From Candidatus Gastranaerophilales bacterium (GTDB lineage: Bacteria; Cyanobacteriota; Vampirovibrionia; Gastranaerophilales; Gastranaerophilaceae): 64,000 nucleotides of DNA. The stretch is taken from NCBI GenBank assembly GCA_944323625.1, contig CALUTD010000003.1, positions 62,001 to 126,000 of the forward strand, given 5' to 3'. Of this stretch, positions 1-64,000 are shown in pieces. Each line of letters opens with the position of its first letter. The first letter of the stretch is position 1. Below the pieces are notes generated by a model. The model did no database searches, had not been told where the DNA came from, and saw nothing but the letters and a program-made list of their open reading frames with translations. Position numbers and translations under genes: made by a program.

Positions 1-504
1 TTTAGCGGTTATATTTAAATCTTGAGTAACATCCAAATTAACCAGTGGTTCTTCTTTTTGAAATCTTGAAGAAGATTTTGAACTATGTGTGGCACCCGAA
101 AATAAATCATCATAAGAGAACCTTCCTGATGTCCTTTGTGATTTTCTTGAGCCTCCCATTAAATCACCGAATATAGAGCTAAAAAAGTCAGAAAAATCAC
201 CCATATTAGAGAAACTTTGGCTATAGCCGCCCTGATTAAAATTAAATCCTTCAAATCCCGGCGGAGGTGTAAAGTTAGCACCTTGCTGCCAGTTAGCACC
301 TAAACTGTCATACCTGCTTTTCTTTTCTTTATCGGATAATACTTCGTATGCTTCATTTATATCTTTAAATTTGTTTACGGCATCAGGAGATTTATTTACA
401 TCCGGATGGTATTGTCTTGCAAGTTTTCTATAAGCCGATTTTATTTTAGCTTCCGTAGCATCTCTTTCAACACCTAATATTTTATAATAATCTTTGTATT
501 CCAT
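1..504 (-). CDS. DnaJ/CbpA-type co-chaperone, carboxy end cut by window edge
   Basis: The minus-strand reading frame starts with ATG at 504-502, preceded by an AAGGAG-like site, and runs off the window start, so about 168 residues are visible. The first 70 residues are a J domain with the HPD tripeptide at residues 33-35, which stimulates Hsp70 ATPase. It is followed by a Gly/Phe-rich linker ([14 protein letters not shown] region), and then the start of the substrate-binding domain (NLDVTQDL). No CxxCxGxG zinc repeats lie between linker and the C-terminal domain, which favours the CbpA/DnaJ type II class over canonical DnaJ. The gene diverges from the glycosidase gene at 638. Type assignment is limited because the C-terminal domain is missing. 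Confidence 0.85.
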
Positions 505-637
505 TATTAAATCTCCTTAATATAATAATAATATAAAAACTAAGCTATATTAAAATAGTTAATGTTTTTTTAACTTTGTTTAGTTTAATTTAATAAAGTA
601 GTTAACAAATGCAGTGTTTTTTTATATCATATAAGTA

Positions 638-2617
638 ATGAAAAAATATATATTAAACATAATTTTAATAATTATATTAATCTCAGGTCCTGCTTATTCG
701 CAAGATAAGTTAAATAGTGCGCTTAAGGATAATTTAAAACCGGATTTAAATGTACAACCTAAAGAACCTGTTAAAATTAACAACCAATTTGAACTAAATG
801 ATAAAGTTCTTAATATGTCAATACTGCCTGCAGTTTCTGAACCTATTATTCCTTCAGGAATAATATATAGTGAAGATTATGTTGCTCTTGATGCAATAAA
901 CCCTCAAAAGAAAGGTAATGTGAATGCAAATTATCCGGGATTAAGGGGACCAAACCAATTAATTGTTTATACTCCGGCTTTTGGTCTGAGAACAGGTACA
1001 AATGAATATGGAACAGAAGCTGTTATAGAAAATAATATGGTAGTCAGACTTAACGGAGCTGATTCAATAATTCCGAAAAACGGTTTTGTAGTTTCGGGTC
1101 ACGGTAAAGCAAAAACCTGGATAATGAAAAATCTTCAAGTGGGTACGAAAGTTTATATAGATTATACAAATAACGCCATAAAAATTTTTCTTACTCCTGA
1201 AAGCCTTATATTTGCAGCTAATGAAAAGTTAAATGAAATTTCAAAAATCATTGAGTATTATAGAAATCACGATTATAAATACTCAGATAAAGAGGCTACT
1301 GATTTTATAGAAAAATCACAAAATGCCATAAAAAAGGCAGAAAAGAAGCCTGAAAAAACTCAAAGTTATATAAATGAAGCTATGAGTTATTTAGATAGTG
1401 CAATGAAAAATGCAATTCCATATTATGATAATGAGCTGAAAGGAATTTGGGTTAGACCTATAGAAACAACACCGGAGCTCATTGAAAAAACAATTGAACG
1501 TATTCATGAAACCGGAATTACAGATATATTTCTTGAAACTTACTTTCATGGAAAAACAATTTATCCCAGCGAATATCTTAAAGAAGTTGGAGTTATATCT
1601 CAAAGAGAAGAATTTATAGGGTTTGACCCATTAGAAATATGGATAAAAGAAGCCCATAAACGTGATATGAAAATACATATTTGGTTTGAAACATTTTATG
1701 TGGGTAATGATAACCCGATGTATAACCCGCAGCACGTTTTAAATGTTTATCCTTCATGGGCTAACAAAAGATTAATGAATTATGATTCAGACATCCCTGT
1801 TCCATCGCTTTCAGAACATAACGGATATTTTTTAGATCCTGCTAATAAACTTGTACAGACTTATCTAAAAGAAATAATCAAAGAAATAATAGTTAAATAT
1901 AGACCAGATGGTATAAATTTGGATTATATAAGATATCCTCAGACAGTAGATCCGTCATATTCAAACTACAGACTGTCAAATTGGGGCTATACTCAATATG
2001 CAAGATATGAATTTAAATCTCTGTATGGAATTGACCCTATTGATATAGAATACGGAACAGGAGATTGGCAATTATGGTCTTTATATAGACAGCGTAAGAT
2101 TAATGAATTTGTAGCAGATGTAAAAAGTATGACAAATGCTTATAATATAAATTTAACTGCAGTCATATTTCCCGATTTAAAAAAGTGTATCGGTACGAAA
2201 ATGCAAAACTGGCGTGAATGGTCGATGAACGGATATGTTGACGGTGTTACTCCTCTTGTTCTCACGGGAGATAAAAATACCGCAATATTACTTTTAAAAG
2301 ATGTAATTCATAATACTTCACCATTAACAAATATTTACCCGGGTTTATTTGTTACATTTATGGGCGGTTCATTTGATGATTTGCTTCTTCAAATTCATAA
2401 AACAAGAGAATTTAAAACAAAAGGTCAGATTTTATTTGATTATGCCCATTTGAATACAGAATATGTTGATGCACTAACGGCAAGAGTGTATAATAAGTCT
2501 TACGGACGAGATAAGGAAATAATAAAACATAATCCTGATAATTTTGAAGTAAAATTAAACAAATCGAAAAAGAAGTCAAAAAGAAGATTAAAGGGGAAAA
2601 ATAATGACAATAATTAA
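638..2617 (+). CDS. Secreted glycosyl-hydrolase-like (GHL10) family protein
   Basis: 659 residues with a signal peptide (basic MKK, hydrophobic 5-18, AYSQ cleavage-like site). Residues about 75-190 form a predicted beta-rich N-terminal module and 195-262 a Lys/Glu-rich helical linker. Residues 266-600 match the GHL10 (PF02638, YngK-like) TIM-barrel family: the opening LKGIWVRP, a central MKIHIWFE strand, and GINLDYIRYP at 426-434 with an acidic residue at the expected barrel position. Family members are thought to act on peptidoglycan or exopolysaccharide, but the substrate is unproven. The tail is very basic (KKKSKRRLKGK). The 3' end overlaps dapF by 14 bases, implying translational coupling. 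The ATG at 638 has only a weak ribosome binding site. Confidence 0.85.
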   Translation: MKKYILNIILIIILISGPAYSQDKLNSALKDNLKPDLNVQPKEPVKINNQFELNDKVLNMSILPAVSEPIIPSGIIYSEDYVALDAINPQKKGNVNANYPGLRGPNQLIVYTPAFGLRTGTNEYGTEAVIENNMVVRLNGADSIIPKNGFVVSGHGKAKTWIMKNLQVGTKVYIDYTNNAIKIFLTPESLIFAANEKLNEISKIIEYYRNHDYKYSDKEATDFIEKSQNAIKKAEKKPEKTQSYINEAMSYLDSAMKNAIPYYDNELKGIWVRPIETTPELIEKTIERIHETGITDIFLETYFHGKTIYPSEYLKEVGVISQREEFIGFDPLEIWIKEAHKRDMKIHIWFETFYVGNDNPMYNPQHVLNVYPSWANKRLMNYDSDIPVPSLSEHNGYFLDPANKLVQTYLKEIIKEIIVKYRPDGINLDYIRYPQTVDPSYSNYRLSNWGYTQYARYEFKSLYGIDPIDIEYGTGDWQLWSLYRQRKINEFVADVKSMTNAYNINLTAVIFPDLKKCIGTKMQNWREWSMNGYVDGVTPLVLTGDKNTAILLLKDVIHNTSPLTNIYPGLFVTFMGGSFDDLLLQIHKTREFKTKGQILFDYAHLNTEYVDALTARVYNKSYGRDKEIIKHNPDNFEVKLNKSKKKSKRRLKGKNNDNN

Positions 2618-3449
2618 CTTCACCAAGATGCAGGGGTTAGGCAATGATTTCATAATATTAGACTATGAAGAATACTTGAAAACTAAAAAAACTCCTGATG
2701 AGTTAGCTGTGAAATTATGTGACAGACATTTTAGTATTGGTGCGGATGGTTTGATTATAGTTAATCCAAATACAAAACAAACTGACATTGGTTGGATATT
2801 TTATAATGCAGACGGAACTATTGCTCAAATGTGCGGAAACGGAATTAGATGTTTTGCCAAATATGTTTATTCAAAAGGATTAGTTAATAAAAAAGAATTT
2901 TCTGTTGAAACAAAAGCAGGAACTATTATTCCCAAAATTTTAGATAACGGTGAAGTCAGAGTTAATATGTCAAAACCAATTTTGGAACCTGAAAAAATTC
3001 CGGTAAATAGTCAAAATAACTTAAATTTTGAATTAAAAGTTTCGGATAAAACATTTACTGCAAATGCCGTTAGTATGGGAAATCCACATTGCATTATAAT
3101 AACGGACGAAAATACAAAAGAACTTGCATTAAAATACGGAAGAGAAATAGAGACGCATTCTTTATTCCCCGAAAAAACAAATGTTGAGTTCATAAAAATA
3201 CTGTCTAGGAATGAAATCAATCTTGATGTTTGGGAAAGAGGCTGTGCGATCACTCTTGCATGCGGAACGGGAGCTTGTGCTTCTGTTGTTGCTTGTATAT
3301 TAAATGGATTATGTGACAAGAATGTTAAGGTAAATCTTCCGGGCGGTGTTTTAACTATTGCTTGGGCAGGTTCCAAAAATGATACGGAATATGATGTATT
3401 TATGTCAGGCCCGGCAGAGTATTCTTTTGAAGGAAGTATTAATATATAA
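2604..3449 (+). CDS. dapF: Diaminopimelate epimerase
   Basis: 281 residues, the normal length for the family. It converts LL- to meso-diaminopimelate for lysine and peptidoglycan synthesis. Both catalytic cysteines are present in their signature contexts: C77 in MCGNGIRC and C220 in TLACGTGACA. The substrate-binding N-terminal segment MQGLGNDF and the GADGL motif are also intact. The start ATG lies inside the end of the upstream glycosidase gene with AAGGGG eight bases before it, so the two genes are probably co-translated. A meso-DAP cell wall for this organism is a reasonable inference. Confidence 0.97.
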   Translation: MTIINFTKMQGLGNDFIILDYEEYLKTKKTPDELAVKLCDRHFSIGADGLIIVNPNTKQTDIGWIFYNADGTIAQMCGNGIRCFAKYVYSKGLVNKKEFSVETKAGTIIPKILDNGEVRVNMSKPILEPEKIPVNSQNNLNFELKVSDKTFTANAVSMGNPHCIIITDENTKELALKYGREIETHSLFPEKTNVEFIKILSRNEINLDVWERGCAITLACGTGACASVVACILNGLCDKNVKVNLPGGVLTIAWAGSKNDTEYDVFMSGPAEYSFEGSINI

Positions 3450-3606
3450 ATTGCTTGATTTTTAGACTTTTCAGTATGACGAGAAGTAAATTGTATATAA
3501 TACGTGATTCGTTGAAAAAATCAAATTACTTAATACATGCAGGAACTTTTTTTCGATGAAGTTGTCTTTATCAAAGAAGAAAGAGTAGTTGGAGTTATAC
3601 ATAAAA

Positions 3607-3630
3607 GAACACGACATTTCTGTCGTGTTC
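3607..3630 (-). terminator. Intrinsic terminator of the 31-residue micro-ORF
   Basis: A perfect 10-bp stem (GAACACGACA at 3607-3616, TGTCGTGTTC at 3621-3630) closes a 4-base loop. On the minus strand it is followed by TTTTAT, the expected U-tract. It lies 21 bases beyond the stop of the small ORF at 3652-3747. It may also help end transcription arriving from dapF on the plus strand, though the U-tract there is poorer. Confidence 0.75.
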
Positions 3631-3651
3631 GGTTTTGAAAATCTTTTGGGT

Positions 3652-3747
3652 TTAATGTGCACCGCTTTGTTTTTCAAACATTGAAGGCAGAGCAATCAGC
3701 AAGAAGTACATTAAAGCACCGAATAAGAGTAAGTAGAGACCATCCAT
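3652..3747 (-). CDS. Putative 31-residue single-pass membrane micro-protein
   Basis: Minus-strand ORF of 31 codons plus TAA, not covered by a longer gene. The start ATG (3747-3745) has AAAGGA 8 bases upstream, and the stop is followed by a strong intrinsic terminator at 3607-3630. The peptide is one hydrophobic helix (residues 3-22, LYLLLFGALMYFLLIALP) with a short polar tail ending SGAH. The size and topology resemble small accessory subunits of membrane complexes, but I recognise no family. Its own RBS and terminator argue that it is expressed. Confidence 0.6.
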   Translation of the reverse strand: MDGLYLLLFGALMYFLLIALPSMFEKQSGAH

Positions 3748-3836
3748 AACACAATTCCTTTATTTAATAACTACACATGTATATAATTCCACAAATAGCT
3801 TTTTCTTAAACGTTATTGTAAAATGTTGAGGTAATC

Positions 3837-4169
3837 ATGGATAAATCAAAATTAAAAAAATTATTTTCAGGATTGTGCTGCAGCGTTTGCAGGCATGATT
3901 TTGATGAAAGTGCAATTTACATAAAGCGAGAAGAGAAAAATTTACTGGTATTGCAGATAATATGCCCTGAATGCGGTAAAAGTTTCGGACTGGCACTTTT
4001 AGGTACAGGTTCATTATCTATAAAAGATAAAGAAGATGATGAACTGGTAATTCAAAATTGTCCCGAGCCGATAACTTATGATGATGTACTTGATGCACAC
4101 AATTTTATTGATAAACTTGAGAAAGACTGGACAAAATATATTCCTGACGAATTAAAGAATATAAATTAG
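3837..4169 (+). CDS. Hypothetical zinc-ribbon protein
   Basis: 110 residues, start ATG at 3837 preceded by GAGG. Two cysteine pairs, CCSVC near residue 15 and CPEC near residue 45, form a likely treble-clef or zinc-ribbon metal site. They are separated by a beta-rich stretch (LLVLQII). The rest is acidic and contains no recognised domain. It stands alone between the micro-ORF and the pilin pseudogene. The function is unknown; RNA, DNA or protein binding is possible for such a small zinc module. Confidence 0.75.
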   Translation: MDKSKLKKLFSGLCCSVCRHDFDESAIYIKREEKNLLVLQIICPECGKSFGLALLGTGSLSIKDKEDDELVIQNCPEPITYDDVLDAHNFIDKLEKDWTKYIPDELKNIN

Positions 4170-4286
4170 TTGTTAATTTTAGTTTTATAATATCAAATAA
4201 GTTTTTAAGATTGATAAAACTATAAATATATGCTAATATAATCTTCGAAGGAGATAAAAAATACGAATAAAACTGTTTTATGCTAC

Positions 4287-4295
4287 GGGGGGGGG
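4287..4295 (+). repeat. Homopolymeric G9 tract in prepilin pseudogene leader
   Basis: Nine consecutive Gs in otherwise AT-rich DNA, flanked CTAC and TAGA exactly as at 47723. Runs of this kind change length by slipped-strand mispairing. At nine Gs the tract keeps the upstream ATA frame in phase with the prepilin helix. Confidence 0.9.
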
Positions 4296-4303
4296 TAGAA
4301 ACA

Positions 4304-4343
4304 GACTATTTTTTAAAAGTTATTTTCCTTTTAAAAAATAGTC
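4304..4343. repeat. Perfect 16-bp inverted repeat inside the prepilin pseudogene
   Basis: GACTATTTTTTAAAAG at 4304-4319 is matched by its exact reverse complement at 4328-4343 with an 8-base spacer. It sits between the G tract and the prepilin helix and carries the TAG stop. It has no U-tract of its own as a terminator and no target-site duplication that I could see. It could be a small inserted palindrome that inactivated the gene. Confidence 0.8.
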
Positions 4344-4721
4344 ATTTACGCTTTCTGAAGTATTAATTACTCTTGTCGTCATTGGTATCATTGCAGCTAT
4401 AACAGTGCCGATGATTTTAAATTCCTTACATAACCAAGAATATAAAACGGGATATAAAAAAGCATATTCTGATTTAAGCAATGCAATTTTGAAAAGTGTT
4501 GCACTGGGAGAATTTCCTGAGCGAAACAATAAATTTGATAAAAAAGCAGCAGAACAATAATGGAATATATTAAAACAAAAATATTATATAAGTGTAACAA
4601 ACCGCCTTGTTATTATAAATCATGGTTATTATAAGTCTGACGTTTTATATTATAGCGGTAAAATATACATGGATGACAAATAATAATTATTACAGCTATA
4701 ATAAAATACAGGAGGTTTTTT

Positions 4722-5072
4722 ATGAGTGCTAAAAAAACAGATTGCGAAGCAGTAAATGCAGATATTGTAAATAAAGTTAAAAAAACTATGCCTGATATAA
4801 AAAAATTATATGAACTTTCGGACTTTTTTAAAGTAATGGGTGATGGAACTCGTATTCAACTTCTTTGGGCTTTGGAAGAGAGTGAAATGTGCGTAGGAGA
4901 TTTGGCTGTTCTTCTTGATATGACAAAATCCGCAATTTCTCACCAGTTAAAAGTTTTAAGAATGTCAAAACTTGTAAAAACCGAAAAACGGGGCAAAAAT
5001 GTTTATTATTCACTGGATGATGACCACGTTAAAATGATTCTTGAAAAAGCTTTTGACCATGTTAAAGAGTAA
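4722..5072 (+). CDS. ArsR/SmtB-family zinc-sensing repressor
   Basis: 116 residues with the winged helix-turn-helix of the ArsR/SmtB family: EMCVGDLAVLL, then the recognition helix SAISHQLKVLR, then the wing KRGKNVYYSL. The alpha-5 zinc site of SmtB is complete, with D100, H102, H113 and E116 at SmtB spacing (D-x-H-x10-H-x2-E). It therefore probably senses Zn(II), perhaps also Co(II) or Cd(II), and derepresses in its presence. AGGAGG precedes the ATG. No metal exporter or metallothionein gene is adjacent, so it likely regulates itself and distant targets. A poor hairpin around 5155-5188 followed by T-rich DNA may end its transcript. Confidence 0.9.
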   Translation: MSAKKTDCEAVNADIVNKVKKTMPDIKKLYELSDFFKVMGDGTRIQLLWALEESEMCVGDLAVLLDMTKSAISHQLKVLRMSKLVKTEKRGKNVYYSLDDDHVKMILEKAFDHVKE

Positions 5073-5246
5073 TAATCACAAATAATGTTCTCTTTGATAT
5101 TACATTTTGGTTATAGTATACTGATTTAGTATTTATTTATGAAAAAAGAAAATCATGGCGTAGTAAGTTAGTTTTACCGCGCTCATAATTTTATTTTTTA
5201 TAAAGATTATATTTTTGATTAATCAAAATACAAGGAGAACACCTAA

Positions 5247-6218
5247 TTGAAAAAGATTTTTTTACACAAAGAAACAACAAAGACTCAAAAGCCCGAATAT
5301 TATAAAGAGAACAAATTATTCAACATTATAAATACTAAGGAACGAAAAATAATTAAAATTTGCGGTATAAAAATCAAAATTAAAAGAAAAGGTAAGTTAA
5401 AAGATATAATAAAAAATTACATAAAATATACAAAGGCAGCGAAAATAAAAATCGAAAAACCAATTGTGTTTTCCTCTTTCCCGATTGAGAAAATAGATGT
5501 ATCAATAATCATACCTGTTTACAATCAATTTAAGTATACTATTCAATGTTTAAATTCCATTAAACAAAATACAAAGGATGTAAATTACGAAATTATAATT
5601 ATTGATGATTGCTCAACCGATGAAACAAAAAATTTGGAACAATTTGTAAAAAATGTAAAAATAATCAGAAATGAAAGTAATTTAGGATTTCTTAAAAACT
5701 GTAATAAAGCTGCAAAAGAAGCAAAAGGGCAATATTTGTATTTATTGAATAATGACACAGTTATATTAAAAGATACAATAAAAGAACTTTTAAACACGTT
5801 TACGGAAGAAAAAATTGGCATAGCAGGTTCAAAAATGTTAAGTAAAAACGGAGTAATTCAATCTGCGGGTGCATATATTGATAATAACGGACAATCCGTA
5901 AGCTATGGAGAATATCAACTATCGGATTCACCCGAATATAATACACTTAAAGAAGTTCAATATGTATCAGGTGCAAGTTTTATGGTCAGAAAAAATATTT
6001 GGGATAAATTAAAGGGTTTTGATGAGAAATTCGGTCAGGGGTATTATGAAGAAGCAGATTTCTGCAGAAGAACAAAGCTTTTGGGGTTTAAAGTTATTTA
6101 TCAACCAAAATCCGAAATTATACATTTTGGAAGTAAAACCTTCGGTTTAAACAACAAAGTTATAAATTTACATAACAAAAACAGAGAATTATATTTAGAT
6201 AAATGGAAAAATAAATAG
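5247..6218 (+). CDS. Family 2 glycosyltransferase (surface glycan)
   Basis: 323 residues, TTG start at 5247 with AAGGAGA upstream. Residues 84-300 form a GT-A fold: VSIIIPVYN opening strand, IIDDCSTDET nucleotide-sugar segment, NNDT (168-171) at the usual metal-binding DxD place, and a later GFDEKFGQGYYEEADFC acceptor/catalytic block. This layout resembles rhamnosyl- and O-antigen transferases. Residues 40-54 (GIKIKIKRKGKLKDI) form a basic module also present at the C-terminus of the gene at 7072. It is the first gene of a three-gene cluster with a methyltransferase and another transferase, probably making or modifying LPS or an exopolysaccharide at the inner membrane. Confidence 0.88.
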   Translation: MKKIFLHKETTKTQKPEYYKENKLFNIINTKERKIIKICGIKIKIKRKGKLKDIIKNYIKYTKAAKIKIEKPIVFSSFPIEKIDVSIIIPVYNQFKYTIQCLNSIKQNTKDVNYEIIIIDDCSTDETKNLEQFVKNVKIIRNESNLGFLKNCNKAAKEAKGQYLYLLNNDTVILKDTIKELLNTFTEEKIGIAGSKMLSKNGVIQSAGAYIDNNGQSVSYGEYQLSDSPEYNTLKEVQYVSGASFMVRKNIWDKLKGFDEKFGQGYYEEADFCRRTKLLGFKVIYQPKSEIIHFGSKTFGLNNKVINLHNKNRELYLDKWKNK

Positions 6219-6230
6219 GGATTATAAAGT

Positions 6231-7061
6231 ATGGACTACCAGTTTAAAGTTTATCAAACAGAAGTAGCAAATATTCAAGACCCGAGGCGTATATTTATAA
6301 ATTGGATAAAATCCGAATCGAAAGTTCTTGATGTGGGCTGTGCGGCAGGTAATTTCGGTTTTGAGTTGAAAAAAGAAAAAAATTGTCAGGTTTGGGGAAT
6401 TGATTATAACCCCGAAAGCATAGCGCTTGCAAAAAAAACAAATTCTTATGTAAAAATTGATTTAACTGACCTTAATCAAATTGACGAAGAATTTATAAAC
6501 AAATATTTGAACTTTTTTGATTATATTGTACTTGGAGATGTTTTGGAACATCTTCTTAATCCCGATATAACAATAGATAAGTTAAAACAGACTCTTAATA
6601 ATACGGGCAGAATTTTAATTTCTGTACCGAATATAGCCCATTGCAGCATAAAAGCACGTCTTATTCTTAATGAATTTGAATATGAAGAAGCAGGACTGAT
6701 GGACTCAAGCCATATCCATTTTTTCACATATAAAAGTTTGGCTGTTTTTTTGAATAAACATAATCTAAAAATAATAAACTATTCATACACTACTTGGGCA
6801 GATATTTATAACGGACAAAAAGAAAATAATCCGTATAACAAAATTTCTTCATGCGTAAAATATTCAATATTAAACGACAAACACTCACACGTGACTCAAT
6901 ATGTGGTCGAATGTGAACAAGATTCTTCTATAAAAGAATCAGAATATAATTTAAAGTTAATTGATGACAACACAAAAGAAAATAAAAATTGGAAATACAC
7001 ATATAAAATAAAAAGAGAATTAAAAAGAATAACAAACAAAATTCTAGGGAAAACAAAATAA
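6231..7061 (+). CDS. SAM-dependent methyltransferase, class I
   Basis: 276 residues. The Rossmann SAM site is clear: VLDVGCAAGNFGFEL (motif I), then VWGIDYN (acidic ribose contact), then YIVLGDVLEHL (motif II, as in Methyltransf_23/UbiG-like enzymes), then GRILISVPNIAH. The C-terminal 60 residues are Lys-rich and outside the domain. It lies 12 bases after one glycosyltransferase and 10 before another, so it probably O-methylates a sugar of the same glycan. The exact substrate cannot be read from the sequence. Confidence 0.88.
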   Translation: MDYQFKVYQTEVANIQDPRRIFINWIKSESKVLDVGCAAGNFGFELKKEKNCQVWGIDYNPESIALAKKTNSYVKIDLTDLNQIDEEFINKYLNFFDYIVLGDVLEHLLNPDITIDKLKQTLNNTGRILISVPNIAHCSIKARLILNEFEYEEAGLMDSSHIHFFTYKSLAVFLNKHNLKIINYSYTTWADIYNGQKENNPYNKISSCVKYSILNDKHSHVTQYVVECEQDSSIKESEYNLKLIDDNTKENKNWKYTYKIKRELKRITNKILGKTK

Positions 7062-7071
7062 AGGAGAAGCA

Positions 7072-7968
7072 GTGTTTAATTTTAATATTAAAAAACAACA
7101 TAAAAATCCCCCTCCCCCGATTCAAACAACTGAGATAAACCATAAAATCAATTTTAAAAATATTCCGATTTTTATTATTAGTTTTAACAGATTAAGCTAT
7201 TTAAAACAACTTGTAGAATATTTGGAAAATAAAAATTATACAAATATAAATATAATAGATAATAAATCTACTTATGGACCATTATTGGATTATTTAAAAA
7301 ATTCAAAACATAAGGTTTACTATATGGATAAAAATTATGGGCACAGAGTTTTTTGGGAGTGTAATTTATTTAATGAAATAATAAACAATGAATATTATAT
7401 TGTAACCGATAATGATGTATTGCCCACAGAAAACTGCCCTGATAATTTTGCAGAAATGTTTTATGATATTTTGCAAACAAACCCCTGTATAACAAAAGTG
7501 GGTTTTAGTCTGAAAATAGATGATATAGATGATTCTTATGAACTGAAAAAAAGTGTATTAAAATTAGAAAAACCTTTTTATTCCATTAAAAAAAGATATG
7601 AAGATATTTTTATTTATGAAGCACAAATTGACACTACCTTTGCTTTATATAAACCCAAAATAGATATGGATAAATTTTATTATGCAATAAGAACAGGATC
7701 TCCTTATCAGGCAAGACATTTACCCTGGTATCCAAATAAAAATAAAACCGAAGAAGAAATATATTATATAAAAACTCACAAAAAAGGAATCTCTAATTAT
7801 TCTGCCGGTTTAACAAATAAGGAGCTAACAAAAAAAGTTAATTTTAAAAAGTCATTTTATAAATTTAAAACGCAAAATTATACAATCTTTAATATAGCCG
7901 GTTTTCAAATTAAAATCAGAAGAAAAGGAAAATTAAAAGATATTCTGAAATCGTATTTCTTAGATTAA
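7072..7968 (+). CDS. Glycosyltransferase-like protein (GT-A fold)
   Basis: 298 residues, GTG start at 7072 after AAGGAGA. The segment IPIFIISFNRLSYL, the NINIIDNKSTYG loop and YYIVTDNDV (a DxD-type metal site) mark a glycosyltransferase of GT2-like architecture, shorter and more divergent than its neighbour at 5247. The N-terminus has a PPPP stretch. The last 25 residues contain GFQIKIRRKGKLKDI (277-291), 12 of 15 identical to an N-terminal segment of the GT at 5247. Nucleotide sugar and acceptor are unknown. It is the last gene of the cluster. Confidence 0.75.
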   Translation: MFNFNIKKQHKNPPPPIQTTEINHKINFKNIPIFIISFNRLSYLKQLVEYLENKNYTNINIIDNKSTYGPLLDYLKNSKHKVYYMDKNYGHRVFWECNLFNEIINNEYYIVTDNDVLPTENCPDNFAEMFYDILQTNPCITKVGFSLKIDDIDDSYELKKSVLKLEKPFYSIKKRYEDIFIYEAQIDTTFALYKPKIDMDKFYYAIRTGSPYQARHLPWYPNKNKTEEEIYYIKTHKKGISNYSAGLTNKELTKKVNFKKSFYKFKTQNYTIFNIAGFQIKIRRKGKLKDILKSYFLD

Positions 7969-7997
7969 AAATATAGAGATAATATTACTCTAACGGA

Positions 7998-8024
7998 TTT
8001 TTTTTGGGGGGGGGGGAAAAAAAA
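7998..8024. repeat. T8-G11-A8 compound homopolymer tract
   Basis: Eight Ts, eleven Gs (8006-8016) and eight As in succession, in the 139-base gap between the last glycan gene and the DUF1858 gene. It is not inside a recognisable ORF, unlike the two pilin G tracts. The T and A arms could pair, with the Gs in the loop. Its length is likely unstable. Possible effects are on transcript end or stability, or none. Confidence 0.85.
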
Positions 8025-8057
8025 TAAAGATTATTATCCATTCGGATTATAAGCCAA

Positions 8058-8077
8058 AAGCGGCTAAATTGCCGCTT
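8058..8077. terminator. Hairpin between convergent genes
   Basis: Perfect 7-bp stem AAGCGGC / GCCGCTT with a 6-base loop. On the minus strand it is followed by TTGGCTTATAA, a modest U-tract; on the plus strand it has almost none. Position between convergent transcription units fits a terminator, chiefly for the DUF1858 gene. Confidence 0.55.
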
Positions 8078-8107
8078 CTTAGCTTGTTATAACAGGTTTT
8101 TATCAAT

Positions 8108-8308
8108 TTATTTTTGAATTACTGCATTAAGGTCTTCAACCATTTTATCAGGGTCTATACCATGAACTCTTGCACCTGCTTCAAGGTTTTCAAATCTTGC
8201 CGCTGCGCAGCCGATACAACCTAAGCCGTATCTTTGGAAAACTTCTATTGTTTCGGGATAAGTTTGTACTATATCGATTAAACCCATATCTTTTGTAATT
8301 TTTCCCAT
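8108..8308 (-). CDS. DUF1858 domain protein
   Basis: 66 residues when started at the ATG at 8308-8306, which has AAAGGA 8 bases upstream; an upstream in-frame ATG adds 12 unlikely residues. The sequence MGKITKDMGL, then VFQRYGLGCIGC and the AARFE/LEAGARVHGID pattern is characteristic of the DUF1858 (TIGR03980) family. Members occur mostly in anaerobes, alone or fused to redox enzymes, with a conserved CxxC. A redox or metal-binding role is inferred. It follows the BFN gene on the same strand, 216 bases away. Confidence 0.85.
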   Translation of the reverse strand: MGKITKDMGLIDIVQTYPETIEVFQRYGLGCIGCAAARFENLEAGARVHGIDPDKMVEDLNAVIQK

Positions 8309-8379
8309 AATCTGTCCTTTCATTGATTTTTGTGATTTTATCATTAAAGATTATACATCAACAGAAAGAAAAGGTATAT

Positions 8380-8553
8380 ATGATTAAATTTATTATTGAT
8401 GTATTTTGTAAAGATACGATTATAGGTTTGAGCCAATTTGAAGGAATCAGAAAAAACAGGCTGTACAAAAACAGACACAACAGACTGTTTTCACACAGCA
8501 GCAATTTAAATTCTTTAAAAGGATTTACTGATCCGATTGTTTATCATCTTTAA
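8380..8553 (+). CDS. Possible 57-residue ORF, no family recognised
   Basis: ATG at 8380 with AAAGG 6-10 bases upstream opens a 57-codon frame filling the gap between two minus-strand genes and overlapping the BFN gene end by 29 bases. The peptide begins MIKFIIDVF and is otherwise basic with many Asn and Arg (KNRLYKNRHNRLF). It has no hydrophobic anchor or known motif. It may be real because the gap contains nothing else, but an antisense overlap and lack of homology evidence keep this weak. Confidence 0.3.
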   Translation: MIKFIIDVFCKDTIIGLSQFEGIRKNRLYKNRHNRLFSHSSNLNSLKGFTDPIVYHL

Positions 8554-9034
8554 GAAGTTTTTCAAAATCAGATGGTTTAATACTTTGAATAAAGTTTCTG
8601 AATTCTTCTGATTCTGCTTCATCTTTTTCGCTGTTACAAGAAACACTACCATCGGCCAGTACTTTTGCGGAAACAAAAATCGGAGCATCTGCTCTTATTG
8701 CAACGGCAATTGCATCAGAAGGCCTTGAATCTATTGCAACTTCTTCTCCGTTTTCATTTTTTAAAAATATATTTGAAAAATACGTTTCTTTTTCAACGTC
8801 GCTAATTTCTATTCTATCAACACTATAGCCGGTTTTTTCAATAATATCTATGATTAAATCGTGGGTCATAGGTCTTAAAACTTTAATGTTTTCAATTTTT
8901 CTTATTATTGCACTTGCTTCGGCAGAACCTATCCAAATAGGAAGTGCTTTTCTGTTTTCTTTGTCGTTTAGTACTATAATCGGGGAACCGCTTGCCGTAT
9001 CTATTGCGATACCCATTACTTTCATTTCAAGCAT
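8525..9034 (-). CDS. Bifunctional nuclease (BFN/DUF151) domain protein
   Basis: 169 residues matching the BFN domain (PF02577): ALPIWIGSAEASAI, RPMTHDLI and SRPSDAIAVAIRADAPIFV are the conserved blocks, with an acidic C-terminal tail (EKDEAESEEF). Family members have DNase/RNase activity in plants, and in bacteria the role is uncertain. It sits 10 bases after map on the minus strand, so it is probably the last gene of the nadB-nadC-adk-map run. Confidence 0.9.
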   Translation of the reverse strand: MLEMKVMGIAIDTASGSPIIVLNDKENRKALPIWIGSAEASAIIRKIENIKVLRPMTHDLIIDIIEKTGYSVDRIEISDVEKETYFSNIFLKNENGEEVAIDSRPSDAIAVAIRADAPIFVSAKVLADGSVSCNSEKDEAESEEFRNFIQSIKPSDFEKLLKDDKQSDQ

Positions 9035-9044
9035 TAGTTTATCC

Positions 9045-9797
9045 TTATAATAATTTTGTTAATATTTCAGGTCCGTCATCGGTAACATGAACAGTATGTT
9101 CAAAGTGAGCAGAAGGTTTTTTATCTTTTGTAACGACCGTCCAGTTATCATCCAAAACTTCAACATCGTCACAACCTAAGTTTAACATAGGTTCTATTGC
9201 GATAACCATACCTTTTTGAAGTATAAGAGGATTGTTTGTTCTATAGTTAAATACAAAAGGATCTTCATGCATTTCTCTTCCGACACCGTGACCGCCGTAC
9301 TGTCTTACAATACCCAAATTATAAGATTTTGCAACATCCTCAATTGCACCGGCCACATTTTCAAGTTTTTCATTTGATTTCATAAACTCAAGACCTGCGA
9401 ATAATGACTTTTCCGTTGCTTCCAACAACATTTTCTTTTCATCGGATATCTCTCCTACAGGATACGTCCAAGCGCTGTCACCAACAAAACCTTTGTAAGT
9501 TGCGCCTACATCAATACTTATAATATCTCCCTTTTTAAGTATAACATCAGCCGACGGAAAACCATGTACAACCTGCTCGTTAACAGAAGCACATATTGTA
9601 GCCGGAAACCCGTGATAACCTAAAAAAGTAGGGTCTGCTTTGTTTTCTTTTATTATTTTATAGGCAAGTTCATCGAGTTCTTTTGTTGTAACTCCTTCTT
9701 TTACAGCTTCTTTCATCGCCGCATGTACAAGTGCAACGATATTTCCTGCCTGTTTCATTATATTAACTTCAAATTTTGATTTTCTATGAATTGACAT
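9045..9797 (-). CDS. map: Type I methionine aminopeptidase
   Basis: 250 residues, the usual bacterial type Ia length. It removes N-terminal Met in the cytosol. The five metal ligands are in place: D in ISIDVGA, D in VGDSAWT, H in GGHGVGREMHE, E in AIEPML and E in HFEHTVHV. The GFPATICASVNEQVVHGFP substrate pocket is also clear. Its start overlaps the end of adk by 14 bases. The adk-map pairing is the common bacterial arrangement normally found after secY in the ribosomal operon; here it is instead joined to NAD synthesis genes. Confidence 0.97.
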   Translation of the reverse strand: MSIHRKSKFEVNIMKQAGNIVALVHAAMKEAVKEGVTTKELDELAYKIIKENKADPTFLGYHGFPATICASVNEQVVHGFPSADVILKKGDIISIDVGATYKGFVGDSAWTYPVGEISDEKKMLLEATEKSLFAGLEFMKSNEKLENVAGAIEDVAKSYNLGIVRQYGGHGVGREMHEDPFVFNYRTNNPLILQKGMVIAIEPMLNLGCDDVEVLDDNWTVVTKDKKPSAHFEHTVHVTDDGPEILTKLL

Positions 9798-10455
9798 GAG
9801 TTTTTATTGCTCCCGTAAGATTTTTGTATATAGTATCAATTGGCAGACTTGCATCAAGTTTTGTCAGCCATCCTCTTTTTTCATAGAGCTCTATTAACGG
9901 CGCTGTTTGATTAAAATACGTCGTAAATCTTTTTTCTGCGACTTCCTCTGTATCATCTTCTCTTCTTATTAATTTTCCGCCGCATTTTGTGCATTTTGTT
10001 TCATCTTCCAAATTCATTGTTTTTAAGTTATATATAGCACCGCAAACAGAGCATGAACGTCTGTTTACAAGTCTTTCTACAAGTTTAGTTTTATCAACTT
10101 CAAAATAAAATACATTAGGAACTGTATCTGTATCTTTATCAATTTCTTTTAATATTTCATCCAGTGCTGCTGCCTGCTCTGTGCTTCTCGGATAACCGTC
10201 AAGAATAAAACCGTTTTTGCAATCATCTTTTAGCAATCTGTTTTTAATAATTTTAGATACCAGTTCAATCGGCACAAGCTGCCCCTGTTCCATAAAACTG
10301 TTTGCCAGTTTTCCTTCTTCTGAGCCTGATGCAACTTCTTCACGAAGTAATGAACCTGTATCAATATGAGGAAACCCATATTCTGCAGATAGCATTTTTG
10401 TCTGTGTACCTTTTCCGCTTCCCGGAGGTCCTATAAAAATAAATTCCTGTTTCAT
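9784..10455 (-). CDS. adk: Adenylate kinase, zinc-binding long form
   Basis: 223 residues. The P-loop is GPPGSGKGTQ. NMP-binding residues are in DTGSLLREE and GFILDGYPRS. The long LID carries a four-cysteine zinc site (CSVCGAIY and CTKCGGKL), as in Gram-positive and many anaerobe enzymes. It converts ATP + AMP to 2 ADP. An extended -10 box lies just upstream (10486-10494), so adk-map-BFN can be transcribed apart from nadBC. Confidence 0.97.
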   Translation of the reverse strand: MKQEFIFIGPPGSGKGTQTKMLSAEYGFPHIDTGSLLREEVASGSEEGKLANSFMEQGQLVPIELVSKIIKNRLLKDDCKNGFILDGYPRSTEQAAALDEILKEIDKDTDTVPNVFYFEVDKTKLVERLVNRRSCSVCGAIYNLKTMNLEDETKCTKCGGKLIRREDDTEEVAEKRFTTYFNQTAPLIELYEKRGWLTKLDASLPIDTIYKNLTGAIKTHVNS

Positions 10456-10485
10456 TGTTATTTCCTTATAATGTCTTTTGGTTTT

Positions 10486-10494
10486 ATTATATCA
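10486..10494 (-). promoter_or_regulatory. Extended -10 promoter for adk-map
   Basis: On the minus strand the sequence reads TGATATAAT, a perfect TGnTATAAT extended -10 element. It is 31 bases before the adk ATG, in the 60-base nadC-adk gap. No convincing -35 TTGACA is present, which is usual for extended -10 promoters. Confidence 0.5.
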
Positions 10495-10515
10495 CGTTAA
10501 TATATTTGAATACAT

Positions 10516-11352
10516 TTACATATCAAGTGCTATATCCAAAGTTTTGGCTTTTGCAACTATGGCGCTTGATGATATTACGTCAACTCCTGTTTTTGCAATT
10601 TCTCCTATATTTTCAATAGTTACATTCCCGCTTGCTTCCGTAAGAGCTTTTCCGTCAATAATCTCAACACAGTTTCTCATTATATCGCAATTCATATTAT
10701 CAAGCATTATTATATCTGCTTTAGCGTTTATTGCTTCTTTTACCTGTTCTATGGTATCACATTCCACTTCTATTTTATGTGTATGAGATAAATTCTCACG
10801 AATCTTTTTTACTGCATTAGTTATTGAACCTGCAAACTGAATATGATTATCTTTTATCATAACGCAATCAGAAAGATTAAATCTGTGCAGCCTTGCTCCT
10901 CCTGTTGCTACGGCATACTTTTCAAACATTCTGAACCCGGGAGTTGTTTTTCTTGTATCTGTAATTCTCGCTTTACAATTTCCTATTGCTTCTTGATATT
11001 TTTTTGTTTCGGTTGCAATGCCCGACAATCTTTGAATATAATTTAATGCTGTTCTTTCCCCTGTAAGAATTGCCCTCGCAGGTCCGTTTATAACTGCAAG
11101 AGTGTCACCTTTTTTTATTTTGTCACCATCAGAAAAAAACTTTTCAAATCTGACATCACCTGATAATATCTTAAATACTCTTTTTGCTATATCAATTCCG
11201 CATAAAATTCCGTCTTGTCTTGTATTCAATTTTGCTGTTATAACTTCATCTTTTGATACAAGATAATCGGTTGTTATATCACCGAATCCGATATCTTCTT
11301 GTAATGCATTTTTAATATGTTCATCAATAATAAAATTGTGCAGCAGTTTCAT
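10516..11352 (-). CDS. nadC: Nicotinate-nucleotide pyrophosphorylase (quinolinate PRTase)
   Basis: 278 residues. It converts quinolinate and PRPP to nicotinate mononucleotide. Diagnostic blocks are DIGFGDITTDYL at the N-terminus, GERTALNYIQRLSGIAT, TRKTTPGFR with GGARLHRFNLSD, the MIKDNHI segment, and IEVECDT / IIMLDNM / EASGNV beta-strand ends of the barrel. It follows nadB by 18 bases on the minus strand. nadA is not in the window, so quinolinate synthase must be encoded elsewhere if the pathway is complete. Confidence 0.97.
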   Translation of the reverse strand: MKLLHNFIIDEHIKNALQEDIGFGDITTDYLVSKDEVITAKLNTRQDGILCGIDIAKRVFKILSGDVRFEKFFSDGDKIKKGDTLAVINGPARAILTGERTALNYIQRLSGIATETKKYQEAIGNCKARITDTRKTTPGFRMFEKYAVATGGARLHRFNLSDCVMIKDNHIQFAGSITNAVKKIRENLSHTHKIEVECDTIEQVKEAINAKADIIMLDNMNCDIMRNCVEIIDGKALTEASGNVTIENIGEIAKTGVDVISSSAIVAKAKTLDIALDM

Positions 11353-11370
11353 AGTAGACCTTTCTTTATA

Positions 11371-12966
11371 TTATTTTGACATTTGACGGGACTGAGGTAC
11401 CATATCTTTATTAGGAAAATCTTCCCTAAAATGTGCGCCTCTAGATTCTTTTCTTAACAGTGCAAATTTAACTATTAAACCTGCAACCGTAAGCATGTTT
11501 CTAAGTTCGTATGTCTTTCTGTCGGAACATTTATATGTATATCCGAATTCTTTTTTTAAATTATTAATTTCTTTTTCGGCTTCAAGGAGTTTAGTTTCAT
11601 TTCTTATTATTCCGACATTATTCCACATGAGTTCTTTTAAATCGTAAAGCATTTTATCTATATCAGAGGAGTAGCCGTCATTTTTTAAATTTTCATCATA
11701 AAAACTTATAATTTTTGATATTTTTTCGTCAGTTACAAAATCATTTTTTAAGTCTAAAGTTTTTAAAAGATTAACAAGTTCATAAGCAGTAACTGCACAT
11801 TCCAAAATCGAATTTGAAGCAAGTCTGTTAGCGCCGTGCAGACCCGTACAAGCCGCTTCACCTATTGCAAATAATCCTTTTATTGATGTTGTTCCGTCGA
11901 CTTTAGTTTTTATTCCGCCCATAAAATAGTGTGCGGAAGGAGATACAGGGATAAAATCTTTTGCCGGATTGATATTATACTCCTTGCATGTACAATATAT
12001 TGTAGGAAAACGCTTTTCAAATTTTGATTCATCTATATGAGCAGCATTAAGATAAACATTTTTAGCGCCTGTTACAGACATTTCATGATATATTGCACGG
12101 GTTACAACATCTCTCGGGGCAAGTTCAAGGCGTTTATCATATTTTTCCATAAAGGTTTTGCCATCTTTATTTACCAGTTTTGCGCCTTCGCCTCTTACGG
12201 CTTCCGAAATCAAAAACATAGTACCGTTTTCTCCGAGTGCAAATGCCGTCGGGTGAAACTGTACAAATTCCATATCTTTTACAGCCGCTCCTGCTCTATA
12301 TGCCAGTGCAATTCCGTCACCCGTTGTTATATCGGGGTTTGTTGTATATCTGTATAACTGTCCTATTCCTCCGGTAGCAATTACTACTGCGGGTGCTTCT
12401 ATTACTTCATACTCATTTTCATAGTAATTATATACAATTAAACCCCTGTTTATATTGTGAGAATCGGTTAAAAGCTCAACCGCAAGAGTTTGCTCATAAA
12501 TATTCACATCCTTTTGAGACATAAGGTATTTTACAAGTGCATTTTCAATACAAAAGCCCGTTGCATCTCCTCCTGCGTGTAAAATTCTGTTTACGCTGTG
12601 AGCCGCTTCTTTTGTAAATTTGAGTTTATTATTTTCATCACGGTCAAAATCAACTCCTAAATTTTGAAGTTCCTTAACGACCTGTGCACTTTTTTGTGAA
12701 ATAAATTCCGCAACTTTTGAATCAGTAAGCCCTGCACCGGCTTTTATTGTATCTTCTATATGAAGAGTACAGGAATCTAATTTGTTTTCCGGCATGACAC
12801 AAACCATTCCGCCTTGTGCATATTTAGAATTTGATTCAATCAACTTTGATTTAGTTACAATTAATAATCCGTCAGGTAATTCAACTTCTTTTATAAGCTT
12901 TATTGCTGCGTATAGACCCGCTATACCGCTTCCTACAATTACCGCGGAATATTTTCTATGTTTCAT
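11371..12966 (-). CDS. nadB: L-aspartate oxidase
   Basis: 531 residues from the ATG at 12966-12964, chosen because AAGGAT lies 8 bases upstream and the FAD-binding VIVGSGIAGLYAAI starts at once. An earlier in-frame start adds 21 unconserved residues. Other family blocks are SKYAQGGM, HSVNRILHAGGDATG, RGEGAKLVNKDG, ARDVVTRAI and the C-terminal LFAIGEAACTGLHGANRLASNS. It oxidises L-aspartate to iminoaspartate, using fumarate as acceptor when oxygen is absent, for de novo NAD. Distal domain residues RESRGAHFREDFP are intact. Confidence 0.96.
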   Translation of the reverse strand: MKHRKYSAVIVGSGIAGLYAAIKLIKEVELPDGLLIVTKSKLIESNSKYAQGGMVCVMPENKLDSCTLHIEDTIKAGAGLTDSKVAEFISQKSAQVVKELQNLGVDFDRDENNKLKFTKEAAHSVNRILHAGGDATGFCIENALVKYLMSQKDVNIYEQTLAVELLTDSHNINRGLIVYNYYENEYEVIEAPAVVIATGGIGQLYRYTTNPDITTGDGIALAYRAGAAVKDMEFVQFHPTAFALGENGTMFLISEAVRGEGAKLVNKDGKTFMEKYDKRLELAPRDVVTRAIYHEMSVTGAKNVYLNAAHIDESKFEKRFPTIYCTCKEYNINPAKDFIPVSPSAHYFMGGIKTKVDGTTSIKGLFAIGEAACTGLHGANRLASNSILECAVTAYELVNLLKTLDLKNDFVTDEKISKIISFYDENLKNDGYSSDIDKMLYDLKELMWNNVGIIRNETKLLEAEKEINNLKKEFGYTYKCSDRKTYELRNMLTVAGLIVKFALLRKESRGAHFREDFPNKDMVPQSRQMSK

Positions 12967-13221
12967 CTTAATATCCTTTTCTTCTATTATTGTAAAGCAA
13001 AAATAAAAATTGTCCGAACAAATTTTCAAGATAAGATGAAAGCGCCGGTGAAAAGTTTATAAAAATGCAGACCAAAGCCAATGCTTATGCTTGTAATGTT
13101 GCATCGTACACTGCATAGTTGTCAGGTGAAGAGCAATTTAAAGAAGTTATAAAGTATAGCTAACTAAAGTCCATCGAACAACAAGTCCGAGCCATAAGAA
13201 TACTGAAACATTGGCTTATAT
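12967..13221. other. Gene-free gap with long-range inverted repeat
   Basis: No ORF with an RBS. AAGCCAATG at 13075-13083 pairs perfectly with CATTGGCTT at 13209-13217 across 125 bases, and the interval is less AT-rich than most gaps here. The minus strand contains an ORF-like fragment reading VYDATLQA before a stop. It could be a structured RNA or the eroded end of an old gene; I cannot tell which. Confidence 0.35.
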
Positions 13222-14181
13222 TTATTTAAAATCTTTGATTACTCTATATAAATCTTTGATTTTATCTAAAGGTGAAGATGATTGGCGGAATAGTTTCTGC
13301 ATTTTATCGCCAAATTCATAAGCTTCTTTTTCTAACAGATTTGTTTTGTATTTGTCGCTTCCTATTCCGAACATGGATAAACCTTCATAATTACTGTATG
13401 CATCTATATATTGTTTTGCTTTTTGACCAAGTTCTGATGATGCCGGAATTTTAGGCTTTTCAAATGTTTTAGAATAATTTTCTTTTATTTTGGGGAGTAT
13501 CTTATTCGCAATTTCATCAGTCTTGTTTTTTATTAGTCGTTCTGCTTCTTCTTTCGGGTGTGATTTCATCATTTCTTCACCAAACTTTTTGCCAAAAAAG
13601 TTTGGTGTCCAAATACTTTGTTTTGCACTCGCCTGTGCTAATGCCTCAGGCCCCAGGCCTTCTGTCATTAATACGGTATTAAATTGTTTGCAATGTTTTA
13701 GCTCATGGCTTAATAAATTAAATTGACTTGCTTTTGTAAGTTTTTTGGCAAAGCCTTTCGAATATTCAATAGTATTTTCAATCGGATTAAATCCACCCGT
13801 AACCGTATTTAATATTCCGTCTGCCTTATCTGTTAAAGTTACTTTTTGAGGGGCAATATCTGTTAAATCAAGATGTTTTTTTATTCCCTCATAAGCCGAA
13901 TCAATAAACTCTTGACCGTTTTTGCCTTTTAATTCTTTAAATAATGTTTTTAATTCGTCAGGCATTTCTTTCATAATTTTTGCCTGCTTATGTTTATATA
14001 CCAATATTGCGGTTGTTGCCAATAAAACACCTGTTAAAACAGCGGCTTTTGCTATTTTTTTCTTCTTGTTTTTTGATGAAACATCAACAACATCAGGCTC
14101 ATATTTTAAATTTTTATGATTGATTTTATTTGTTTTCTTTATTTCTTTTGCGATAATTTGACTTATACCGTTTGTTTCCAT
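13222..14181 (-). CDS. Membrane-anchored zinc metallopeptidase-like protein
   Basis: 319 residues from the ATG at 14181-14179; GAAGGG lies 12-17 bases upstream. A basic N-terminus leads to a hydrophobic anchor at 43-62. The remainder is Lys-rich and soluble. SHELKHCKQ at 158-166 is an HExxH zinc motif (H159, E160, H163), and EKEAYEFGDKM (284-294) could supply the third ligand, as in M48-like gluzincins. I know no named family with this whole architecture. The topology probably places the peptidase domain on one face of the inner membrane. Confidence 0.65.
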   Translation of the reverse strand: METNGISQIIAKEIKKTNKINHKNLKYEPDVVDVSSKNKKKKIAKAAVLTGVLLATTAILVYKHKQAKIMKEMPDELKTLFKELKGKNGQEFIDSAYEGIKKHLDLTDIAPQKVTLTDKADGILNTVTGGFNPIENTIEYSKGFAKKLTKASQFNLLSHELKHCKQFNTVLMTEGLGPEALAQASAKQSIWTPNFFGKKFGEEMMKSHPKEEAERLIKNKTDEIANKILPKIKENYSKTFEKPKIPASSELGQKAKQYIDAYSNYEGLSMFGIGSDKYKTNLLEKEAYEFGDKMQKLFRQSSSPLDKIKDLYRVIKDFK

Positions 14182-14246
14182 TTTAAATATTCCCTTCACT
14201 TTATATTACTAATTATTAAAAGGAATATTTAATGAAAAAATTGCGT

Positions 14247-15776
14247 TTAATCCTTTAAATGTTTATTTTTGTATCCGTAGAATACATATATCGAAAGTCC
14301 CATTATAATCCATAACAAAAAGTATAAAGACGAATCCCCGCCGGAGAGCCCTTTATATATCATAAAGCAGCTGCACATTAGTATTCCCAATATAGGGAAT
14401 AAAGGGCAAAACGGAACTTTAAAAGGTCTGTGCCTGTCAGGTTCGGTTTTCCTTAAAATAAGAACTTCAATACATATAATTACAAAAGAAGCAAAAGTTC
14501 CGTAATTACACAACTCTGCAGAAATATTCAAGTCCATAAACAATGAGCCGATTATTACAATCAAACCGGAAATCCACGTAATAATATGCGGAGTATGGAA
14601 TTTTTTACTTATAGACATAATATTTTTAGGCAGAAAATTATCTCTTGCAATAGCATATAAAATTCTTGTAGTTCCGAGTTGGTATACAAGAAGTACAGAG
14701 GTTAAAGCACAAAGTGCACCGACTGATATTGCACCGGCATACCAATTTTTACCTATTGCTCTCATAGCATGTGCCAAAGGCGCCTGTGTATCAATATTAC
14801 CTATCGGAATGATACCAGTAAGAACAAGTGCAACCGATACATACAGTACAGTACATATTATAAGGGTACCCAATATAGCAGCCGGTAAATCTCTTTGTGG
14901 ATTTTTAGTTTCTTCCGCAGCCGTTGATATTGCGTCAAACCCAATGTAAGCAAAGAAAATAATAAACGTTCCTGCAAGAATACCCTCAAATCCGTTGGGT
15001 GCAAACGGAACCCAGTTTGACGGTGCAACATATTTTGAACCTACAAGTACAAATGATACTATAATTGACAGATTTACAAAAACCATTATGCCGGCAACTC
15101 TTGTAGATTCTTTTACACCCTTTATAAGAAGAATAGTAAGAACCAAAACTATAAAAATTGCCGGAATGTTAACTGCAATCGGCATTTCAATTCCAAAAGG
15201 AAGATTTATAAAAGGCATTTTTTCGTGTACGTCCCAGCCGTACTTATCACACATTGCATAAATTGAACGGAAATCATTTCTTAACCAAATAGGGAAATTA
15301 ACTACAAATTCGGGTAAAATATGTTTAAATCCTTTTAACAACTGTGAAAAATATCCTGTCCACGCAGTTGCAACAGTAATATTCCCTATTGCATATTCAA
15401 GCATTAAAACCCAGCCGACCATCCATGCCATAAATTCACCCATTGTTGCGTAAGTAAAAGTATAAGTGCTCCCCGCCACAGGTATCATTGCTGCAATTTC
15501 CGAATATGCAAGCGCAGAAAACAAGCTTGCAGTTGCCGCAATAAGCATTGAAATTATAACTGCGGTTCCTGCTCCCGGTCCGTCTGAACTTCCTACTATT
15601 GCACTTCCTATTATGGTAAAAATTCCTGTTCCAACTACTGCACTTATTCCGAGTATTAGCAGGTCAAATATATTTAATGTTTTTTTCAATTCCGTTGTTT
15701 TACTCTGTGCAATAAAATCATCGGTTGATTTCCTGCTTAGCATGTTACTAATTACGGCTGATATTTTTTTATTCAT
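14247..15776 (-). CDS. APC-superfamily amino acid permease (CAT-like)
   Basis: 509 residues with about 12-14 hydrophobic helices. The first helix carries GISAVVGTGIFTIIG, the substrate-binding glycine-rich signature of the APC superfamily, and FFAYIGFDAISTAAEETKNPQRDLP is the conserved helix 6-7 region of cationic amino acid transporters (YfnA/CAT type). An extracytoplasmic loop near residue 180 contains CDKYGWDV. It is probably an amino acid/proton symporter in the inner membrane; the substrate is not deducible. It stands alone, divergent from mrnC. Confidence 0.9.
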   Translation of the reverse strand: MNKKISAVISNMLSRKSTDDFIAQSKTTELKKTLNIFDLLILGISAVVGTGIFTIIGSAIVGSSDGPGAGTAVIISMLIAATASLFSALAYSEIAAMIPVAGSTYTFTYATMGEFMAWMVGWVLMLEYAIGNITVATAWTGYFSQLLKGFKHILPEFVVNFPIWLRNDFRSIYAMCDKYGWDVHEKMPFINLPFGIEMPIAVNIPAIFIVLVLTILLIKGVKESTRVAGIMVFVNLSIIVSFVLVGSKYVAPSNWVPFAPNGFEGILAGTFIIFFAYIGFDAISTAAEETKNPQRDLPAAILGTLIICTVLYVSVALVLTGIIPIGNIDTQAPLAHAMRAIGKNWYAGAISVGALCALTSVLLVYQLGTTRILYAIARDNFLPKNIMSISKKFHTPHIITWISGLIVIIGSLFMDLNISAELCNYGTFASFVIICIEVLILRKTEPDRHRPFKVPFCPLFPILGILMCSCFMIYKGLSGGDSSLYFLLWIIMGLSIYVFYGYKNKHLKD

Positions 15777-15856
15777 TCTTCCATTTATCTTTATAAATTC
15801 AACTAGCCTATTATATTACAAACATGTTATTATAATTTTAATAAGGAGTATTAACA

Positions 15857-16231
15857 TTGCAGGAACTTAACATAAAAAATTACGCGCATATAGGTGATGC
15901 GGTCTATGAGGTATTTATAAGAGAGTATACAATTTTAATGACATCAAATCTTAAAAAGCTTCATGAATACACGGTAAATTTTGTAAATGCATCATTTCAA
16001 ACAAATCTTGTAAAAAAGCTTACACCGTATTTAACAGAAGAAGAACTTGAACTGGCAAGAAGAGCAAGAAATATACCGACATCACCATCAAGAAGAATAA
16101 GTGCCTCTCTTCATTCTACGGCAACTTCTCTTGAAGTTGTTATGGGATATAATTATATTCACAATAAAGACAGGTATAAAGAGTTATGCAAAATACTTGA
16201 AGATTTAATTAATTTTGACTCTTATAAATAG
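15857..16231 (+). CDS. mrnC: Mini-ribonuclease III
   Basis: 124 residues, TTG start at 15857 with AAGGAG 8-13 bases before it. It contains only the RNase III catalytic domain: HIGDAVYEVFIRE with catalytic Asp, RARNIPTSPSRR and the second signature ATSLEVVMGYNYI. No dsRNA-binding domain follows, as in the Mini-III family that matures 23S rRNA ends. It is convergent with the HD gene and overlaps its stop by 10 bases. Confidence 0.93.
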   Translation: MQELNIKNYAHIGDAVYEVFIREYTILMTSNLKKLHEYTVNFVNASFQTNLVKKLTPYLTEEELELARRARNIPTSPSRRISASLHSTATSLEVVMGYNYIHNKDRYKELCKILEDLINFDSYK

Positions 16232-17028
16232 CATTTTCTTTCCTGCCCCGTAACTCCCGCATAAAGCTCAATATATTGTTTTGCTGGGCTTGAGTCTACT
16301 TTTGTCAAAAGAACTTCCTCAATTTGGAAAAAACCTACATCTGCAGACATTTCAATATCGATTTTAATGGGCTTATTTTGCCCATGATGTATTCCTACAT
16401 GCGTAATTGCGTTTGCAGAGTATTTATGAATATCACCAACTTTGGGAGTGTTGCTTATTGCAAGCGGAATTCTTGCCCTTCCTTTAGTCATGTCGCAGCC
16501 GTCTGCAATCAAAATAATACCCGCTTCAAGTGAATGAATTTTTCTTGAGGACATGTGTCCTATAATTGCTTCTGCTGCAAGTGATTTTATTACTACTCTT
16601 TTGTGTATGTTATCGGGGAAAACCTTTAACAGAGTTCTTTCAATTAAAGGCATTGCCATTATAACAGACATTTCTTCATGTTCTTGTCTGCCGGTCATCA
16701 TACCCAAATCATGCATTAAACCGGCTATAACAACAGCGCACATACTATCTTCAAATGTTCCTACTTCTTCCCTTTCCAAAGAAGTTTGTATACCCGAATC
16801 TTTTAATATTGTAAGCATTTTTATTGCGTTAATTGCAACCTGCCTCATGTGAACGGGGCCATGGTCATTAAAGCCGAGTCGTTTTATTGAAACGTTATTT
16901 GCATAATCCTGCATTTCCTGAAGTTCTTCATCCTGAAAAAGATACTCGACAAGCTCAAGCGCCTTCGGAAAATTTTTTAATTTATCTTTTATTTTTGACT
17001 CTGTTGCTACTTCTTTTATTGATTTCAT
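16222..17028 (-). CDS. HD-superfamily phosphohydrolase
   Basis: 268 residues. H60 in FNDHGPVH, the H106-D107 pair in IAGLMHDLGMM and a downstream D in ILIADGCDM form the HD metal site. The segment AAEAIIGHMSSRK also holds a conserved His. The family cleaves phosphate esters or nucleotides; a specific substrate cannot be assigned. The gene is monocistronic and divergent from rimP-nusA. Confidence 0.85.
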   Translation of the reverse strand: MKSIKEVATESKIKDKLKNFPKALELVEYLFQDEELQEMQDYANNVSIKRLGFNDHGPVHMRQVAINAIKMLTILKDSGIQTSLEREEVGTFEDSMCAVVIAGLMHDLGMMTGRQEHEEMSVIMAMPLIERTLLKVFPDNIHKRVVIKSLAAEAIIGHMSSRKIHSLEAGIILIADGCDMTKGRARIPLAISNTPKVGDIHKYSANAITHVGIHHGQNKPIKIDIEMSADVGFFQIEEVLLTKVDSSPAKQYIELYAGVTGQERKCYL

Positions 17029-17099
17029 AATAAATTCCTTATTGATTTGATTATATTATACACGAATTTTGTAAAAAATATTTAATGAAATACAAATAC

Positions 17100-17129
17100 T
17101 TGTTTCAAAATATAGAATCTTGTGATAAT
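17100..17129 (+). promoter_or_regulatory. Promoter of rimP-nusA
   Basis: TTGTTT at 17100-17105 and GATAAT at 17124-17129, spaced 18 bases, with TGT in front of the -10 (extended -10). Predicted transcription start near 17136, about 74 bases before rimP. Confidence 0.55.
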
Positions 17130-17148
17130 ATACAAGTATGTTGATTAG

Positions 17149-17168
17149 AGAAACGGTTTTCCGTTTCT
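17149..17168 (+). terminator. Terminator-like hairpin in the rimP-nusA leader
   Basis: AGAAACGG (17149-17156), TTTT loop, CCGTTTCT (17161-17168), followed directly by TTTTTATTT. It reads as an intrinsic terminator on the plus strand, yet no plus-strand gene ends here because the upstream neighbour is divergent. It lies between the predicted promoter and rimP, so it looks like an attenuator. NusA itself modulates intrinsic termination, which suggests autoregulation (inference). Confidence 0.65.
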
Positions 17169-17209
17169 TTTTTATTTAATTTAGGTTATGAGCGGAAAGG
17201 AAGGTCATA

Positions 17210-17743
17210 ATGAAAAGAGATAAACATTATAAATCTCAGTCAAATGATAATGCCCCGTTTGAATACATTAATAAAAGAGAATTACTTGAGAAGATTACGC
17301 CTCTAATTGATAACACTCTGATGAGATTCGGGCTTATTCCGGTTGAAACGGAACTCGTAAAAGAAAATCATAGATGGTTTCTAAGAATTTTTATTTACTC
17401 AACCGAAAGAGATGTTAACCTTGATGACTGCGAAAATGTTTCAAGAAGTCTATCCGACTTTTTGGAAGAACTTATACCATTTAAATATTATTTGGAGGTA
17501 AGTTCCCCCGGAATTGAAAGAAAATTAAAATCAGATAAAGAGTATCTTATTTTTAAAGGTAAAGATATATTTTTAAAATTAAAAGAATCACCGGATGAAT
17601 CGGGCGAAAAACAATTTGTCGCCAAAATAGTAGATTTTGATGAAAATGAAGGTCTAACCGTTTATACATATAAAGATAAAATAAATATAATAATAAAAAA
17701 AGATAATATTATATCGGCAAAATTATACTCAAGTGAAATATAG
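17210..17743 (+). CDS. rimP: Ribosome maturation factor RimP
   Basis: 177 residues. It assists 30S subunit assembly. Family signatures are the segment LRIFIYSTERDVNLDDCENVSRSLS (read 113-190 bases into the domain) and LEVSSPGIERKL, followed by an SH3-like C-terminal domain (KDIFLKLKE, GLTVYTYKDK). The N-terminus has a 20-residue polar extension. It lies 10 bases before nusA, the conserved rimP-nusA order. Confidence 0.93.
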   Translation: MKRDKHYKSQSNDNAPFEYINKRELLEKITPLIDNTLMRFGLIPVETELVKENHRWFLRIFIYSTERDVNLDDCENVSRSLSDFLEELIPFKYYLEVSSPGIERKLKSDKEYLIFKGKDIFLKLKESPDESGEKQFVAKIVDFDENEGLTVYTYKDKINIIIKKDNIISAKLYSSEI

Positions 17744-17753
17744 GAGAGAAACA

Positions 17754-18983
17754 ATGATTAAAATCGGAACGGCATTATTTGAAGCTTGTGAAGAATTAGA
17801 AAGAGAAAAAGGAATTTCTAAAGAAGTTATTATTGATTCCTTATGTGATGCAATGGTTACAGCATATAAAAAACACATAAAACAAAAAGATGTACCGAAT
17901 GTAGAAGCCATACTTGATGAACAAACAGGCGAAATCGGTGTATTCAGAACAAAACTGGTTGTTGAAAATGTTGAAAACCCTGATTTGGAAATATCTTTAG
18001 AAGATGCAAAAGAAATTGATGAAGATGTTGAGCTTGAAGATGAAGTAAAAATTGAAGTAACACCCGAAAACTTCGGACGTATTGCGGCGCAGAGTGCAAA
18101 ACAGGTTATTACTCAAAGAATCAGAGAAGCTGAAAGAAAGCTCGTTCTTGATGAGTTTATGGAAAAGAAAGGCACTTTAACAACCGGTATAATTCAACGT
18201 GTTGAAAATAGAAATGTAATTGTTAATATCGGAAAAACAGATGCAATTATGCCCCAAAAAGAACAAATTCCGGGAGAATACTATAAACCCGGCAACAGAA
18301 TAAGAGTTTTTGTTCTTAATGTTAAAGAAACATCAAGACTTCCTCAGGTTATTGTTTCTCACGCTCATGCAGAAATAGTCAGAGAATTGTTTGAACTTGA
18401 AGTTCCTGAAATAGAAGACGGAATTGTTGAGATTAAATCAATCTCAAGAGAAGCCGGCTACAGAACAAAAATTGCAGTCTCAAGCAATGACCCCGATGTT
18501 GATTCCGTCGGAGCTTGTATAGGCCCAAGAGGAAGCAGAATTCAAACTATTATCGGAGAACTTAAAAATGAAAAAATCGATATAGTAAGATATTCTGATA
18601 ATCCTGTAGAATATATTGTAAATGCGCTTTCTCCGGCAAGAATAATATCGGTTGATATTTTAGCTGATGACGAATTTTCTAAAGAAGCGTTTGTTATCGT
18701 TCCTGATGACCAGTTAAGTCTTGCAATCGGACGCGACGGACAAAACGTAAGACTTGCACATAAGTTAACAGGATGGAAAATAGACATAAAGAGTGAATCT
18801 CAAGCAGAAAAAATGGAATATTCTCCGGCTGTCCAAACTCAAGATGAGCCCGATGAACAACCTGAAGATGAAGTTGATGAAATCGCCGAAGAAATAAGAG
18901 AAGAGCAGGAATATGCTCTTGATGAAGAAGATACAGCTGAATTTGAAGGCAATGAAGAAGCTGAAAGTACAAATGCAGAATAA
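17754..18983 (+). CDS. nusA: Transcription termination/antitermination factor NusA
   Basis: 409 residues from the ATG at 17754, which has AGGAGAG upstream; an earlier in-frame ATG would overlap rimP. Order: N-terminal RNAP-binding domain to about 125, S1 domain (RVENRNVIVNIGKTDAIMP), then two KH domains (VDSVGACIGPRGSRIQTI and LAIGRDGQNVRLAHKL). It ends with an acidic tail of about 70 residues in place of the AR repeats of E. coli. ylxR, infB and rbfA, which often follow, are absent; a terminator comes at once. Confidence 0.96.
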   Translation: MIKIGTALFEACEELEREKGISKEVIIDSLCDAMVTAYKKHIKQKDVPNVEAILDEQTGEIGVFRTKLVVENVENPDLEISLEDAKEIDEDVELEDEVKIEVTPENFGRIAAQSAKQVITQRIREAERKLVLDEFMEKKGTLTTGIIQRVENRNVIVNIGKTDAIMPQKEQIPGEYYKPGNRIRVFVLNVKETSRLPQVIVSHAHAEIVRELFELEVPEIEDGIVEIKSISREAGYRTKIAVSSNDPDVDSVGACIGPRGSRIQTIIGELKNEKIDIVRYSDNPVEYIVNALSPARIISVDILADDEFSKEAFVIVPDDQLSLAIGRDGQNVRLAHKLTGWKIDIKSESQAEKMEYSPAVQTQDEPDEQPEDEVDEIAEEIREEQEYALDEEDTAEFEGNEEAESTNAE

Positions 18984-19003
18984 GCTTGTATAAATAATCT
19001 TAA

Positions 19004-19032
19004 AAAGATGAAGGAGAAATTCCTTCATCTTT
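19004..19032 (+). terminator. Intrinsic terminator of rimP-nusA
   Basis: 12-bp stem AAAGATGAAGGA / TCCTTCATCTTT with a 5-base loop, then TTTTTC. It starts 21 bases after the nusA stop. Confidence 0.85.
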
Positions 19033-19102
19033 TTTTCATGAACAATAAATTGAAAGCAGGTAACATTGGTTTATAGCATAAATAATATCGGTAAAACAAA
19101 TA

Positions 19103-21775
19103 TTATTGTTTTATATCGGGAAGTGAATCTTTTGATATCCCTAAATGTTCAAAGTATTCAAATTCGGGTCCTCTTTTACCGGGTTGTATCCAACTGAAAT
19201 CCTCTGACAGTGAATCTGTTACCATTTTTTCATATTTAGTTTTATCGTTAAAGTATATATTAAGTCCTTTTTTCATTACTTCATAAAATTCTTTTGAAGT
19301 AAGTGGTTTAGATTTATCGGTTAGAATACCGTTATTTTTTCCGTTCCTGTTTACAGTATCAACAATACCTCCTACAGCACTTCCTATAACAGGAGTACCT
19401 ACGGCAAAAGCTTCGCTTTGTGTAAGTCCGCACGGTTCAAATATGCTCGGAAGCAAGAAGAAATCAGATGCCGCAGCCATTGCCGTCATAGGCGCAAATC
19501 CATGCGCAAATACTATTCTGTCGGAATCTTCTTTTGCCAGTTTGTTTTCTTTTAGTTCTTCAATATATTTTCTTTGTGCTCCATTTTCACCGTCTTGACC
19601 TGCAATATAGAATATCGGTTTAGGTTTTCCCGGAAAATCTTTTTCCCAGTTATTCATTAGCATTTCAATTGCTTCTGTCATTATATTCACGCCTTTTTGT
19701 GAAACCAATCTTCCGACAGAAGTAATAATAGGAGTTTGTTCAAGTTCTTCTTCCGTTAACTTTGGAAGCTCTGTATTTGCGGCTCTATCTACAAATTCAA
19801 GTCTTGATGAAAGTTCTCTTACTTTCTGTACCTCTTCTGATGTATTATTTTCATCATTTTTCATTGAGAGAGGTAATATATAATTATTATAGAAATCGGA
19901 CTTATTTTGCGTTCTTGCATCCATAATTTCTTTTGGAGAAGATTGTTTATTATAAGTCTTAAAATCCAAGCCTGTTTGATTTTTTATAGTATTTTTTCGT
20001 GCTTCTATAGATAAATTATCAAAGTCATTTCCGTTAATTATACCTTTTAATGTTCCGGTATTATTTCTTTGATTAAGCGCCCATCTTAATTCATCCGCTA
20101 ATTCGGGGTGATTTTCGGAAATTATTTCATTCGCATAATTTTGTGATACGGGATGGAAATAGTCGCTTAAACAAATTCCTATATTTAGCAGGTTTGTATG
20201 ATTTCTTGATGAATCATGCCTGTTTAAAAGCAGTACATTATCCAAATTTTTTAAACCTTCATCGTCAGGGTCAGTCTTTCTAGAGTCGGTTTTTGCGTTA
20301 TTTACTATATCATAGGTATAATCATCAAAAAGGGTATTTAATACATTAGAAGTTGCCTGATATCTTTGAGTATCGTCATTGTTATTTCTTGTAGATCCCT
20401 GATACATTGCATTATGGCCTATTGTTATTATTCGCATATCTTTTAATTTTTCTGCCGCATTATCAGATAACTGTCCGTATGCATTTTCCATAGGCGCCTT
20501 ATATCTTGCAAGCGCCGCAACGGGCGAGGCCTGCCAATCATTTAAAATAAGCCCGTCAGGTGCTTCAATGGAATCAAACGCCGATTTGTTATCAATTTTT
20601 AAATCTTTTACGCTGGTTATATCTTCTTTTGCTTTTGCAAATTCATATACGGCTTTTGAGAAGAATGCAAATTTTTCGGGTTCTTCTGTTTTATTGTTAG
20701 ATTCATATATTGTTCCGTTAAAATAATTATCATTCTTAACAAAAACAAGCTGTTTGTCATTGCCGTCTTTATCTTTTGTATTACTTACATATATTTCAAC
20801 ATTTTGAGGAATTAATTTACCGTTTTGGTAGCTGTCTGTCTTAAATGCGGCGGCTTTTTCCAAATTAAACTCTTTACCTTTATAGGTATAAATATATTTT
20901 CCGTTTTCTTCTCTGAAATTTGCAATACCGTTTTGTTGATACATAGGAATAAATGCGGGCATTTTTACTCCGAGTTTAACGGCATTATTTTGTACTTCTG
21001 CAGGCACTGAACCCAAACCGCCTTCTTTTATAGGACTAAATTCAGATGTTATAGACCATATTACAGGATTTTCTTTATCTATAGGTTTGACATCCGCTGC
21101 TTGATACAAATATTTCGGTGCGGATGTCTGTATATCTTTTATTGCTTTATCGTATTTTTGTTCATTTCTGTTTAAAGAATCATTATTAACCAAAAGAGGA
21201 ATTCCGTTTACGGATTTTGCATATTTTTTTGAAAGACTTCCACCGTTTTTTGTCAGTGCAATATTTGCACTATTTATAGCAGTATTAGATTTATTATCTA
21301 TATTGTCGACTCTGCTTCCGATTTTTTCTGCTACTTTTTCTTTATCGTCACTCGTGAGTTCTCCTGCTTTATATGCCCCTGTTAACCCTGCAACAGCAAG
21401 CAGTGCACGCCATATATCCTTATTATCTTTTTGAACATTTTGACTGACATTTTTGGAGATATTTGCAACTTGTTCATCTGTCTTGACTCTCAAAGAATTT
21501 ACTTCTTTTGCAAGTTTTTTAATTTCATTTTTCATATTCAAAGAATTTTTTTGAGATATCTTATATGTAATTAAAGCAGTAATTGGAATTGCAGCCATTG
21601 GTATTACAACAGGAGCAGCTGCTTTTGCAGTTTTAATTATTTTCTCTTTTCGACTTTCTTCAGAAATTTTCTCTGATGTGTTTTTTTGCACTTCCTTTTC
21701 AGCAGAAGTTTTTGCACTGCTAAAATTTGCGGAAGGTATACTGTTTGAAATATCAGAAAACACATTCATACTCAT
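19103..21775 (-). CDS. Membrane-anchored glycogen/starch synthase-like GT5 protein
   Basis: 890 residues from the ATG at 21775-21773 (AAAGGG 7-12 bases upstream), about 400 longer than ordinary GlgA. Residues 1-45 are polar (MSMNVFSDISNSIPSANF), 49-72 an Ala/Pro/Ile-rich membrane segment, 80-230 coiled-coil-like and a second hydrophobic patch (122-137). From 237 on it is a GT5 enzyme: SEFSPIKEGGLGSV holds the K-x-G-G-L ADP-glucose site (K250), NDWQASPVAA follows, and PSIFEPCGLTQSEAF gives E780 and E788 of the E-x7-E motif. It contains a long insertion between the two Rossmann halves. It may make a glucan at the membrane; no glgB/glgC is nearby. Confidence 0.82.
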   Translation of the reverse strand: MSMNVFSDISNSIPSANFSSAKTSAEKEVQKNTSEKISEESRKEKIIKTAKAAAPVVIPMAAIPITALITYKISQKNSLNMKNEIKKLAKEVNSLRVKTDEQVANISKNVSQNVQKDNKDIWRALLAVAGLTGAYKAGELTSDDKEKVAEKIGSRVDNIDNKSNTAINSANIALTKNGGSLSKKYAKSVNGIPLLVNNDSLNRNEQKYDKAIKDIQTSAPKYLYQAADVKPIDKENPVIWSITSEFSPIKEGGLGSVPAEVQNNAVKLGVKMPAFIPMYQQNGIANFREENGKYIYTYKGKEFNLEKAAAFKTDSYQNGKLIPQNVEIYVSNTKDKDGNDKQLVFVKNDNYFNGTIYESNNKTEEPEKFAFFSKAVYEFAKAKEDITSVKDLKIDNKSAFDSIEAPDGLILNDWQASPVAALARYKAPMENAYGQLSDNAAEKLKDMRIITIGHNAMYQGSTRNNNDDTQRYQATSNVLNTLFDDYTYDIVNNAKTDSRKTDPDDEGLKNLDNVLLLNRHDSSRNHTNLLNIGICLSDYFHPVSQNYANEIISENHPELADELRWALNQRNNTGTLKGIINGNDFDNLSIEARKNTIKNQTGLDFKTYNKQSSPKEIMDARTQNKSDFYNNYILPLSMKNDENNTSEEVQKVRELSSRLEFVDRAANTELPKLTEEELEQTPIITSVGRLVSQKGVNIMTEAIEMLMNNWEKDFPGKPKPIFYIAGQDGENGAQRKYIEELKENKLAKEDSDRIVFAHGFAPMTAMAAASDFFLLPSIFEPCGLTQSEAFAVGTPVIGSAVGGIVDTVNRNGKNNGILTDKSKPLTSKEFYEVMKKGLNIYFNDKTKYEKMVTDSLSEDFSWIQPGKRGPEFEYFEHLGISKDSLPDIKQ

Positions 21776-21920
21776 ATAAGACCCTTTATAGATGCACAAA
21801 AATATAAATTGCCTGAAAGTTAAAATGTGCTTTTATTTTAGTATATGTTAAAATATTGTTACAAATAATTTAAATTTTTCATTATAAAATATACACATCG
21901 GTTTAGTTTAGAAGGTAAAT

Positions 21921-23732
21921 ATGAAATTAAAAGATACACAAGCACTTACTTCATTTGATTACAGCTGGTTATTAAAAAGAATATTTCCCTATGTAAAACC
22001 ATTCTTGGGAAGAGTAATACTCGGTTTTTTAATTGCAGTACCGGTAGGCCTTCTTGACGGTGTTGTATCCTTTTCTTTAAAACCATATATGGACTATGTT
22101 ATAGGGAAACAAGACCTTGCATTTGCAGGCTTTATAATACCGTATATTGCACTTGCTTATGCCATGCCTTTTTTAGTTGTATTTTTTGCTTTGATTCAGG
22201 GCTTACTAAGATATCTAAATTCTTATTTAACGGATTGGACAAGTTTAAAAATAACAAATGCAGTAAAAAATGATTTATTTGCCCGTCTTGTATATATGGA
22301 TACTTCATTTTTTGACATTAATTCATCAGGCATGATAATAAACAGATATCTTTCTGACCCTGATACGGCTTCAAGAGGAGTAGTTGACCAAATAAAAACT
22401 TTTATAATAAGCTTATTCGGAGCTTTATCTTTGGTGGTTGTTATGCTATATAGTTCCTGGAAACTTGCTCTTGTCGGAGTTTTGGTTCTAGGTGTCGCAT
22501 TTTTACCTGTATTTTTAATCAGGAAAAAAATTAAATCCGTTTCAAATCAAAATACAGTAATTATTGGTGACATCATGACAACTATGAATGAAACATATTC
22601 GGGAAATAAAGTAGTTACTGCTTATAATTTGCAGGAAAGACAAAAAGCAAGCTTCTTAAGAGGGATTAATGAAAGTTTTAATGTGTCAATTTCTCTGACA
22701 AAAAGAGTAGGTTGGATGTCACCTGTTATGTATTTAATTGCTTCTTTCGGAATTGCATTTGTACTTTTTTACGGAACAAAATTGATATATTTGGGACACA
22801 TGACTGCGGGTTCTTTTGCATCATTTGTTACTTCCTTGCTGTTATTATATAAGCCGGTTAAAACCCTGGGGAATACACTTACAAGCATACAAAATACTTT
22901 TGTTGCAATGGGCAGGGTTTTTGAATTATTTGATTATGTTCCTAAAATAAAAGACAACGAAAATACGGTTGCTATCAGAGAAATTCAAGAAGGTATAACA
23001 TTTGATAATGTAAGTTTTAGCTATAACAGTGAAAATACTGTACTGAAAAATATAAATTTAAATGTAAAAAAAGGCGAAACAATAGCAATTGTCGGAAATT
23101 CAGGCGGAGGCAAATCTACACTTGTAAACCTGTTGCCAAGATTCTATGATGTTTCTGAAGGCTCAATAAAATTTGATGGTACAGATATTAGAAGTTTTAA
23201 ACTTAAAGATTTAAGAAACAGTATATCATTTGTTTTTCAGGATAATTTCCTGTTTACCGGGACAATTAAAGAAAATATTTTGCTTGCAAAAAACAATGCT
23301 ACAGATGAGGATTTAAATCGTGCAATAAAAGCTTCACACCTTGAAGAAGTTATTGACATGCTCCCTGACGGAATTGAAACCGTATTAGGAGAAAGAGGTT
23401 TAACACTTTCGGGCGGTCAAAGACAAAGAGTTGCCATTGCAAGAGCAATGATTCGTAATACTCCTATTATAATACTTGATGAAGCTACATCTGCATTAGA
23501 TAATGAATCTGAAGCTGTAGTACAAAAAGCTTTGGATAATTTGACCGAAAATAAAACAGTTTTTGTAATAGCTCACAGGCTTTCCACAATTAAAAATGCC
23601 GATAGAATAGCAGTAATTAATAACGGAGAACTGGCGGAACTTGGTACTCATGAAGAATTACTTTCCATAAATGACGGTTTATACAAACATCTTTATGAAA
23701 TGCAGTTTAATAAAGTGGAAGCAGAGGTATAA
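21921..23732 (+). CDS. MsbA-type ABC exporter (lipid/LPS flippase)
   Basis: 603 residues, a fused half-transporter: six membrane helices in the first 330 residues, then the nucleotide-binding domain. It has Walker A GNSGGGKST, Q-loop FVFQDN, signature LSGGQRQRVAIARAM, Walker B IIILDEATSALD and H-loop IAHRLST. Length and order fit MsbA and related lipid A/glycolipid flippases. The UDP-sugar enzyme and outer-membrane protein downstream support an envelope role. Its stop codon directly abuts the next start. Substrate assignment to lipid A is inference. Confidence 0.88.
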   Translation: MKLKDTQALTSFDYSWLLKRIFPYVKPFLGRVILGFLIAVPVGLLDGVVSFSLKPYMDYVIGKQDLAFAGFIIPYIALAYAMPFLVVFFALIQGLLRYLNSYLTDWTSLKITNAVKNDLFARLVYMDTSFFDINSSGMIINRYLSDPDTASRGVVDQIKTFIISLFGALSLVVVMLYSSWKLALVGVLVLGVAFLPVFLIRKKIKSVSNQNTVIIGDIMTTMNETYSGNKVVTAYNLQERQKASFLRGINESFNVSISLTKRVGWMSPVMYLIASFGIAFVLFYGTKLIYLGHMTAGSFASFVTSLLLLYKPVKTLGNTLTSIQNTFVAMGRVFELFDYVPKIKDNENTVAIREIQEGITFDNVSFSYNSENTVLKNINLNVKKGETIAIVGNSGGGKSTLVNLLPRFYDVSEGSIKFDGTDIRSFKLKDLRNSISFVFQDNFLFTGTIKENILLAKNNATDEDLNRAIKASHLEEVIDMLPDGIETVLGERGLTLSGGQRQRVAIARAMIRNTPIIILDEATSALDNESEAVVQKALDNLTENKTVFVIAHRLSTIKNADRIAVINNGELAELGTHEELLSINDGLYKHLYEMQFNKVEAEV

Positions 23733-24662
23733 ATGAACAATATACTTGTTACGGGAGGCGCCGGTTTTGTCGGCTCAAATTTATGCGAAAGACTTCTAAA
23801 TGATGGAAATAAAGTAATTTGTCTTGATAATTTTTTTACGGGAAAAAAAGAAAATATAAAGAAGTTTGAAAATAATAAAAATTTTACATTGATTGAACAC
23901 GATATTATTGATGAAATTGATATAAAAAATATAAATCAAATTTATAATCTTGCATGTCCGGCTTCACCACCTCATTACCAGTTTGACCCTATAAAAACAA
24001 CAAAAACATCAGTTTTTGGCATAATAAATATGTTAAACCTTGCGCAAAAAAATAACGCTAAAATACTTCAGGCAAGTACAAGCGAGGTATACGGAGACCC
24101 TAAAATTCACCCTCAAACAGAAGATTATTGGGGAAATGTTAATCCTGTCGGAATAAGAAGCTGCTATGATGAAGGAAAGCGCTGCGCCGAATCTCTTATG
24201 ACTGATTACAACAGAATGTACGGCACTAAAATTGCAATAGCAAGAATATTTAATACTTACGGACCCAAAATGTCAATTAATGACGGACGTGTAGTATCTA
24301 ACTTTATTATTCAGGCTTTAAACAATGAACCAATAACAGTATACGGTTCGGGTAGTCAAACAAGATCTTTTTGCTATATTGATGATTTAGTTGACGGATT
24401 AATAAAATTGATGGACAATAATTACACGGAACCTTTCAATATAGGAAACCCTGATGAGCATACTATTTTAGAATTTGCTAACTTAATTATTAAAATGACA
24501 GATTCAAAATCGGAAATTATATTTAAACCTCTGCCGCAGGATGACCCGGTTAAAAGAAAACCCAATATATCAAAAGCTCAAAAATTTTTATGTTATAATC
24601 CTAAAGTTACGTTGGAATCAGGAATTCTGCATACTATTAACTATTTTAAAAACCTAATATAA
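23733..24662 (+). CDS. UDP-glucuronate decarboxylase (UDP-xylose synthase)-like
   Basis: 309 residues, extended SDR fold. [16 protein letters not shown] is the NAD site, and STSEVYGDP followed by [19 protein letters not shown] supplies the catalytic S/T and the Y-x3-K. The [17 protein letters not shown] block is the hallmark of UXS enzymes, which turn UDP-glucuronate into UDP-xylose. The start ATG follows the exporter stop without a gap, so translation is coupled. Product use in LPS or another envelope glycan is inferred from context. Confidence 0.88.
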
Positions 24663-24665
24663 GAC

Positions 24666-25781
24666 ATGAAAAAGTTATTAACTACAAGTTTAATATTTTT
24701 GTCCGCTTCAAGCTGTTTTGCAATTGAAGAAATTACTTTGCCAAAAGAATCTTTAAATTTAGACTATATATCAGATGTATATTATGGTAAAGCGGAAAAT
24801 CAAAAAGATATTTCTCCCGTTTTCAAACTTTTTACACAAAAGGGGCTTGAATTTGAAAATTCAAAAATAAATTCTGTTAAAGCTTCTTTTGTATACAGCG
24901 GTCAATTAACATTCTTGCAAGGAAAACATCAAAGCAGTTATTTGAATCATAATTTTAATGTTGTAGAACCTATGATAACCGTTAAATTTAATGATAACAA
25001 ATCTAAAGCAATGTTTGACATAAATCTTACAAGGACAATTGCAGGTCATCCAAACAGTTTTACCGAAAAAATAAATCAAATATTTGTATCACACGATATT
25101 ACACCTAATCAGACAATTTTAATAGGTCAAGGAGATAGAATTCCCAATACTTTTAACGGAGCTCTTTCAACAATGGCACAAGAAATGGTTTTAAAATCAC
25201 AGCTTGGCAGAACTATTGGTGATTATCGTTCTGTAGGTATCAGAAATATTGCTTCATATAAATACCTTGATTATGATATAGGTTTATATGACAGCACAAG
25301 GTTTATGAGAGATTTCGGACAAGGTTTAGATTTTGCTGGATGTATACTAATTAAACCGTTTGCAGATGTTGAAAGTGATAATTTGGATTTTAAGTTCGGT
25401 GCAGCCTACAATATCGGAGAATATTATTATAATTATAACCAGTATTCTTTATATTCAAGTTATGATAACAAAAATTTTCATATTAAAGCCGAATACGCAA
25501 ATGCAGACGGGTATAATAATGCAGTAAATTCTCAAAACAAAGCAGATGGGTTTTACGTTACTGCATCTTATGATATAAATCCTAAATTCTCTCTTATAGG
25601 AAGATATGATTATTTTACTCCGAATAAAGCCGTTTCAAACACAAATACTCAGGAATATACAGCGGGAATAACATATAAACCTTATAAAAATATGAAAATT
25701 ATGTTGAACTATGTAAGAAGAAATTATTCGGATAAACCCGATTCAAATATGCTTTTATTTGCTACAAGGTTTATTATTTAG
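24666..25781 (+). CDS. Outer-membrane beta-barrel porin-like protein
   Basis: 371 residues with a signal peptide (MKKLLTTSLIFLSASSCFA). The body has alternating amphipathic strands with many Tyr and Asn (YNIGEYYYNYNQYSLYSSY, YFTPN, EYTAGITYKPYKN) and ends in a strand MLLFATRFII, typical of a barrel terminus, though the last residue is Ile rather than Phe. No family is recognised with certainty. It lies 3 bases after the UXS gene and implies a true outer membrane. Confidence 0.75.
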   Translation: MKKLLTTSLIFLSASSCFAIEEITLPKESLNLDYISDVYYGKAENQKDISPVFKLFTQKGLEFENSKINSVKASFVYSGQLTFLQGKHQSSYLNHNFNVVEPMITVKFNDNKSKAMFDINLTRTIAGHPNSFTEKINQIFVSHDITPNQTILIGQGDRIPNTFNGALSTMAQEMVLKSQLGRTIGDYRSVGIRNIASYKYLDYDIGLYDSTRFMRDFGQGLDFAGCILIKPFADVESDNLDFKFGAAYNIGEYYYNYNQYSLYSSYDNKNFHIKAEYANADGYNNAVNSQNKADGFYVTASYDINPKFSLIGRYDYFTPNKAVSNTNTQEYTAGITYKPYKNMKIMLNYVRRNYSDKPDSNMLLFATRFII

Positions 25782-25812
25782 TATAATAATTGAAGGAGTG
25801 GAGTTTATATAA

Positions 25813-26250
25813 ATGACAAATGACAAAATAAAAATTTTACCGATTGAAAAAATAGTTTCGGTCCTTTCTTACGTTACAATGGGAATTATAGGTTTAATTT
25901 GGATTATAATCGCACATTTTATGAACAGAAAAATCAAATATTTTCTTTTGTACAATATTGTCCAATCAATGATTATATCTATAATTCTTGCAATATTTAA
26001 ACTTTTAACGGATATTTTGCTTCTTTTGGTTTCTAAAATTCATTTTTTAGATTTTCTCGCAGCAATTGTTAACCTTTTGATTTCCGTTAAAATAGTGAGA
26101 TTCCAAACTATAGGTCTTTCTTTTTCTTTAATAGAACTTTTGGTATTTTTGCTTTTGGTATATATTTGTATAGGCATATTTTTCGGAAGAATATTCTATA
26201 TACCGTTTTTAACTGATTTTATGCAGAAAATACTCAGAAAATCAAAATAA
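25813..26250 (+). CDS. Four-helix membrane protein, possibly Tic20-like
   Basis: 145 residues, start ATG at 25813; the best upstream SD is GAAGGAGTGGAG at 25792-25803, rather distant. Hydrophobic stretches lie near residues 17-35, 48-72, 78-95 and 105-128. The opening VLSYVTMGIIGLIWIIIAHF and a HxxxS-type region loosely recall cyanobacterial Tic20-like/DUF4870 proteins, but this is a weak resemblance. It is the last gene of the msbA cluster. Confidence 0.65.
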   Translation: MTNDKIKILPIEKIVSVLSYVTMGIIGLIWIIIAHFMNRKIKYFLLYNIVQSMIISIILAIFKLLTDILLLLVSKIHFLDFLAAIVNLLISVKIVRFQTIGLSFSLIELLVFLLLVYICIGIFFGRIFYIPFLTDFMQKILRKSK

Positions 26251-26255
26251 GTTTT

Positions 26256-27347
26256 TTATTTTACAACTTTGGAAAGTCCCGATGGTTTATCGGTATTACG
26301 GTTTAAGATTTCTGAAATCTGAAGTGCGCAAAGTTGTAATATAGTCAGGCATGAAAATAAATAGCTAAAATAGTTTTCAGAGTTTAAAACAATTGTATCT
26401 TTTTTGTTAAAGTCATTAGTTTGGGAATCTGAAATAATTAATTTATCAAATTTGTAATTTTCTTCAAGCCTGTTAATTACGTTTTTTGTTAATTCGATAT
26501 TATCTTTATTAACAATAAAAATTACTGATGATTTATTATTGAGAATTGCCATATGGCCGTGCAAAAATTCACCCATAGGGCAGGCAAAAGTATTAAGATA
26601 AGATGTTTCTCTTATTTTTAGAGCCCCTTCTTTTGCAAGTCTGTAAAAAGAACCGTTTGCAAGAAGTATAATTGAGCCGTTTTGTGCAAATATTTTTGAA
26701 AACTGTTTTAACTCTTTGCTTTTTGCTAAAGCATTATCAATTGAGGAGGGAACTTTTAAAAGATATTCAACATATATTTTGGTATCAATGCCAAGATTTT
26801 GCATTATTTTTAAGATTGTCAAAAAAAGACAAAATGTTTGTGCGCACATTGCTTTTGTCGATGCGATTGCCCTTTCGCTTCCGGCATCAGTTAATATTTT
26901 ATATCTGCAATTATCATAAAGGTTTGAATTTTTCGTATTAGTTATTGCAAATGTATTTTTTGTCTTTGAAGCAATTAAATTGAATGCTTCATTTGTATCT
27001 TTTGTTTCACCTGATTGAGAAATAAAAATATAAAGAGTATTATCTGATATTTTGTAATCTTTATTAAGGCAAACTTCACTGGAATAATATACATCGGAAA
27101 AAGAGTGAATTTTAGAGTTTATAAAATCCGAAACTATTGCGGCGCAGTGGTATGAAGAGCCGCTTGCAATAAGTACAATATGTTTTATATCCTGCGGAAT
27201 TTCAATATCTATGTTAAAATTTAATTTAATATATTTTCTTATAAGTTTTTCCGTAATATGAGATTCTTCCGATATTTCTTTATCCATATAACACCGGTAT
27301 TGAGGAGAGAAAAAATTATTCAAAATTCTTAAGATTGAATTTGTCAT
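26256..27347 (-). CDS. SIS-domain sugar-phosphate isomerase, GlmS isomerase half
   Basis: 363 residues from the ATG at 27347-27345 (AGAAGG upstream). It consists of two SIS domains like the isomerase half of GlmS, without the N-terminal glutaminase. Matching blocks are ASGSSYHCA, ISQSGET, AIASTKAMCAQTF, EGALKIRETSYLN and the C-terminal SGLSKVVK that ends the GlmS active site. Without the amidotransferase it probably uses free ammonia or deaminates an aminosugar phosphate (FrlB/AgaS/NagB-II-like). It is downstream of tolC on the same strand. The substrate is uncertain. Confidence 0.82.
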   Translation of the reverse strand: MTNSILRILNNFFSPQYRCYMDKEISEESHITEKLIRKYIKLNFNIDIEIPQDIKHIVLIASGSSYHCAAIVSDFINSKIHSFSDVYYSSEVCLNKDYKISDNTLYIFISQSGETKDTNEAFNLIASKTKNTFAITNTKNSNLYDNCRYKILTDAGSERAIASTKAMCAQTFCLFLTILKIMQNLGIDTKIYVEYLLKVPSSIDNALAKSKELKQFSKIFAQNGSIILLANGSFYRLAKEGALKIRETSYLNTFACPMGEFLHGHMAILNNKSSVIFIVNKDNIELTKNVINRLEENYKFDKLIISDSQTNDFNKKDTIVLNSENYFSYLFSCLTILQLCALQISEILNRNTDKPSGLSKVVK

Positions 27348-27395
27348 ATTATACCTTCTAAATATATAATACCTCAATAATAAAAAAATTATTCA

Positions 27396-28874
27396 TTAAT
27401 AGAAGCGTGTTTTATAATCTTTTAAAACATTATCGGGGCTTATAATACCGACATTAAATAATAAATTAGTTTGTGCTTTGTTATACTCAATCATATTTTT
27501 TATAAGATTAATATTAGATTGCACTTTTAAGTTTTGGGAAGCAATAACATCAATAAAAGTTGCTTCACCGGCTTTCATATTGGCAAGAGATAAATCTAAA
27601 CTTACATTTGCCGCTTCAACTTCAACTTTTGAAGATTCAACTTTTTTAAGTGCATTTAATGAATCATAATAAGCATTAAGAATATCTTCTTTAACCTGTC
27701 TTTTTAAGTTAATAAGTTCTAACTTTTTTTGTTTTACAAGTGCACTGTCTGCTTTTATTTGGGTTATTGTGCCCAAAAGAAGATTTTTCCCTAAATATGC
27801 TCTTACATCCAGTGTAATACTGTTATGCTGCGACATCCCCGCTCGTTTTGTTCCTACGGTACCGTTTTGATATGACAAAGTAACGGCAGGTATTATATCG
27901 GTATAATTAGAGCTTCTTTGTGCTCTGTAAACATCTATTTCCGCTTTTTTAGCTCTTATATCTTCTCTTGATTCCAATGCTTGTTCATACAGTTCTTCAA
28001 TATCACAATCAGGATTAATAAGTTCACGTTGATCGACTTCAATTTCAAAAGGATAAATTGCATCTAATACATCAACGCCCATTATATTTGCAAGTGCTGC
28101 CTGATTTAATCTTAAAGAGTTAATAGTAGTAGTATATTCCTGCTGGGCACCTGCAAGTTCGGCTTCCGCTCTTTTTACGTCATATAATGTACCCAGCCCG
28201 GTTTCAAATCTTGCTCTTGTATATTTTAACTGTTCAAGCCTGTCATAAAGATTTACCTTCTGAACTTCCATTTCCATCTTTTTTTCAAGTACATCATAAT
28301 ATGCAAGAACTGTATCTCTTATTATTTGTTCTTTTGAATATTCCAAATTCGCTCTTCGATTTTTCAATAAATTTCTCATTTCCGCAAGGTAAAAGAAATA
28401 TTTTCCCTGATTAACAGTAGACCATTCCAAAATGAAAAAACTTTGAATCGGTACTTCATGTGTCGTTGTTGCAACAATACCGCCAACGAGATACTGCCCT
28501 TCCAAATTTTGAATATCAAAATTATAATAAATATTGGGAAGAAGCTGAAATTGTGCATTTTTCTTGAGCCAATATGCTTCAAGTACTCCGGCATCTTCAA
28601 TTTTTATATCAAAGTTATTCATTAATGATGTTTTAATACATTCTGCAAGATCGGTATAAATAAAAACAGAATTAAGTTCCTGTGATATTTCTCTGTCAAT
28701 AACAGATTGCTTTTCGATTGCAGAAATACTTGCACCGCCTTTTATAACCTGTGAAAACGTTTTATAGCTTTCATTTTCGCAGCATTTTGTATATGACTCT
28801 ATATACTCAGATACATTAGCATAACAGACTGATTGAATTATAATATATATTATAAATATGATTAAAATTCTCAT
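27396..28874 (-). CDS. TolC-family outer membrane efflux protein
   Basis: 492 residues with a signal peptide (MRILIIFIIYIIIQSVCYA). Two internally similar halves each contain long helices with TolC-type patterns: YDVLEKKMEMEVQKVNLYDRLEQLKYTRARFE followed by LGTLYDVKRAEAELAGAQQEY in the first half, and INAYYDSLN with ATFIDVIASQNLKVQS in the second. It forms a trimeric channel for type I or RND-type export. No periplasmic adaptor or pump gene is adjacent. A 60-residue N-terminal stretch with two cysteines precedes the first helix. Confidence 0.88.
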   Translation of the reverse strand: MRILIIFIIYIIIQSVCYANVSEYIESYTKCCENESYKTFSQVIKGGASISAIEKQSVIDREISQELNSVFIYTDLAECIKTSLMNNFDIKIEDAGVLEAYWLKKNAQFQLLPNIYYNFDIQNLEGQYLVGGIVATTTHEVPIQSFFILEWSTVNQGKYFFYLAEMRNLLKNRRANLEYSKEQIIRDTVLAYYDVLEKKMEMEVQKVNLYDRLEQLKYTRARFETGLGTLYDVKRAEAELAGAQQEYTTTINSLRLNQAALANIMGVDVLDAIYPFEIEVDQRELINPDCDIEELYEQALESREDIRAKKAEIDVYRAQRSSNYTDIIPAVTLSYQNGTVGTKRAGMSQHNSITLDVRAYLGKNLLLGTITQIKADSALVKQKKLELINLKRQVKEDILNAYYDSLNALKKVESSKVEVEAANVSLDLSLANMKAGEATFIDVIASQNLKVQSNINLIKNMIEYNKAQTNLLFNVGIISPDNVLKDYKTRFY

Positions 28875-28940
28875 ATAAAGATTATGATATATTTGAAAAA
28901 ATAATGACCTATCCTTTGAGCTAGTACTAACGGGCAGTTT

Positions 28941-31355
28941 TTAGTCCAAAGAATTGAGTTCTCCCGTAACACTCAAAGATGCATTTAAATATTTTGTTAG
29001 TTGAGGCGGAAAATCTTCAACAGTATGCTCTGAAATGTAATTTTTTGCTTCTTCCCTTGCAATTTCAAGTATTGGCAGATCTTTAGTCAAATCTGCCAGT
29101 TTAAGTTCAACAATACCGCTTTGGCGCAAGCCTAAGAATTCTCCCGGGCCTCTTATTTCTAAGTCTTTCTCTGCAATAACAAAGCCGTCATTCGTTTGTA
29201 CAAGTACATTTAATCGATGCTGTGTTTCTTCATTTTTGGAAGAAGAAATTAAAATACAATAAGATTGGAGTTCACTTCTTCCGACTCTTCCCCTTAACTG
29301 ATGAAGCTGTGAGAGTCCGAACCTTTCCGCATTTTCTATTACAATAACGGTTGCATTAGGAACATCAACTCCTACTTCAACAACTGTTGTACAAACAAGT
29401 ACGTCGTAAAGTTTATTTTTAAAATCAGACATTACTTTATCTTTTTCATCAGGCTTCATTTTACCGTGAAGAAGTCCTACTTTTAAATCCATAAAGTATC
29501 CTTTTTGAAGTTCTTCTGCCTCTTTTGTTGCAGCTTTTGCGGATAAGGCTTCAGATTCATCTATTAAAGGAAAGACAATATATGCCTGATGACCTTTTGC
29601 CACTTCATCTTTTATCAGATTCAAGGCCTGCCTTCTTTTTGAGGCAGGAACAAGTGTTGTTTTAACAGGTTTTCTTCCTTTTGGTAATTCATCTATGATT
29701 GTCAAATCTAAATCTCCATGCACGGTAAGTGCAAGTGTCCTTGGAATCGGTGTTGCAGTCATAGTAAGAACCTGAGGTATTACAGCTTTATTTTTAAGCA
29801 TATTCCTTTGGTTTACACCGAATCTGTGTTGTTCATCTATTACTACGGCACCAAGATTTTTAAATTCTATATTATCCTGAATCAAAGAATGAGTGCCGAT
29901 TGCAATATTAATTTGACCGTTTCTTAAATCCTGCTCCAATTTTGTTCTTACTTTTTTGGTATTAGAAGATGTAAACAGAGCTACATTGATTCCTAACGGA
30001 GTAAGCCATTTAACAAAATTATTAAAATGCTGCTGTGCAAGTATTTCCGTAGGCGCCATAATGGCTGTTTGGAATCCGTTTTCTATTGCGGCAAGCAGCA
30101 TTATACAAGCTACAACGGTTTTGCCGCTTCCTACATCACCTTGCATTAACCTTTGCATTGGCGTATCGGAATTTATATCATTCAATATTTCATTAATTGC
30201 TCTCATTTGAGCATCAGTCAGTTTAAAAGGCAGACTCTTAATAAACGTTTTTACAAGCCCGTCCTCTTTTATATTTAACGCTGTTGTTTTATATGTTTTA
30301 AGATTATTCTTTTTTATAGAAAATAACTTCATTTGAAGAAGAAAAAATTCTTCGAAAACAAGGGTAAATCTTGCACGCTCCAAATTTTCATCAGACGGAG
30401 GAAAATGTATAATCCTTAAAGCATCGCGTTTATTTAACATATCGTATTTTTTTATAATATCATCAGGCAATAAATTATCTATATGATAAAAATATTTTTC
30501 AAGAGCATTATATATTGCTTTCCTTAAGGCTTTTATATTGAGATTTTCAACCAACTGATATACGGGAACTATTCTTCCGAGGTTTAAATTATCCGTATCA
30601 AAATTATTTTCGCTTACTATTTGAAACTGCGGTTTTTCTATAGTCAGTTTATATGTATAATTATCTCTCTTTACTGTTCCTGAAATTATAATTCCCGCTC
30701 CTTTGGGGAATTGAGCTTTATATCTTTCAATTGAAAACTTGTTAATCTTTGAATAGAAAAAATTCAACTCAATAGAGCCTGTTTCATCTTTTACTATTAC
30801 TTTTATTATTGTAAGATTATTTTTTGTAGTATAAGCTGATACTCCGGCAATTTTTCCGTAAACAGTAACGTCATTTCCGATTTTTAACCTGTTTATTGGA
30901 CATCTTTGCGAGTAATCAATATATTTTTTCGGATAAAAAGTCAACAAATCGTAAACAGAGAAAATAGACAGCTTATTTAATAAATATCCGAATTTTGGGC
31001 CTACCCCTTTAAGTAAAACTACATCAGACATATATATATCGTCATCTTGAATATCTTCAACAGATGAAGAAGATTCACTAAGCTTTCTTTCATTAACAAC
31101 AAGAGTAACAAATCGTTTTATTGTTTTTTTTCTTTGAAGCATATTTTCCTGAGGATATCTTTCAAAAGCTTCAATCAAAGAAAGCCATTTAACATCTTTA
31201 CCCGAGTTTTTATATATTGTTTTTAGCTGTTTTAGCATAAAACCTGAAAACGCACATTCTCGTCCCATAAGATTGATATATTTGTATTTTTCTTCTATAT
31301 CAATAGCTTTTTTTATAAGATTTATATCTGTTTTTTCTAAATAATTTTCACTCAT
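28941..31355 (-). CDS. recG: ATP-dependent DNA helicase RecG
   Basis: 804 residues, about 110 longer than E. coli RecG at the N-terminus. The wedge domain has LLKGVGPKFGYLL. Helicase motifs are QGDVGSGKTVVA (I), APTEILAQQH (Ia), VIDEQHRFG (II), TATPIPRTL (III), VGVDVPNATVIVIE (V) and HQLRGRVGRS (VI). It remodels stalled forks and branched DNA. Its ATG overlaps the upstream cyclase stop (ATGAGTGA), so translation is coupled. The N-terminal extension is typical of cyanobacterial-type RecG, by my recollection. Confidence 0.97.
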   Translation of the reverse strand: MSENYLEKTDINLIKKAIDIEEKYKYINLMGRECAFSGFMLKQLKTIYKNSGKDVKWLSLIEAFERYPQENMLQRKKTIKRFVTLVVNERKLSESSSSVEDIQDDDIYMSDVVLLKGVGPKFGYLLNKLSIFSVYDLLTFYPKKYIDYSQRCPINRLKIGNDVTVYGKIAGVSAYTTKNNLTIIKVIVKDETGSIELNFFYSKINKFSIERYKAQFPKGAGIIISGTVKRDNYTYKLTIEKPQFQIVSENNFDTDNLNLGRIVPVYQLVENLNIKALRKAIYNALEKYFYHIDNLLPDDIIKKYDMLNKRDALRIIHFPPSDENLERARFTLVFEEFFLLQMKLFSIKKNNLKTYKTTALNIKEDGLVKTFIKSLPFKLTDAQMRAINEILNDINSDTPMQRLMQGDVGSGKTVVACIMLLAAIENGFQTAIMAPTEILAQQHFNNFVKWLTPLGINVALFTSSNTKKVRTKLEQDLRNGQINIAIGTHSLIQDNIEFKNLGAVVIDEQHRFGVNQRNMLKNKAVIPQVLTMTATPIPRTLALTVHGDLDLTIIDELPKGRKPVKTTLVPASKRRQALNLIKDEVAKGHQAYIVFPLIDESEALSAKAATKEAEELQKGYFMDLKVGLLHGKMKPDEKDKVMSDFKNKLYDVLVCTTVVEVGVDVPNATVIVIENAERFGLSQLHQLRGRVGRSELQSYCILISSSKNEETQHRLNVLVQTNDGFVIAEKDLEIRGPGEFLGLRQSGIVELKLADLTKDLPILEIAREEAKNYISEHTVEDFPPQLTKYLNASLSVTGELNSLD

Positions 31356-32403
31356 TTTTTATTTTTAAAATTTCATAAATATCAATTGGTTTTGATTTTC
31401 CCTTTATTGAAACACAACTTAATTTTACCGCATCAACTTTTGTTTTAATATATTCATAAGTATACTGGCTTACTAAAAATTGAGTTTTTAATATTTGATT
31501 AAACGCTTCGATCCTGTATGCAAGATTTACATTATCTCCAATAACAGTATATTCAAGACGTTCTTCGGTCCCTATATTTCCTGCAAATACTTCTCCCGTG
31601 TTTATACCTATTCCTATATCAATTTTGGGTTTGCCTTCATTTATAAATTTCTCCTTTAAAACTTTCATCGCATTTAATATTTCCATTCCGCATAAAACTG
31701 CGTTAAGAGGATGATTATCATTTTGAATCGGCTCTCCAAAAACGGCAAGAACTCCGTCACCCATATATTTATTAACAATTCCGTGATATTTTGCTATAAT
31801 CGGCTCTGTTACGGCAAAATATTCATTTAATATTGCAGCAACGTCTTGAGGCGGAAGTTGTTCGGATATGCTGGTAAAATTTCTTATATCTACAAATAGA
31901 ACTGTAACAGTTGTCCTGATTCCTCCGGCTTTTAGTTTATCTGCATCTGACAGGACTTTTTTCATTACATCTTTTGAGATATATTTGCCCATTGCTCTTT
32001 TCATAATTTCTGTCTTTTTATCAACAGCTGTTATTTCATACAGTTTTTTTATAAAAGCGCAGCTATACATAAAAATTATTGGGGAGACAGGAGAAATATA
32101 TATCCCCAAAGAATATTCATACAGATAGTATAAAAAATATATAAGCGAAAAAATTGTTGTAAGGACAAGATTCGCTTTTAAATCTTTGTAACCTCTTAAA
32201 ATAAATAGACCAAATAAAAATGCGGCAATAAATGAAAAATTACTCTCCTTATTAATTGAAGCGTTATTTGTTCTTGTATATAATTCCGAAATAAAATAAT
32301 TAAACTTCTCATCCAAAAATGCCAACGAAAAAATATATATTAAAATTACTACTAATATAAATAACAATAAAATTATAAATTTTGGAGTAAATATTTTTTT
32401 CAT
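31348..32403 (-). CDS. Membrane class III adenylate cyclase
   Basis: 351 residues. Hydrophobic helices lie at about 9-29, 57-70, 78-97 and 103-117, then a cyclase homology domain from 160. D172 (VLFVDIRNFT) and D216 (NKYMGDGVLAVFG) are the two metal-binding aspartates. K212 is the adenine-selecting Lys. The IGDNVNLAYRIE block supplies the transition-state Asn and Arg. All catalytic residues are present, so it is probably active. It ends with TGA overlapping recG, a pairing with no obvious functional logic. A CHASE-like sensor is not evident. Confidence 0.88.
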   Translation of the reverse strand: MKKIFTPKFIILLLFILVVILIYIFSLAFLDEKFNYFISELYTRTNNASINKESNFSFIAAFLFGLFILRGYKDLKANLVLTTIFSLIYFLYYLYEYSLGIYISPVSPIIFMYSCAFIKKLYEITAVDKKTEIMKRAMGKYISKDVMKKVLSDADKLKAGGIRTTVTVLFVDIRNFTSISEQLPPQDVAAILNEYFAVTEPIIAKYHGIVNKYMGDGVLAVFGEPIQNDNHPLNAVLCGMEILNAMKVLKEKFINEGKPKIDIGIGINTGEVFAGNIGTEERLEYTVIGDNVNLAYRIEAFNQILKTQFLVSQYTYEYIKTKVDAVKLSCVSIKGKSKPIDIYEILKIKNE

Positions 32404-32562
32404 ATCTAAATTTTAACTAAATATTAAGTTTTATAAAAGCCAATTTTATATAATATTACATCATTTTAATAATAATTCAAAAAAATTTTTAAAATAAATG
32501 TAGCAAAAAACAACACAAATGTGGTTTAATACTTTAGAAGGGATAAGTGAGGAATTATAATT

Positions 32563-32695
32563 ATGGCTATTAAATCAGTAAGTTAAAGTATTCAGAGAAT
32601 TTTAAGAATAATTCTTAAAAGCTGCCAATCCTGATTTACAAGCTGAATATGTAAATAAATTTGAAGAAGCAAAAAAGAAACTTATAGAAAGCTAA
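32563..32695 (+). pseudogene. Frameshifted small ORF remnant
   Basis: A ribosome site (GAGGA) and ATG at 32563 begin MAIKSVS and stop at TAA. A different frame then gives KAANPDLQAEYVNKFEEAKK and ends at TAA 32693-32695. A stop plus a frame change separate the two parts of what looks like one protein of roughly 45 residues. TTTTAAGAAT and ATTCTTAAAA (32600-32620) form a 10-bp palindrome at the break. It lies 3 bases before the next gene. The original function is unknown. Confidence 0.45.
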
Positions 32696-32698
32696 AAA

Positions 32699-34060
32699 AT
32701 GAAAATAAAATTATCTGCATCATATAATACAAACCCGATAAACAATGTAAAATCATTAACAAAAAATAAGCAAGTAAGTTTTTGTTCTGCGGACATTATA
32801 GAAATATCCGCACAAACATTTCAGGATGCAAAAAAGAATATACAGCTAAAATATAAAGAACCAATATCCAAATTAAGAAAAGAAAGAAAAACAGCTGCTA
32901 ATACAGCTAGAAAAAAAGTTTTTAACATTATAACAAAGGACAAAAAAATTGAAAAAATCACTAAAGTATTGTTATGGAATATAAATACATTTAGAGATAC
33001 GCAAGAAGGTGATCCATCTTATAACAGATTAATAAAATCACAGAAACTTGAAAAGATATTTGAAGATATAAGTTATAGATGTTACACTACATTGCCGTTT
33101 GAGAAATATTCAAAGCCTAATGGTATAATGATAATAAGTAAAGATAAAAAAGTAGCTCAAAGTGTCCTTGATTATTCTGAATATTATACAAAATTTTTGG
33201 ATTTATATCCTAATGAACTTCTTTCTGACAAGAATTTAATGTATAACAGGGGGGCAGTTCACAGACTCAATTTTATAAAACTTAAAGATACATTTCCTGA
33301 TATAGAATCATTTCAAAATGCTTTTATAAAAACACTGGAAAATGCAGAAAAAAATTATAAAAAAACAGGTAAATATAATGTTTTAAATGTTGAAAATATG
33401 GATAGACTTTTGGATAAAACAATAAATGCTTCGGATGCACTTGCAAATATGAGAGATTACCTTGGAAGTGCAGAAGAAGAGTTCCATACAATGTTCGCTT
33501 TTGTAACTGATAATCCTGATAAATTGGATCCCGGGTCAATAGTATCTCACAGGGTAGGGTTTAAATATGATTTGGATAAATATGGTATTGATAAATACTG
33601 GGAAAATGATTTTAAACTAATGAAACCTGAATCACAAAAAATGTTTGAAGATATGATAACAGAGGCGAGTGAAGTATACAGCAAGGAAAGTACAAAATAT
33701 ATAGAATTAACTGAACAAATAGAAACACTTCAAAATAAATGTAAGGAAGAAGTAAATTCGTTAGATAAAAAATCTTTCAAAAATATTCCTAATAATACAA
33801 AAGTAGAAATAGCGGAATCAAAAACTGCAGAAGGAATAATAAATAAAACAGGCAACAAATTTAAAGATTTTATGAAAAAAAATAAAATTCCTGTTATTAT
33901 ATGTGCAGCTGCACTATTAGCCGCTTTGGGCGGTGTTATGTACAAAAAGGGGATTTTTAAAAATTTGTTTGGCAAAAAAGAACCGATACAAAAGCCAGAT
34001 TCTCAACTAACACAATCTGTTCAAACAAATAAACCTGCTATATTTTCAAGTTTTGCATAA
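32699..34060 (+). CDS. Hypothetical tail-anchored helical protein
   Basis: 453 residues. The first 30 residues are polar and end KNKQVSFCSADI, resembling the F-G tag seen in other proteins here. The main body is Lys/Glu-rich and helical (KKNIQLKYKEPISKLRKERK), with no known domain. A single hydrophobic segment near 396-412 (IPVIICAAALLAALGGVMY) is followed by a basic stretch and a 25-residue tail ending AIFSSFA. It is probably membrane-anchored from the C-terminus. No strong RBS is visible and no function can be assigned. Confidence 0.75.
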   Translation: MKIKLSASYNTNPINNVKSLTKNKQVSFCSADIIEISAQTFQDAKKNIQLKYKEPISKLRKERKTAANTARKKVFNIITKDKKIEKITKVLLWNINTFRDTQEGDPSYNRLIKSQKLEKIFEDISYRCYTTLPFEKYSKPNGIMIISKDKKVAQSVLDYSEYYTKFLDLYPNELLSDKNLMYNRGAVHRLNFIKLKDTFPDIESFQNAFIKTLENAEKNYKKTGKYNVLNVENMDRLLDKTINASDALANMRDYLGSAEEEFHTMFAFVTDNPDKLDPGSIVSHRVGFKYDLDKYGIDKYWENDFKLMKPESQKMFEDMITEASEVYSKESTKYIELTEQIETLQNKCKEEVNSLDKKSFKNIPNNTKVEIAESKTAEGIINKTGNKFKDFMKKNKIPVIICAAALLAALGGVMYKKGIFKNLFGKKEPIQKPDSQLTQSVQTNKPAIFSSFA

Positions 34061-34081
34061 ATTCTGCTAGGATAATTTATA

Positions 34082-35089
34082 TTATTTTTGACTCGATAAG
34101 TATTCCGCTAAACTCAAAATTTTATTTCTGCGTTTTTTTATTTTTAAACTCTTTTTTAATCCCCATTTTGACAAATTACAAGTTGTAACTATTGTTTTAT
34201 CCTCAGGAATATTGAGATTTAAGCAGTTAATAATATTCGCGGAAAGACTTCGGTATTTTAATATAAAAAAGTTCTCCATTAATGAACAGATTCCTTTTTC
34301 ATTTATAAGTTCATATTTAAACGGAATATAACATTCATCATTTCTTATAAGAGGTTTAAAATACAATACCGGTATTTCGTTTTCAAATTTAAAATCATTA
34401 AGCTTTAAAAATTCATCAAATCTTAAAAGTTTTTTATTGATGGTGTTTATTTGTTTTAAAGTGTCATAGCAAGAATCACAGCTGCATATAATATAATCAT
34501 ATTCAGAGAATTTTGAAAATTTTTCCGCATTTTTATCAAATTTTTTAAAATTACCTTCGTTTAAATAAGGATAACCGCAGCAAAGAGAACAAACCTTTGT
34601 TTTATAACCTAACATTTCAATAATATTTAATGCTGCATTTTTATCCGAGGGGTTTATGTATTTGTTATAACATCCTTCAAAATATAAAACTTTTCCTTTG
34701 GAAGTGTTAAAACAAGATTTTTTCCTTTTTACTTCAATTTTTTTAAAAGGAATAAGTCTATATATATTTAGAACTAAAAAATACAAAGTTGAAAAATGTA
34801 AAAAGGAGTATTTATAATTATACTCATTTTTTAGTTTTGTAAATATATCACGGGCATCAATGCCGCTGGGGCAAAAATTTTTACATTTATTGCAGTTTAA
34901 ACAAACATCAAGATTTTTTATAAATTTTCTTGATAGGGGTTTATTATTGTTAAAAAAATTGTTCAAGACAATGTACCTGCCTCTAGAAAGATACATCTCA
35001 TTTTTCTCGGCAAGGTAAAGCGGACATACACTTCGGCACAAACCGCATTTTGAACATTTATATACTTCTTCTTTGATATTTAATTGCAT
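34082..35089 (-). CDS. GlcF/LutA-like iron-sulfur oxidoreductase subunit
   Basis: 335 residues from the ATG at 35089-35087, where homology begins (an upstream in-frame start would add a hydrophobic 32-residue piece and run into the lptC promoter region). Two [4Fe-4S] motifs, CSKCGLCRSVCP and CLNCNKCKNFCP, are followed by one Cys-rich CCG-type domain (CSLCCGYPYL) and a second degenerate one. LSRGRYIVLNN after the first cluster matches glycolate oxidase subunit GlcF. Related proteins pass electrons from an FAD-linked hydroxyacid dehydrogenase, but no such subunit is adjacent. Confidence 0.8.
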   Translation of the reverse strand: MQLNIKEEVYKCSKCGLCRSVCPLYLAEKNEMYLSRGRYIVLNNFFNNNKPLSRKFIKNLDVCLNCNKCKNFCPSGIDARDIFTKLKNEYNYKYSFLHFSTLYFLVLNIYRLIPFKKIEVKRKKSCFNTSKGKVLYFEGCYNKYINPSDKNAALNIIEMLGYKTKVCSLCCGYPYLNEGNFKKFDKNAEKFSKFSEYDYIICSCDSCYDTLKQINTINKKLLRFDEFLKLNDFKFENEIPVLYFKPLIRNDECYIPFKYELINEKGICSLMENFFILKYRSLSANIINCLNLNIPEDKTIVTTCNLSKWGLKKSLKIKKRRNKILSLAEYLSSQK

Positions 35090-35120
35090 TTTAATATTAA
35101 TTATACGATAATTATATAAT

Positions 35121-35699
35121 ATGACACTAAAAAATTTTATACAAAAGAAAAAAAATCTAGGATATTTTATATTATTTTCAATCATAGTTATTGCATGCCT
35201 ATGGGCGTTTATTTATGCCGGTATGATAACCAAAAATTTTAAACATAAAATTGCCGATCAAACATATAATAATAAAGAAGCAAACATTGAAAATCTTCTT
35301 GTAACCGAAACAAAAGAAGGCGAAAAACTTTGGGAGCTCTATTCCGAATCAGGAATGTATTCTGATGTTGATAATATAGTATATCTTGAAGATTTAATCG
35401 GAAACTTTTATGACAAGAATGCTGTAAAGGCAAGCTTTAAAGCGGACAATGGAACATATAATGCAACGCAAAAAGAAATTATTCTATATAATAATGTTCT
35501 TCTTGTTTATGATGACGGAACAAATATACAGGCAGACAGGATAGAATATAAAGGTAAAAATGAAGATATTACGGCACAGGGCAATATAAGAATAGAAAAG
35601 CCTGATGAGGCTGTTACTTATGGTTCAAAGGCAATATTAAAAGGTGATTTTTCAGATTTTCATATAGAGGGCAGAACAAAAACTCAATTCTATATGTAG
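35121..35699 (+). CDS. lptC: LPS export protein LptC
   Basis: 192 residues: one N-terminal membrane helix (16-35) and a periplasmic beta-jellyroll with the LptC pattern WELYSESGMYSDVDNIVYLEDL, SFKADNGTYNATQKEIILYNNV and a final short strand pair. It bridges LptB2FG and LptA in lipopolysaccharide transport. lptA follows 22 bases later; lptB/F/G are outside the window. Confidence 0.88.
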   Translation: MTLKNFIQKKKNLGYFILFSIIVIACLWAFIYAGMITKNFKHKIADQTYNNKEANIENLLVTETKEGEKLWELYSESGMYSDVDNIVYLEDLIGNFYDKNAVKASFKADNGTYNATQKEIILYNNVLLVYDDGTNIQADRIEYKGKNEDITAQGNIRIEKPDEAVTYGSKAILKGDFSDFHIEGRTKTQFYM

Positions 35700-35721
35700 T
35701 TAATCAAAAGGCGGTGAGAAG

Positions 35722-36678
35722 ATGAAAAAAAAGTTATTTTATATATTAATTATATTATCGGGAATAACGGTAGGAATCGCCAAGGCTGCTTCATTATCCG
35801 TAGAATCAGATAAGCAAGAATTCAAAGACAGTGATAATAAAATTTATCTTGAAGGTAATGTAAAAGTAAAAACCGGTGATGTTAATGTTTTAAGCCCTCA
35901 CGCCGTTGTACAAATTGACCCTAAAAATAATAAGGTAAATAAAGTTGAGTTTGGTGAAAATGCATATTCTTATCAACTTCAAGACGGAAAAAAACATGAA
36001 ATAAAAGCTCAAATTCTTGAAATGTCTTTGCTAAATAAAGTTTTTTCAGCTCAAGGTAATACCATATCATCAATCACTGAAAAAGATAAACCTGTAGTTA
36101 TTGTTACGGCCGATAAACAAGAATATAATAAAAATACAAATATAATGAAAGCAAACGGAAGTGTAAACATTGTTTATAATGATATTATTACATATTCAGA
36201 CAGCGCTATAGTTGATCTGACTGAAAATAATGATGTCAAAAAAATTCAACTTATCGGAAATGCAAAACTTAATCAAAATAAAAGTAAAATTAATGCAAGA
36301 AAACTTACTTATGACAACATAAAAGAAGAGGCAATTGCTGTTGGTAATGTATATACAAAAGCTGTTACGGATGACGAACAAGAAATAGAAGTATGGTCAG
36401 ATTACCAAACTTATGACAAAAAAGCAAATATAGTGAGTGCTTCAGGCTCAACAAAAGTTATATATCAGGACTATACTGCGACAGGCCCTAAAGTTAATGT
36501 TTACCCCGATAAAACAACAAAAAAATTAAATGAAGCAATATTTGTCGGCCGTTCAAAAATTGAAACAAAAGGCCGAACAATAGAAGCTGACAGAATAAGT
36601 ATAACAATGAATCCTAAAGACTTTAAAGCAGAAGGAAACGTTAAATCAGTTATTCCGAATATTGGGAATATGGAATAA
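35722..36678 (+). CDS. lptA: LptA/OstA-family periplasmic LPS-binding protein
   Basis: 318 residues with a signal peptide (MKKKLFYILIILSGITVGIAKA) and a run of OstA-type beta repeats: VESDKQEFKDSDNKIYLEGNVKV, VTADKQEYNKNTNIMKANGSV, SDYQTYDKKANIVSASGST. At nearly twice the length of E. coli LptA it holds two jellyrolls, a form seen in several non-proteobacteria. It forms the periplasmic bridge for LPS. Start has GGCGGTGAGAAG upstream. A hairpin follows at 36710. Confidence 0.85.
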   Translation: MKKKLFYILIILSGITVGIAKAASLSVESDKQEFKDSDNKIYLEGNVKVKTGDVNVLSPHAVVQIDPKNNKVNKVEFGENAYSYQLQDGKKHEIKAQILEMSLLNKVFSAQGNTISSITEKDKPVVIVTADKQEYNKNTNIMKANGSVNIVYNDIITYSDSAIVDLTENNDVKKIQLIGNAKLNQNKSKINARKLTYDNIKEEAIAVGNVYTKAVTDDEQEIEVWSDYQTYDKKANIVSASGSTKVIYQDYTATGPKVNVYPDKTTKKLNEAIFVGRSKIETKGRTIEADRISITMNPKDFKAEGNVKSVIPNIGNME

Positions 36679-36709
36679 ATTTGCTTTATTAATATTGAGT
36701 AAACAAAAA

Positions 36710-36742
36710 TTTCGACCTTATAAATAATCTATAAGGTCGAAA
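36710..36742. terminator. Terminator hairpin between lptA and the ion transporter
   Basis: Perfect 13-bp stem TTTCGACCTTATA / TATAAGGTCGAAA, 7-base loop, between convergent genes. On the minus strand it is followed by TTTTGTTT, so it terminates the transporter gene well; on the plus strand the T-run is weak. Confidence 0.8.
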
Positions 36743-36761
36743 ATTAAACTATAATACTTTA

Positions 36762-38087
36762 TTAAATAAAATGTCTAATCCAAATATATGCTGTAGATAG
36801 AGCCAATGAAATAAAGACAACAACAACACCGTATTTCATAAATTTAAGAAATTGTATCGGATATCCGTGTTTTGCAGAATTTTCAGATACAATTACGTTA
36901 GCAGCTGCACCTATTATTGTTAAATTACCGCCCAAGCATGCGCCTAAAGACAAACACCACCAAAGAGGCAATACATAATCACGGCCTTTTATTAATTCAA
37001 TTTCATGAATCATTGGTGCCATTGTTGCAGTATAAGGTATGTTATCAATAATTCCCGATAAAATACCTGATGCCCACAAAATAACTAATGATGTTATTTT
37101 TTGTGAACCTGCAGTAACTTTTAACAACCAATCTGCCATTAATTTTATACCGCCTGCGGCCTCAAATGCTCCGATAATTATAAATAAACCTATAAAAAAG
37201 AAAATTGTATTCCATTCAACTTCTTTGAAGGTTTCTTCAGGATTTTCAAACAATAGTAATATGCTTGCACCTATAAACGCAATTATACAAGTTGCAATAT
37301 GTGTTATATCATGAGTTAAAAATCCTAATATAACAAGTCCCAATACAGTCAAACTTCTTTTTAATAAAGCATAATCCGTAATAGTATTTGAATTATCAAT
37401 AGTTTTTATTTTGGACATTTTTTCTTCAGTTGTAACTAATTGTTTTCTAAAACAGAAGTACAAAAATGCAATTACCGCAACCATAATAATAAAACATATT
37501 ATAGTTAACTCGGCAATAAAGTCCATAAACGAAAAACCTGCCGCACTACCTATAATAATATTTGGAGGATCACCTATTAGTGTTGCGGTACCGCCTATAT
37601 TTGATGCAAATATTTCAGTTATTAATAAAGGAATTGGGTTTAAATCCAACTGTTTTGCAACAACAAAAGTTATAGGCATAACTAAAATAACAGTTGTAAC
37701 GTTATCTAAAAATGCCGATAATACTGCCGTAAAAAATGCCAAAACTATAAGAACCATTAAAGGCCGACCTTTTGTCATCTTTAACAGTTCTATAGCTATC
37801 CATTTAAATACCCCGCATCTTGTTGTAATATTAACTATAATCATCATTGAAACTAACAGAAATATAACATTAAAATCAACAAAATTGATAAAATATAATT
37901 CGTTTAAACCTGTTTCTGCGATTTTTTCCTGACTTACCAATCCTGAGAATACAACAACAGCTGCTCCTAATAAAGCTATTGTAACTTTTGGTATTTTTTC
38001 AAGTGCAATAAAAATATAAGCGAGTATCAATATAACTGCTGAAATAATTACTGCGTGGTTCTGCACCAATGCATAAAATTGTTCCAT
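36762..38087 (-). CDS. ArsB/NhaD/SLC13-type ion transporter
   Basis: 441 residues with about 11-12 membrane helices. FLDNVTTVILVMPIT, GGTATLIGDPPNIIIG and the repeated-half IDNIPYTATMAPM with GNLTIIGAAANVIV are the two inverted-repeat signatures of the ArsB/NhaD ion transporter superfamily. The transported ion (Na+/H+, arsenite or a carboxylate) cannot be decided. The longer GDPPN motif favours NhaD/P-protein relatives. It is monocistronic. Confidence 0.88.
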   Translation of the reverse strand: MEQFYALVQNHAVIISAVILILAYIFIALEKIPKVTIALLGAAVVVFSGLVSQEKIAETGLNELYFINFVDFNVIFLLVSMMIIVNITTRCGVFKWIAIELLKMTKGRPLMVLIVLAFFTAVLSAFLDNVTTVILVMPITFVVAKQLDLNPIPLLITEIFASNIGGTATLIGDPPNIIIGSAAGFSFMDFIAELTIICFIIMVAVIAFLYFCFRKQLVTTEEKMSKIKTIDNSNTITDYALLKRSLTVLGLVILGFLTHDITHIATCIIAFIGASILLLFENPEETFKEVEWNTIFFFIGLFIIIGAFEAAGGIKLMADWLLKVTAGSQKITSLVILWASGILSGIIDNIPYTATMAPMIHEIELIKGRDYVLPLWWCLSLGACLGGNLTIIGAAANVIVSENSAKHGYPIQFLKFMKYGVVVVFISLALSTAYIWIRHFI

Positions 38088-38152
38088 GTCATGCCTTTCT
38101 TTTTAAGTATAAAGAATATTGTAGCAAAAACAAGGTATATATAAAATGAAAC

Positions 38153-39262
38153 TTAATCTATAACAATATTTTGTTTCAAAAAAACTTCAATAAATCCGTC
38201 TATATTTCCGTCCATCACAGAATCAACATTACCCACTTCAAAGTTAGTACGATGATCTTTTACCATTTTATACGGGTGAAATACATAAGAACGAATTTGA
38301 GATCCAAAATTTATATCAACATTTTGTCCTTTTAACTTCATAAGTTTTTCTTCATGCTCTGCCTGTTTTATCTCAAGAAGTTTTGAAGCGAGAATTTGCA
38401 TAGCAGTTTCTTTATTTTGAAGCTGAGAACGTTGCTGCTGACATCTTACAACAATACCGGTAGGTTTATGCAAGATTCTGACTGCAGTTTCAACCTTATT
38501 AACGTTTTGACCGCCGGCTCCGCCCGAGCGCATTGTATCAACGACAATATCTTCCTGTGGAATTTCAATTTTTTTACTAAAATCTTCAATAACAGGACTT
38601 ACTTCTATGCTTGCAAAACTTGTCTGTCGTTTCCCGTTTGCATTGAATGGAGAAATTCTTACAAGCCTATGGACTCCTTTTTCAGCTTTTGCCAAACCGT
38701 ATGCATACTTTCCGCAAACCTTTATTGTCGCAGACTTTATTCCTGCTTCTTCACCGTCAGAGCGCTCAATCAAATCCACTTTCCAGTGTTTTGATTCCGC
38801 CCATCTTATATACATTCTCAAAAGCATTTGAGCCCAGTCCTGTGCATCGGTTCCGCCTGCTCCCGCATTCACCGTTATTATTGCATCAGATTTATCATAC
38901 TCGCCTGAAAGCGTTGATTCTATTTCCCATATCTCAAGTTCTGACTTTAATGTTTTTATATCTTCCTCTATTTCGCTTAATGCAGAATCTTCTTTTGTTT
39001 CTTCATAAAGTTCAAACAACGTTTCAATATCACTTACAAGATTTTTCCATTTGGAAATTTTCTCAAGATTATCTTTATCTTCTTTTATTTCCTGTGCAAG
39101 TTTTGAAGAAATTTCAGGATTTGACCAAACTTCACTTGTTTGAAGTTTTGCTTCATTCTCTATTATTGAATTTTTTAATGATTCGACATTAAAAACCTTT
39201 AATGCCTTTTCAAACATTAATTTTACCGGGTTATAATTTTGTTTAATTTCATCAAATAACAA
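38153..39262 (-). CDS. prfB: Peptide chain release factor 2
   Basis: 369 residues. [18 protein letters not shown] holds the catalytic GGQ, and [15 protein letters not shown] holds the SPF anticodon-like tripeptide that reads UGA/UAA. Start is TTG at 39262-39260 with AAGAAGGG upstream. The frame is continuous from the N-terminus with no internal UGA, so the usual autoregulatory +1 frameshift is absent. It begins two bases after the metG stop and is probably translationally linked. Confidence 0.95.
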
Positions 39263-39264
39263 AT

Positions 39265-40836
39265 TTATTTGCCCTTCTTCTTATCTATAGCAAATTCAGA
39301 GTCTAATCTTAAGAAAACAGGTTTAATTTTTTCTTTATCTGTTATTTTTCCTTCTTTTATAATACCCCATTCGAGTTTATCATATTTAAAATCCAAATCT
39401 TCATTTAATTGAATTAAAATGTCTTTTGAAATATTAGGGCAGAAAGGATAAAGCATTATGCCAATATGGCGCATAGCCTCAAGAACATTATAAAGAACTT
39501 CCGAGCATTCTTGCATTTTTCCTTCTTTTGCAAGTGTCCAGGGTGCAGTTTCAGTTACGTATTTATTAACAAAATCGGCAAAAGAAACTATAATACCCGC
39601 AGCTTCTGCTATTTCATAATTGTTAAAAGACTCAATTATTTGATTTTTAGCATTTTGGGCATACTGTGCTATTTTTGAATTTTTATCCGTAATAGATTCT
39701 GCTTTAATTTCTCCGTCAAAATATTTTACAAGCATATTTAATGTTCTATTTAATAAATTACCTATATTATTTGCCAAATCGGCATTAACTTTTTCTTTAA
39801 AGTCCTCGTCGGAATAGTTTCCGTCTCTTCCTATCGGGGCTGCTGATGCCATATAATATCTAAATGCATCCGGGTGTTCCAACTTAAAAGACTCAAGTAC
39901 ATCATGCGGCGCAATAACATTGCCTAATGATTTGCTCATTTTTGACTCATCTATCGTTATCCAGCCATGTGCAAGAATTGTTTTGGGAAGAGGTAAACCT
40001 AAAGACATTAAAATTGCCGTCCAGTATATTGAATGGAATTTTATGATGTCTTTACCTATTACTTGAACATCTGCCGGCCATAATTCTTTAAATTGTTCTG
40101 AAGGATTTTCAGTATCATACCCTATAGCCGTAATATAATTTGAAAGTGCATCTATCCAAACATATATACTTTGTTCATCATCATCAGGTACATCTATTGC
40201 CCATTTTACAGCGGTTTTTGTTCTTGAAACAGAAATATCTTCAATATTTTCAAGCTGATTTAGTATTTCGTTTACTCTAAATGAAGGCATAATAAAACCC
40301 GGATGAGTTTTAATATATTCTATAAGTTTATCTTTATACTTTGATAATCTGAAAAAGTAATTTTCTTCAGTAATTTCTTCAGGCTTTTTAAGGTGATCGG
40401 GACATAATCCGTCAGACGTTAAATCTTTAGGACTTAAAAACGATTCACATCCGCTGCAATATAAACCGGTATAGGAATGTTTATATATATCTCCATTTTC
40501 CAAAAGCTTTTTAAATATTTGTTTTACAACTTTTTTATGCTGTTCGTCAGTTGTTCTTATAATTTTATCGTAACTTATTTCAAGTTCTTGCCATGCCTTC
40601 TCAAATTTTGAAAAGTTTTCATCACAGAGCTGCTTAGGTTCTATTCCTCTAGCTGCAGCTGTTTTTTGAATTTTAATACCGTGTTCGTCCGTGCCTGTAA
40701 GCATAAAAGCCTTATCAGTCAATTGTCTTTTATGTCTGATAATAACATCAGATAATATTTTTTCGTATGCATGACCTATATGAGGAGCACCGTTAACGTA
40801 GTCTATTGCAGTTGTTAAATAAAATTTTTCATTCAT
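39265..40836 (-). CDS. metG: Methionyl-tRNA synthetase
   Basis: 523 residues from the ATG at 40836-40834 (GAGGGTG upstream); an upstream start adds 15 unlikely residues. Class I signatures are [10 protein letters not shown] (HIGH) and KMSKSLGN (KMSKS). CSGC in the zinc knuckle ([10 protein letters not shown]) and [14 protein letters not shown] are typical. The C-terminal tRNA-binding EMAP II-like domain is absent, as in short forms. Pairs with prfB downstream. Confidence 0.96.
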
Positions 40837-40909
40837 AATCTGATTCACCCTCGGATAAATATGATAAAATAAATTTAACACAAAGGTAATATATAAAAAA
40901 GGGTTTATT

Positions 40910-41611
40910 ATGTCTGAGCGTGTAAATAACAGAAAAAATAACGAATTAAGGAATATAAAAATAACAAAAGGATATACAAATCATGCTTTAGGGTCTGTAC
41001 TTATTGAATTTGGAGATACAAAAGTTATTGTAACGGCATCGATTGAAGAGGGGCGGCCCAAATGGATGAACGAAGACGAGAAAAGAGGATGGATAACAGC
41101 AGAATACTCATTGTTACCATCGGCAACACATACACGCTGCCAAAGAGAAAGAACAAAAATTTCAGGTAGAACTCAGGAAATACAAAGACTTATAGGCAGA
41201 AGCCTTCGTTCTTGCGTTGATTTAGAAAAACTGGGAAGCAGAACTGTCATTATTGATGCAGATGTAATACAGGCAGATGGAGGCACACGTTGTGCTTCAA
41301 TTTGCGGCGGATTCATTGCAATGAATATTGCTTTTGAAAAACTCAAGGAGCAAGGTTTACTTGCAGAAAATCCTATAACAGAACCTGTTGCTGCTGTATC
41401 AGTCGGAATCGTAAACGGTGAAATTATGCTGGATTTAGACTATATTGAGGACTCTCATGCACAGGTTGACAGTAATATAGTAATGACTAAATCTTCAAAA
41501 ATAATTGAATTTCAAACAACTGCAGAAGGTGCTCCGTTTGAAAAATCAAAACTTGATGAAATATATAATCTTGCCAATAATGCAATACAAGAAATAATAA
41601 AATTGTATTAA
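40910..41611 (+). CDS. rph: Ribonuclease PH
   Basis: 233 residues. Phosphorolytic 3'-5' exoribonuclease that trims tRNA 3' ends. Family blocks: GSVLIEFGDTKVIVTASIE, GWITAEYSLLPSATHTR, GRTQEIQRLIGRSLR, DADVIQADGGTRCASICGG and DLDYIEDSHAQVDSNIVM. Full length. It is divergent from metG and convergent with the gene at 41608, overlapping by 4 bases. Confidence 0.97.
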   Translation: MSERVNNRKNNELRNIKITKGYTNHALGSVLIEFGDTKVIVTASIEEGRPKWMNEDEKRGWITAEYSLLPSATHTRCQRERTKISGRTQEIQRLIGRSLRSCVDLEKLGSRTVIIDADVIQADGGTRCASICGGFIAMNIAFEKLKEQGLLAENPITEPVAAVSVGIVNGEIMLDLDYIEDSHAQVDSNIVMTKSSKIIEFQTTAEGAPFEKSKLDEIYNLANNAIQEIIKLY

Positions 41612-42972
41612 AGTTCAAACTTTTTATATATTTCGGGCGTATTTTGAGATTTTGCAAAGGTGACAAAATCAGCTTTTACTTTGTCATTCATTTGTTTATT
41701 ATACCTGTATTGTGTCCAAAGCCTTGTTATTGCGGAAAGTGTGAACCCCATAAACAAAAGGCTGAAAGCATAAGGTACAGCAGTTATAAATGCCTTTTCT
41801 TTTGTCAATCTTGAAAGTTCTTTTGTGCATTGAGTATTTTTTGTTGCTGCAATCTTTTGGGCAAGTTTCGGAAGTTCTTCTCTTTTCGGAATTTCCAAAA
41901 CACCTTTTGAGTTTTTCTTTAATATATCGGGGAACTTATTTTTTGATAAAAGTATTTTATGGAAACCTTTTTCAAATAATTCACCACCAAATATAGTATA
42001 AAATACTACAAGAGGTACTCTTGTCCAAACTTCAGCTACATCAAGTCTACCTCTATCCTCTGCAGCTTTAGAATATCCAAATAACCCAAGAATTGCCGTA
42101 AGTGCAAGCTGCCCTTTGCTTAATGCCAATTTCCCATTATTATTAGCAAAATCTAGACTTAATTTACTTAAAACATTATCGGTCCTTTGTGAGTGTATTC
42201 CTGCTTTATTTATAACTTTAGAAACGGCATTACCCGGATTAATTATTGCCTTTGACAAAGTTTGCAGTTTATCAGATTTATGACCAACTGCTGCAAGGGT
42301 AATACCTGCTGCTATTCCGGTTGCAGAAATTATTGCCGCTTTCTTTAACTGCTTTTTAGAATTCTTTTCAACTTTTTCTTGCTGTTTTTTGTCTTCTTTT
42401 TCATTTTTTCCTTTGTCCAAATTAGCAATACTGTTAAAATTACTCTTCTTGAAAGTTTTCAGTGTAAATAAATTTTTAGCAAAACTTAAAGTATATTCGG
42501 CAACAGGAATAGCGGCACAAGCAAGAATTATTCCAGCTTTAGAAGATATTGCTCGTTTTTTTACTTCCTCTGTAATTGTATTATTTTTAGTAATATCTGC
42601 TACTGTTTTCGGTATCTGTTCATTAACTTTATTTTTAATAGTCTTGGGTGATATATTCTTAAATATTTTATTTCTGAAAAGCTTTTCACCTAATAAAGGA
42701 GAAGCGAAATAAAATATACCAGACTCCAAGAATTCCAAAAAACTCATTTCTGCAAAGTCCGCTTTGCTTCTTGAAAATATTGCCTTTGGCGCCCAATTTG
42801 TAGCTGTATCCTGAATAAACCTGGTAGATGAGAGATTTTCCTGTGATTTTATAAATAAATCCGCTGCTTTTGTTAATCCGTCAAAGCCTTTTGTTATAAG
42901 CAGCTCAGAACCTTTAAATGATTTATCGTTATTATTATTTCTGCTTTTATATGTATTGTTAATTGTTATCAT
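41608..42972 (-). CDS. Multi-pass membrane protein with N-terminal FKG tag
   Basis: 454 residues from the ATG at 42972-42970 (AGGGGAAAAC directly upstream). The first 25 residues are Asn-rich and contain KSFKGSELL. Hydrophobic segments lie near 100, 150-165 (GIILACAAIPVAEYTL), 215-230 (IISATGIAAGITLAAVG), 290-310 (LALTAILGLFGY), 325-340 and 410-428. A highly charged linker (KGKNEKEDKKQQEKVEKNSKK) separates two parts. I recognise no family; similarly built proteins occur in Gastranaerophilales genomes as far as I recall. Confidence 0.72.
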   Translation of the reverse strand: MITINNTYKSRNNNNDKSFKGSELLITKGFDGLTKAADLFIKSQENLSSTRFIQDTATNWAPKAIFSRSKADFAEMSFLEFLESGIFYFASPLLGEKLFRNKIFKNISPKTIKNKVNEQIPKTVADITKNNTITEEVKKRAISSKAGIILACAAIPVAEYTLSFAKNLFTLKTFKKSNFNSIANLDKGKNEKEDKKQQEKVEKNSKKQLKKAAIISATGIAAGITLAAVGHKSDKLQTLSKAIINPGNAVSKVINKAGIHSQRTDNVLSKLSLDFANNNGKLALSKGQLALTAILGLFGYSKAAEDRGRLDVAEVWTRVPLVVFYTIFGGELFEKGFHKILLSKNKFPDILKKNSKGVLEIPKREELPKLAQKIAATKNTQCTKELSRLTKEKAFITAVPYAFSLLFMGFTLSAITRLWTQYRYNKQMNDKVKADFVTFAKSQNTPEIYKKFEL

Positions 42973-43003
42973 GTTTTCCCCTGTCAAAATTATTATTTAC
43001 TAA

Positions 43004-43029
43004 AAAAACTGCCTCTCAAGGCAGTTTTT
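43004..43029. terminator. Bidirectional-type intrinsic terminator
   Basis: AAAAACTGCCT / AGGCAGTTTTT, 11-bp perfect stem with a CTCA loop. On the minus strand the stem ends in a run of seven Ts. It lies 21 bases beyond the 28-residue ORF at 43051. Confidence 0.85.
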
Positions 43030-43050
43030 ATATTATTTTAAACGAGGATT

Positions 43051-43137
43051 TCACATTCGTACAAAACAATAACTGCCTGACCCTAAGCCCTGCATCTGCA
43101 TCATCATATACATCATTTGTACAAATTTAAATAACAT
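43051..43137 (-). CDS. Putative 28-residue Met-rich micro-protein
   Basis: Minus-strand ORF, ATG at 43137-43135 with AAAGGA 6-11 bases upstream, TGA stop, then the strong terminator at 43004-43029. The peptide has eight Met in 28 residues (MLFKFVQMMYMMMQMQG) and an amphipathic first half, then GLGSGSYC. The intergenic DNA otherwise has no purpose, and the RBS-ORF-terminator unit is complete. It could instead be a small regulatory RNA with a chance ORF. Confidence 0.45.
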   Translation of the reverse strand: MLFKFVQMMYMMMQMQGLGSGSYCFVRM

Positions 43138-43172
43138 AATTTTCCTTTCTATAGAGAATAACTCTGACATAA

Positions 43173-44372
43173 TTATTTGTCAATATCGTTTTTTGCTCTT
43201 TTCTTTGCAGGCTTTAATTCAGAATAAATTTTTTCTATATCATTATATTGTTTTTTTACATTTATATCTTCAGAATTATACTTTAAAGCTCTTTTTATCC
43301 ATTTTCTTGCTGCTTTAAGATTGCGTTTATTTTTGTTCAAATTAAATTCATATTCGTTAATATAGGATAGAAACAGAGGTGGAAGATAATTCTTTTTGTT
43401 AAATTTATATGCTTTTTCAAACAAATTTGCAGCATTTTTAAAATCATTGTTCTTATAATGGAAATAAGCCTTTCTCACTAGTTTTTCATCTGGCGGCTCA
43501 GGCGTATACTTGCTTTTTTGGCCTTTGCTTTTGTCAGTTAATACTAAAGTTTTTTTATCAGTCGATTTTTTCAAGTCTAATACTTCAGAATTATAAATAT
43601 TGTATTTCCCCTGGTTATTTAGATAATTTACATCTAAATAGGAAATTTCGGTATTAATATTTGTAATTCTGTCTTCAATTTTAGGGTGAGAACTGTAACT
43701 ATTATATAATTCAGGAAGTAAGTCAAAAAATTCCATTGCATCAAGAGCTTTATAAGGGTCATAGCCGGCTCTTGTCATAATGGTTAGAGCTTCGGTATCG
43801 GCTTCTTTTTCACGCTTACGCTCGTTTTTATAATACGGAAATAACATATATTCTTTTCCGTCTTTATAATACCTGTATTTTCTATAATCCTCCAGTGTTT
43901 TTTGGTGGTGATTATAAAGAAAATGAGCAATTTCATGTGAAATTACAAAAGCCAGTGCATCGTCATTATAATATAAACTGTCATATAATGCGCTTATTAT
44001 TACAACCAAATTTGCAGCAGTAGCATAAGCATTGACATTTTCAGCATTGTTTTTTATTACTATACGCCAACTTCTGTCATTTAATTTGTTTGCACGCAAA
44101 ATTTTCTCAGTTATTAAATATAACTTTTTATTTTCTGCACTGTACCCTTTAGTTATTTTTTTGTACTCAGCTTTATCTGCCGCTAACTTATTTTTATATT
44201 TAATTTTATCAACAGCCTCAAAGTCGTAGTTAAAATCAATGACGGGATTTTTCTTTTTAATATTTTTTGAAACTGCAGCTTTAATACCGGAATTATTTTC
44301 AACAGCTTCTAAAGGAGTAAAGACACCCAATAACAATACAGATACCAATAGACATGCAAAATGTTTTTTCAT
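43173..44372 (-). CDS. Secreted M48-family metallopeptidase with TPR tail
   Basis: 399 residues with a signal peptide (MKKHFACLLVSVLLLGVFTPLEA). The zinc motif is HEIAH, within AFVISHEIAHFLYNHH, and the third ligand lies in KREKEADTEALTIM, as in BepA/M48 peptidases; SSHPKIEDRI follows. From about 295 two TPR-like units (KAYFHYKNNDFKNAANLFEKA, LKAARKWIKRALKYN) suggest partner binding. Probably a periplasmic quality-control protease for outer-membrane proteins, by analogy to BepA. Confidence 0.88.
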   Translation of the reverse strand: MKKHFACLLVSVLLLGVFTPLEAVENNSGIKAAVSKNIKKKNPVIDFNYDFEAVDKIKYKNKLAADKAEYKKITKGYSAENKKLYLITEKILRANKLNDRSWRIVIKNNAENVNAYATAANLVVIISALYDSLYYNDDALAFVISHEIAHFLYNHHQKTLEDYRKYRYYKDGKEYMLFPYYKNERKREKEADTEALTIMTRAGYDPYKALDAMEFFDLLPELYNSYSSHPKIEDRITNINTEISYLDVNYLNNQGKYNIYNSEVLDLKKSTDKKTLVLTDKSKGQKSKYTPEPPDEKLVRKAYFHYKNNDFKNAANLFEKAYKFNKKNYLPPLFLSYINEYEFNLNKNKRNLKAARKWIKRALKYNSEDINVKKQYNDIEKIYSELKPAKKRAKNDIDK

Positions 44373-44490
44373 TATATACTCTTAATTATGCTAAACAATT
44401 GGATTATATCATTTTGAGGAGTGCTTTGGCAAGAAAAACACGAAATATTATAATCAATGAACTTATATAGCAAATTTCACTAAATAAGCT

Positions 44491-44946
44491 AAATTTGTTA
44501 CAAGGCTTAAGAAGGCAAATTCTGTTTTAAAGAGGAAGTTAATGTTATAAAAGTTTGTGATTCTGAACATAGAGGCTGTTTTTCTGAAACTGCGAAAGCA
44601 TTAAATAACATAAATTGGACGAATTATGATAACGGAGCAAATAACCAAATAAATACTTTAATTACTAATGATGGTATTTCATATAATTACGTATCGGGCA
44701 CAATATGTTCCGACAAAGGGTTATCAAATGATGATTTAAAAAATTGTATAGGCCGTTTTTTGGTTGACATAAACAGACAGTCAAAACCTAATAAATTTGG
44801 GCTTGATAAATTTTTTCTTTGCTGTTGTGAACGAGGAAGGTATTGTTGCTGCAGGAATCAAAAATAATTCTGCAGATTGAAAAAGAACCAATAATGTTAT
44901 TACTTACGCAGCGAAAGTGTTAAAAGAAGGTAAAATTTCATATTAA
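44491..44946 (+). pseudogene. Carboxy-terminal remnant of a type IV pilin-like gene
   Basis: No start or helix remains, but readable stretches in shifting frames match the pilin group: FVTRLKKANSVLKRK, then VCDSEHRGCFSETAKAL and CIGRFLVDINRQSKPNKFG. The last part corresponds to DVNGEKDPNDLGRD in the gene at 47699. A frame change occurs in the T-run near 44812 and a TGA replaces an expected Trp codon in SAD-KRTNN. The frame then stays open to TAA 44944-44946. At least three lesions make it dead. The 100 bases before 44491 show nothing clear. Confidence 0.75.
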
Positions 44947-45011
44947 AAATTTATGTTTTGAAGCTTTTAAAATAATTTAAAATTTGATATTATAGGATTA
45001 TCGGAGGTCCT

Positions 45012-45512
45012 ATGAATAATAATGTTTTTAGAAATTTGTCTTACGGTGTTTATATTGTCGCTTGTAAAATAAATGGAAAATATACAGGTTGTACAGTAAA
45101 CAGTATAATGCAAATTACATCATCCCCTGCAATTATTGCACTCAGTGTTAATCATTCTAACTATACTCATACTTGTCTTGAAGAAACAAAACGTTTTGCG
45201 GTTTCTATTCTATCTGAAGAATCGAACCCGATATCTATAGGTACTTTTGGATTCAGAAGCGGAAGAGATTGTAATAAGTTTGAAAATATTCCTTATGATA
45301 TAATTGATGATTTACCTGTAATAAAAGATGCGTGCGGATACTTAATATGCGAAATAAAAGAAAAACTTGAAACTCACACTCACAGTGTATTTATTGCCGA
45401 AGTAAAGAACGGCGATTTACTAAATAATAAAACTCCGATGACATACTCATATTACCATAATGTAATAAAAGGAAAGAGCCCAAAAGCTGCCCCTACTTAC
45501 ATAGAAGAGTAA
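45012..45512 (+). CDS. Flavin reductase-like FMN-binding protein
   Basis: 166 residues. FMN split-barrel signatures: YGVYIVACKINGKYTGCTVNS, SPAIIALSVNHSNYTH, FAVSILSEES and FGFRSGRD. The ending TPMTYSYYHNVIKGKSPKAAPTYIEE is the linker that precedes rubredoxin in high-molecular-weight rubredoxin (Hrb) of anaerobes, but the protein stops there, so the rubredoxin domain is absent. It probably reduces flavin or rubredoxin with NAD(P)H in oxygen or NO defence. GGAGG lies before the ATG. Confidence 0.88.
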   Translation: MNNNVFRNLSYGVYIVACKINGKYTGCTVNSIMQITSSPAIIALSVNHSNYTHTCLEETKRFAVSILSEESNPISIGTFGFRSGRDCNKFENIPYDIIDDLPVIKDACGYLICEIKEKLETHTHSVFIAEVKNGDLLNNKTPMTYSYYHNVIKGKSPKAAPTYIEE

Positions 45513-45526
45513 TATTGAGCTGTGAA

Positions 45527-46123
45527 TTAAACAGAAATATTATTTAAATTTTGATATCTTTCATTTTGCGCTGAGTACAGTTTTTTCTTTGCTGTTTCCC
45601 AAAGAGCTCGTCGTTCGTAATCACGACAATTCTTTAATGAATTTTCACCGGTTTGAGGAAGAAGTCTTTCCATTACATTGATTCTGTTGAAAAATTTTCT
45701 GTTAGTTGATTTAAAAGCTTGCTCAGGATCTATACCTGAATTTTTCGCGATACTTGCGGCAGTATAAAAAATATCACCCATTTCTTCTTCCATATGGTCA
45801 TAATTTACCTTTGTGGGATTAGCTTTATATTCATTTCTTGCTATAGTAAATTCACTTATTTCTTCATCCAAACATTTATCCCATGAAGATTCCGATTTAA
45901 CAAAGTTTATTCTCCTTGTAACATCATCAATTTTATTAAAAGTATCAAAAACATTTTTACTGTTAGGATTTATTCCTCTCATTTCTCTTAATGGAGAAAC
46001 AGTACCCTCTTTCGAAACAGAAACAGGTTTTAATAATTGTGCTAATGTTTGCTCTCTTTGGCTAGAATTTTTCTTTGTCGATTTCCCAAAAGCCATAGAA
46101 TAAGTATTAAAATTAACTTGCAT
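45527..46123 (-). CDS. MazG-like nucleotide pyrophosphohydrolase with N-terminal FG tag
   Basis: 198 residues. Residues 78-155 match MazG: E87-E88-x-x-E91 (DEEISEF) and E114-x-x-D117 (EEEMGDIFY) form the metal site, followed by NSGIDPEQAFKSTNRKFFNRI. The first 75 residues are not MazG: a polar extension beginning MQVNFNTYSMAFGKS, a tag shared in kind with other proteins of this window. MazG enzymes hydrolyse NTPs to NMP and PPi. It is convergent with the flavin reductase gene, 14 bases apart. Confidence 0.85.
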   Translation of the reverse strand: MQVNFNTYSMAFGKSTKKNSSQREQTLAQLLKPVSVSKEGTVSPLREMRGINPNSKNVFDTFNKIDDVTRRINFVKSESSWDKCLDEEISEFTIARNEYKANPTKVNYDHMEEEMGDIFYTAASIAKNSGIDPEQAFKSTNRKFFNRINVMERLLPQTGENSLKNCRDYERRALWETAKKKLYSAQNERYQNLNNISV

Positions 46124-46171
46124 TTTTACGCTCCTTTATAATTCATATAAAAAACGTAAAAATATTTTTTG

Positions 46172-47359
46172 TTAGATTTCTTTTAACGCTTCTGATAGGC
46201 GTTTTATTCCGGTTTTAATAGTTTCGGAATCAGCGTTTGTATAATTTAACCTCAATGTATTAACCTTATCAGGGTGAGGGTTGACATAAAAAGGATGTCC
46301 GGGAACAAAAGCCACGTTTTTTGCTATAGCTTTGTCAAATAATCTTAAAACTGATTCACCTTCAGGAAGTGTTACCCAGGTAAACATTCCTCCTTTAGGA
46401 ATTGTAAATTTAATATTGGAAGGAAAATATTCCTTCATTGCTTCAACCATTGTAGTAGCCTGTTCTTTATACAGCTTTTTTATTTTTTCAATATGTTTGT
46501 CTAAATCGTTATTTTGGAGATAATCTGAAATCAAATATTGTGCAAAAATATTTGAATGTAAGTCAGATGCCTGTTTAGCCGTTTCAAGCATTCTTATTAT
46601 TTCCTTGTCTGCAATTATATAGCCCAATCTCATACCCGGAGTAATTATTTTAGAAAATGATCCCAAATATATATTTTTGTTTGTTTTATTCATTCCGATA
46701 TATGGTATTCTTTCTGATTCCTCAAATCTTAATTCACCGTATGGGTCATCCTGTACAAGAATCATATTTTCATCTTTTATAACATCAAAAACTTTTTCGC
46801 GGTTTTCTTTAGTGTAAGTTAAACCTGTAGGATTTTGAAAATTCGGAATAAGATATGCAAGTTTGGGTTTATGTGTTTTAAGCGTATTTTTTAAATCTTC
46901 AATGTCTAAACCGTCATCATTTAGTTTTGTAGTAACAAATTCAGCCCTATACAGGCAAAAAGATTGTAAAAGTCCTAAATAAGAAGGTTTTTCAACCATG
47001 ACTTTATCGCCTTCATTAATAAATATTTTCCCTATTAAATCTAAAGCCTGTTGTGATCCAGTAGTAATAATTATATTTCCAATATCTATATTCATTCCCC
47101 ATTGTTTATTGTATCTGTCCGCAATAAATTGTCTTAAACTTTCAAGCCCCAAAGTTGTTGAATACTGGTATATTTTGGCTCCGTATTTATCTGCAATTGA
47201 ATTCATTGAAATTTTCAATTCTTCCTGCGGAAAAGAAATAGGGTTTGGGAGCCCGCCTGCAAATGATATAATTTTAGGGTCTTGTATTACCTTTAAAATC
47301 TCTCTTATAAAAGAGGAGGGTGTATTTTTAATTCTTTCAGAATAATATTCTTCAAACAT
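46172..47359 (-). CDS. PLP-dependent aminotransferase (class I/II, 2-aminoadipate type)
   Basis: 395 residues. Residues SFAGGLPNPISFP, YSTTLGLESLR, TGSQQALDLIGK, PNFQNPTGLTY, DDPYGELRF and the PLP lysine in GSFSKIITPGMRLGY are those of the MocR/LysN-like fold type I group. It transfers amino groups between 2-oxoglutarate and an aromatic or 2-aminoadipate-type amino acid; exact substrate undetermined. A structured untranslated leader precedes it (47418-47497). Confidence 0.9.
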   Translation of the reverse strand: MFEEYYSERIKNTPSSFIREILKVIQDPKIISFAGGLPNPISFPQEELKISMNSIADKYGAKIYQYSTTLGLESLRQFIADRYNKQWGMNIDIGNIIITTGSQQALDLIGKIFINEGDKVMVEKPSYLGLLQSFCLYRAEFVTTKLNDDGLDIEDLKNTLKTHKPKLAYLIPNFQNPTGLTYTKENREKVFDVIKDENMILVQDDPYGELRFEESERIPYIGMNKTNKNIYLGSFSKIITPGMRLGYIIADKEIIRMLETAKQASDLHSNIFAQYLISDYLQNNDLDKHIEKIKKLYKEQATTMVEAMKEYFPSNIKFTIPKGGMFTWVTLPEGESVLRLFDKAIAKNVAFVPGHPFYVNPHPDKVNTLRLNYTNADSETIKTGIKRLSEALKEI

Positions 47360-47417
47360 TTCGGCTTTCTCCCATGTAAACTTACATTCACAAACTAATA
47401 CGGCACCCTGGCTGTAT

Positions 47418-47497
47418 GGCGGTTATTATTTTTGATTATATATTCACAGACAAATAACTACTATCAGCGAAATTTTTCATTTCTAAAATAAACCGCC
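47418..47497 (-). promoter_or_regulatory. Candidate structured 5' leader of the aminotransferase gene
   Basis: On the minus strand GGCGGTTTATTTT (47497-47485) pairs over 13 bp, with a 2-base bulge, with AAAATAATAACCGCC (47432-47418). The 52-base interior can form a small GAAA...TTTC hairpin. An alternative GCCGAAACGGC hairpin just upstream shares the CGGC bases, so two conformations exclude each other. The region is less AT-rich than its surroundings. It matches no riboswitch consensus I know; AGGGTGCCG only faintly recalls a T-box. Confidence 0.4.
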
Positions 47498-47645
47498 GTT
47501 TCGGCTATAACTGCCAAATTTATTATATTACAAAAAATTTTTAATAAACAATTAATTGATTAAAAGATATTTCAGGTTCTTATTTGAATCGAGTTTATTC
47601 CTGTTACTAAAATTAATAAAAAATAATAATATTTAATTTTATTAC

Positions 47646-47675
47646 TTGCTATAATCAAGGAATATATGATAATAT
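47646..47675 (+). promoter_or_regulatory. Promoter of the phase-variable prepilin gene
   Basis: TTGCTA at 47646-47651 and TAATAT at 47670-47675, 18 bases apart, with TGA before the -10 (extended -10). The start of transcription would fall near 47682, giving a leader of about 17 bases that contains AGAGGAG. Confidence 0.45.
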
Positions 47676-47698
47676 GAATCAAAAGAGGAGAATTATTT

Positions 47699-48456
47699 AT
47701 GAAAAAATCAAATAATTACTACGGGGGGGGGGTAGACCAGGGTGTGAATTTAAAAATTTTTTCTCTCTTAGTTGCTTTACATTTACACTTGCGGAAGTAT
47801 TAATTACCCTTGTTGTTATAGGTATCATAGCTGCAATTACAGTTCCTGTTGTAATGGCAAACCACAGAAAAACAGAAACATCTGCTAAATTAAAAAAGTT
47901 TTATTCAACAATGTCTAATGCTGTCAAACTTGCAGAAACCGAAAATGGTTTAGAAAGCTGGGAATGGAAAAATATTGGTAATAATTGTTATGGTTCTAAT
48001 CAAATAAATACATTTGAAAATTACTTGGCAAAACATATAATTTATACAACAATAGGAAATGCATCTGAAATATTAGACTTCTCTGTTGTAGACAAACTTA
48101 ACACTTATGGTTATGCATTAGGCAGCGACCCGGTTGTTTATTTGAATGATGGCTCATATTTTATAATAGCAGAATGTGATAATAGTATCTTGTATGATGT
48201 AAATGGAGAAAAAGATCCAAATGATTTAGGACGTGACATTTTTCCTTTTAGCATTCTATGGCGAGATATAAATAAAAACTATCCTCATTTTTATCCTACT
48301 GTTTATAGTACATCTCATCCAGACGGAAGTTTAGAACTTGGTAGTTATACTAGAGAAGAAGCAATTCAACAATGTAAAACAAACAGAATGCTTTGCTCAT
48401 ATCTTTTACAACTTGACGGTTGGGAATTTAAAGATGATTATCCTCTAAGATTATAA
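47699..48456 (+). CDS. Type IV prepilin-like gene, poly-G switched, out of frame here
   Basis: AGAGGAG and ATG at 47699 begin MKKSNNYY, then a G10 tract (47723-47732). In this sequence the ATG frame ends after 34 codons at 47801-47803. With 11 or 8 Gs it would join the frame that holds the prepilin helix: FTLAEVLITLVVIGIIAA, Glu at +5, then KLKKFYSTMSNAVKLAE and a C-terminal domain with DVNGEKDPNDLGRDIFPF, for 252 residues in all (11 Gs). A stop at 47713 blocks any earlier start in the helix frame. The rest of the ORF is intact, so the gene looks like an OFF phase variant rather than a dead gene. Tract miscounting in assembly is the main alternative. Confidence 0.82.
47723..47732 (+). repeat. 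Homopolymeric G10 tract, putative phase-variation switch
   Basis: Ten Gs flanked CTAC and TAGA, eight codons after the ATG of the prepilin gene. Length modulo 3 decides whether the ATG reads into the prepilin helix (8 or 11 = in frame; 10 = out of frame). Confidence 0.9.
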
Positions 48457-48458
48457 TA

Positions 48459-48998
48459 TTATCTGAACATGCTAAACTCACACCCGCAATAGTTTTGACG
48501 GTAAAAGCCTTCTTCTTTTGCAATTTTCATAGTTTTTAAAAAACCGTCCTGCTTTTTAAAGTCAATATCTAAGAATGTTAATTCATATTTTTTAGCCAGT
48601 TCTTGCGCTACTTCAAAAATAACTTTTGACTGTTTATGAGGACTCACTGTTAATGTAGTTGTAAAATATTCATATTCCAGTTTAAAAGCTTTTAAAACCG
48701 TAAATAATAAACGGTACTCAAAACACCTGTGACATCTTTTCCCTTTTTCGGGTTCATTTTCAAGTCCTGATATTGCATTGTACCAATTTTCACTGTCATG
48801 CCTGTCTATTATCAACTCAACATTTTTTTTTCTTGTATAATTTATTAGTTCGTTTAATCTTTTTTCATATTCTTCGGTTGGAAATATATTAGGATTAAAG
48901 AAGTATAAAACAGGATTATATCCCATCTCTCTTAGTTTTTCTATTGGATAAGCACTGCAAGTTGCACAGCAGGCATGGACAAGTACATTTTTAGTCAA
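48459..48998 (-). CDS. queH: Epoxyqueuosine reductase QueH
   Basis: 179 residues. HACCATCSAYP, CHRCFEYRL and the terminal YCGCEFSM supply the cysteines of the DUF208/QueH family, which reduces epoxyqueuosine in tRNA to queuosine and replaces QueG in many anaerobes. Conserved YFTTTLTVSPHK is present. Its start overlaps the VKOR gene end by 8 bases. Confidence 0.93.
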   Translation of the reverse strand: MTKNVLVHACCATCSAYPIEKLREMGYNPVLYFFNPNIFPTEEYEKRLNELINYTRKKNVELIIDRHDSENWYNAISGLENEPEKGKRCHRCFEYRLLFTVLKAFKLEYEYFTTTLTVSPHKQSKVIFEVAQELAKKYELTFLDIDFKKQDGFLKTMKIAKEEGFYRQNYCGCEFSMFR

Positions 48999-50184
48999 CG
49001 CCCATAATTTCCTTTCCGCCTTGCATAATAACCATCTGTTTCAAATCGGGGTATGAACCTATACCTACAAGTTTTCTTATTCCTATAAACAGAGTCGGAG
49101 TACCTACAACTTCTTTTTCATCGGCATTCTTTATAGAATCTGCTATTTCTTTTGCAATAGCCTCACTGTTTGCATCTTCTTTAAGTTTTTTTACATCAAA
49201 ATCTGCAAGCCTTGCTTTTTCCAATATTTCCTCTTCAGTATTTGGTGACTCTTGGAATAAAATATCTGCCATTTGCCAGTATTTATTTTGTTTTTCGGCC
49301 GCAAGTGCATATTTTGTTTTGAGACATGAATTTTTATGTCCGGGATGCTGCATATTCGGATTGCAGGCTTTTTCCAATGGAACATTATGCTGCACTACTT
49401 TAACATTAGAAAATTCATTTACTATTCTATGAAGATAAAGATTTGCAAGATAACATCCGCCGCAATTAAAATCTATATATTCGTGTATAACAACATCTGC
49501 ATTTTTTGGGCCTAACTCATATCCGTCAGTCAGTAAAGCATATGATTTAAACTCTTCTTTCATTTTGTTTTGTTCTGCTATTTGAGGAGAAAAAACATTT
49601 GAAATCGTTGTATATGTTAATATTGCGCATGCTGTTATTACTACGATTATAAATGCAATCAAATATCTTTTTATTTTTATTGCATCCATAAAATCGTTAA
49701 AACTTATTTTTATTTCTTGAACTATTGAAATACCCTTTGTTTTTGCGGTAATGGCTATAAGTAAATCAATTAAATAGGTCATAAAACAGAATATACAAAT
49801 AGAATTTATCTTAAAAACAGAAATTCCGCCTAAAACCATTGAAATTAAAAATGATAACAGCCCGATACAAAATATGTAAGATGACGGATTTTTGAATACC
49901 TGTAAAAATCCAAGTAATTTAATATTTTTTAATCTATCGGAAAACGTCATTGTCAAAAAGAATATATAAAGAATAACTCCCCAAAGAGCAAGAGGTACAC
50001 CAAAAAACTGAGAATATGAAGTTTTAGCAACACTGTCACAATTCATCATATCATTAATTGCACATATACTGGGTTGTGCGTTAATTGCAAAATTCGCATT
50101 GTAATATACCACGCATAATTCTATAGAGAGCGCTAAACCTATTAAACTTAATATTGTAAGTAATATTCTTTTTGTTTTTGTCAT
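48991..50184 (-). CDS. VKOR-DsbA/thioredoxin fusion, disulfide-forming protein
   Basis: 397 residues. A VKOR domain of four to five helices: loop cysteines C41 and C49 (SICAINDMMNC), the CxxC C130-C133 (SICIFCFMTYL), and FFGVPLALWG. A further helix (174-192) leads to a periplasmic DsbA-like domain with C241-x-x-C244 (FNCGGCYL) and the cis-Pro loop VGTPTLFIG. It makes disulfides in exported proteins with quinone as acceptor. VKOR-Trx fusions are typical of cyanobacteria. It is co-directional with kor genes and queH. Confidence 0.93.
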   Translation of the reverse strand: MTKTKRILLTILSLIGLALSIELCVVYYNANFAINAQPSICAINDMMNCDSVAKTSYSQFFGVPLALWGVILYIFFLTMTFSDRLKNIKLLGFLQVFKNPSSYIFCIGLLSFLISMVLGGISVFKINSICIFCFMTYLIDLLIAITAKTKGISIVQEIKISFNDFMDAIKIKRYLIAFIIVVITACAILTYTTISNVFSPQIAEQNKMKEEFKSYALLTDGYELGPKNADVVIHEYIDFNCGGCYLANLYLHRIVNEFSNVKVVQHNVPLEKACNPNMQHPGHKNSCLKTKYALAAEKQNKYWQMADILFQESPNTEEEILEKARLADFDVKKLKEDANSEAIAKEIADSIKNADEKEVVGTPTLFIGIRKLVGIGSYPDLKQMVIMQGGKEIMGVD

Positions 50185-50192
50185 GTTATCAC

Positions 50193-51047
50193 CTATTGAA
50201 ATTGTTTTATCACATCTTTAATTGTATAGTTATCTCCTGCAATTTCTTTTGCCTTTCTTATAACAGTCTTATATCGTTCTTCATAAGTTTCTCTTTCAAC
50301 CTTATAAAATACGCCGGTATAAAGTCCGTCAGGAGCAAAAGCATATTTCATTGCATTTACTCTATCAGTTATATCATGATTTGAGGGTAGATTGCACGCA
50401 ATTTCTTTAATTTTTTCAAAAGAAGATACTTTATTGTATTGAACACAAGGTGAAATTATATGGATAAATGCAAAACCTTTATGCTGCAATCCGCCTAAAA
50501 TTAGCTGTTCAAGCTGTTTTACATCACCCGAGTAACCTCTTGCAACGTAAGAAGCATTAAAAGACAGCGCCATTAAAACAGGATTAATTCTGTCTGCGGT
50601 CCAAGCATAGGGATTACATTTTGTTATTGTTCCTGTCCTGGATGTAGGAGAACACTGACCTTTAGTAAGTGCATAAATTTCATTATCCATCATAATATAA
50701 GTAATATTGGGATTTTTTCTTGCAGCATGAATAAAGTGATTACCGCCTATACTTAAACCGTCACCGTCACCTCCTACCGCAATAACGTTAATTTCGGGTT
50801 TTGCTTCTTTTAACCCGATTGCAACAGGCAGAGCTCTTCCGTGAATTGAGTGAAATCCGTATGTTGACATAAAAAACGGGAATCTGCTTGAACAGCCTAT
50901 ACCTGAAACTATAGTTGTTTCATGCGTTTGATAATTTAATTGAGCCATTGCTTTTCTTAATGCCATTATTACTGCATGATTTCCGCAGCCCGGACACCAT
51001 GACGGTTTTACTTTTCCTTTATAATCAGATGCTTCCATTTGTTTCAT
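50193..51047 (-). CDS. korB: 2-oxoacid:ferredoxin oxidoreductase beta subunit
   Basis: 284 residues. WCPGCGNHAV, GIGCSSRFPF and GDGDGLSIGGNHFIHAARKN (the thiamine diphosphate GDG...N motif) identify the beta subunit of the 2-oxoglutarate/2-oxoacid ferredoxin oxidoreductase family. AAGGTAAATAAA precedes the ATG. With korA it converts a 2-oxoacid and CoA to acyl-CoA, CO2 and reduced ferredoxin. No ferredoxin subunit is encoded next to it. Confidence 0.93.
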   Translation of the reverse strand: MKQMEASDYKGKVKPSWCPGCGNHAVIMALRKAMAQLNYQTHETTIVSGIGCSSRFPFFMSTYGFHSIHGRALPVAIGLKEAKPEINVIAVGGDGDGLSIGGNHFIHAARKNPNITYIMMDNEIYALTKGQCSPTSRTGTITKCNPYAWTADRINPVLMALSFNASYVARGYSGDVKQLEQLILGGLQHKGFAFIHIISPCVQYNKVSSFEKIKEIACNLPSNHDITDRVNAMKYAFAPDGLYTGVFYKVERETYEERYKTVIRKAKEIAGDNYTIKDVIKQFQ

Positions 51048-51105
51048 TTTATTTACCTTATTTTTTCTTTCTGATAACTATTAACTAAAAAATTTAAATT
51101 GTATT

Positions 51106-52896
51106 TTAGAAATGAGTATGTTTATTTGTTGAAATACTGTACATTTCTTCTTGAACTTTTGCAACCTTTACAATTTCATCATATATTTCTTCGGGAGTAA
51201 ATGGAGTTCCATCGTATTTTAAAAACTCTAATACTTCGGCACTCTTATTTATATGTGTACATCTTTCAACAATTGTTGATTTAAATTGTGCATTATAATT
51301 AGCTTCTATAACAATAATAACTTCTTTATTCTTTATAAAATTCTTAATCCAGTCTGTCGGAACAGGATAAAGTGTTCTTGGGTATAGTGCCTGAACTTTA
51401 ATTCCTTTTTCTTCCGCTTTTTTAATAGCTTCAAACACAGGACCGGATGTTGAACCCCAGCTTATAATACCTATAGTTGCATCTTCATCTCCGAAGGTTT
51501 TTGCTTTTGAGAATCTTCCAGCAGCAGTTTCAAGCTTTTTAAATCTTTTTTCGGTCATTTTTCTGTGAACTTCAGGGTCAGGAGTAGGCGCATTTGCTTG
51601 AGTATGCTCTAAACCCGTTACTACGTGTTCTCCGTATAAATCCCCGGGGCAGCTTATAGGTGATATTCCCGTAGGGGTATCTTGATATCTGTTATAAACA
51701 TCACCTTCTTTTAATTCGGGTTTTTGTCTGTTGACAATATTTAAATGTTCTAAATCAATTAAATCAACGCATTCCCTTCTCGGACCTAATGATGCATCAG
51801 AGAGTATAATTACGGGAACCTGATACTGTTCGGCGAAATTAAATGCATTAATTGTCTGATAGAAGCAGTCCGCAACATTCATTGGAGCAAGCACAATCTT
51901 CGGACAATCGCCGTGGGTACCATATAGAGCCGCAAATAAATCACTTTGCTCTGTTTTGGTCGGAACACCAGTACTTGGGCCGCATCTTTGTACATCTGCA
52001 ATTACGATAGGAATTTCAGCCATTGAGGCAAGACCTATTGCTTCTTGCATTAAAGAGAACCCCGGGCCTGATGTGGCTGTCATTGCTTTAACACCTGAAT
52101 ATGAAGCACCCAGTGCATAATTTATGGCAGCTATTTCATCTTCACATTGAACCATTTTTCCGCCGAATTTGGGCAGTTCCTTAGCAAGCCATTCCATAAT
52201 TTCAGTTGCGGGAGTAATCGGATAACCCGAGAAAAATCTGCAGCCGGCAGCTATTGCTGCAAGCCCTATTGCTTCATTACCTGACATTATTAACTTTGAC
52301 CCTGTTGATTGCATTTGCGCACTGTCATAATTATCTTTTCTTTCAAGTTTTGTATGCGCATATTCAACTCCTGCATTAAGTGCTTCTTTGTTTAAATCAA
52401 TTATTTGCTGGGATTTATTTTTATATCTTAACTCTATATCCTTTAGAATTTGTTCTTCTAAATGCAAATTTTTTATAATCCCTACAACAATACCCAAGGC
52501 AACCATGTTCCTTGAACGTTCAGAATTTAACTTTTTTGCTATTGTGCCTAATGGAATAGCGTACTTTATAATATCATCTCTTGTTTCTTTAAGATTTGGA
52601 ACAAGATCACTATCATATATTAATATTCCATTATTTGACATTTTTGACACACATTCATAAATTGTGTCTTCATCAAGACAAATCAGAATGTCAGTGTCTC
52701 CGGTGGCTGTTAAAACTTTATTTTCACTAATTCTTAATGTATAATAACATTTTCCGTCACCTCTAATTTCTGATGGAAATGCTCTGTATGTTGTAACATA
52801 ATATCCTTTTCTTGCTGTTGCATATGATAATATATCTCCGGAACTTATTATTCCTTGCCCTGAAGTACCTGTTATTTTAATTCTTAAATCTTTCAT
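51106..52896 (-). CDS. korA: 2-oxoacid:ferredoxin oxidoreductase alpha subunit (gamma-alpha fusion)
   Basis: 596 residues, a natural fusion: residues 1-185 are the gamma domain (ITGTSGQGIISSGDIL), 205-590 the alpha subunit (SGNEAIGLAAIAAGCRFFSGYPITPATEIME, ATSGPGFSLMQEAIGLA, SSSTGVPTKTEQSD-type pocket). GAGGAAAC (AGGAGG) precedes the ATG at 52896. The GYPITP signature and length are those of KorA. Substrate (2-oxoglutarate or similar) is not provable from sequence. Likely the reductive TCA or amino acid fermentation enzyme. Confidence 0.93.
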   Translation of the reverse strand: MKDLRIKITGTSGQGIISSGDILSYATARKGYYVTTYRAFPSEIRGDGKCYYTLRISENKVLTATGDTDILICLDEDTIYECVSKMSNNGILIYDSDLVPNLKETRDDIIKYAIPLGTIAKKLNSERSRNMVALGIVVGIIKNLHLEEQILKDIELRYKNKSQQIIDLNKEALNAGVEYAHTKLERKDNYDSAQMQSTGSKLIMSGNEAIGLAAIAAGCRFFSGYPITPATEIMEWLAKELPKFGGKMVQCEDEIAAINYALGASYSGVKAMTATSGPGFSLMQEAIGLASMAEIPIVIADVQRCGPSTGVPTKTEQSDLFAALYGTHGDCPKIVLAPMNVADCFYQTINAFNFAEQYQVPVIILSDASLGPRRECVDLIDLEHLNIVNRQKPELKEGDVYNRYQDTPTGISPISCPGDLYGEHVVTGLEHTQANAPTPDPEVHRKMTEKRFKKLETAAGRFSKAKTFGDEDATIGIISWGSTSGPVFEAIKKAEEKGIKVQALYPRTLYPVPTDWIKNFIKNKEVIIVIEANYNAQFKSTIVERCTHINKSAEVLEFLKYDGTPFTPEEIYDEIVKVAKVQEEMYSISTNKHTHF

Positions 52897-53242
52897 GAAA
52901 TATGTTTCCTCCTGTTTATAATTGTATTACTAAAAATAAAAAAAAAGTAGTTTTATAGATTTTACATTTTCAGTAAAAACAAGTTTTTCATAGGTTTTTA
53001 AGAATTCTCTTGTCTTATATTTGAATTTATTTAAAATTTTTATAAATAATTTTGAATATAAACAAAAAAGGATGTAAAAATCATAAATTTATAGACCATT
53101 TTTCATTTTTTTACATTATTTAATAGTTATATAAATTAAGCTTGGAAAATTTTTATTATACTATCTTATCTTTATTTTGTCATGGAATTTCATAACATAT
53201 ACAATCCTTGAAATATTTTTATAAAAATATTAAAATCAGGTT
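52897..53242. other. AT-rich divergent intergenic region
   Basis: 346 bases between the divergent korA and mannosidase genes, extremely A+T-rich with many A and T runs. It should contain both promoters (AGGAGG before korA at its left edge), but no single -35/-10 pair stands out. No ORF, repeat or stable hairpin was seen. Confidence 0.6.
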
Positions 53243-55564
53243 ATGAAAAAAGTTACGGCATACATTCATTCTCACTGGGATAGGGAATGGTATAGAGAGT
53301 TTGATGAGTTTAGGTTAAGGCTAATTGAAGTTTTTGATGAAGTTTTGGAATCTCTTCAAAAAGATGAAATACCGTTTTTTTATTTTGACGGTCAAACTGC
53401 TGCAATTGAAGATTATTTGGAAATAAGACCAGAAAAATTATCTCTTATAAAACAATTTATCGAGGGAAAAAAGCTGCGTATAGGCCCGTTTTACTGCTCA
53501 AGTGACAGTTTTTTGGTTTCGGGTGAATGTCTTTACAGAAACTTTGAGATAGGAATTAAAAAATCACGAGAACTCGGTGAAACAGAATTTATCGGATATT
53601 TGGCGGATACCTTCGGTCACAGCAGAGGAATTATATATATATTAAAAGCACTTGGTATAGATAAAGCATGTTTATGGCGCGGGCTCGGAGATTTAAATGC
53701 AGACCTGGATTGGGAAGGCATAAAAGTTACTAATTTGATTCAGGGGTATTTTCAAGATTTTTTGAATCAAAATACTCCTATTGAAAAAAAAGCGGAATTA
53801 TTAAAAAGATACATAGATAAAATTTCCGCAAAAAGTTCTGAATACGTATTGCTGCCGATAGGCGCCGACCATTTGGGAATTTCAAAAGATTTAAAATCTC
53901 AAGTTAATCAATTAAATAAAATATATAAAGATTATAATATTGAAATTAAAACTCCGTTTGAATATTTTGAGAAAATAAGAAATAGACAAAATGTAAATGG
54001 TGAATTTTTATGTAATGATTTGAATTTTATTCTCCCCGGAGTCTATTCTTCAAGAATACATATAAAACAACAAAATGCATGCTGTCAGTGGGCTTTAACC
54101 CGCATTGCGGAACCCTTAAATGCTATAGCAAGTCATTTTTACGGTGCAAAAAATAAACAGAGCGAGCTTGATTATGCATATAAAACTCTTATAAAAAATC
54201 ATGCACATGACAGTATATACGGCTGCTGCATTGATAGTACTGCAGATGAGATTATGATAAGATTTAATAAAGTCAAATCGATTGCAAACGGAGTGATAAA
54301 AAGAACTATAAGAGATATATCATCAAAAGATGCACCTCTTTCTGTTATAAATTTATCAAATTTTTCATATAACGGAAAAGTAAGTATAATTACAGACAGA
54401 AAACTTCCTAAATGGCTTAATGCGGTAAAAATATCTTCGTTCACAGGGTTTACGGATGAAAAACTTTATAATACCAATGAAATTCCTATTACTGAAGATT
54501 ATACAAAATTAAATGAATATTTAATTGATGTACAAAATATTCCTGCATTTTCTTTAAAACATATCACAAAGGAAAATGTCTGCTATGATGTTTATTTAAA
54601 AACGAATAAAAATTCAATTGAGAATTCATGCCTGAAAATTGAGGTTAAAAATGGATGTATCAATATAACAGACAAAAAAAGAAATGAAACATATTCTGAT
54701 TTTATATCAATAACGGATTTAGCAGATATAGGCGACAGCTATAATTTTGGTCCTCTAAAAGGAGATAATCCGGTAAAAGCTTGTATAAAATCATATAAAA
54801 TAGAAGAATCCAACAATATAAGAGCAGTTTTAAATGTTTTGTATGAAATTAATATTCCCTCTTCTTCAACAAAAAAAGGAAGAACAAAAACAACTTATAA
54901 ACATAGAATAAATACAGATATTATTTTATATAATCAAAGTGAATACATTGAATTTTGTTTAAAATGGCAAAATAAAAGTAAAAATCACATTTTAAAAGCA
55001 GGATTTAATTTGAAGAAAAAAATATTTTCTACTATAAATGAGGATTTATACGGAACTACGATAAGAAATTTTAATCCTGATTTTAACATATATGATTTAA
55101 TTCCTGCTCAAAGAGGAAAAGAAATAAAACCAAATACATCACCAATGCAAAGATTTATGATTGCAAACGATTTCGGACTTATAACAAAAGGTGAGAGCGA
55201 GTATGAAATAAATAAAAATACTGTAAATCTTACACTGCTTCGCTCTACTGGAATAATATCAAATCCTGAAAATCCGGCTCGAGGTACTCCGGCAGGTCCT
55301 CCGTTACCGACACCTAAATTACAATGCATAGGGGAAAACAGTGCAAATTTTGCAATTACATTCGCAAAAAATGAAACCCAAATGTTTAAATTAGCGGAAG
55401 AGTTTTACAACCCTTGCTTATGCCTGTTTTCCAACTGCCACGAAAAAACATTTTTTAATTTCGGCACTAACTTAGTTTACGCCGTAAAATCAGAACAAAA
55501 CGATCTAAATGTAAGGACTTTTGATAATAATAAAAGATTAATAAGAAATATTTCTATTACATAA
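53243..55564 (+). CDS. Glycoside hydrolase family 38 alpha-mannosidase-like
   Basis: 773 residues, no signal peptide. The start is the GH38 signature HSHWDREWYREF, followed by ADTFGHSRGI (catalytic nucleophile Asp), GLGDLNADLDWEG and NHAHDSIYGCCIDSTADEI, all metal- or substrate-binding blocks of class II alpha-mannosidases. C-terminal beta-sandwich domains follow. The gene acts in the cytosol on mannosides, possibly from N-glycan or other host or dietary oligosaccharides. The neighbour at 55582 follows by 17 bases. Confidence 0.88.
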   Translation: MKKVTAYIHSHWDREWYREFDEFRLRLIEVFDEVLESLQKDEIPFFYFDGQTAAIEDYLEIRPEKLSLIKQFIEGKKLRIGPFYCSSDSFLVSGECLYRNFEIGIKKSRELGETEFIGYLADTFGHSRGIIYILKALGIDKACLWRGLGDLNADLDWEGIKVTNLIQGYFQDFLNQNTPIEKKAELLKRYIDKISAKSSEYVLLPIGADHLGISKDLKSQVNQLNKIYKDYNIEIKTPFEYFEKIRNRQNVNGEFLCNDLNFILPGVYSSRIHIKQQNACCQWALTRIAEPLNAIASHFYGAKNKQSELDYAYKTLIKNHAHDSIYGCCIDSTADEIMIRFNKVKSIANGVIKRTIRDISSKDAPLSVINLSNFSYNGKVSIITDRKLPKWLNAVKISSFTGFTDEKLYNTNEIPITEDYTKLNEYLIDVQNIPAFSLKHITKENVCYDVYLKTNKNSIENSCLKIEVKNGCINITDKKRNETYSDFISITDLADIGDSYNFGPLKGDNPVKACIKSYKIEESNNIRAVLNVLYEINIPSSSTKKGRTKTTYKHRINTDIILYNQSEYIEFCLKWQNKSKNHILKAGFNLKKKIFSTINEDLYGTTIRNFNPDFNIYDLIPAQRGKEIKPNTSPMQRFMIANDFGLITKGESEYEINKNTVNLTLLRSTGIISNPENPARGTPAGPPLPTPKLQCIGENSANFAITFAKNETQMFKLAEEFYNPCLCLFSNCHEKTFFNFGTNLVYAVKSEQNDLNVRTFDNNKRLIRNISIT

Positions 55565-55581
55565 CTTGTTAGCACGTAAAC

Positions 55582-56535
55582 TTGTTTATCTATGAAATTT
55601 TAAATATAATACATATAATAAGTCGAGCGGGAGAATCTGAAATTTTTGGAATTATAAAAAAAGAACCCGAATATAAGATTAAAATGCTCTATGATAAAAC
55701 AAAACCTTTGACAAAAAGGAATCTCGTAGAGTTTTTAAAAGCTTTGGATATAGAAGTAAAAACAAATACAAAAGCAAGAGGAAATCAGGGTTTATATTTA
55801 AAAAACAGAATCGATATTTCGCGAAATCTTAAAGACGACAGAGCTATTGAAGTACTTGTTCATGAATTTGCACACCATATTCATTCAAAAATTGACAATG
55901 ATTTTATAAAAAATGGCGGTTCCCTTGAAACACTGTTTAATACATCAGATATTACGGAAATAAAACAAGAACTTATAAATGTTACCCGTCTTATTGATAA
56001 AAACTCAAGACTGAAAATTTTTATCGATGCAAAAAATGAAGTAATAAACACCATTAAAAGTATGCAAAATGCTATAAAACGCGACTACCCCGAATTTTTA
56101 CGTTCTAAAAAATTTATTGAATTTGAAAAATACATCAAAAATTCAGAAGCAAAATACCTTGTAAAATATGATGCAATAAGATTAATGCACGGATTTTTCT
56201 TTAAAAAAGAAAGAGTTATTACAGTAAAGAATCTTGAAAATGATTTTCCCGAAATGCCTAAAGCTTTTCAAATATATATAAGATTATGCTCTATGCAAAG
56301 AAAACAAACAAAATTAACAAGAAGAATAAATAAACTGACAAAATACTACGAAAAGCCTACAGAACTTTTTGCAAGATTTGTTCAGGGTTATTTTACAGCA
56401 CCGCAAACAGTTTCAACTATTGCACCAATTTCAGTTAAAAGATTTCTTGAATTGCTTAATTCCGGATATTATAAAGAATTAAAAGATTTATTTGAAATTT
56501 TCCCCAAACCTGAGTTTAAACTAAGATTGACCTAA
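55582..56535 (+). CDS. HEFAH metallopeptidase-like hypothetical protein
   Basis: 317 residues if TTG 55582 is used; no good RBS is seen, and ATG at 55684 is an alternative start. VHEFAHHIHSKI contains the HExxH-type zinc site. TELFARFVQGYFT may give the third ligand. A long helical region (130-200) separates them. It resembles zinc-dependent peptidases with polyvalent (LPD-like) domains, but no named family fits. Its location after the mannosidase may mean co-transcription. Confidence 0.6.
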   Translation: MFIYEILNIIHIISRAGESEIFGIIKKEPEYKIKMLYDKTKPLTKRNLVEFLKALDIEVKTNTKARGNQGLYLKNRIDISRNLKDDRAIEVLVHEFAHHIHSKIDNDFIKNGGSLETLFNTSDITEIKQELINVTRLIDKNSRLKIFIDAKNEVINTIKSMQNAIKRDYPEFLRSKKFIEFEKYIKNSEAKYLVKYDAIRLMHGFFFKKERVITVKNLENDFPEMPKAFQIYIRLCSMQRKQTKLTRRINKLTKYYEKPTELFARFVQGYFTAPQTVSTIAPISVKRFLELLNSGYYKELKDLFEIFPKPEFKLRLT

Positions 56536-56548
56536 TACTACTAAATAG

Positions 56549-56579
56549 TTGTTTTATTTTTTCAATAATATGTTATAAT
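56549..56579 (+). promoter_or_regulatory. Promoter of the Ycf23-like gene
   Basis: TGTTATAAT (56571-56579) is an exact extended -10 element. TTGTTT at 56549-56554 is a -35 candidate but 19 bases from the -10. The TSS should be near 56586, and the coding start is 56613 with CGGAGG upstream. Confidence 0.55.
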
Positions 56580-56612
56580 TACACTCGTAAACACATTATA
56601 TTCGGAGGTATT

Positions 56613-57371
56613 ATGAATAGAATTGATTTATTTAAAAAACATTTAGATGAAAAAAGAGCAATAAAAGTTATTGCAGGTATTGATAATTTCAATACAGAGT
56701 CTGTAAGAAATGTTGTTTCTGCAGCAGAAATGGGCGGCGCAAGTGCTGTAGATGTATGTTATAATGAAGAAATTATTAAAATGGCAAAAGAAATGACTTC
56801 AATTCCCGTATTTGTTTCTTCAATTGTTCCCGAAGAGCTTGCAAATGCTGTTAAATTAGGCGCTGATGCTATTGAAGTCGGTAACTTTGATGCTTTATAC
56901 AAAAAAGGTCAAAGAATTAGCGCTGAAAATGTTTTAGAAATAGTAAACGAAACATTAAGACTTTTAAATGGCGAAAAAACATTCATTTGTGTTACTGTTC
57001 CCGGTCACATCGATATTTCCGAACAAATTTCACTTGCTATGAAACTTGAAGAAATGGGTATTGATTTAATCCAAACGGAAGGCGCTGCAACAACAACTCC
57101 ATCTAACGCAGGTGCAAGAGGCTTATTGCAGACCGCTGAAGTTTCTATTTCTAATACAATTGAACTTGTTAGAAATACTTCAATTCCTGTTATGACCGCT
57201 TCAGGGATTACTACTACCACAGCTCCTCTTGCTATTGCTTCAGGTGCTTGTGCTATAGGAGTTGGTTCATGCGTAAATAAATTGAACTCTCCTATCGCTA
57301 TGGTAGCTGTTGTTAAATCTTTAGTAGAATCTTTAAATATTGCAACAAAAAAACAAATGCAAAATGTATAA
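56613..57371 (+). CDS. ycf23: Ycf23/DUF561-family protein
   Basis: 252 residues with a (beta/alpha)8-barrel pattern: AIKVIAGIDNF, GASAVDVCYNEEI, IPVFVSSIVPEEL, GADAIEVGNFDALY, LIQTEGAATTTPS and IPVMTASGITTTT. This is the DUF561 family, known as Ycf23 in red-algal plastids and conserved in Cyanobacteria, with unknown catalysis; barrel ends suggest phosphate binding. A strong terminator follows. Its presence is evidence for a cyanobacterial-lineage relative. Confidence 0.88.
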   Translation: MNRIDLFKKHLDEKRAIKVIAGIDNFNTESVRNVVSAAEMGGASAVDVCYNEEIIKMAKEMTSIPVFVSSIVPEELANAVKLGADAIEVGNFDALYKKGQRISAENVLEIVNETLRLLNGEKTFICVTVPGHIDISEQISLAMKLEEMGIDLIQTEGAATTTPSNAGARGLLQTAEVSISNTIELVRNTSIPVMTASGITTTTAPLAIASGACAIGVGSCVNKLNSPIAMVAVVKSLVESLNIATKKQMQNV

Positions 57372-57380
57372 TAATATTTT

Positions 57381-57409
57381 AAGATAGCGGGTAATATTCC
57401 CGCTATCTT
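57381..57409 (+). terminator. Intrinsic terminator of the Ycf23-like gene
   Basis: AAGATAGCGGG / CCCGCTATCTT, 11-bp stem with a 7-base loop, followed by TTTATAA. It begins 9 bases after the stop. Confidence 0.88.
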
Positions 57410-57487
57410 TTTATAATAGTTAGCACGCTTACAGTTTAAAGTAAAAATCACTGCGTGCGCAATAGAATAAGTTTCGGGAGTGTGTTT

Positions 57488-58510
57488 TTGAGTATTCTTT
57501 TAAAAGAATCTGTTAAGTATAAGCTGCTTACATTTGATGAACTTGTAATTAATTTAGATAGGTTGTCACGTTTTAAATTGCCTGAAACTTCCTATAACAG
57601 GGTTTTTAATTCTATTATTTACAGAAATTTGATATCTCCAAAATATTCCCAAACTGACATTGAAAGGCTTTCTGCGGATTATATTTCACAGATTGTAAAA
57701 AAAATATGGAATGAGTCTGTTTATAATCTTTTTGGAAAATGTGAATCTTTTTCTGCTTGCCAAAAAGCTCTTTTAATGTTGTCTGATTTAACATTTAAAA
57801 ATATTGACGAAAGAACAAAAAAACTTATATGTACAAAACTGAATATAAGCCCTATTTTGGAAAAAATTGATTACAATAGCTCACCTTATAATCTTCGATT
57901 TTTAAAGAAAGTAAATGAAATTTTTAAAAGTGAAAATATTACGAAAGAAGATATATTTACTTTGAGGATAAAGTATGCACTCAAATTTCCTATTAGTAAG
58001 CTCATTATTGTTGAAGGTATAACAGAAGAAATATTATTGCCGGTTTTTGCTTCTAAATTAAATCATGATTTTAACAAAGAAGGTATTTATATTTTGGGGG
58101 CAGGCGGAAAAAGCAAGAGTCCTTCTATTTACATGGAGCTAAAAGATAAATTGAAAATCCCTATTAATTTATTATTCGATTCTGATGCAATAGAAGTTTT
58201 TTCTTTAATCCAAAAAAATTTGTTACAAAAGGACAAGGCATTCATAATTCAAAATGGTGAATTTGAAGATATTCTTTCTTTAAATCTTATAAAAAGAGCC
58301 CTAAATAATGAATATTTGCCTGTATCTCCAATAAGTATAAAAGAACTTTCCGAATATGAAAGTATGTGTAAAAATATAGAAAACTTTTACAGAACAAGAC
58401 ATTTGGGCGAATATAAAAAATCAAAAGTATCCAAAATTATTGCTAAAAATGTTAAATATCCAACTGATATTACAGAACAAATAAAAAATCTAATTATAAA
58501 TATAATTTAG
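57488..58510 (+). CDS. TOPRIM-domain protein, OLD-like without ATPase
   Basis: 340 residues from TTG 57488 (GGGAG 7 bases before it; GTG 57455 would add 11 residues reading RNRISFG). The N-terminal 165 residues are helical and unrecognised. SKLIIVEGITEEILLPVFA carries the TOPRIM glutamate (E176) and INLLFDSDA the DxD pair (D231, D233), as in the nuclease end of OLD-family proteins. No Walker A motif is present, so the usual AAA-like ATPase is missing. A nuclease of unknown role, perhaps in phage defence or repair. Confidence 0.7.
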   Translation: MSILLKESVKYKLLTFDELVINLDRLSRFKLPETSYNRVFNSIIYRNLISPKYSQTDIERLSADYISQIVKKIWNESVYNLFGKCESFSACQKALLMLSDLTFKNIDERTKKLICTKLNISPILEKIDYNSSPYNLRFLKKVNEIFKSENITKEDIFTLRIKYALKFPISKLIIVEGITEEILLPVFASKLNHDFNKEGIYILGAGGKSKSPSIYMELKDKLKIPINLLFDSDAIEVFSLIQKNLLQKDKAFIIQNGEFEDILSLNLIKRALNNEYLPVSPISIKELSEYESMCKNIENFYRTRHLGEYKKSKVSKIIAKNVKYPTDITEQIKNLIINII

Positions 58511-58568
58511 ACTTGCAAAAATTTACAATCAAATGTTATTATGCTATTAGCACTAAAAAGGAGATTAT

Positions 58569-59726
58569 ATGAAAAAGATTTTAATACTTTTAGCAGCTTT
58601 GACATTTGTGCTTGGTTCTTCCCCAGTTAATGCAGTTGATGAACCCAATGCAGATGATTATATTATTGAACAGGATATCAATGATAAAACAAAATTTATA
58701 CCGTTAGATAATAATGGTAATGAATTTAAATTTAGATACAAAGGTAAATTTGGTTATTATAATAAAAATAATAATGCAAAATTAATTACAGATGCAGATA
58801 ATTTATATCTTTTGGGCAATAATTATTTGAAAGTAAAAAAAGATGGTAAATATGGTGTTATTGATAAAACAGGACAATCTATTCTTCCCCCTGTATGTCA
58901 AAAAATAAATTTAATAACAACTCAAGATGACGAATATTTTCTTGTAAAATATGAAGGTGTACATAAATTAATTCATACTTCAGGTGAATTTGTTCCTGAT
59001 AATGAAATAAGTTCTGTTCCCGGTACATCTGTGTATATGCTGGCTAATGATATTAAACCTGAAATAGTTGAATTTTATATGGATAATTTGACAGTAAATG
59101 AGCAATCAAAGAATTTGGATTCAGAAAAAGAAACTACAGCCGTAAATAATACAGAACAAACTTCTGAACCAATTCCGGCCGTTAGTTCACAACCGTCTGA
59201 ATATGAAATTGAAGTTCCTGATAATGTAGAAGTTGCTGCCGTTGAAAAAAATGTTCAACAGGAAGATATTGAAACTACGGAAGAACAAAAACCATCCGAA
59301 AGTTCTTTCAGAGTTAATAACAAAGAATATATTTTAGTTTATTCCAATAATAAATTCGGAATAAAAAACAATAAACAAGAACAGGTATTGCCTGTTGAAT
59401 ATGACAGTATTACATTAAAAAAGCTTAATAATTTGTTTAAAACACAGGTACTTTTAACTTTAAAAAATAATTCTCATTATATTTATGATTTAAAAGGAAA
59501 TCTGCTTGCAGAAAAGAAAGATGACCAAATATTTGTATATGATATGAACAATACGTATACAGCAACATTTTCTGATAAAACCGGACAGCTTTCAAAAAAC
59601 GGAAACCTAAAAGCTCTTATTATGCAGGAAAATAATGACTTTATATACAGTCAGTTAAAATTTGGACTTCCTGTTCCTAAAAAAGTTAAAGAACTTGTTA
59701 ATTCAATGATATTAATTTCAAAATAA
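58569..59726 (+). CDS. Secreted WG-repeat-like protein
   Basis: 385 residues with a signal peptide (MKKILILLAALTFVLGSSPVNA). Several WG/KWG-type units are visible: FRYKGKFGYYNKNNN, VKKDGKYGVIDKTGQSILP and YSNNKFGIKNNKQEQVLPVEYDSI. A low-complexity acidic Ser/Glu/Thr linker (170-245) separates the first and second groups. Such repeats form beta-propeller-like surfaces of unknown partner. Likely periplasmic or secreted. AAGGAG precedes the ATG. Confidence 0.75.
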   Translation: MKKILILLAALTFVLGSSPVNAVDEPNADDYIIEQDINDKTKFIPLDNNGNEFKFRYKGKFGYYNKNNNAKLITDADNLYLLGNNYLKVKKDGKYGVIDKTGQSILPPVCQKINLITTQDDEYFLVKYEGVHKLIHTSGEFVPDNEISSVPGTSVYMLANDIKPEIVEFYMDNLTVNEQSKNLDSEKETTAVNNTEQTSEPIPAVSSQPSEYEIEVPDNVEVAAVEKNVQQEDIETTEEQKPSESSFRVNNKEYILVYSNNKFGIKNNKQEQVLPVEYDSITLKKLNNLFKTQVLLTLKNNSHYIYDLKGNLLAEKKDDQIFVYDMNNTYTATFSDKTGQLSKNGNLKALIMQENNDFIYSQLKFGLPVPKKVKELVNSMILISK

Positions 59727-59746
59727 AAAGAGGCACTTGCCTCTTT
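59727..59746 (+). terminator. Intrinsic terminator of the WG-repeat gene
   Basis: AAAGAGGC / GCCTCTTT with an ACTT loop, then TTTTA; it starts right after the stop codon. Confidence 0.85.
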
Positions 59747-59769
59747 TTTTATTCTATAAAATTATGGAA

Positions 59770-60246
59770 TTAATTTAATGTGCCTTCTGATAAAAGCCCT
59801 ACTTGCTGTATATATTTTTCATTTGGTATTGTACCTTTTAATTGTTTTAATAATGCAGTTGTATGTAAAGAAGATAATTCGGGATTATCATAATTTGCGG
59901 TGTATAAAGCATTTAATCCGTTATAATATTCAAGTTCATCAACTTTTTTTGTAGCCTCATATCCTTTTTTTGAAAGAACCTGATTCCTTATAAAATCTGC
60001 ATTTGCTTTTGCATTATTTGTACAACCGTATTTTTCACAAATTTCAGAGAAATTTCCTTTCCCTTTTTGCAGTTCAACTTGAATTGCAGCAGGCTCACGC
60101 CAGCCTTGTTTTTCATACATTTTTTGATTTAAATATTTATTTCTCGGCTGTTCAAGCTCTTTTGCTACTTGTTTCCCAAAATCATTTAATTGTGCCATTC
60201 CGAATGATGGATTACATTTGGATATAGAATTTATACCGTTTATCAT
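59770..60246 (-). CDS. Hypothetical protein with N-terminal FG tag
   Basis: 158 residues from the ATG at 60246-60244 (AAAGGG upstream; an upstream start adds five residues). The N-terminus reads MINGINSISKCNPSFGMAQL, with F-G at 15-16. The remainder is soluble and helical (KQVAKELEQPRNKYLNQKMYEKQG; VQLEKGKGNFSEICEKYG) and has no membrane segment or known domain. Monocistronic. Confidence 0.7.
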   Translation of the reverse strand: MINGINSISKCNPSFGMAQLNDFGKQVAKELEQPRNKYLNQKMYEKQGWREPAAIQVELQKGKGNFSEICEKYGCTNNAKANADFIRNQVLSKKGYEATKKVDELEYYNGLNALYTANYDNPELSSLHTTALLKQLKGTIPNEKYIQQVGLLSEGTLN

Positions 60247-60324
60247 ATTTTTCCCTTTCATACTTTATACTTTTATAAAACGTGTGATATTTTTTTTTGA
60301 CAAAAGTGTAAACTAATGTAAAGT

Positions 60325-61614
60325 TTATTTATAAAATTTTCTTTTTCCTGTTGTAAAATCATTTACTATATCACCGGTTCCGTATAATTTATATTTATAT
60401 ATAGTAAGCCCTTCAAGACCTACAGGACCTCTTGCGTGAGTTTTTGTTGTTGATATACCTACTTCAGCGCCAAATCCGTATCTGTATCCATCAGCAAATC
60501 GGGTTGAAATATTTTTATATACTCCGGCAGAATCCACATATAGCATAAATTTTTCCGCATTTTCTTCATTTTCGGTTATTATACAGTCAGTATGTCCGGA
60601 GCCGTATGTATTAATGTGCTCTATTGCTGTTTCAAGACTGTCTGTAAGTTTAAGCGAAATTATTTTTTCTCCGTATTCTTTTTTCCATTCCTGAACTTCG
60701 GAATTAATATATTCGGGATACATATTCTTTATTACGGAGTCTGAATTTATAGTTACTTCATTTTCTTTTAATGCTTTCAACAACTTTTCAAGAACCGAAT
60801 TTGAAATATTTTTGTTTATCAATACAGTTTCAACACTGTTACATGCGCTCGGATACTGACATTTAGCATCTATACAAATATTTATTGCTTTATCAACATC
60901 AGCACTTTCATCTATGTAAATATGGCAAATTCCATCAGCATGTCCGAGAACCGGTATTTTGGTATTTTCTTTTATATATTTTACAAGTGCATTAGAACCA
61001 CGAGGAATTATCAAATCTATATCTTTGTCACAATCAAGCATTTGTTTCACATCGTCACGTGAAAAAATCAAATTTATCATATTTTGTGGAAAATCTTTAA
61101 TTTGACTTAAAGTATCATTGATTATATTAAAAATAACGCTATTAGTATTTAATGCTTCTGCTCCGCCTTTTAATATAACTGCATTTGAAGATTTTAATGA
61201 AAGAGAAGATATTTGGGATATTACATCAGGTCTTGCTTCAAAAATTACACCAATAACTCCTATCGGGCATGAGATTTTTTTTAGTGTAATACCGTCTGCT
61301 ATATCTTTTGACCATAATATTTTATTAACCGGGTCGGGAAGTTTTGATATATCTCTTACTCCTTGAATCATATCTCTTAATTTATTTTCATCAAGCTTTA
61401 ACCTGTTATATGCGGCTTGATTCAATTTCCCTGATCGAACCATAAGTTTTGCTTCATTTAAATCTTTTTGATTTGCATTTATTATTGTATCTTTATTTTC
61501 TTCAAGTGATTTTGCAATTAAATTTAATGCTTCATTTTTTAACTGTTCTGATAGCTTAAGCGCTTTAATTGAAGCTGTTTTGGCATTTCGGGTAATTTCT
61601 TGAACGCTGTACAT
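60325..61614 (-). CDS. proA: Gamma-glutamyl phosphate reductase
   Basis: 429 residues. Motifs: IGVIFEARPDVISQ, GGAEALNTNSVI, IPRGSNALVKYI, CNSVETVLINK (catalytic Cys) and FADGYRYGFGAEVGIST, TGPVGLEGLTIYKY-type C-terminus. It reduces glutamyl-5-phosphate to the semialdehyde in proline synthesis. AAGGAG precedes the ATG, 12 bases after proB. Confidence 0.97.
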   Translation of the reverse strand: MYSVQEITRNAKTASIKALKLSEQLKNEALNLIAKSLEENKDTIINANQKDLNEAKLMVRSGKLNQAAYNRLKLDENKLRDMIQGVRDISKLPDPVNKILWSKDIADGITLKKISCPIGVIGVIFEARPDVISQISSLSLKSSNAVILKGGAEALNTNSVIFNIINDTLSQIKDFPQNMINLIFSRDDVKQMLDCDKDIDLIIPRGSNALVKYIKENTKIPVLGHADGICHIYIDESADVDKAINICIDAKCQYPSACNSVETVLINKNISNSVLEKLLKALKENEVTINSDSVIKNMYPEYINSEVQEWKKEYGEKIISLKLTDSLETAIEHINTYGSGHTDCIITENEENAEKFMLYVDSAGVYKNISTRFADGYRYGFGAEVGISTTKTHARGPVGLEGLTIYKYKLYGTGDIVNDFTTGKRKFYK

Positions 61615-61626
61615 AATAAAGACTCC

Positions 61627-62757
61627 TTACAGTATGGCAATATTATCTTTTGTAATAATTGCGTCATAATTTTTATGACCAAGTATTTGAAATATATTAT
61701 CTGAATGTTCTCCCACAACTTTGCAGCAGTCACCTGCACAGTAGTTGGCTATTCCTCTTGCGAATTCAACATTATTTTCGTCAAGAATTGAAACGACATC
61801 ACCCCGGTCAAAAATACCGTTGACTTTTAATACGCCAATTGCAAGCAGGCTTTTATTTTTTTCTGTTATAGCTTTTTTTGCGCCTTCATTTACTATTATT
61901 TGTCCCGTTATATTAGTTGCATAAGCTATCCATCTTCGTTTTTGCGAGAGTTGCTCTACCGGGTAGAACATTGTTCCATATTGTTCGCCGTTAAAGATTT
62001 TGCTTATTATGTTAGGAGTTTTTCCGTTAACAATAAGTGCACATCCGCCTGAATGGGTTACTACTTTAACAGCTTGAATCTTGGAGCGCATACCGCCTCT
62101 GCCGCCTGATGAAGCTTCACGTCCCAAATTTTCTATTTCCTTTGTTATCTCGTAAACTTCCGAAATGTGTTTTGCATTTGGATTTTCCTTTGGATTATCA
62201 TCATAAAGTCCATCAACATCAGATAAAATAACAAGAAGGTCAGCATCTAATTTGCTTGCTAAAAGTGCCGATAATTTGTCATTATCTGAAAAACTTACTC
62301 CGTAAACGGGGCCCGATTCTTCAAGTTCTGCAATTGATACGGTATCATTTTGATTAACAACGGGAATAACTTTTAAATCCAAAAGAGTATTTAATACATT
62401 ACTTAAACTTAAATATCTCAACCTGTTTGAAAAATCATCTTCAGTTAAAAGAATTTGAGCGGTATTAATTGAATACTTATGAAATCCGTCCTCATAAATA
62501 GACATTAATTGGCATTGACCTACTGCAGCACATGCCTGTTTTACGGATAATGATTCCGACGAATTCACATTCAATGTCTTTGACCCTAATCCGACTGCTC
62601 CAGACGTGACAATTATTATTTCTTTACCCTGTCGGTGAAGTTTTGATATTTCTTCTATAAACGTATATATTCTTGATAAAGAAATTTCTTTATCGTCGTT
62701 TCTCAACACATTTGTTCCGAATTTAAAAATAATTCTTTTTGCATCATTAATATTCAT
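61627..62757 (-). CDS. proB: Glutamate 5-kinase with PUA domain
   Basis: 376 residues. Amino-acid kinase core: IFKFGTNVL, VTSGAVGLGSKTL, VNQNDTVSI, FSDNDKLSALLA and GRGGMRSKIQAVK; PUA domain from about 275 (EGAKKAITEKNKSLLAIGVLK, FDRGDVVSI). It is the first step of proline synthesis and is feedback-inhibited by proline in relatives. It precedes proA and follows the YkgJ gene on the same strand. Confidence 0.97.
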   Translation of the reverse strand: MNINDAKRIIFKFGTNVLRNDDKEISLSRIYTFIEEISKLHRQGKEIIIVTSGAVGLGSKTLNVNSSESLSVKQACAAVGQCQLMSIYEDGFHKYSINTAQILLTEDDFSNRLRYLSLSNVLNTLLDLKVIPVVNQNDTVSIAELEESGPVYGVSFSDNDKLSALLASKLDADLLVILSDVDGLYDDNPKENPNAKHISEVYEITKEIENLGREASSGGRGGMRSKIQAVKVVTHSGGCALIVNGKTPNIISKIFNGEQYGTMFYPVEQLSQKRRWIAYATNITGQIIVNEGAKKAITEKNKSLLAIGVLKVNGIFDRGDVVSILDENNVEFARGIANYCAGDCCKVVGEHSDNIFQILGHKNYDAIITKDNIAIL

Positions 62758-62801
62758 AAATTAATTATAGCTTAAACGATTATTGCTGCAACAAAATCTA
62801 A

Positions 62802-63203
62802 TTATTTATTTAGTTCTTTAGCCAATATTTCTTTAAAAGATTCTATAGGTTTAAAATAGTAGCCGCAATTTTCAGACATTACAGCGCCCATTTTAAATAT
62901 AATTTCTGACGGATATCTTCGGCAAATCCCCGGGCGGGTTTTATGTATTGTACAGATTCTTTTTTCTCTGTCAAATTTATTGCATTTAAAAACAAGTCCG
63001 TTTTCATCTTTGTCTATAATCTCCAAATAAGAATAAAACGGATGAAGTTTTTGAAGTTTTTTAAATTCTTCTTCGTCTTTTATTATATTTTTTCTTGAAT
63101 TAACATAGATTTTGCTGCAACAGTCGCCGCATCTTATACATTTTCCGTATTTGTAATATTTACGTCTTAAAATATATTTGTAAAAAAATTTTTTTAAATC
63201 CAT
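62802..63203 (-). CDS. YkgJ-family cysteine cluster protein
   Basis: 133 residues. CIRCGDCCSKIYV, FKCNKFDREKRICTIHKTRPGICRRYPSE and the final CGYYF cysteine match the YkgJ (CxxCxxCC) metal-chelating family (Zn or Fe-S cluster). The exact function is unknown. It lies 44 bases upstream of proB and 45 from divergent uvrC. It is likely co-transcribed with proBA. Confidence 0.85.
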   Translation of the reverse strand: MDLKKFFYKYILRRKYYKYGKCIRCGDCCSKIYVNSRKNIIKDEEEFKKLQKLHPFYSYLEIIDKDENGLVFKCNKFDREKRICTIHKTRPGICRRYPSEIIFKMGAVMSENCGYYFKPIESFKEILAKELNK

Positions 63204-63248
63204 ATAAGTATTATATCAGTAAACACAATTGTATTGTAAAATATAATT

Positions 63249-64000
63249 ATGGATATTAAGGAACAATTAAGACTCATACCCGAATCAAGCGGTTCTTATC
63301 AATTTTATGATAAGGACAATACAGTTATTTATGTTGGAAAAGCAAAAAATTTGAAAAAAAGAGTATCCAGCTATTTTAATAAAAAGCATACATCCGTAAA
63401 ACTTTTGGTTATGGTCCCTCAAATTGAAAGAATTGAATTTATAATTACCAATTCAGAAGTTGAAGCACTTATTTTGGAATCTCATCTTATAAAAAAATAT
63501 AAACCTAAATATAATGTTCTGTTGAAAGATGATAAAAAATTCCCGTATTTTCTAATAACAAAAGAGGAATATCCCCGTATTCTTGTTACAAGGAAGAGAA
63601 ATAAAAATCCTATTGAAGGTAAATATTACGGACCGTATACAAACGGTAAATCCATGTATACAACGCTTGATTTATTAAAAAGACTTTTTCCTTTAAAACA
63701 GTGTAAAACTCCTAAATTTAAAGACCGACCCTGTATATACTATCAGATAGGAAGATGTATGGCGCCTTGCCAGAGAATGATAACTCCCGAAGAATACAAA
63801 AAGCTAATTAAGAATGTTGAATTATTTTTATCGGGTAAACAAATGCAGCTGGTTCAAGAACTTAAGCGTATGATGGAAAAATATTCGGAGCTTGAAGAAT
63901 ATGAAAAGGCCGCAAAGTACCGTGACAGCTATTTTGATGTTTTAAAGACAATAGAAAAACAAAAAGTTGTATATGAAAATACAAATACTAATCAGGATAT
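63249..64000 (+). CDS. uvrC: Excinuclease ABC subunit C, cut by window end
   Basis: 250 codons visible from the ATG at 63249, open to the window end. The GIY-YIG nuclease domain is SGSYQFYD and YVGKAKNLKKR (residues 14-38). C152, C162, C170 and C174 form the Fe-S type Cys cluster at UvrC spacing. A UVR motif (EEYEKAAKYRD) lies near 210-225. It makes the 3' incision in nucleotide excision repair. The C-terminal RNase H-like domain is beyond the window. Confidence 0.95.
   Translation, partial: MDIKEQLRLIPESSGSYQFYDKDNTVIYVGKAKNLKKRVSSYFNKKHTSVKLLVMVPQIERIEFIITNSEVEALILESHLIKKYKPKYNVLLKDDKKFPYFLITKEEYPRILVTRKRNKNPIEGKYYGPYTNGKSMYTTLDLLKRLFPLKQCKTPKFKDRPCIYYQIGRCMAPCQRMITPEEYKKLIKNVELFLSGKQMQLVQELKRMMEKYSELEEYEKAAKYRDSYFDVLKTIEKQKVVYENTNTNQD

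Follow-up and report, generated by a model that had tools for sequence, protein, structure and literature searches.

In Campylobacter, the poly-G and poly-C tracts that make up the phasome are mostly 9 (53%) or 10 (26%) bases long, and 5-81 such genes are found per strain (PMC6321876). For Neisseria meningitidis, tracts of 8 or more were found to be mostly variable in single colonies (PMC5084427). The pilC gene is among the phase-variable surface genes of this species. The gonococcal pilE/pilS system represents a large, mostly silent pilin repertoire with G-rich DNA nearby. In the literature we searched, no description of phase variation in the order Gastranaerophilales was found, in agreement with an earlier note on the locus described here, whose author knew of no such switching in the lineage.

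This locus lies in a stretch of 64,000 nucleotides (hereafter the window) from the genome of a Candidatus Gastranaerophilales bacterium, and all its parts are on the + strand. A -10-like box (TGATAATAT, 47667-47675) is located 32 nt upstream of the ATG; 27/33 class A loci (defined below) have the same box at -30 to -32, and the match in the window taken alone is not above chance. It is followed by the ribosome-binding site AGGAG (47686-47690; GGAGATAAAATTATG is conserved across paralogues) and by the ATG (47699-47701) of a pre-tract leader, MKKSNNYY (47699-47722), for which the family consensus reads M-N/K-K-S-x-N-R-Y/H. The proposed switch, a tract of ten Gs (47723-47732), begins with a new codon, 24 nt or eight codons after the ATG. 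With ten Gs the frame of the ATG ends at a TAA stop (47801-47803), giving an OFF product of 34 aa (MKKSNNYYGGGVDQGVNLKIFSLLVALHLHLRKY). The pilin frame, an open stretch of 240 codons, is shifted by one base downstream of the tract, its codons starting at 47734, and n must therefore be 8 or 11 (5, 14 ...) for ON. It comprises a post-tract leader of 16 codons (RPGCEFKNFFSLSCFT, 47734-47781) and a mature type IV pilin-like protein of 224 aa (FTLAEVLITLVVIGIIAAITVP, 47782-48456), whose FTLAE begins with F at 47782 and carries Glu at +5, and whose frame ends at 48454-48456. No ATG, GTG or TTG occurs in the pilin frame between the tract and FTLAE at the window locus. The earlier note, made from the sequence alone, had described the ribosome-binding site, the ATG, the G10 tract and the stop, all of which held, exact to the base, as did its claim that the intact prepilin ORF is reachable with 8 or 11 Gs only. 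Its conclusion that the pilin is phase-variable and OFF in the given sequence is supported as the best reading, with the reservation that switching was not observed and the mechanism is inferred.

The window product matches TIGR02532 (NCBIfam) with 17.5 bits, above the cut-off of 16.3, and PF07963 below its cut-off only. It has the N-terminal motif of a prepilin, that is FTLxE with Glu at +5 and a long hydrophobic helix, and the AlphaFold2 model of the 224-aa product (pLDDT 91.5, pTM 0.86) shows a long N-terminal helix (3-55) plus a globular domain. The best sequence matches are solved pilins, in the N-terminal part; for the globular domain, a Foldseek search against the PDB gave nothing below E 0.001 and no clear relative. 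Prepilin peptidase is represented in the genome by one PF01478 match (E 9.9e-11). Of the features that a slipped-strand switch calls for, two are present at this locus, namely a frame-altering run (G10) between the ATG and the pilin ORF and a coding sequence that is intact in one frame.

The genome of about 2 Mb contains at least 118 G/C runs of 8 or more and 303 G8 words, and in the window 9 overlapping 8-mers were observed vs 0.17 G8 runs expected in shuffles; G runs at the level of the window are not due to chance. Tracts of the form YAC-G8+ occur 85 times genome-wide vs 0 for the reversed control pattern, with lengths of 8 (2 tracts), 9 (48), 10 (32) and 11 (3), and a further 19 and 14 tracts have other neighbours. 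The exact CTAC-G10-TAGA is present twice in the genome. By N_methyl matches, type IV pilin-like genes number 117, almost every one in an open frame, and a tract lies upstream of about 86 of them. Loci around tracts were extracted as stretches, and these, not the whole genome, underlie the locus-level analyses. Class A comprises 37 loci including that of the window, organized as ATG-7 codons-YAC-Gn-TARA-about 16 codons-FTLAE. Class C has a shorter leader remainder, with the tract beginning at the third codon position, and class D resembles class C but bears a C run, the G strand being the non-coding strand. In class B (about 25-26 loci) the leader and the tract make up a mini-ORF of their own upstream of the pilin, which has a separate ribosome-binding site and ATG, and an AT-rich hairpin followed by a TATAAT-like box lies between the two. 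Because the class B pilin has its own start, tract slippage would not shift its frame; the mini-ORF, conserved for example in L101, L110, L124 and L145 as MNKSxNRHGGG stop with a G9/G10 run, might act in attenuation or be a leader remnant.

Some single loci deserve mention. A second family copy in the window (4263-4560, + strand) has ACG for ATG, G9 at 4287-4295, a stop inside the leader (C3:66339-66404, one TAG) and an ORF cut after 71 codons; broken three ways, it is a rare true pseudogene among the copies. A G11 run at window positions 8006-8016 is intergenic and flanked by T and A runs, with no pilin nearby and no function seen. Three tandem pilin copies about 905 bases apart (L136-L138; G000:C22:3027-4845) have runs of 8, 9 and 9. 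The longest run seen, G9-T-G24 (L346; G160:C3:54-87), is at a contig start and possibly an assembly artefact.

For 59 standard leader-fused pilins, with the start before the run and the pilin after it, we computed the run length joining both: 54 are OFF and 5 ON. The length needed is n=2 mod 3 in 48, 0 in 7 and 1 in 4 loci, so that 48/59 need 8 or 11, while nearly all runs actually have 9 or 10 bases. Downstream of the tract, 36/37 class A loci are open in the pilin frame and the other two frames contain stops in 37/37 and 26/37, which indicates a sequence built to be open in one frame only. Internal starts as a way round the frame problem were rejected, as an alternative start codon in the pilin frame is absent in 49/60 loci. 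The shortage of ON loci has a binomial p of 8e-6, but such p-values overstate the case because paralogues share ancestry, and the OFF excess stems partly from descent, one leader being common to most class A loci; a stronger argument is that the pattern recurs in leaders that are unrelated. Loci of other registers might also avoid their ON length (n=10 in 5/7 vs 16/46, p=0.08), which is suggestive only. The pilin genes are very probably not dead: 59 of 61 ORFs are intact (158-246 aa), and dN/dS is about 0.15-0.3 in the few paralogue pairs with >60% identity, pointing to purifying selection; in more distant pairs dS is saturated and little can be said. Layout, frames, lengths, intact ORFs and the length differences between loci are thus direct observations. 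They broaden the view of the earlier note, which had missed both the genome-wide system and OFF as a systematic default, to ~60 paralogues with a shared design, found in relatives with other leaders.

We consider slipped-strand phase variation of a default-OFF pilin repertoire the best reading and a likely one, although switching in cells is inferred. Each of about 60 loci consists of a promoter-like box, ribosome-binding site, start, 7-9 leader codons, a run (G9/G10, sometimes C9/C10), the leader remainder and the pilin. Slippage during replication would lengthen or shorten the run by single Gs; at the commonest lengths, 9 and 10, the ribosome would leave the pilin frame and meet a stop (OFF), and at 8 or 11 the leader would be joined to the pilin (ON). 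Since the commonest lengths lie outside the ON register, the greater part of the repertoire would be silent, with few pilins expressed at any time. Extra Gly (or Pro) residues are inferred to fall in the leader, to be removed by the single prepilin peptidase, which agrees with the earlier view that length changes spare the mature pilin. Slippage in living cells, protein output and sparse expression are all inferences at present.

The relatives provide different leaders. In most pilins of G025, the rabbit-gut MAG CANPZP with the label Candidatus Gastranaerophilales, a C9 run is located in a different leader (ATG-GAA-AAT-AAG-CAT-CAA-ATC-TA-C9-GTGGCGG), and 31/31 fused pilins are OFF, 8 or 11 being needed. 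G008 has 7 OFF and 2 ON loci. In G177, from another genus, 24/25 scorable loci are OFF and 1 is ON, mostly with n=9 where 10 is needed. In nearly all poly-G loci of G177, the distance from start to tract is divisible by three despite varying leader sequence, which indicates that it is important for translation to run into the tract. Owing to an in-frame ATG nearer FTLAE in many G177 pilins (L314, L327 and L330 are without one), OFF is less certain and the frame test weaker there. A different, conserved leader (G9-CGACTCCTCTAAGTAGA) is seen in L302-L331 of this genome, and pairing of its CTCCTC with the ribosome-binding site upstream is possible. Across the family, several genera have many exact G9 runs and others have few. 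In viral contigs there was no match to the same locus, and two looser matches were unrelated.

Lengths differ between loci (8-11), and in two relatives also between contig ends that overlap within one assembly. The tandem neighbours L102/L103 of the window's genome share 40/40 upstream bases and have 9 vs 10 Gs. In G025, the overlap between the start of C41 and the end of C68 comprises 67+36 identical bases, with 9 vs 10 Gs, and in G026 the overlap between the ends of C16 and C24 comprises 67+40, with 9 vs 11. Most simply, each of these pairs represents a single locus that had two lengths in the sample; slippage in PCR or sequencing is another possibility, as are paralogues that are nearly identical, and the window locus itself is without such data. 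Lengths in G025 and G177 are very uniform, mostly 9. The starts of contigs G025:C41 and G026:C16, 67 nt before a run, can be read as a De Bruijn fork (k=77), but this was not taken as proof, since contigs of G079 have similar starts that are due to repeats.

The least explained part is the flank. On the G strand it reads CGCYAC-Gn-TA in the window's genome and G025, and C-G9-CGACT in G177, whichever strand codes for the pilin. Coding cannot account for a flank that is kept in either orientation, and the likely cause is therefore a constraint at the DNA level or a common origin through inversion. A bolder possibility is that the run belongs to a dedicated DNA element (CGCYAC-G9-TA; C-G9-CGACT) acted on by a specific factor, which might raise slippage, set the length at 9-10 or recombine leaders; if so, expression of one or few pilins out of about 60 would be near-exclusive.

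Runs also interrupt ORFs that, judged from translations only, resemble an aminotransferase (L057), an acetyltransferase (L153) and a glycosyltransferase (L205), as well as large secreted-protein-like ORFs (L041, L201); each would be full length with one G more or fewer. By analogy, such surface-type targets correspond to the spectrum of known phasomes. The G11 runs of L057 (G000:C4:6688) and L153 (G000:C4:8729) are about 2 kb apart, and both ORFs are full length with 10 Gs only; they might form a switchable sugar locus.

The alternative that survives best, although we consider it unlikely, is programmed slippage without DNA change, in which RNA polymerase or the ribosome slips on a fixed tract and yields a low, constant pilin output; for the ribosome this would be a +1 shift at GGG-TAR (9 Gs) or a -1 shift on G-GGG-GGG (10 Gs). 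In its favour, tracts are nearly always one slip away from the ON frame, G025 and G177 show n=9 with great uniformity, and class A loci with n=9 have a TAR stop directly after the run. However, the mix of 9 and 10 within the window's genome demands opposite shift directions, poly-G and poly-C mRNA versions stand side by side, which is odd for a codon-specific shift, the ON lengths 8 and 11 are also present, and length differs between the contig-end pairs. Phase variation itself has points against it: reads, a second strain of the species and expression data are absent, the uniform 9 in G025 and G177 also fits a fixed RNA- or translation-level device, and about 26 tracts of the window's genome are in mini-ORFs, where slippage would have no effect on the pilin frame.

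Very unlikely is a system of silent cassettes, in which leader and G run would be a recombination site moving an OFF gene into an expressed locus. About 60 mostly OFF pilins with shared leaders in one genome, the CGCYAC-G9-TA flank kept in both orientations, and the tandem L102/L103 with identical upstream and different downstream halves would fit this explanation. However, nearly every copy has its own ribosome-binding site, start and promoter-like box, and several loci are ON. The pilE/pilS arrangement, with promoterless, start-less silent copies and one expression locus, is thus not met, and no single expression site was seen. We likewise give little credit to an assembly or sequencing artefact with true lengths of 8 or 11 and all genes in frame, one of the outcomes that the earlier note had named as refuting its proposal. 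Homopolymers are error-prone and the sequencing platform of the genome is unknown, but an error would need to bias dozens of loci towards 9/10, lengths and frames are the same in independent MAGs of other samples, which have contig names in SPAdes style, and G177 needs 10, yet shows 9. That the genes are decayed, frameshifted remnants of a pilin expansion is all but excluded: a few copies are indeed broken (window 4263-4560; L133 and L134, which stop after 12-14 codons), but 59/61 ORFs are intact and dN/dS is low in the closest pairs.

If slipped-strand phase variation holds true, a gut-dwelling, non-photosynthetic relative of cyanobacteria invests a considerable part of a 2-Mb genome, with 117 pilin-like genes, in switchable pilins, and an ON frame set away from the commonest lengths, with silence as the default, would represent a testable design rule for contingency loci. 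The data suggest a silent wardrobe of surface fibres, single ones of which may be turned on by the length of a G run. The purpose is inferred: such switching would be a likely way to vary the surface that host, phage or neighbours encounter.

The system resembles the Campylobacter phasome in that G/C runs are mostly 9 or 10, lie early in surface-related genes and set ON and OFF by frame. In contrast to Campylobacter, one protein class, the pilins, bears most runs, the runs are more numerous (at least 118), the poly-G loci outnumber those of any strain in the cited survey (PMC6321876), and the ON register lies away from the two commonest lengths. With the homopolymeric-tract genes of N. meningitidis it shares pilus-related targets and, by inference, frame switching by slipped strands (PMC5084427); however, N. 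meningitidis switches accessory pilus and outer-membrane proteins, whereas here the targets are pilin-like subunits in dozens of copies. Like gonococcal pilE/pilS, it is a large, mostly silent pilin repertoire with G-rich DNA nearby, but its copies have their own start and ribosome-binding site and are silent by frame. While the kind of switching is thus known from Campylobacter and Neisseria, the lineage, the scale, the default-OFF register and the orientation-independent flank motif appear to be new.
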